Positions 1 to 14,204 of a stretch of DNA of 14,204 bases are shown here, one piece after another. Numbering within the stretch: the stretch's first letter is position 1; every line of letters starts with the position of its first letter. The notes under the pieces were generated by a model. That model did not search any database, was not told where the DNA came from, and saw nothing but the letters and a program-made list of their open reading frames with translations. The translations under genes were made by a program, and so were the position numbers. Source of the DNA: Thermoplasmata archaeon (GTDB lineage: Archaea > Thermoplasmatota > E2 > UBA9212); assembly GCA_013329495.1 (NCBI GenBank), contig DUKC01000120.1, forward strand, positions 411 to 14,614. The letters are read 5' to 3'.

Positions 1-174
1 ACCCCAAGAACCCATATGCCCTTATAGTGAAAGACGCAACTTTTTAAACTTTTATTTCGTCTTCTACAAGGAGACAAGAGCCATATATTAGTTTAATTTG
101 TTACGTTCTTGACTATAGTTCGATTCTCAGAAACGCATAAGAACATATAACTGGCTATTTTGGATGGTGTCCAA

Positions 175-2211
175 TTAATACAAATCATCAGTGAGCATTT
201 CTATCACAAAGACGGAACTCCAGCCGAACTGAAAACAGGAGGGCATTTCTTCAAATGTTTTGTCGGGGCGGCTTGTCCATATCCATCCAACCTCTCCGGT
301 AAGTGCGTCATAATTCTCATAAATTCCTCCCTTCTCAGGAGTACTCATCATCGAAAACAGTCTGTTTTTGAGTTCCAGAGCTTCTTGTTCATAACTGTGT
401 TCTTTTAAGGTATCGTATGCACTGTAAGCTGTGATTAGCCAGATCTGCCCTCGCCAGTAAGCCCCCTCGCCCTCATGATCATAGAATTTGGAGTTGTATG
501 CTACCGTTGGTATTGGATATTTTCCAAAGAATTCGTCTGGATTGAGCAAGTGCTCTTCTATCACCCTTTCTATTCTAGTCTGGTTGTTGCTAAGACCGAC
601 CCATGCTGGGAACCAAATTGCAGGAGTTAATATCTCAACATGCTCGTGCTCTTCAGCCATGCTAATAAGATCAAACCAGCACCCCTTCTCCTCATTCCAC
701 ATCGTAGACTCTACTAAAGATGCCAGCTTCGACGCTTTTCTGCCCCAGTGAGATTGCTCATGCTTGTGTAAGATCTTTGCCCAGTCTTCTAGATACTTGT
801 AGTATTGGTAGAGCCAGCAGTTGAGGTCCAGAGAGTCTATTTTTGTTTGGTAAACCGAGCCCACGAAACCCATGTCTATGTCCTCGGGCAGATACCTTGG
901 CGTGTCATCCCACCCAGTCTCATCGGGTGTGTGGAACTCATAAAGTCCATCGTTATCTGCATCCCTTTCTCGCTCAAACCACCCCATGTAGCTAGAACCA
1001 TACTCGTACATCTGTCTCAAGAATGTCTCGTTTTTTGTCTCTTTCCATATCTCATTTACTATCCATCCTTGAACAGGAGGCTGGCTTATGCTAGAAACTG
1101 GAGCAAGAGAATCGTCGAGCATGTGGCAAAGCATCCCGTCAGGCTTTAGACCTTCAAACTGAAGGAGCATGTTTTCTATTGCTAGGTCTGGATCAAAATG
1201 ATTGTACCCAAGAGCGTGAAATGGAGTGTCCCAACCCCAAAAGAAGTTGTAATGAACCTTGGAAGGAACCGAACCCCAATAGTTCATTTCGCCTCGTGGA
1301 GCATACAGATTCATGCGTAATGCGGTCATGGCTTCAACCATCAGCGGATTCCACTTTGGGTCATTTGGGGCCAGACTGTTGAGATAGCCCTTCCAATCTC
1401 CGACAACTTGCTTGTATAATTGGTCAGGATTGTGAGAGTGGAGTATTTCTTTCCCTTTTTCGGCAAGCTCAAAGGCGTCTGATTTATCGTCTGTGAAACC
1501 AATAACGAGATAAAACTCACTAATCGGCTGTTCGCTAACCAGTGAGTTGCCGACCAAGGAGAAATCAAAACTGGGATGAATAGCCCTGTAAACTCGAACT
1601 GTTTCTCCCAAAACGGTGTTCGCAAGTTCAGGCCTTAAAGGAGGTGGAATTATCGATGCAGAGTCCAAGGCAATTTTACCGCGCTTTTCCAGAGGATAGA
1701 GGACAACATTACACTCATTAACCATGCCCTCCTCAGCGATTGAATCATCCCTATCGATATGAAAGCTGACTCTGCCGGGATTCTCGAGTTTGCAATTTAT
1801 CAAAAGCAGATTAGTATCGATGAAAAACACCCTCGCCTCATAAAATCCGTTGGTTTCTTCTATTCCCCATGACCTGAATTTTACTTCTCTCTCTCCGGGC
1901 TTTTTTCCATCAAAGGTCAACCAAGAATGAGAAAACATTGCGTTGTTTGCTGTTAGGCACGTGTAGTAAGCAAGCTTTAAAAACCGATTGTCCGTCAGGT
2001 TGGCCTTGACACCATAATGAGAACCGAAGTCAGAGATCACTCCCCCCGTGACAACATCCTCTATGTAATACGGATAACCGCTGAATTCAACTTTAAGATC
2101 TTCAAAGGTTACTCTCCCTTGAGGAGCAGCTTCTTCTTTTTCTTCTTCGACGCATCCAGAAAAAAAGGAGAAAAACAAAACAAAAACAAGAAACAAAGCA
2201 ATCTTATTCAT
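175..2211 (-). CDS. Exported lipoprotein glycoside hydrolase, GH63-like
   Basis: A 678-aa protein. Residues 1-20 form a lipoprotein signal: a short basic start, a hydrophobic core rich in Phe/Leu, and a lipobox ending FFSGC with Cys20. A Glu-rich linker follows, so the enzyme is probably membrane-anchored on the outside of the cell. Roughly residues 30-280 look like a beta-rich N-terminal domain and 280-678 like an (alpha/alpha)6 barrel. GH63/GH37-type signatures are visible: WGWDTPF (325-331), ETGWDDTPRY (431-440, D435 as probable general acid), YWRGQIW (585-591) and YENYDALTGE (631-640, E632 as probable base). GH63 includes alpha-glucosidases and mannosylglycerate/glucosylglycerate hydrolases; substrate specificity cannot be read here. 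ATG start lies 26 nt after a TATA element. The gene is not in an operon. Clan assignment is firm, exact subfamily less so. Confidence 0.82.
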   Translation of the reverse strand: MNKIALFLVFVLFFSFFSGCVEEEKEEAAPQGRVTFEDLKVEFSGYPYYIEDVVTGGVISDFGSHYGVKANLTDNRFLKLAYYTCLTANNAMFSHSWLTFDGKKPGEREVKFRSWGIEETNGFYEARVFFIDTNLLLINCKLENPGRVSFHIDRDDSIAEEGMVNECNVVLYPLEKRGKIALDSASIIPPPLRPELANTVLGETVRVYRAIHPSFDFSLVGNSLVSEQPISEFYLVIGFTDDKSDAFELAEKGKEILHSHNPDQLYKQVVGDWKGYLNSLAPNDPKWNPLMVEAMTALRMNLYAPRGEMNYWGSVPSKVHYNFFWGWDTPFHALGYNHFDPDLAIENMLLQFEGLKPDGMLCHMLDDSLAPVSSISQPPVQGWIVNEIWKETKNETFLRQMYEYGSSYMGWFERERDADNDGLYEFHTPDETGWDDTPRYLPEDIDMGFVGSVYQTKIDSLDLNCWLYQYYKYLEDWAKILHKHEQSHWGRKASKLASLVESTMWNEEKGCWFDLISMAEEHEHVEILTPAIWFPAWVGLSNNQTRIERVIEEHLLNPDEFFGKYPIPTVAYNSKFYDHEGEGAYWRGQIWLITAYSAYDTLKEHSYEQEALELKNRLFSMMSTPEKGGIYENYDALTGEVGWIWTSRPDKTFEEMPSCFQFGWSSVFVIEMLTDDLY

Positions 2212-2230
2212 AAAGAATGAATTCGATTGA

Positions 2231-2246
2231 AGAATATAAAAGTTTA
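2231..2246 (-). promoter_or_regulatory. TATA element of the lipoprotein hydrolase gene
   Basis: On the minus strand this reads AACTTTTATATTCT, centred about 26 nt before the ATG at 2211. It is preceded by a purine-rich BRE-like stretch. The spacing implies a leaderless or nearly leaderless mRNA. Confidence 0.55.
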
Positions 2247-2364
2247 GTTTAAAAAATAAGTGTTTTTAGATAGTATAAAAAAATAGGGAAGAAAATGATT
2301 TTATCTTTATATGTGGACTTTGATGAAGGGCAAAGCTCTCTATTGGATTTGGAGATGTGTGTGC

Positions 2365-2387
2365 TTTTGCAATGCAAATTTGCAAAA
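2365..2387. repeat. Overlapping palindromes in a divergent promoter region
   Basis: TTTTGCAA (2365-2372) and TTGCAAAA (2380-2387) form a perfect 8-bp inverted repeat with a 7-nt spacer. The perfect 12-bp palindrome TGCAAATTTGCA lies at 2373-2384 and overlaps it. A further half site TTTTGCA occurs at 2449-2455, just upstream of the aminotransferase TATA element. The position between two divergent genes suggests a regulator binding site. The rest of the 298-bp gap between these genes shows only AT-rich sequence and the two promoters. Confidence 0.4.
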
Positions 2388-2477
2388 TATTACAAGTAGC
2401 TAGTAATAGTAGATAAAGCCGTGATCTAAAAGATTGAGCTATCCCGTCTTTTGCACAAATTATTTGACAATAAAAAG

Positions 2478-2487
2478 TAATTTATAG
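2478..2487 (+). promoter_or_regulatory. TATA element of the aminotransferase gene
   Basis: TAATTTATAG is centred about 27 nt before the ATG at 2510. This supports that ATG over the upstream in-frame TTG at 2495, which would lie too close to the TATA box. Confidence 0.55.
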
Positions 2488-2509
2488 GATTCAATTGTTA
2501 ATTGGTCTT

Positions 2510-3625
2510 ATGGAAATTAAAGAATTCAAATTAGAGAGATTTTTTGGAAAATATGAGTTTACAGCTCCCTATCTATTATGCTGTTCGGATTGCGAATCTT
2601 TTGCTGTTAGCGAGCTGTTGGCTCTAGAAAAAAAATCAGGGGAAAAGCTAGATAAACTTTGGCTGGGATACACTGAATCTCAAGGCAACCCAGCCCTAAG
2701 ACAAGAAATTTCTAGGTTGTATAGGGACATAAAGCCAGAAGAGATAATTGTAACAAACGGAGCAGAGGAAGGCATATTTATTTTTATGAATGCTTTGCTC
2801 AAAGGGGGAGACCACATTCTCGTTCAATATCCAGCTTACCAATCTCTCTACGAAATTGCACGATCTATTGGCTGCGAGATAATCAAATGGGAAATGGATG
2901 ACAGGAATGATTGGAAGCTTGACTTTGATTTCCCAAAGAATAAGATCACTGAAAAGACGAAAACCGTTGTAATAAACTCCCCCCACAACCCAACTGGATA
3001 TTTAATTCCGAAAGAAGAGCTTAATGAATTAACTTGTATCGCAAAGAAGAGCAATGTCCATGTCTTTTCTGATGAGAGCTATAGGTTTTCAGAATACCAA
3101 GAAAAAGACAGAGCACCTTCGGTGTGCGAGATTTACGACAAAGGTGTTTCTCTTGGAGGGCTGTCAAAAGCATTTGGACTGTCTGGACTAAGGATAGGCT
3201 GGATTGCAACTAGAGATAAAAAGATTCTCCAAAGAATGTTATCATTTAAGGATTTCACGACGATGTGCTGCAGCGCACCAAGCGAATTTCTTTCCATACT
3301 CGCCCTGAGGCATAGAGAGTATCTGATTAAGCGCAACCTGGAAGTTATAGAAGCTAATCTCAACTTATTGGATAAGTTCTTTGAAAAGTATAACCATCTG
3401 TTTGAGTGGAAGAGGCCTGCGGCGGGACCAATAGCGTTCCCAAGAATCAAATTCGATAGAAATGCGGGGGAATTTTGTAAGAATTTGCTCGATAAGAAAG
3501 GTGTTCTGTTGGCACCAAGCACCAAGTTTGATTTTGGTAATGCACATTTTAGGATAGGGTTCGGAAGGAAAAACATGTTGGAAGCTTTGGAGAAGTTAGG
3601 AGAGTATCTCAAGGAAAATTTTTAA
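2510..3625 (+). CDS. Class I/II PLP-dependent aminotransferase
   Basis: A 371-aa fold-type I aminotransferase counted from ATG 2510; an in-frame TTG at 2495 would add five residues but sits inside the expected core promoter. Visible PLP motifs: NSPHNPTG (156-163), SDE followed by Tyr (D188 for the pyridine nitrogen, Y191 for the phenol oxygen), the Schiff-base lysine K220 in LGGLSKAFGLSGLRIGW, and R348 in FRIGFGR for the substrate carboxylate. The N-terminus contains a Cys-rich LLCCSDCES segment, a layout I associate with aminotransferases that resemble capreomycidine synthase-type proteins more than AspC; this is an impression, not a firm call. The gene stands alone, so its amino-acid substrate cannot be named. 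It is transcribed away from the lipoprotein hydrolase. Confidence 0.85.
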   Translation: MEIKEFKLERFFGKYEFTAPYLLCCSDCESFAVSELLALEKKSGEKLDKLWLGYTESQGNPALRQEISRLYRDIKPEEIIVTNGAEEGIFIFMNALLKGGDHILVQYPAYQSLYEIARSIGCEIIKWEMDDRNDWKLDFDFPKNKITEKTKTVVINSPHNPTGYLIPKEELNELTCIAKKSNVHVFSDESYRFSEYQEKDRAPSVCEIYDKGVSLGGLSKAFGLSGLRIGWIATRDKKILQRMLSFKDFTTMCCSAPSEFLSILALRHREYLIKRNLEVIEANLNLLDKFFEKYNHLFEWKRPAAGPIAFPRIKFDRNAGEFCKNLLDKKGVLLAPSTKFDFGNAHFRIGFGRKNMLEALEKLGEYLKENF

Positions 3626-3650
3626 ATTTTTGTTGCGGTATTAAGAAATA

Positions 3651-3712
3651 GTTAGGCGCTCTTGGGAGGAAAGAATAAAATGAGTTTTCAGCTAGTCTAA
3701 AGCGCCCCTAAC
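3651..3712. repeat. Imperfect inverted repeat between convergent genes
   Basis: GTTAGGCGCT (3651-3660) pairs with AGCGCCCCTAAC (3701-3712) as 6 bp plus 4 bp around a 2-nt bulge, with a 40-nt loop. The right arm lies within the last codons of the methyltransferase gene. It may act as a boundary or terminator between convergent transcripts, but the long loop makes this weak. Confidence 0.25.
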
Positions 3713-4309
3713 CACCACTAATCTCTCAAAAAACAGCTTTTTTTCTCTAGGGATTTCCACAACAAATCCTTTATTTCTAGCAAAATTTATCGTTTCTTCT
3801 ATTCCGGAAAGAGAGGAGACCACCAACAAAAATCGTCCTTTCCCGGATAGATAATCGCCCACCCCCTTCAGAAATTCGGTTATCGCTCTCCTCCCATCTT
3901 TTCCTCCATCCCACGAGATTTCAAGCCATCTATCCCCTATTTCCGGATGGTCAATTGGAAGATAAGGAGGGTTGAAGAGTATCAGGTCAAATTTGCTTTC
4001 TAATCCATCAAAGAAGTTCGTCCTTATGACCTTCAATCCTTTAGATCTAGCACATCTCACAGCATAGGGATTTATGTCAGTTGTGACAATCCGGGATATT
4101 TTAGATTTTTTGGAGAGTGTCTTGGCTATGATGCCGCTTCCTGTTCCCAATTCCAACACAGAATCGTTCTCCTTGACTTCGCTCAAGGCTGCCTCTAGAA
4201 GCAGAAATGTATCTTCTGCAGGTTCGTACACGTGCTCGCAAACTTCTTCATTCATTTGAAACTCGCCTAGACGCCTGAATCTAACAATATATGGATAGAT
4301 GGCATTCAT
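3692..4309 (-). CDS. HemK/Mtq2-family class I methyltransferase
   Basis: About 205 aa from ATG 4309. It has an EPAED segment (29-33), the SAM-binding glycine motif ELGTGSG (53-59), an acidic strand end in TTDINPYAV, and NPPYLP (113-118), the catalytic (D/N)PPY signature of N5-glutamine and related amino-methyltransferases. WDGGKDGR (about 133-140) is also typical of archaeal HemK-like proteins. By family, the likely target is the GGQ glutamine of release factor aRF1, a reaction that in archaea and eukaryotes usually needs a Trm112-like partner; none is seen in the window. An in-frame TTG lies at 4315, and ATG 4255 would give a 187-aa form starting just before the conserved core. The TATA element at 4341-4350 favours the longer form. 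Monocistronic. Confidence 0.8.
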   Translation of the reverse strand: MNAIYPYIVRFRRLGEFQMNEEVCEHVYEPAEDTFLLLEAALSEVKENDSVLELGTGSGIIAKTLSKKSKISRIVTTDINPYAVRCARSKGLKVIRTNFFDGLESKFDLILFNPPYLPIDHPEIGDRWLEISWDGGKDGRRAITEFLKGVGDYLSGKGRFLLVVSSLSGIEETINFARNKGFVVEIPREKKLFFERLVVVRGALD

Positions 4310-4340
4310 ACCCAAGGGTATACATGTCCATGTAACTTAC

Positions 4341-4350
4341 ATTTATACTT
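4341..4350 (-). promoter_or_regulatory. TATA element of the HemK-like gene
   Basis: The minus strand reads AAAAGTATAAATG here. A start site about 25 nt downstream falls near 4320, giving a leader of roughly 10 nt to ATG 4309. Confidence 0.5.
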
Positions 4351-4485
4351 TTCTATTTGTTTTGCCTTTGCGGGCCCATTATTGGCTTTGCAAGTGAGTT
4401 TAGAAAGGATACCCAGGTTTTTTAGTATATTAGCTTAGGTCGAACATCTAGTTCTCTAATAATTATGCAGAGGTGAATAAAAAGG

Positions 4486-4515
4486 GTTTCAATCCCTTAT
4501 AGGTATTCTGTAGAC
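4486..4515 (-). CRISPR. Orphan CRISPR-type repeat, single copy
   Basis: On the minus strand this 30-nt unit begins GTCTACAGAA, has the core CCTATAAGG, and ends GGATTGAAAC. The 30-nt length, CCTATAAGG-like centre and terminal ATTGAAAC (the usual 8-nt 5' handle of Cas6-processed crRNA, 4486-4493) match the common family of repeats used by type I-B and type III systems in archaea and clostridia. No second copy is found 60-75 nt to either side or elsewhere in the window, so this is not a visible array. Its orientation is the same as the frameshifted cas6 gene about 0.9 kb upstream. It overlaps the last eight codons and stop codon of a 51-codon ORF. The chance of such a match is low but it is called by pattern only. 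Confidence 0.6.
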
Positions 4516-4644
4516 CATTTTTGGTTGCATTTTATCAATCTTATTGGAAACTTTCTTTATGTTCATTGCGTAGAATGATTCTAAATCTTTTCGAAGCGTT
4601 GTTTCAGGTTCTGTCTTAGCTATAAGCCCTACAAACTCACTCAC
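4489..4644 (-). CDS. Small ORF of unknown function ending in the CRISPR-type repeat
   Basis: A 51-codon ORF with GTG start at 4644, overlapping the hepT stop by 8 nt. The translation begins VSEFVGLIAKTEPETTLRKD and ends with VYRIPIRD, where the last eight codons and the stop lie inside the orphan repeat. It is hydrophilic, with mixed charges and purine-rich codons like the neighbouring genes, so it looks like real or formerly real coding sequence. I do not recognise a family. It could be a gene truncated by recombination at the repeat, a fragment of a longer protein, or a chance frame over the end of an operon. Confidence 0.35.
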   Translation of the reverse strand: MSEFVGLIAKTEPETTLRKDLESFYAMNIKKVSNKIDKMQPKMVYRIPIRD

Positions 4645-4936
4645 TCCTTAACCCCCCCAACTGATTTTTTGCATTCTCTATCAGCTCATCCAAACACTCT
4701 AAAAGAGTTGCCATTTCTCTTAACTCTTCTTCTTTGATGTTATAATATTCGTGAGCGATCAAATTCCTGAGAAAGACGAGCCTTTTGCTCTCGTTTAAGG
4801 TCTTTTTACTTATCATCTTATTCCCGTAGAGCAGTTTAAATATTTCTCCATACGTGGATGGAAAACCAAAGTTTTTCTCAGACACTACCAGCTCACCAAG
4901 TTCTATAGCAGAATTCACTGCCTGAGAACACTCCAT
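4637..4936 (-). CDS. hepT: HepT-like HEPN ribonuclease toxin, 5' end frame-disrupted
   Basis: The 99 aa from ATG 4936 are all-helical and hold the HEPN RX4HXY motif as RNLIAHEYY (R57, H62, Y64), the proposed RNase active site of HepT toxins (DUF86). A family member should start about 35 residues earlier. The same frame is open upstream to 5032 and encodes fitting helix sequence (KKKQKELLKQNTSDYLVF), but contains no start codon. The expected start is the ATG at 5045, overlapping the mntA stop as ATGA; it begins MIRLASIIS and is out of frame by one base. One extra nucleotide between 5045 and about 4980, a stretch with two A5 runs, therefore splits the gene. Tyr64 of the motif is the residue AMPylated by MntA-type antitoxins in this family. 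Either a decayed toxin, a shortened product from 4936, or a sequence error. Confidence 0.72.
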   Translation of the reverse strand: MECSQAVNSAIELGELVVSEKNFGFPSTYGEIFKLLYGNKMISKKTLNESKRLVFLRNLIAHEYYNIKEEELREMATLLECLDELIENAKNQLGGLRSE

Positions 4937-5041
4937 CGCAAGGGCATTGAAAACAAGGTAGTCTGATGTGTTCTGTTTGAGGAGCTCTTTTTGCTTTTTC
5001 TTTGTGCCTTTGCGTTCTAGATATGATCGAGGCTAGCCTTA

Positions 5042-5389
5042 TCATGCTAATATCCTCCTGCTCATTTTTTCATATAAATAAGACATCTCAAGATATTCTC
5101 TCAGCGTTTCCCACTTTATCTGCAGAAAATATTTTTCATTTCTCACAAACAACGTTTTCCCATATTTTAATACTTCGAACTTAATATATAAGGGTAACCT
5201 GGAAAAAGGAACTACATCCAATAGATTCGAGGAAAAATTAGAGATCTCCGCTTCTAAATTAGAATTTTTAAGTAAAACAGCAATATCCATATCAGAGAGT
5301 GATTTTTCCTTTCCCTTTGCATGTAAGCCGAACAGGATTATGGCCATTACATCGGGGTATTTCTTTAGCTCTTCCACTATTCTGTTCAT
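5042..5389 (-). CDS. mntA: MntA-like minimal nucleotidyltransferase (HepT antitoxin)
   Basis: About 115 aa from ATG 5389; an alternative GTG at 5401 would overlap the cas6 stop by 8 nt. This is the size and order of MNT-domain antitoxins encoded just upstream of HEPN toxins. The polymerase-beta motif normally written GSX10DXD appears as FGLHAKGKEKSLSDMDIAVL: the two aspartates (D33, D35) and the spacing are kept, but the serine after Gly21 is Leu22. A third acidic residue candidate is D58 in LLDVV. In characterised pairs the enzyme AMPylates a tyrosine of HepT to neutralise it; loss of the Ser may weaken nucleotide binding. The TGA stop overlaps an ATG at 5045, the expected hepT start. Confidence 0.75.
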   Translation of the reverse strand: MNRIVEELKKYPDVMAIILFGLHAKGKEKSLSDMDIAVLLKNSNLEAEISNFSSNLLDVVPFSRLPLYIKFEVLKYGKTLFVRNEKYFLQIKWETLREYLEMSYLYEKMSRRILA

Positions 5390-5393
5390 TGCT

Positions 5394-5831
5394 TTAATCA
5401 CTCAGCACCTCGAACATACCAAAACCCTGAGAGTTTTTTGAGCCTATCCCACAATCGTAGGCCAGCTTTAATAATCTTTTGTTTCCATCCAATACAAAGT
5501 TTCCTATCCCTCCTTTTATAATGTTATCCCTGTACTTCAAAACTTTTTCTTTTGGCTTTCCCATCAATCCTATCTTCAGTTTCCTTGCCCTCGCCTCTTT
5601 TTTATAAAAGGCTTTATGCTTCTTTCTCAAATTTTTGTCTATCAGATCTACAAATTCCTCTTCATAAGGAGAATAATAATAGGTTTTCTTCTTGCTTTCT
5701 TTTGTCATCAGGGTGCTATATACAACCACCGGGGAGAGCATCTTCACTTTCATTTTATCCCATATCTCTGGCTTTTGGTGAATCTTTATTTCTTCAATTG
5801 AAATGCTCTCCCCGTAAAGATTGAGGTCATT
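5394..5831 (-). pseudogene. cas6: cas6, C-terminal part (frameshifted)
   Basis: This frame begins at AAT 5831 and reads NDLNLYGESISIEEIKIHQK, then continues through KMLSPVVVYSTL to the stop at 5394. The first ATG is at 5753. It contains the C-terminal Cas6 ferredoxin-fold signatures: LSPVVV, a KKTYYYSPYEEEF segment, and the glycine-rich loop GIGSKNSQGFG near the end, which grips repeat RNA. It directly continues the Cas6 N-terminal part, which ends LANSMLKK in another frame. The break is at an A7 run (5830-5836): with one A fewer the two parts join as LKNDL. Cas6 cuts CRISPR precursor RNA within the repeat. No other cas gene is visible in the window. Confidence 0.78.
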
Positions 5832-6228
5832 TTTTTAACATCGAGTTTGCCAGTTCTTTTACAAATCTGTCTAAGAGGGAGGAGATGATCAGTTCGACGG
5901 GGGGAAAGAAACTTATGGTCCCATTATGGATCCTATATCTTCCATAAAGTTTTGAAAATGTAAACATCTTAAAACTTCTTTTTTCGAATGAAAACCCCCT
6001 GTTGTGAAGAAACTCCGCCAGGGAGGGAGTTATGTTATTATAGATGAAACTATAGATGAAACTTTGTATATAATAATTGTAATCTAAAGGGAGGGTTAAC
6101 ACTTCTCTCGGGATAAATCTTGAGGGTCGCTCTCTTCTTTTTACAATCTCTTTTTTGATATATATAATTATACCGTCCCCAGGCTTTATGAAATCGTGTA
6201 AGTTATACACTATACCAAATCTTTTCAA
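5827..6228 (-). pseudogene. cas6: cas6, N-terminal part with a non-Cas6 extension
   Basis: Open from a TTG at 6228 to a stop at 5827. Codons from about 6102 down give LTLPLDYNYYIQSFIYSFIY, then FLHNRGF and KMFTFSKL, typical of the Cas6 N-terminal RAMP domain. By analogy with Pyrococcus Cas6, Y59 (IYSF), H75 (FLHN) and K87 (FKMFTFS), counted from the TTG, could form the catalytic set. The first strand is better in another frame: codons 6130-6107 give ATLKIYPE, which joins to EVLTLPLDY if one base near 6106 is dropped, but no start codon precedes it. Residues 1-35 do not look like Cas6 and probably belong to the degraded ORF upstream. So the gene seems broken at its start, near 6106, and at 5830-5836. 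Joined, it would be near the usual 240 aa. Confidence 0.75.
6157..6170 (-). promoter_or_regulatory. Possible TATA element for cas6
   Basis: TAATTATATATATC on the minus strand. Initiation about 25 nt downstream would fall near 6137, a few nucleotides before the ATLKIYPE strand of Cas6 (6130), which fits leaderless transcription of an original cas6 start now lost. AT-rich chance matches are common. Confidence 0.3.
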
Positions 6229-6409
6229 ATTCCAGTCCCAATCGCCTTCATATATACCTGGATGATCCCGCCCAATTCCAAGTTCAATTAAATCTTTAAT
6301 TTTAGCCTTTGATTAATCCGTCTTCTTTTTTAATGCTTCACAAATCTTTTTTACATCGCTTTATGTTTTCATCCCTTAGCAAGTAGGCATAATTCCTATT
6401 TTTTGGCAT
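6229..6409 (-). pseudogene. Degraded ORF of unknown origin
   Basis: Broken reading frames between the tRNA and cas6. ATG 6409 opens a 23-residue frame (MPKNRNYAYLLRDENIKRCK...) ending at 6338. A second frame carries DVKKICEALKKKTD, a stop at 6313-6315, then SKAKIKDLIELGIGRDHPGI and GDWDWNLKRFGIVYNLHDF, continuing below 6229 as IKPGDGIIIYIKK. The alternate frame KEDGLIK would bridge the stop. The amino-acid texture is protein-like (Trp/Asp-rich, PGDG turn), so this looks like one gene with several frame lesions. I do not recognise the family. The LLRDENIK segment is faintly like the N-terminal region of some archaeal tyrosine integrases, which would suit a position beside a tRNA gene, but this is speculative. 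Confidence 0.35.
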
Positions 6410-6466
6410 AAGTAATTACTATCGCTCACAAGACGCGAGAGTTAGTTTTTCGAACTCAAATGCACA

Positions 6467-6541
6467 CGGGCCTGGGGGGATTTGAACCCCCGATTTGCAG
6501 CTTAGGAGGCTGCCGCCATATCCAAACTAGGCCACAGGCCC
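6467..6541 (-). tRNA. tRNA-Arg (anticodon CCT)
   Basis: 75 nt with a perfect 7-bp acceptor stem (GGGCCTG/CAGGCCC), D arm around GCCTAGTTTGG, a 5-bp anticodon stem (GCAGC/GCTGC) enclosing the loop CTCCTAA with anticodon CCT, a 5-nt variable loop AAATC, and a GGGGG/CCCCC T stem with loop TTCAAAT. The discriminator is G and CCA is not encoded, as in many archaea. It reads AGG codons as arginine. No intron. The cas6/mntA/hepT island lies immediately 3' of it on the same strand; no duplicate of the tRNA 3' end is seen in the window. Confidence 0.95.
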
Positions 6542-6696
6542 AACCCAATTATCTTTAAAGGCACGTATCAACGTGTTTCACTTCAAATCTATTTTTTTCC
6601 AGTATTTTATTCTTCTAGTATTTTATACAAATCGCTTTATATAACTATTTATCTGCATCTCCAAAGGCATCTTTCAAAAACCTCTTTTTCATCGAC

Positions 6697-6717
6697 AATT
6701 ATAAATAGTATATATAA
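6697..6717 (+). promoter_or_regulatory. Tandem TATA-like promoter of the regulator gene
   Basis: ATTATAAATAGTATATATAA carries two TATA-like cores, centred about 30 and 20 nt before ATG 6733. The start-proximal region repeats ATAACAT at 6714-6720 and 6728-6734 and contains a small inverted repeat AACA-TAT-TGTT (6716-6726). These lie where an autoregulatory HTH protein could bind. Confidence 0.45.
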
Positions 6718-6732
6718 CATATTGTTGATAAC

Positions 6733-7428
6733 ATGGAAAAAATTGAGAAGGTGCTTGGGGAAAAGATAGCCGGAGAAATAACCCTGTCTCCAAAACCATA
6801 CGCAACACTTAGAAAATGGCGTGAGACGTTTCAGTTCTCCCAAACAGAAGTTGCAAGGTACCTAGGGATTTTCCCTTCTGTTGTGTCTGATTACGAATCT
6901 GCAAGAAGGAAATCTCCTGGCGTCGAGGTCCTGAAGAGGACCATCGAGGCACTCATCGAGTTGGACAAGCGGAGAGGAGGGGTGGTTCTAAGTAAATACA
7001 CCTCAATGCTGCAGGTGAGTGGGGGGGTAATAGATATCAAAGAGTATTCTGTCGCAGTTCCAGCAAAAGATTTTGTGGAGAAAATAGATGCAAGACTGGT
7101 AGTTGAAGACGATATAGAAAAAAAGAATATTCATGGGTTCACTCTAATCGACTCAGTGAGGGCGATTTCCTCACTAACAAGCACAGAGTGCATAAAGCTG
7201 TATGGTTGGTCAACTCAAAGAGCTCTGATCTTCACAGGCATAACCTATGGCAGGTCACCCATGATTGCTATCAGAGTTCATCCCATGAAACCCTCTCTCG
7301 TCATTTACCATAAGCCAGAATCGTTAGACAAACTCGCTTGCAAGCTTGCAGAATGTGAAGAAATACCTCTGGCGATCACTAATTTGTCAATGGATGCTCT
7401 AAGGAAGAGGTTGGATAAGATAGGTTAA
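6733..7428 (+). CDS. HTH transcriptional regulator, COG1709-like
   Basis: A 231-aa protein. Residues about 25-78 form an XRE-type helix-turn-helix: LRKWRETFQFSQTEVARYLG is followed by the recognition helix PSVVSDYESARR and then SPGVEVLKRTIEALIELD. The C-terminal 140 residues form a mixed alpha/beta domain (IHGFTLIDSVRAISSLTS, YGWSTQRALIFTGITYGRSP, IRVHPMKPSLVIYHKP), which I associate with the conserved archaeal predicted regulators of COG1709. Ligand and targets are unknown. ATG 6733 follows the tandem TATA region at a leaderless-compatible spacing. A 57-codon zinc protein starts 14 nt after its stop, so the two are probably co-transcribed and may act together. Confidence 0.8.
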   Translation: MEKIEKVLGEKIAGEITLSPKPYATLRKWRETFQFSQTEVARYLGIFPSVVSDYESARRKSPGVEVLKRTIEALIELDKRRGGVVLSKYTSMLQVSGGVIDIKEYSVAVPAKDFVEKIDARLVVEDDIEKKNIHGFTLIDSVRAISSLTSTECIKLYGWSTQRALIFTGITYGRSPMIAIRVHPMKPSLVIYHKPESLDKLACKLAECEEIPLAITNLSMDALRKRLDKIG

Positions 7429-7442
7429 AGGACCTGTTAAAA

Positions 7443-7616
7443 ATGATGAAAGGATTATGCCAAATTTGCGGAAAACCTGCGAGGTTGTATACCTGCATGC
7501 TGTGTGGCAGACAAGTCTGCGGCTCATGTTTTGACAAGGCATATGGGATATGCATCCAGTGCAAGGAAGGAAAGCGGGGAAATAAACCAGATGAAAAGCC
7601 GAGCACGTTCCATTAG
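7443..7616 (+). CDS. Small four-CxxC zinc-binding protein
   Basis: 57 aa (MMKGLCQICGKPARLYTC...). Four CxxC pairs (C6/C9, C18/C21, C26/C29, C37/C40) follow the alternating spacing of a two-zinc cross-brace finger of the B-box/HIT-like kind. A basic, hydrophilic tail of about 17 residues follows. Such fingers usually bind proteins or nucleic acid. It starts 14 nt after the regulator gene stop with an AAGGA ribosome site at 7428-7432, so it is the second gene of a two-gene operon. A tandem ATG at 7446 is an alternative start. Function unknown. Confidence 0.75.
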   Translation: MMKGLCQICGKPARLYTCMLCGRQVCGSCFDKAYGICIQCKEGKRGNKPDEKPSTFH

Positions 7617-7717
7617 AGGGATATAGATGGACAGTGTAGTTTGTGGATGAGTATCTTCCTTGCGAGCCTGTTCATCCTCCGTCAATCGGAGACTGAAAGT
7701 AAACGCCTCGGCAAAAT

Positions 7718-7727
7718 AGGTAAATAG
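7718..7727 (+). promoter_or_regulatory. TATA-like element of the small membrane peptide gene
   Basis: AGGTAAATAG, with a purine-rich CAAAATAGG just upstream, is centred about 25 nt before ATG 7748. This supports a separate leaderless transcript for the 30-aa ORF. Confidence 0.4.
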
Positions 7728-7747
7728 CAGAAAATTGTTTATCTTTT

Positions 7748-7840
7748 ATGAAACGTAAACAAATCAGATGGCTATATTTAGCACTTCTTGTACTGGCTTT
7801 AGTTGGAGTAATAGTTAGCATAATTGCTCCGTTCCTCTAG
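7748..7840 (+). CDS. 30-aa single-span membrane peptide
   Basis: Starts MKRKQIRWLYLALL and ends SIIAPFL. A basic N-terminus is followed by one uninterrupted hydrophobic helix of about 20 residues, and the chain ends just after it, so a small inner-membrane peptide with N-in topology by the positive-inside rule. A TATA-like element at the leaderless spacing supports it. It ends 30 nt from the convergent pheS stop. No family recognised. Confidence 0.5.
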   Translation: MKRKQIRWLYLALLVLALVGVIVSIIAPFL

Positions 7841-7870
7841 ATCTCAAGCGAGTGTGAACAACAGAAACAT

Positions 7871-9379
7871 TTAGATTAGTGTCAACTTTTGGAGTTTTTC
7901 GAGATCGTTCGTGTAGAGTTCTCTCATGTCTTTGAGCCCAAAGGTAAGCATTGCCAACCTCTCCAAACCTAGACCCCATGCAAGAACAGGTTCTTTGATT
8001 TTGGTGGGAGCCATGACTTCCGGCCTGAAAATGCCCGAACCTCCGAGTTCTAACCATCGACCGTTCCAGAGAATTTCGACCTCAATTGAAGGCTCCGTGT
8101 AGGGAAAGTATGCGGGCTTGAATCTTATCTGGTCGAATCCAAGTCTGTGATAACTTTCTTTAAGGACACCCATCAACCTCCGCAAATTCGCTCCTTTCTC
8201 GCAAATGATTCCTTCAATTTGATGGAATTCAGGCAGATGGGTCGAATCAATCGCTTCTTTCCTAAATGCCTTCTCAATTGAGAAAATTTTTAGAGGTATC
8301 TTAGGATTTTCGTGCAACCACCGAATAGTGTTCACCGTCGTGTGCGTTCTTAGAATCGCGTTCTTTGCTTCCTCTTTTGAAAAATCATATTCCCATCCCC
8401 TTGAAGATGTTTCCCAACCATTCTGATGAACCTGCGATATCACGTCCAACAATTCGGAAGGAACGTCCAATGAGGAGGGGGTCTTTAGATAAAAGGTGGA
8501 CTGCATGCTCCGGTCGGGATGATACTGCGGTATGAATAATGCGTCCATTGGCCAAAAGCATGGTTCGATGTAGTTCCCTCTGATTTCGGTGAATCCTAAC
8601 TCTAAGAAGATCTTTCGCAATCTGTCAATCAGCTGAGTTATTGGGTGTGGCTTGCTTACCCAGAGAGGTGGAGCGTATCTGGTGACGTCGTATCGTCTTA
8701 GAGGAGTGTTTTTCCACTCGCCGCTTTTTATTAAAGAGGGGCTCAGATCTGAAATCTCTTCCTTGAGCTCTATTCCGCCCTCTAAGAGTCTTAGAGCGGA
8801 ATCCGTTGCTCTTACTTCTTGGATGACGTTCTCTTTCTCAACCAAAGCCCTCTTTCTCTTTTTCAGGGAGCTAAGCAAAGAAGGAGAAAATTTGGAAGCT
8901 TCTAGTTCTTTTTTCTCTGCCAACAGTGCTATTGCTTTCTCGTCCTCTCCTCTTGTTTTGACTGCTTGCTTGCCCTCATTCGTGAGCTCAAGCACTTTGT
9001 TCTTAAGAGTTGCCCATCCCTTCTTTTTAAGCCAACCAATTGCAGGGGATATCTCCTCTTTGTTTAAACAAGAAGTGAGCTCTTCCAACCCGCACTTTCC
9101 GCCACCTTTTAACAAAAATTCAGCAGCCCTTCGCTCGGGAAGACCTTTCCCATCCAGACGCATTCCCTCCTCGCTAAGGCTGATCTTTTTCTCAATCCTC
9201 TGGTTAACCTGCACCAGCGATTTGGTCTCTAGCCAGGAGATTGCACTCTTGACCTCTACCAGTTCATCGAATCCACCCTTCTCTTTTAGTTCTCCAGTGG
9301 TTGCCTTTCCTCCCAATTCTTGAAGAGAAAGCAAAACTTTCTTCTCATTTAAAGCTAGCTCAGCAGCCTGCTTCTCCAT
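7871..9379 (-). CDS. pheS: Phenylalanine--tRNA ligase alpha subunit
   Basis: 502 aa, the usual archaeal/eukaryotic length. It charges tRNA-Phe with phenylalanine as an alpha2beta2 complex with PheT, which is not in this window. Residues 1-215 hold winged-helix DNA-binding-like repeats. The class II catalytic domain follows: HPDRSMQSTFYL (287-298), motif 2 FRKEAIDSTHLPEFHQIEG (372-390), the PheS-typical FPYTEPSIEVEI (425-436), GGSGIFRPEV (446-455) and motif 3 GLGLERLAML (469-478). The start is set by ATG 9379, six nucleotides after an AGGTGA ribosome site that overlaps the stop of the upstream zinc-ribbon gene. The two genes form an operon. Confidence 0.97.
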   Translation of the reverse strand: MEKQAAELALNEKKVLLSLQELGGKATTGELKEKGGFDELVEVKSAISWLETKSLVQVNQRIEKKISLSEEGMRLDGKGLPERRAAEFLLKGGGKCGLEELTSCLNKEEISPAIGWLKKKGWATLKNKVLELTNEGKQAVKTRGEDEKAIALLAEKKELEASKFSPSLLSSLKKRKRALVEKENVIQEVRATDSALRLLEGGIELKEEISDLSPSLIKSGEWKNTPLRRYDVTRYAPPLWVSKPHPITQLIDRLRKIFLELGFTEIRGNYIEPCFWPMDALFIPQYHPDRSMQSTFYLKTPSSLDVPSELLDVISQVHQNGWETSSRGWEYDFSKEEAKNAILRTHTTVNTIRWLHENPKIPLKIFSIEKAFRKEAIDSTHLPEFHQIEGIICEKGANLRRLMGVLKESYHRLGFDQIRFKPAYFPYTEPSIEVEILWNGRWLELGGSGIFRPEVMAPTKIKEPVLAWGLGLERLAMLTFGLKDMRELYTNDLEKLQKLTLI

Positions 9380-9383
9380 CTGT

Positions 9384-9389
9384 TCACCT
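9384..9389 (-). promoter_or_regulatory. Ribosome binding site of pheS
   Basis: AGGTGA, complementary to the archaeal 16S rRNA 3' end, ends 4 nt before ATG 9379 and contains the TGA stop of the upstream gene. This suggests translational coupling. Confidence 0.6.
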
Positions 9390-9695
9390 AGGTCTTACAA
9401 CCTCGTAAATGCGAGGTTTTTCATGGTTTGAGCACTCAAATGCTTCCCACTCGGAATTCCATTTCATCGGCTCGCCACACTCGGGGCATTCGATAGATTC
9501 TATTATGATCTTGTTCCTATAGGCTCTCGTTTTAATCACCTTGCCGACGATAGGCTCTTCGGGATTCAATGAGTTCAGGAGGTAAACGTTTCCCTTTTCT
9601 GGCATGTAAGGAGTGTTGTCCACCTTCCGTTTTTGCTTTCTGTAGGCTTTCATCTGCTGTTTGAACTGATCTCTCGCGGATCTTCTGCGTCCCAT
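9384..9695 (-). CDS. Basic zinc-ribbon protein of unknown function
   Basis: 103 aa. The first 25 residues are strongly basic (MGRRRSARDQFKQQMKAYRK), like an unfolded RNA-binding tail. A middle beta-rich part (GNVYLLNSL, IVGKVIKTRAYRNKIIIESI) leads into a zinc ribbon with C70, C73, C88 and H91 (CPECG ... ECSNH). The composition resembles small archaeal translation or RNA-processing factors, and it sits directly ahead of pheS with coupled translation. I do not recognise a named family. ATG 9695 is preceded by a GGTG ribosome site 7 nt away. Confidence 0.8.
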   Translation of the reverse strand: MGRRRSARDQFKQQMKAYRKQKRKVDNTPYMPEKGNVYLLNSLNPEEPIVGKVIKTRAYRNKIIIESIECPECGEPMKWNSEWEAFECSNHEKPRIYEVVRPR

Positions 9696-9702
9696 ACTTA
9701 AA

Positions 9703-9754
9703 CACCTTTTTTTATCTCACCGTGTTCAGCGTATCGACTTACGGATATTTATTT
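9703..9754 (-). promoter_or_regulatory. Promoter and ribosome site of the zinc-ribbon/pheS operon
   Basis: AAATAAATAT (9745-9754, minus strand) is a TATA candidate placing initiation near 9725. AGGTG (9703-9707) is a good ribosome site 7 nt before ATG 9695. So this operon would have a leader of about 30 nt, unlike most genes in the window. Confidence 0.45.
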
Positions 9755-9845
9755 CTTTATGATTTTTGCATGGATTATCACCTTTTTTGTGGTCGAAAAA
9801 GAAGTCACCGCACTTTTTGATGATTCCCAGAGGATTGAAGACAAT

Positions 9846-9858
9846 GTTTTTAAAAAGT
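9846..9858 (+). promoter_or_regulatory. TATA element of the endonuclease IV-like gene
   Basis: GTTTTTAAAAAGT is centred about 25 nt before ATG 9876, consistent with a leaderless mRNA. Confidence 0.5.
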
Positions 9859-9875
9859 GAAGGGCTTTTGAAGGC

Positions 9876-10724
9876 ATGAAGGAGATCAGGTTTGGACCGG
9901 CAGGCATTCCAATCGGATGCAAAGGAGGAACTCTAGAAGGGATCAAGTGTGCAAAGGAAGAGGGTCTATCGGCCTTAGAGGTTGAGTTTGTGAGAGGAGT
10001 GAGAATGAGGGAAGAAACTGCAACACGAGTCAACAAGCTCGCAAAAGAGCTCGACGTTGTGCTAAGTTGTCATGCTCCATACTGGATAAACTGCAGTGCA
10101 AAAGAACCGGAAAAGTTGGAGATTGCAAAAAGAAATTTACTTGCGGCTGTAAGAATGGCACATCTAATGGGAGCATGGATAGTGGTGTTTCACCCTGGCT
10201 ATTACATGGGAAGGGAGCCGAGAGAGGCAAGCGAGCTGGTTGTCACAACACTGAAAGAAGTTTTAGCTCAGATGAGGAAGGAAAAAATCTCTGACGTTAC
10301 TTTGGGAATGGAAACGACTGGGAAAGTCTCTGCGGTTGGAACACTGGCTGAAACAATAGAAATGTCTAAAAAGTTGGACCAGACTCAGCCCGTGATTGAT
10401 TTTGCCCATCTGCATGCGAGAGGAGGCGGGTCCTTAAAACAAAGAGAGGACTACGGCAAAGTATTTGATGAATTAGAAGAAGGATATGGCAAAGATATTC
10501 TGAAAAAGATGCATTGCCATTTTTCCGAGATTGAATTTACTGATAAGGGGGAGAGAAAACACCTTCCGCTGGGAGAAAGGTACTCACCTCCCTTTGAGCC
10601 TCTGGCCATGGAGCTCGTTGAGAGGAAAATAAAAGGAACCGTCATTTCCGAGTCACCTCTATTGGACAAGGATGCTTTAAAAATGAAGGAGATGGTAGAG
10701 AAAGTTAAATTACTCTTAGGATGA
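9876..10724 (+). CDS. Endonuclease IV-like (AP endonuclease family 2) TIM-barrel protein
   Basis: 282 aa with the metal-ligand pattern of endonuclease IV (Nfo, COG0648): H66 in SCHAPYWIN, H106 in VFHPGYYMG, E146 in GMETTGK, D175 and H178 in DFAHLHARGGG, H213 in HCHFSEIEF, H229 in RKHLPLG and E259 in SESP. The family cuts DNA at abasic sites using a trinuclear zinc centre, in base excision repair. Length matches Nfo. The Asp that usually precedes the HLPLG histidine is not in the standard place, where GERKH is seen. A sugar-isomerase-like relative in the same superfamily is a less likely alternative. Single gene, ATG start supported by the TATA spacing, convergent with cdc48. Confidence 0.82.
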   Translation: MKEIRFGPAGIPIGCKGGTLEGIKCAKEEGLSALEVEFVRGVRMREETATRVNKLAKELDVVLSCHAPYWINCSAKEPEKLEIAKRNLLAAVRMAHLMGAWIVVFHPGYYMGREPREASELVVTTLKEVLAQMRKEKISDVTLGMETTGKVSAVGTLAETIEMSKKLDQTQPVIDFAHLHARGGGSLKQREDYGKVFDELEEGYGKDILKKMHCHFSEIEFTDKGERKHLPLGERYSPPFEPLAMELVERKIKGTVISESPLLDKDALKMKEMVEKVKLLLG

Positions 10725-10727
10725 GGG

Positions 10728-10765
10728 GGCTTTGCTTGGCTCGTTTGTTCGAAACAAAGAAAGCC
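10728..10765. terminator. Hairpin in the convergent gap of the endonuclease IV-like gene and cdc48
   Basis: GGCTTT (10728-10733) pairs with AAAGCC (10760-10765), and inside it TTTGTT (10744-10749) pairs with AACAAA (10753-10758) around CGA. This nested hairpin fills the 41-nt gap between the two stop codons. It could work in both directions as a transcript boundary or 3'-end protector. It is not a classical T-tract archaeal terminator. Confidence 0.4.
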
Positions 10766-12988
10766 TCATATGTACTCAGGAGCTATCTCTTCTTCTTTCT
10801 TCCTTCCTGCAATACCGGAGGTCAGGCGTTCACCCATCTTTCGGTAGCTTTCTATGGTTTCTTTTGTGACGGATGGGCGAATTCTCTCAAGCGCCTCCAT
10901 AAAGTGCGCCTGCTTGACCTTTGTCGTTTTCATAGATTCTCGCAGGGCGGAAAGAACGGCCTCTCTGCAGATGGTCTCGATGTCTGCACCCACATACCAC
11001 TCTGTCATCTGGGCAAGCTCTTTGAGGTTTACGTCCTTATTGAGAGGAGTGCGTTTTAGATGAACTTTGAATATTTCTTCCCTCGCCTTCTCATCGGGAA
11101 CTTCAATCAGGATTAACTTATCGAATCTTCCGGCCCTCATCAAGGCGGGATCTATCATGTCTGGTCTGTTTGTGGCCCCTATCACGACCACTCCTTCCAT
11201 TGATTCGAGTCCATCCATTGATGTAAGAAGTTGATTGACAACGGTTTCGGTGACGTGGGACCCCTCACGCATTCCTCTATGCGGAGCTATGGCATCAAGC
11301 TCATCTAGAAAAACGATGGAAGGGGCTGCTTGCTTTGCCTTCTTGAACAGCTCCCTCACTGCTTTCTCTGATTCACCTACCCATTTTGAGAACACCTCGG
11401 GTCCTTTGATTGAGAGAAAGTTTGCCTTGGACTCGTTTGCGACGGCCTTCGCCATAAGGGTTTTTCCAGTTCCAGGAGGCCCATACAGTAGGATGCCCCT
11501 TGGGGGACGGATGCCCAGTCTCGTGAATGATTCTGGATTCTTCAGAGGCCATTCTATTGTCTCGCTAAGCATCTGCTTTACCTCGGAAAGTCCTCCTATA
11601 TCTTCCCAAGTAACGCTTGGTATCTCCACGAGAACTTCCCTGAGGGCAGACGGCTCGATTCCCTTCAAGGCTTCCTTGAAATCGTCCATTTTAACTTCCA
11701 TCTTCTCCAAGAGTTCGGTTGGAATTGGTTTCTCTAGATCGATCTCTGGCAGATGTCTTCTTAAAGCATTCATTGCTGCCTCTCTAGCTAGAGCTGCGAG
11801 ATCAGCCCCAACAAATCCGTAGGATATGTCTGAGAGATAGTCTAGCTTTACATCCTCCGCGAGGGGCATTCCTCTGGTGTGTATCTGCACGATTTCTTTT
11901 CTTCCATTTTTGTCTGGAACGCCTATCACTATCTCTCTGTCGAACCTGCCTGGCCTTCTCAACGCGGGATCCAAAGAATCGGGTATGTTTGTTGCCCCAA
12001 TGACTATCAGCTTTCCCCTCTCGGTCAGCCCGTCCATCAGAGTGAGTAGCTGCGAAACGACTCTTCTCTCCACTTCTCCATGTGTTTCCTCTCTTTTGGG
12101 AGCGATTGCGTCTATCTCATCGATAAAAATTATTGAGGGAGATTCTTTCGTGGCCTGCTGGAACATTTTTCTGAGATTCTCTTCTGACTGCCCATAAAAC
12201 TTTGACATTATCTCGGGACCGTTAATCGTAAAGAAGCTTGCACCCGATTCGTTTGCAACTGCCTTCGCGATCATGGTCTTTCCAGTGCCGGGCGGTCCCC
12301 AGAGCAACACACCCTTTGGCGGCTCTATGCCCAATCTGTCAAAGAGTTCTGGGTGCTTTAAAGGGAGTTCTATCATTTCCCTTATCCTATCAATCTCATC
12401 GCGCAAGCCGCCTATGTCCTCATAGCTCACTCTCGGCTTAGCGAGTTCGGTTGCCTCCACTCCTTTTTCTTTTAGGGATACTTTTGTATCTTCATCTATA
12501 ATGACGGTGCCCTTGGGAAAGGTGTCCACGACTCCAAAAGGCAAAGCATTTCCAAAGAGAGCTATCCCGGGAACTATGATCGTGTCTCCCTCGCTGACTG
12601 GACGCTTCAGCAATCCTCTTTTGATAAGGCTCTCTATTCCCTCACCAAACTGCAACTGCTGAGTTTTGCTAATAACAGGTGCAAGTGAGACACTTTTGGC
12701 TGGCTGTGGATGGACCAGTCGTACTACGACCCTGTCGCTCAAGCTCACGCCCGCATTCTTTCTGGTCATGTTATCGATCCTTATGATGTCTCTTCCCTCA
12801 TCTTCTGGAAAGAGTCTCCAAACGATCAATGGAACCTTTTTCTTTCCCTCTATTTCTATTACATCCCCCGGCAGAACATTGAGTGTTCTCCTTGCCTTAC
12901 TGTCTATTCTTGCCTTTCCGTAACCAACGTCTTGGCCTAACGCCTCACTTACCCTAAGCTTTATTTCTTCCTTTCCCCGACTAAACAT
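10766..12988 (-). CDS. cdc48: Cdc48/VAT-type double AAA+ ATPase
   Basis: 740 aa from ATG 12988, chosen because it lies 25 nt after a TATA element; the in-frame GTG at 12997 adds three residues. The N-domain (about 1-185, double-psi barrel plus 4-beta part) contains the conserved [11 protein letters not shown]1 has Walker A GPPGTGKT (231-238), Walker B IIFIDE (286-291) and an aromatic pore loop KFYG (263-266). D2 has Walker A 503-510, Walker B IVFLDE (558-563) and pore loop KWVG (535-538). It is a hexameric unfoldase that pulls proteins from complexes and can feed the proteasome. The C-terminus ends PEYI: the tyrosine is penultimate, but the residue before it is Glu rather than the hydrophobic one of a standard HbYX proteasome-docking tail. 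Confidence 0.96.
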
Positions 12989-13006
12989 TTTATTCACTTC
13001 GAGAAG

Positions 13007-13017
13007 TATTATTTAAT
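13007..13017 (-). promoter_or_regulatory. TATA element of cdc48
   Basis: ATTAAATAATA on the minus strand, centred about 25 nt before ATG 12988, indicating a leaderless transcript. Confidence 0.5.
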
Positions 13018-13096
13018 GCCGCCTCTACTATTTTAACCTTTTGATTTTTATAGGAGATGGTAAAATTAAATAGGAATGTCTATCCCGGAGGGAAAA

Positions 13097-13106
13097 ATTT
13101 TTAATG
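13097..13106 (+). promoter_or_regulatory. TATA element of the nitrilase-family gene
   Basis: ATTTTTAATG is centred about 26 nt before position 13127, so the leader to ATG 13136 would be about 9 nt. The in-frame TTG at 13127 would be exactly leaderless but is a poor leaderless codon. Confidence 0.45.
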
Positions 13107-13135
13107 ATTTGTAAGTTTTTGTAGAGTTGAAGAAG

Positions 13136-13969
13136 ATGAAAGTAGGATTGATTGCAGCTACCCCTTTGCTGGGGAATAAAGAGGGAAATCTCAAAAGAAT
13201 AGAGAAATTGGTCAAACAAGCGAATGCTGACTTGCTGGTCTTTGGCGAAATGTTTCTCACAGGTTATGGGAAGAATACAAGATGGAATGAGCTTGCGGAA
13301 GACCTCGAAGGTCCATCCTTAAAGTTTGTCAGTAAGCTTGCGGAAGAACACAACAAGTACATAGTTATGGGATGTCCTATGGCATCAAAAGATCGGGTGT
13401 ATAACTCTGCCTTGATCTTCTACCCAAATGGAAAGAAAGGCGTCTACAAAAAAAACTATCTACCAAGCTTTGGTCTTTTTGCAGAGAAAAAATCCTTCTC
13501 ACAATGGAAAGGAATCGAAGTATTTGATCTTGAAATAGGAAAAATTAGCCTGTGCATTTGCTACGACGCTTTTTTCCCGGAACTTTGGAAATTGGCCGCT
13601 TTAGAAGGGACCGAGCTGATGATTTGCATATCTGCTTCACCGTTTCAGACTCGACATTACTTTGAGACGGTTTTGCCCGCCAGAGCGCTGGAAAATACAA
13701 TCTTTGTGGCCTATGTGAATCTGGTTGGAAAACAGGACGACATGTTTTTTTGGGGCGGATCCCAGGTTTACGGTCCGAGGGGAAACCTGATGGTTAAGGC
13801 TCCTTACTTCAAAGAAAGAATAGACTATGCAGAATTAGATTTTGGAGAGATAGAGGATGCGAAAGCGGACAGACCAACGCTGGATGACACTGAAAGATGG
13901 CATTTTGAAGAATTGTCCAAAATATTGGGTGACAGACAGAATCGTACAGGGAGTTCAACAACCTTCTGA
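13136..13969 (+). CDS. Nitrilase-superfamily carbon-nitrogen hydrolase
   Basis: 277 aa from ATG 13136. The Glu-Lys-Cys catalytic triad is clear: E38 in VFGEMFLTGY, K106 in GVYKKNYLP and C142 in LCICYDAFFPE. Other conserved parts are YNSALIFYPNG, the LPARALENTIFVAYVN helix and strand, and GGSQVYGPRGN. The family hydrolyses non-peptide C-N bonds such as amides, N-carbamoyl groups or nitriles through a cysteine thioester. The specific substrate (for example omega-amides or N-carbamoyl compounds) cannot be told from sequence or from the neighbours. A short polar tail (GDRQNRTGSSTTF) follows the usual end of the fold. Monocistronic, divergent from cdc48. Confidence 0.88.
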   Translation: MKVGLIAATPLLGNKEGNLKRIEKLVKQANADLLVFGEMFLTGYGKNTRWNELAEDLEGPSLKFVSKLAEEHNKYIVMGCPMASKDRVYNSALIFYPNGKKGVYKKNYLPSFGLFAEKKSFSQWKGIEVFDLEIGKISLCICYDAFFPELWKLAALEGTELMICISASPFQTRHYFETVLPARALENTIFVAYVNLVGKQDDMFFWGGSQVYGPRGNLMVKAPYFKERIDYAELDFGEIEDAKADRPTLDDTERWHFEELSKILGDRQNRTGSSTTF

Positions 13970-14009
13970 GAAAGGAAACTTGTTTACTTCTTTGTGTTGC
14001 TAAGATTGA

Positions 14010-14040
14010 TTTTTTTCCAGCGGAATGGCATTTCCTTTTT
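14010..14040 (+). terminator. T-rich terminator after the nitrilase-family gene
   Basis: A T7 run (14010-14016) and a T5 run (14036-14040) lie 40-70 nt after the stop codon, the oligo-T pattern at which archaeal RNA polymerase stops. No strong hairpin precedes them. Confidence 0.4.
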
Positions 14041-14135
14041 CGTGTGCTTTGTACATTAGTTTTATGATATAAAAAATAAAAAAAAAGGAACAAATTAAAA
14101 TATATCGAATCTATTATATAATCCTGATTAAATGG

Positions 14136-14204
14136 ATGGCGAAAAGAGTATTGAGCAACAAGAAGCTAATGCGGGATATCTTAAGTGACGAAAAAATTAG
14201 AGAG
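14136..14204 (+). CDS. Start of an unidentified gene, cut by the window edge
   Basis: ATG 14136 opens a frame running to the end of the window (MAKRVLSNKKLMRDILSDEK...), basic and probably helical. A TATA-like TTAAAATATAT (14095-14105) would start transcription near 14126, and TATATAA (14115-14121) is a second candidate. An out-of-frame ATG at 14132 gives only 18 codons. Too short for a family call. Confidence 0.5.
   Translation, partial: MAKRVLSNKKLMRDILSDEKIRE

Follow-up and report, generated by a model that had tools for sequence, protein, structure and literature searches.

The minus-strand gene string described here, found in a 14,204-nt stretch of archaeal DNA (the window), is very probably what is left of a type I CRISPR-Cas locus whose Cas6 and repeat are I-B-like and in which a MntA-HepT toxin-antitoxin pair formerly lay behind cas6. 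A collapsed type I locus is the most likely origin because repeat and Cas6 match those of a complete locus in a genome of the same class (G029), an intact version of the arrangement exists in Methanophagales CR_Bin_179, and a comparable collapse can be read in UBA186. Such repeated nesting of a protein toxin-antitoxin behind cas6 appears to be new, and the pair is probably a part of the cas locus rather than a mere neighbor of it.

All five elements of the string, namely cas6 in two frames, mntA, hepT, a 51-codon ORF and one CRISPR repeat, are present in the order proposed by an earlier sequence-only reading, as judged from Pfam matches and ORF positions (Table 1). The cas6 frameshift noted in that reading is likewise borne out, with the N- and C-terminal parts in different frames and a break near position 5830; in the N-terminal ORF, similarity to Cas6 begins at about residue 38-46. 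The C-terminal part is 74% identical to the Cas6 of G007 and 70% to that of G041, and its pN/pS of 0.17-0.24 gives no sign of long neglect, which counts against the explanation favored here. The two genes that follow resemble HEPN-MNT (HepT-MntA) pairs, which we take to be type VII toxin-antitoxins, in that the MNT gene lies 5' of the HEPN gene, the gene ends overlap and the RX4H motif reads RNLIAH; they differ from such pairs in being preceded by cas6 and, in the window copy, in carrying GL for GS and a broken hepT. GS...DxD is the motif of MNT proteins; the window MntA has GL...DMD, as against GS in all nine aligned relatives; the relative P0121, which has GS, is 97% identical and gave no match to a solved structure at 0.001. 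Since all nine relatives keep GS, its loss is confined to the window copy, and the lineage carries the MNT motif. In hepT the first 19 codons stand in a different frame from the remainder, and an intact relative of 135 aa (P0001) is 98% identical over 92% of the query. The RX4-6H motif is well kept: across 11 aligned sequences N, L, I, A, and H do not vary and R hardly does. HepT relatives with solved structures include 5yep/7aer and 6m6u/6m6v (E 1.2e-4). Across four cas6-linked loci, mntA and hepT show pN/pS of 0.16-0.23. The marks of decay in the window are the two frame breaks, in cas6 and hepT, and the GL motif. Both breaks fall in A-rich runs, and sequencing errors could account for them.

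Table 1. Features of the gene string and its surroundings (positions in the window).
Feature	Coordinates	Strand	Basis
tRNA-Arg(CCT), upstream of string	6466..6542	-	ARAGORN, Rfam
cas6, N-terminal part, other frame than C-terminal part	5827..6228	-	PF21350 9.6e-9
cas6, C-terminal part	5394..5753	-	PF01881 2.4e-38
mntA (MNT antitoxin), frame open, GL in place of GS	5042..5401	-	PF18765 4e-14, PF01909
hepT (HEPN toxin), RNLIAH kept, frame-broken near 4980-4990	4637..5045	-	PF01934 7.1e-14
51-codon ORF, last 8 codons are the repeat itself	4489..4644	-	ORF call; P0170/P0171 matches
Pre-repeat segment, 60 nt, candidate leader remnant	4516..4575	-	conserved block in P0170/P0171
Single CRISPR repeat, 30 nt, 3' end ATTGAAAC	4486..4515	-	28/30 identical to G029 array repeat

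The 30-nt element is a genuine CRISPR repeat, and its strand was assigned from the ATTGAAAC end together with the orientation of the G029 cas genes. Its own genome holds one copy at up to three mismatches and none of a reversed control pattern, in agreement with the earlier statement that there is no second repeat ("one repeat" here and below applies at the stated mismatch limits). At the same limit a degenerate form of the 30-mer was found in four of 80 genomes of the class (60 copies in G029, nine in G037, and a single copy in each of G047 and G000; the reversed control gave none), so that arrays of its kind do exist in related genomes, and the 23-nt 3' part is identical in UBA186. A chance repeat is rejected by the array match in G029, the recurrence among genomes of the class and the zero reversed-control matches. 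A fit of the Rfam model CRISPR-DR2 to these bases lies on the plus strand and stays under the threshold (28.8 vs 37 bits, E 0.013). A hairpin signal was rejected, the repeat RNA folding no better than shuffled sequences (127 of 200 fold at least as well), and the 8-mer GTTTCAAT alone is uninformative, with 41 forward and 32 reverse occurrences in the genome vs 36 and 32 for its reversed pattern. The archaeal type I-B locus (G029, L025) shares this repeat at 28/30 positions and a Cas6 that is 69% identical to the window's C-terminal part, and because G029 combines the two, the window's repeat and Cas6 belong together.

The 51-codon ORF is probably not a true gene. It matches P0170 at 94% identity over all 51 aa and P0171 at 67% over 88% of the query, its first 23 codons matching P0170 only; P0170 belongs to no Pfam family, and no homologue was found in the fetched loci (tblastn, 0.001). 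A real small gene at 4489-4644 is unlikely, given that the last eight codons are repeat and that what is common to P0171 lies only beside the repeat. The pre-repeat segment and repeat together encode FYA(M/T)NIKKVSN(K/E)IDKMQPKM-VYRIPIRD, in which P0170 and P0171 are identical at 27 of 28 residues, with differing upstream parts. Such conservation exceeds the need of a simple scar unless the segment is leader, and it is probably a leader remnant. With blastn, among the matches listed and with the rows of the G029, G037, and G047 loci set aside, segment plus repeat matched loci outside the own genome in the repeat part alone.

The sequence-only reading also stated that no other cas gene is present, and none was detected in the window by Pfam on eight frames or by eight purpose-built cas profiles. 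The type I-B effector genes Cas7, Cas8b, Cas5, and Cas3 are among those missing from the window. The same picture holds in part for the whole genome, where Cas1 (PF01867), the type I-B Cas7 (PF05107) and RAMPs (PF03787) gave 0 matches each; as this genome is only 82% complete, absent genes could sit in gaps. In 14 control genomes the same searches matched Cas1 in nine, Cas7 in three and RAMPs in four, and the Cas7 and RAMP searches are narrow because so few controls matched; the RAMP search also missed the window's own Cas6. Of array and adaptation there are thus one repeat and 0 Cas1, and Cas6 and a cognate-type repeat are both present, though Cas6 is broken.

The order of a complete type I-B locus is given by G029, cas6-cas8b-cas7-cas5-cas3-cas4-cas1-cas2-array, which differs from the window in that the latter has lost its array along with the genes for effector and adaptation, and in that G029 has no mntA-hepT between cas6 and cas8b. 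That interval is occupied in CR_Bin_179, where a full cas6 overlaps mntA and is followed by hepT and then by Cas7-, Cas5-, Cas3-, and Cas4-type genes; the gene at the cas8 position matched no NCBIfam model at 0.001, and the effector set differs from that of G029. The sole Cas1 found in CR_Bin_179 lies with cas2 ahead of 36 repeats that are of the same family as the window repeat and share with it an identical 19-nt stretch ending GATTGAAA. This array stands on another contig, and the two contigs are probably one locus, because each of them ends in a truncated ATPase gene. In UBA186 a C-terminal cas6 piece and open mntA and hepT are followed by MIEAIKEIGEY, the start of cas8b (MIEAIKEIGDY in G029), and these 11 codons run into a single repeat, behind which come one 36-nt spacer and a repeat that is degenerate (20/30); Cas1 was not found. 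UBA186 is a second collapsed locus and shows how such a scar forms. The window's own left junction cannot be read in this way and has no recognizable cas8b start.

The window locus would have followed the same course, in an order of events that is reconstructed as follows. In the ancestral operon MntA-HepT would have stood between cas6 and the effector genes, with cas1-cas2 and an array closing the locus. What separated hepT from the array would then have been lost by deletion, and the spacers probably disappeared when repeats recombined with each other, so that a single repeat and a piece of leader stayed behind. The toxin-antitoxin pair would have outlasted the effector and adaptation genes, as expected because the loss of such a pair is costly, and in the window genome would now be decaying itself. 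For the orphan repeat the simplest account is a remnant or deletion scar, since L070 and L072 have no repeat behind hepT and the search for a CreA-like target was negative. The sequence-only reading had offered, as a simpler alternative, the tail of a lost array next to a defense-island remnant; this is the better reading, with the pair probably belonging within the cas locus.

The earlier reading had preferred to see in the repeat a Cas6 site within the mRNA of its own toxin-antitoxin. Such a working control element, whether as a site at which Cas6 cuts the cas6-mntA-hepT mRNA in its 3' part or through a CreA-like guide that represses the operon, is very unlikely. The repeat does keep its ATTGAAAC end and the 23 nt held in common with UBA186, it lies behind hepT in both these lineages, and the block before it is nearly invariant in P0171. 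However, in L070 and L072, where hepT is followed by effector genes, the stretches examined contain no match to the window repeat within nine mismatches, a limit that would capture the repeat of L070's own genome (of the two, confirmed in this way for L070 only). Moreover, the UBA186 repeat is located where cas8b breaks off, the window and UBA186 each carry a broken cas6, the repeat RNA lacks a fold better than shuffles, and no guide target was seen. With a seed assumed at positions 1-5 and 7-11 behind the repeat and exact matching only, there were 0 sites in the window operon, one elsewhere in the 14.6-kb contig (inside frame 175-2211) and 0 in the 20-kb UBA186 stretch, and a CreA-like guide was rejected on this negative scan. 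Scarcely probable, too, is a minimal live array, consisting of leader and one repeat and taking up spacers by means of Cas1-Cas2 from elsewhere. The pre-repeat block behaves as a conserved leader end, and G210 has a complete cas6-to-cas2 set with a single repeat behind cas2 at the tolerances searched; against this, the window genome yielded no Cas1 at its degree of completeness, and its cas6 is broken.

It is also improbable, and disfavored here, that a mobile MntA-HepT merely landed in a defense island, alongside a cas6 and an array remnant that are unrelated to it. The pair can certainly live alone, since cas6 was not seen in 36 of 41 hepT loci. The 41 comprise 38 loci from a genome-contig scan, the window, L139, and L140 (L141 being counted with L075, which has the same length of 81,936, and G086 with UBA186, whose junction sequence L147 also shows); L073, among the 36, begins within mntA and so says nothing about cas6, and L102 and L103 show hepT in part only. 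Cas6 lies 5' of hepT in the other five, four from the scan (4/38; L068, L070, L072, and L103) and the window, and neither L139 nor L140 adds one on that side. In L103 a cas6 start of 26 codons is fused to the middle of hepT close to a contig end. The sisters of L070 and L072 (L069 and L071) have no cas6 in the 1.8 and 3.3 kb upstream, and well-supported branches of the HepT tree force at least two changes of the cas6-linked label, so that single inheritance without loss or regain is not shown by that tree. A chance neighborhood is opposed by the position of the CR_Bin_179 pair inside a cas operon, and by cas6 and mntA abutting or overlapping in the window, UBA186, and CR_Bin_179, with cas6 nearby in AUK217; cas6 thus adjoins mntA-hepT in other genomes too, which bears out the linkage on which the earlier reading depended. 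The label is further clustered on both trees (two changes, with 0 and 3 of 500 shuffles as low; 36 MntA and 35 HepT rows, L103 in neither), though near relatives alone can produce such clustering.

CRISPR loci can be kept in genomes by a nested RNA toxin-antitoxin, CreTA. CreTA of the Haloarcula hispanica I-B system is placed between cas6 and cas8 (PMC8501985); its toxin, CreT, is itself an RNA, and Cascade is guided by CreA, an RNA with a degenerate repeat (PMC9458426). The likeness drawn by the sequence-only reading holds for the position, a toxin-antitoxin within a type I operon behind cas6, as in L070 (effector genes follow) and UBA186 (the cas8b start follows). It does not extend to the mechanism: both recognized partners here are proteins, the recognized toxin being HepT-like rather than a small RNA that sequesters a rare tRNA, the window repeat is not degenerate, a seed match like the one upstream of the CreTA toxin is missing, under exact matching, from the operons of both the window and UBA186, and a repeat of this type is absent beside hepT in L070 and L072. 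Some toxin-antitoxin pairs are reported in the vicinity of CRISPR loci, though not strongly linked to them (PMC2701414), and no description of HEPN-MNT behind cas6 appears in the titles and abstract openings of the literature searched, including PMC12737573, PMC12988326, and PMC3710099.

The pair may once have guarded its CRISPR locus, as its recurrence behind cas6 in other archaeal CRISPR loci would allow. By analogy, MntA-HepT could be a protein guard of type I CRISPR-Cas and an all-protein counterpart of CreTA, a tentative and on balance doubtful proposal. HepT, a putative RNase restrained by MntA through nucleotidylation, would be the guard, or addiction module, of the cas locus; it is conceivable, if rather unlikely, that it stays silent while Cas6 and effector are made and working and is freed on cas loss or inhibition. 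Deletion of cas genes or an anti-CRISPR would then free HepT, leading to RNA cleavage and cell arrest, and because cas loss frees HepT, such a pair would persist after the locus under its guard had gone, as in the window and UBA186. With a protein toxin-antitoxin filling the CreTA slot in other archaea, the guarding of cas operons would seem to have had more than one origin, with different components, and collapsed loci of this kind offer a readable picture of the death of a CRISPR locus and of its leftovers.

Several other origins were considered. Solitary repeat units acting as RNA anti-CRISPRs are encoded in viral genomes (PMC10651486); the window resembles them in having one repeat outside an array, and pattern scans found no viral relatives of the repeat core, hepT or cas6. 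A phage, virus or plasmid origin found no support, with no match beyond plasmid HepT matches of 25-27% identity in four records. An element integrated at the tRNA-Arg gene found no support either: the contig has no exact 13-mer, att-like duplicate of this gene elsewhere, and the frames at 6341-6409 and 6100-6312 belong to no Pfam family. Among the more distant hepT loci, cas genes beside hepT were seen in L093 and L105 alone, as cas3-like helicases.

On the minus strand of the window, 3′ of a tRNA-Arg gene, cas6 (in two frames), an MNT-type nucleotidyltransferase gene (mntA), a HEPN-type hepT, a 51-codon ORF and a single CRISPR repeat follow one another; the sequence-only reading described this string, and every member of it is present. 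The hepT frame is broken, and an intact database relative (P0001, 135 aa) is 98% identical to window HepT across 92% of the query, while window MntA has GL in place of the GS found in nine aligned relatives, the 97%-identical P0121 among them. Frame breaks seem to cluster in the cas6-mntA-hepT string, since the remaining long frames of the window are open (e.g., 743, 678, 502, and 376 codons); sequencing error in A-rich runs is a possible source. The string (4486-6420) has a G+C content of 0.36, with 0.41 on its left side and 0.44 on its right. Between tRNA-Arg and cas6 lie short frames (MPKNRNYAYLLRDENIKR...) that have no Pfam match and that presumably resemble the start of archaeal tyrosine recombinases. 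Next after a 231-codon HTH regulator, the window encodes a 57-codon zinc protein resembling RING fingers (PF14445, 1.1e-4, marginally over its cut-off).

Coordinates of features in the window and in comparison loci
Feature	Sequence	Position	Strand
Single CRISPR repeat, 30 nt	window	4486-4515	minus
hepT frame break	window	near 4980-4990	
Short frames between tRNA-Arg and cas6	window	6312-6410	
HTH regulator and zinc protein	window	6733-7616	
Lone cas6 of G007	L023	2667-3395	
Single repeat copy of G047	L065	9462-9491	
Lone repeat copy of G210	L146/L134	13541	
Cas3-like helicase frame	L093	16939-18582	
Cas3-like helicase frame	L105	5937-7754	

Judged by its relatives, the window repeat is a genuine CRISPR repeat. 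It occurs once in its own genome (≤3 mismatches), and a degenerate form, at the same tolerance, is present in 4 of 80 genomes of the class (60 copies in G029, nine in G037, and one each in G047 and G000), with none for the reversed control. A 23-nt core (≤2 mismatches) was found in 7 of 389 phylum genomes, forming arrays in G029 and G037 and single copies in G000, G033, G047, G086, and G210. The G047 copy lies on a 12-kb contig without a cas gene by cas profiles, that of G033 was read in a 651-base stretch (L144), and that of G210 stands alone 3′ of a complete cas6-to-cas2 set. G029 carries a complete cas6-cas8b-cas7-cas5-cas3-cas4-cas1-cas2 set followed by its array (cas8b and cas1 were checked separately; the other names were assigned by order and reading of the proteins). 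Because this array adjoins a set whose Cas6 is 69% identical to the C-terminal part of window Cas6, the window repeat and Cas6 look like a matched pair. Cas1 had no match in the window's own genome, which is 82% complete, nor did Cas7 (PF05107) or RAMP (PF03787); the last two negatives are weak, as these profiles detect 3 and 4 of 14 control genomes, respectively, and the RAMP profile failed to detect window Cas6.

An intact version of the string is found in Methanophagales CR_Bin_179, where the end of a full-length cas6 overlaps mntA, and hepT is followed by a 579-codon gene without an NCBIfam match and then by Cas7-, Cas5-, Cas3-, and Cas4-type genes. The sole Cas1 found in this genome sits with cas2 ahead of a 36-repeat array, whose repeat, GTTCGTAGCCTACCTATAAGGGATTGAAA, matches positions 11-29 of the window repeat in its last 19 nt. 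The effector and array contigs are probably pieces of one locus, since both contigs break off within an ATPase gene. In the examined stretches of CR_Bin_179 and Methanophagales AUK217, the window repeat has no match at up to 9 mismatches. It thus seems not to belong inherently to the cas6-mntA-hepT unit, and the earlier proposal of a Cas6 cutting site within the toxin-antitoxin mRNA is not supported. Directly 3′ of hepT, both loci carry a conserved 44-45-codon frame, EWNWDDVERI(V/I)VVLKDGKQIELSEE..., before the effector genes, which by eye is unlike the window 51-codon ORF.

A protein toxin-antitoxin pair is recurrently nested behind cas6, an arrangement for which no description was found among the titles and abstract openings listed by literature searches, and which may still have been published. 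Similarity to cas6 lies 5′ of hepT in 4 of 38 hepT loci from named genomes, namely UBA186, CR_Bin_179, AUK217 (where an ATPase gene separates cas6 from mntA-hepT), and L103 (a 26-codon cas6 start joined to hepT near a contig end), and in 5 of 41 once the window and L139 and L140, both without cas6, are added. All five fall within the 12 loci with hepT at least 66% identical to P0001 (of these, L102 and L103 are incomplete, whereas L073 starts inside mntA). Genes of the window hepT kind are rare, with matches at 1e-10 in 5 of 389 phylum genomes. As far as gene order can tell, the cas6-mntA-hepT succession is not accidental. On both the MntA tree and the HepT tree, the cas6-linked label (four rows) requires two changes, where shuffled labels average 3.9; because well-supported HepT branches force at least two, the HepT tree implies repeated gain or loss of the link. 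Among four cas6-linked loci, pN/pS is 0.16-0.23 for mntA and hepT, with synonymous change near saturation in most pairs, and similar (0.17-0.25) for the C part of cas6. Cas3-like helicase frames lie several kb from two more distant mntA-hepT pairs, with no recognised cas6.

Gene families, gene order, recurrence, and selection are established in this analysis. HEPN-MNT pairs consist of an RNase toxin, HepT, and an antitoxin, MntA, that acts by nucleotidylation; by analogy we infer the same roles for the window-type proteins. In its 3′ position, mntA-hepT occupies the slot of creTA (CRISPR-regulated RNA toxin-antitoxin) in Haloarcula hispanica, which, according to PMC8501985, sits between cas6 and cas8. 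By this likeness, mntA-hepT could act as a CreTA-like guard against operon loss. Identity with CreTA is rejected, however, as the recognised toxin here is a protein, the window repeat is not degenerate, and the operon contains no exact CreA-like seed target.

In the window and in UBA186, mntA-hepT survives the loss of effector and adaptation genes. UBA186 retains a 3′-terminal piece of cas6, under one third of the gene, together with open mntA and hepT frames; 3′ of hepT are 11 codons, MIEAIKEIGEY (G029 cas8b starts MIEAIKEIGDY), that pass into the repeat at or inside the letters GAATAC. A 36-nt spacer comes next, and then a degenerate repeat (20/30 matching; 2 of 300 mononucleotide shuffles gave ≥19 anywhere in 125 positions). 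The UBA186 genome yielded no Cas1 match, and G086, taken as that genome, has the repeat core once. The junction reads as a deletion from the cas8b start to the array end. Behind window hepT, the first 23 codons have P0170, a relative of the 51-codon ORF, as their sole match; the following 60 nt with the repeat, as protein, are identical at 27 of 28 positions between P0170 and a second relative, P0171, whose upstream parts differ. We infer the order hepT, an unassigned piece, a leader remnant, and one repeat, since a leader would be expected to appear as a conserved block beside the first repeat. The simpler alternative of the sequence-only reading, the tail of a lost array beside a defence-island remnant, is supported. 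In G007, an intact 242-codon cas6 stands alone among genes reading like metabolic enzymes, and the surrounding 15-kb stretch shows no repeat at up to 10 mismatches; this cas6 is followed by a few codons resembling a cas8b start and is perhaps another locus remnant.
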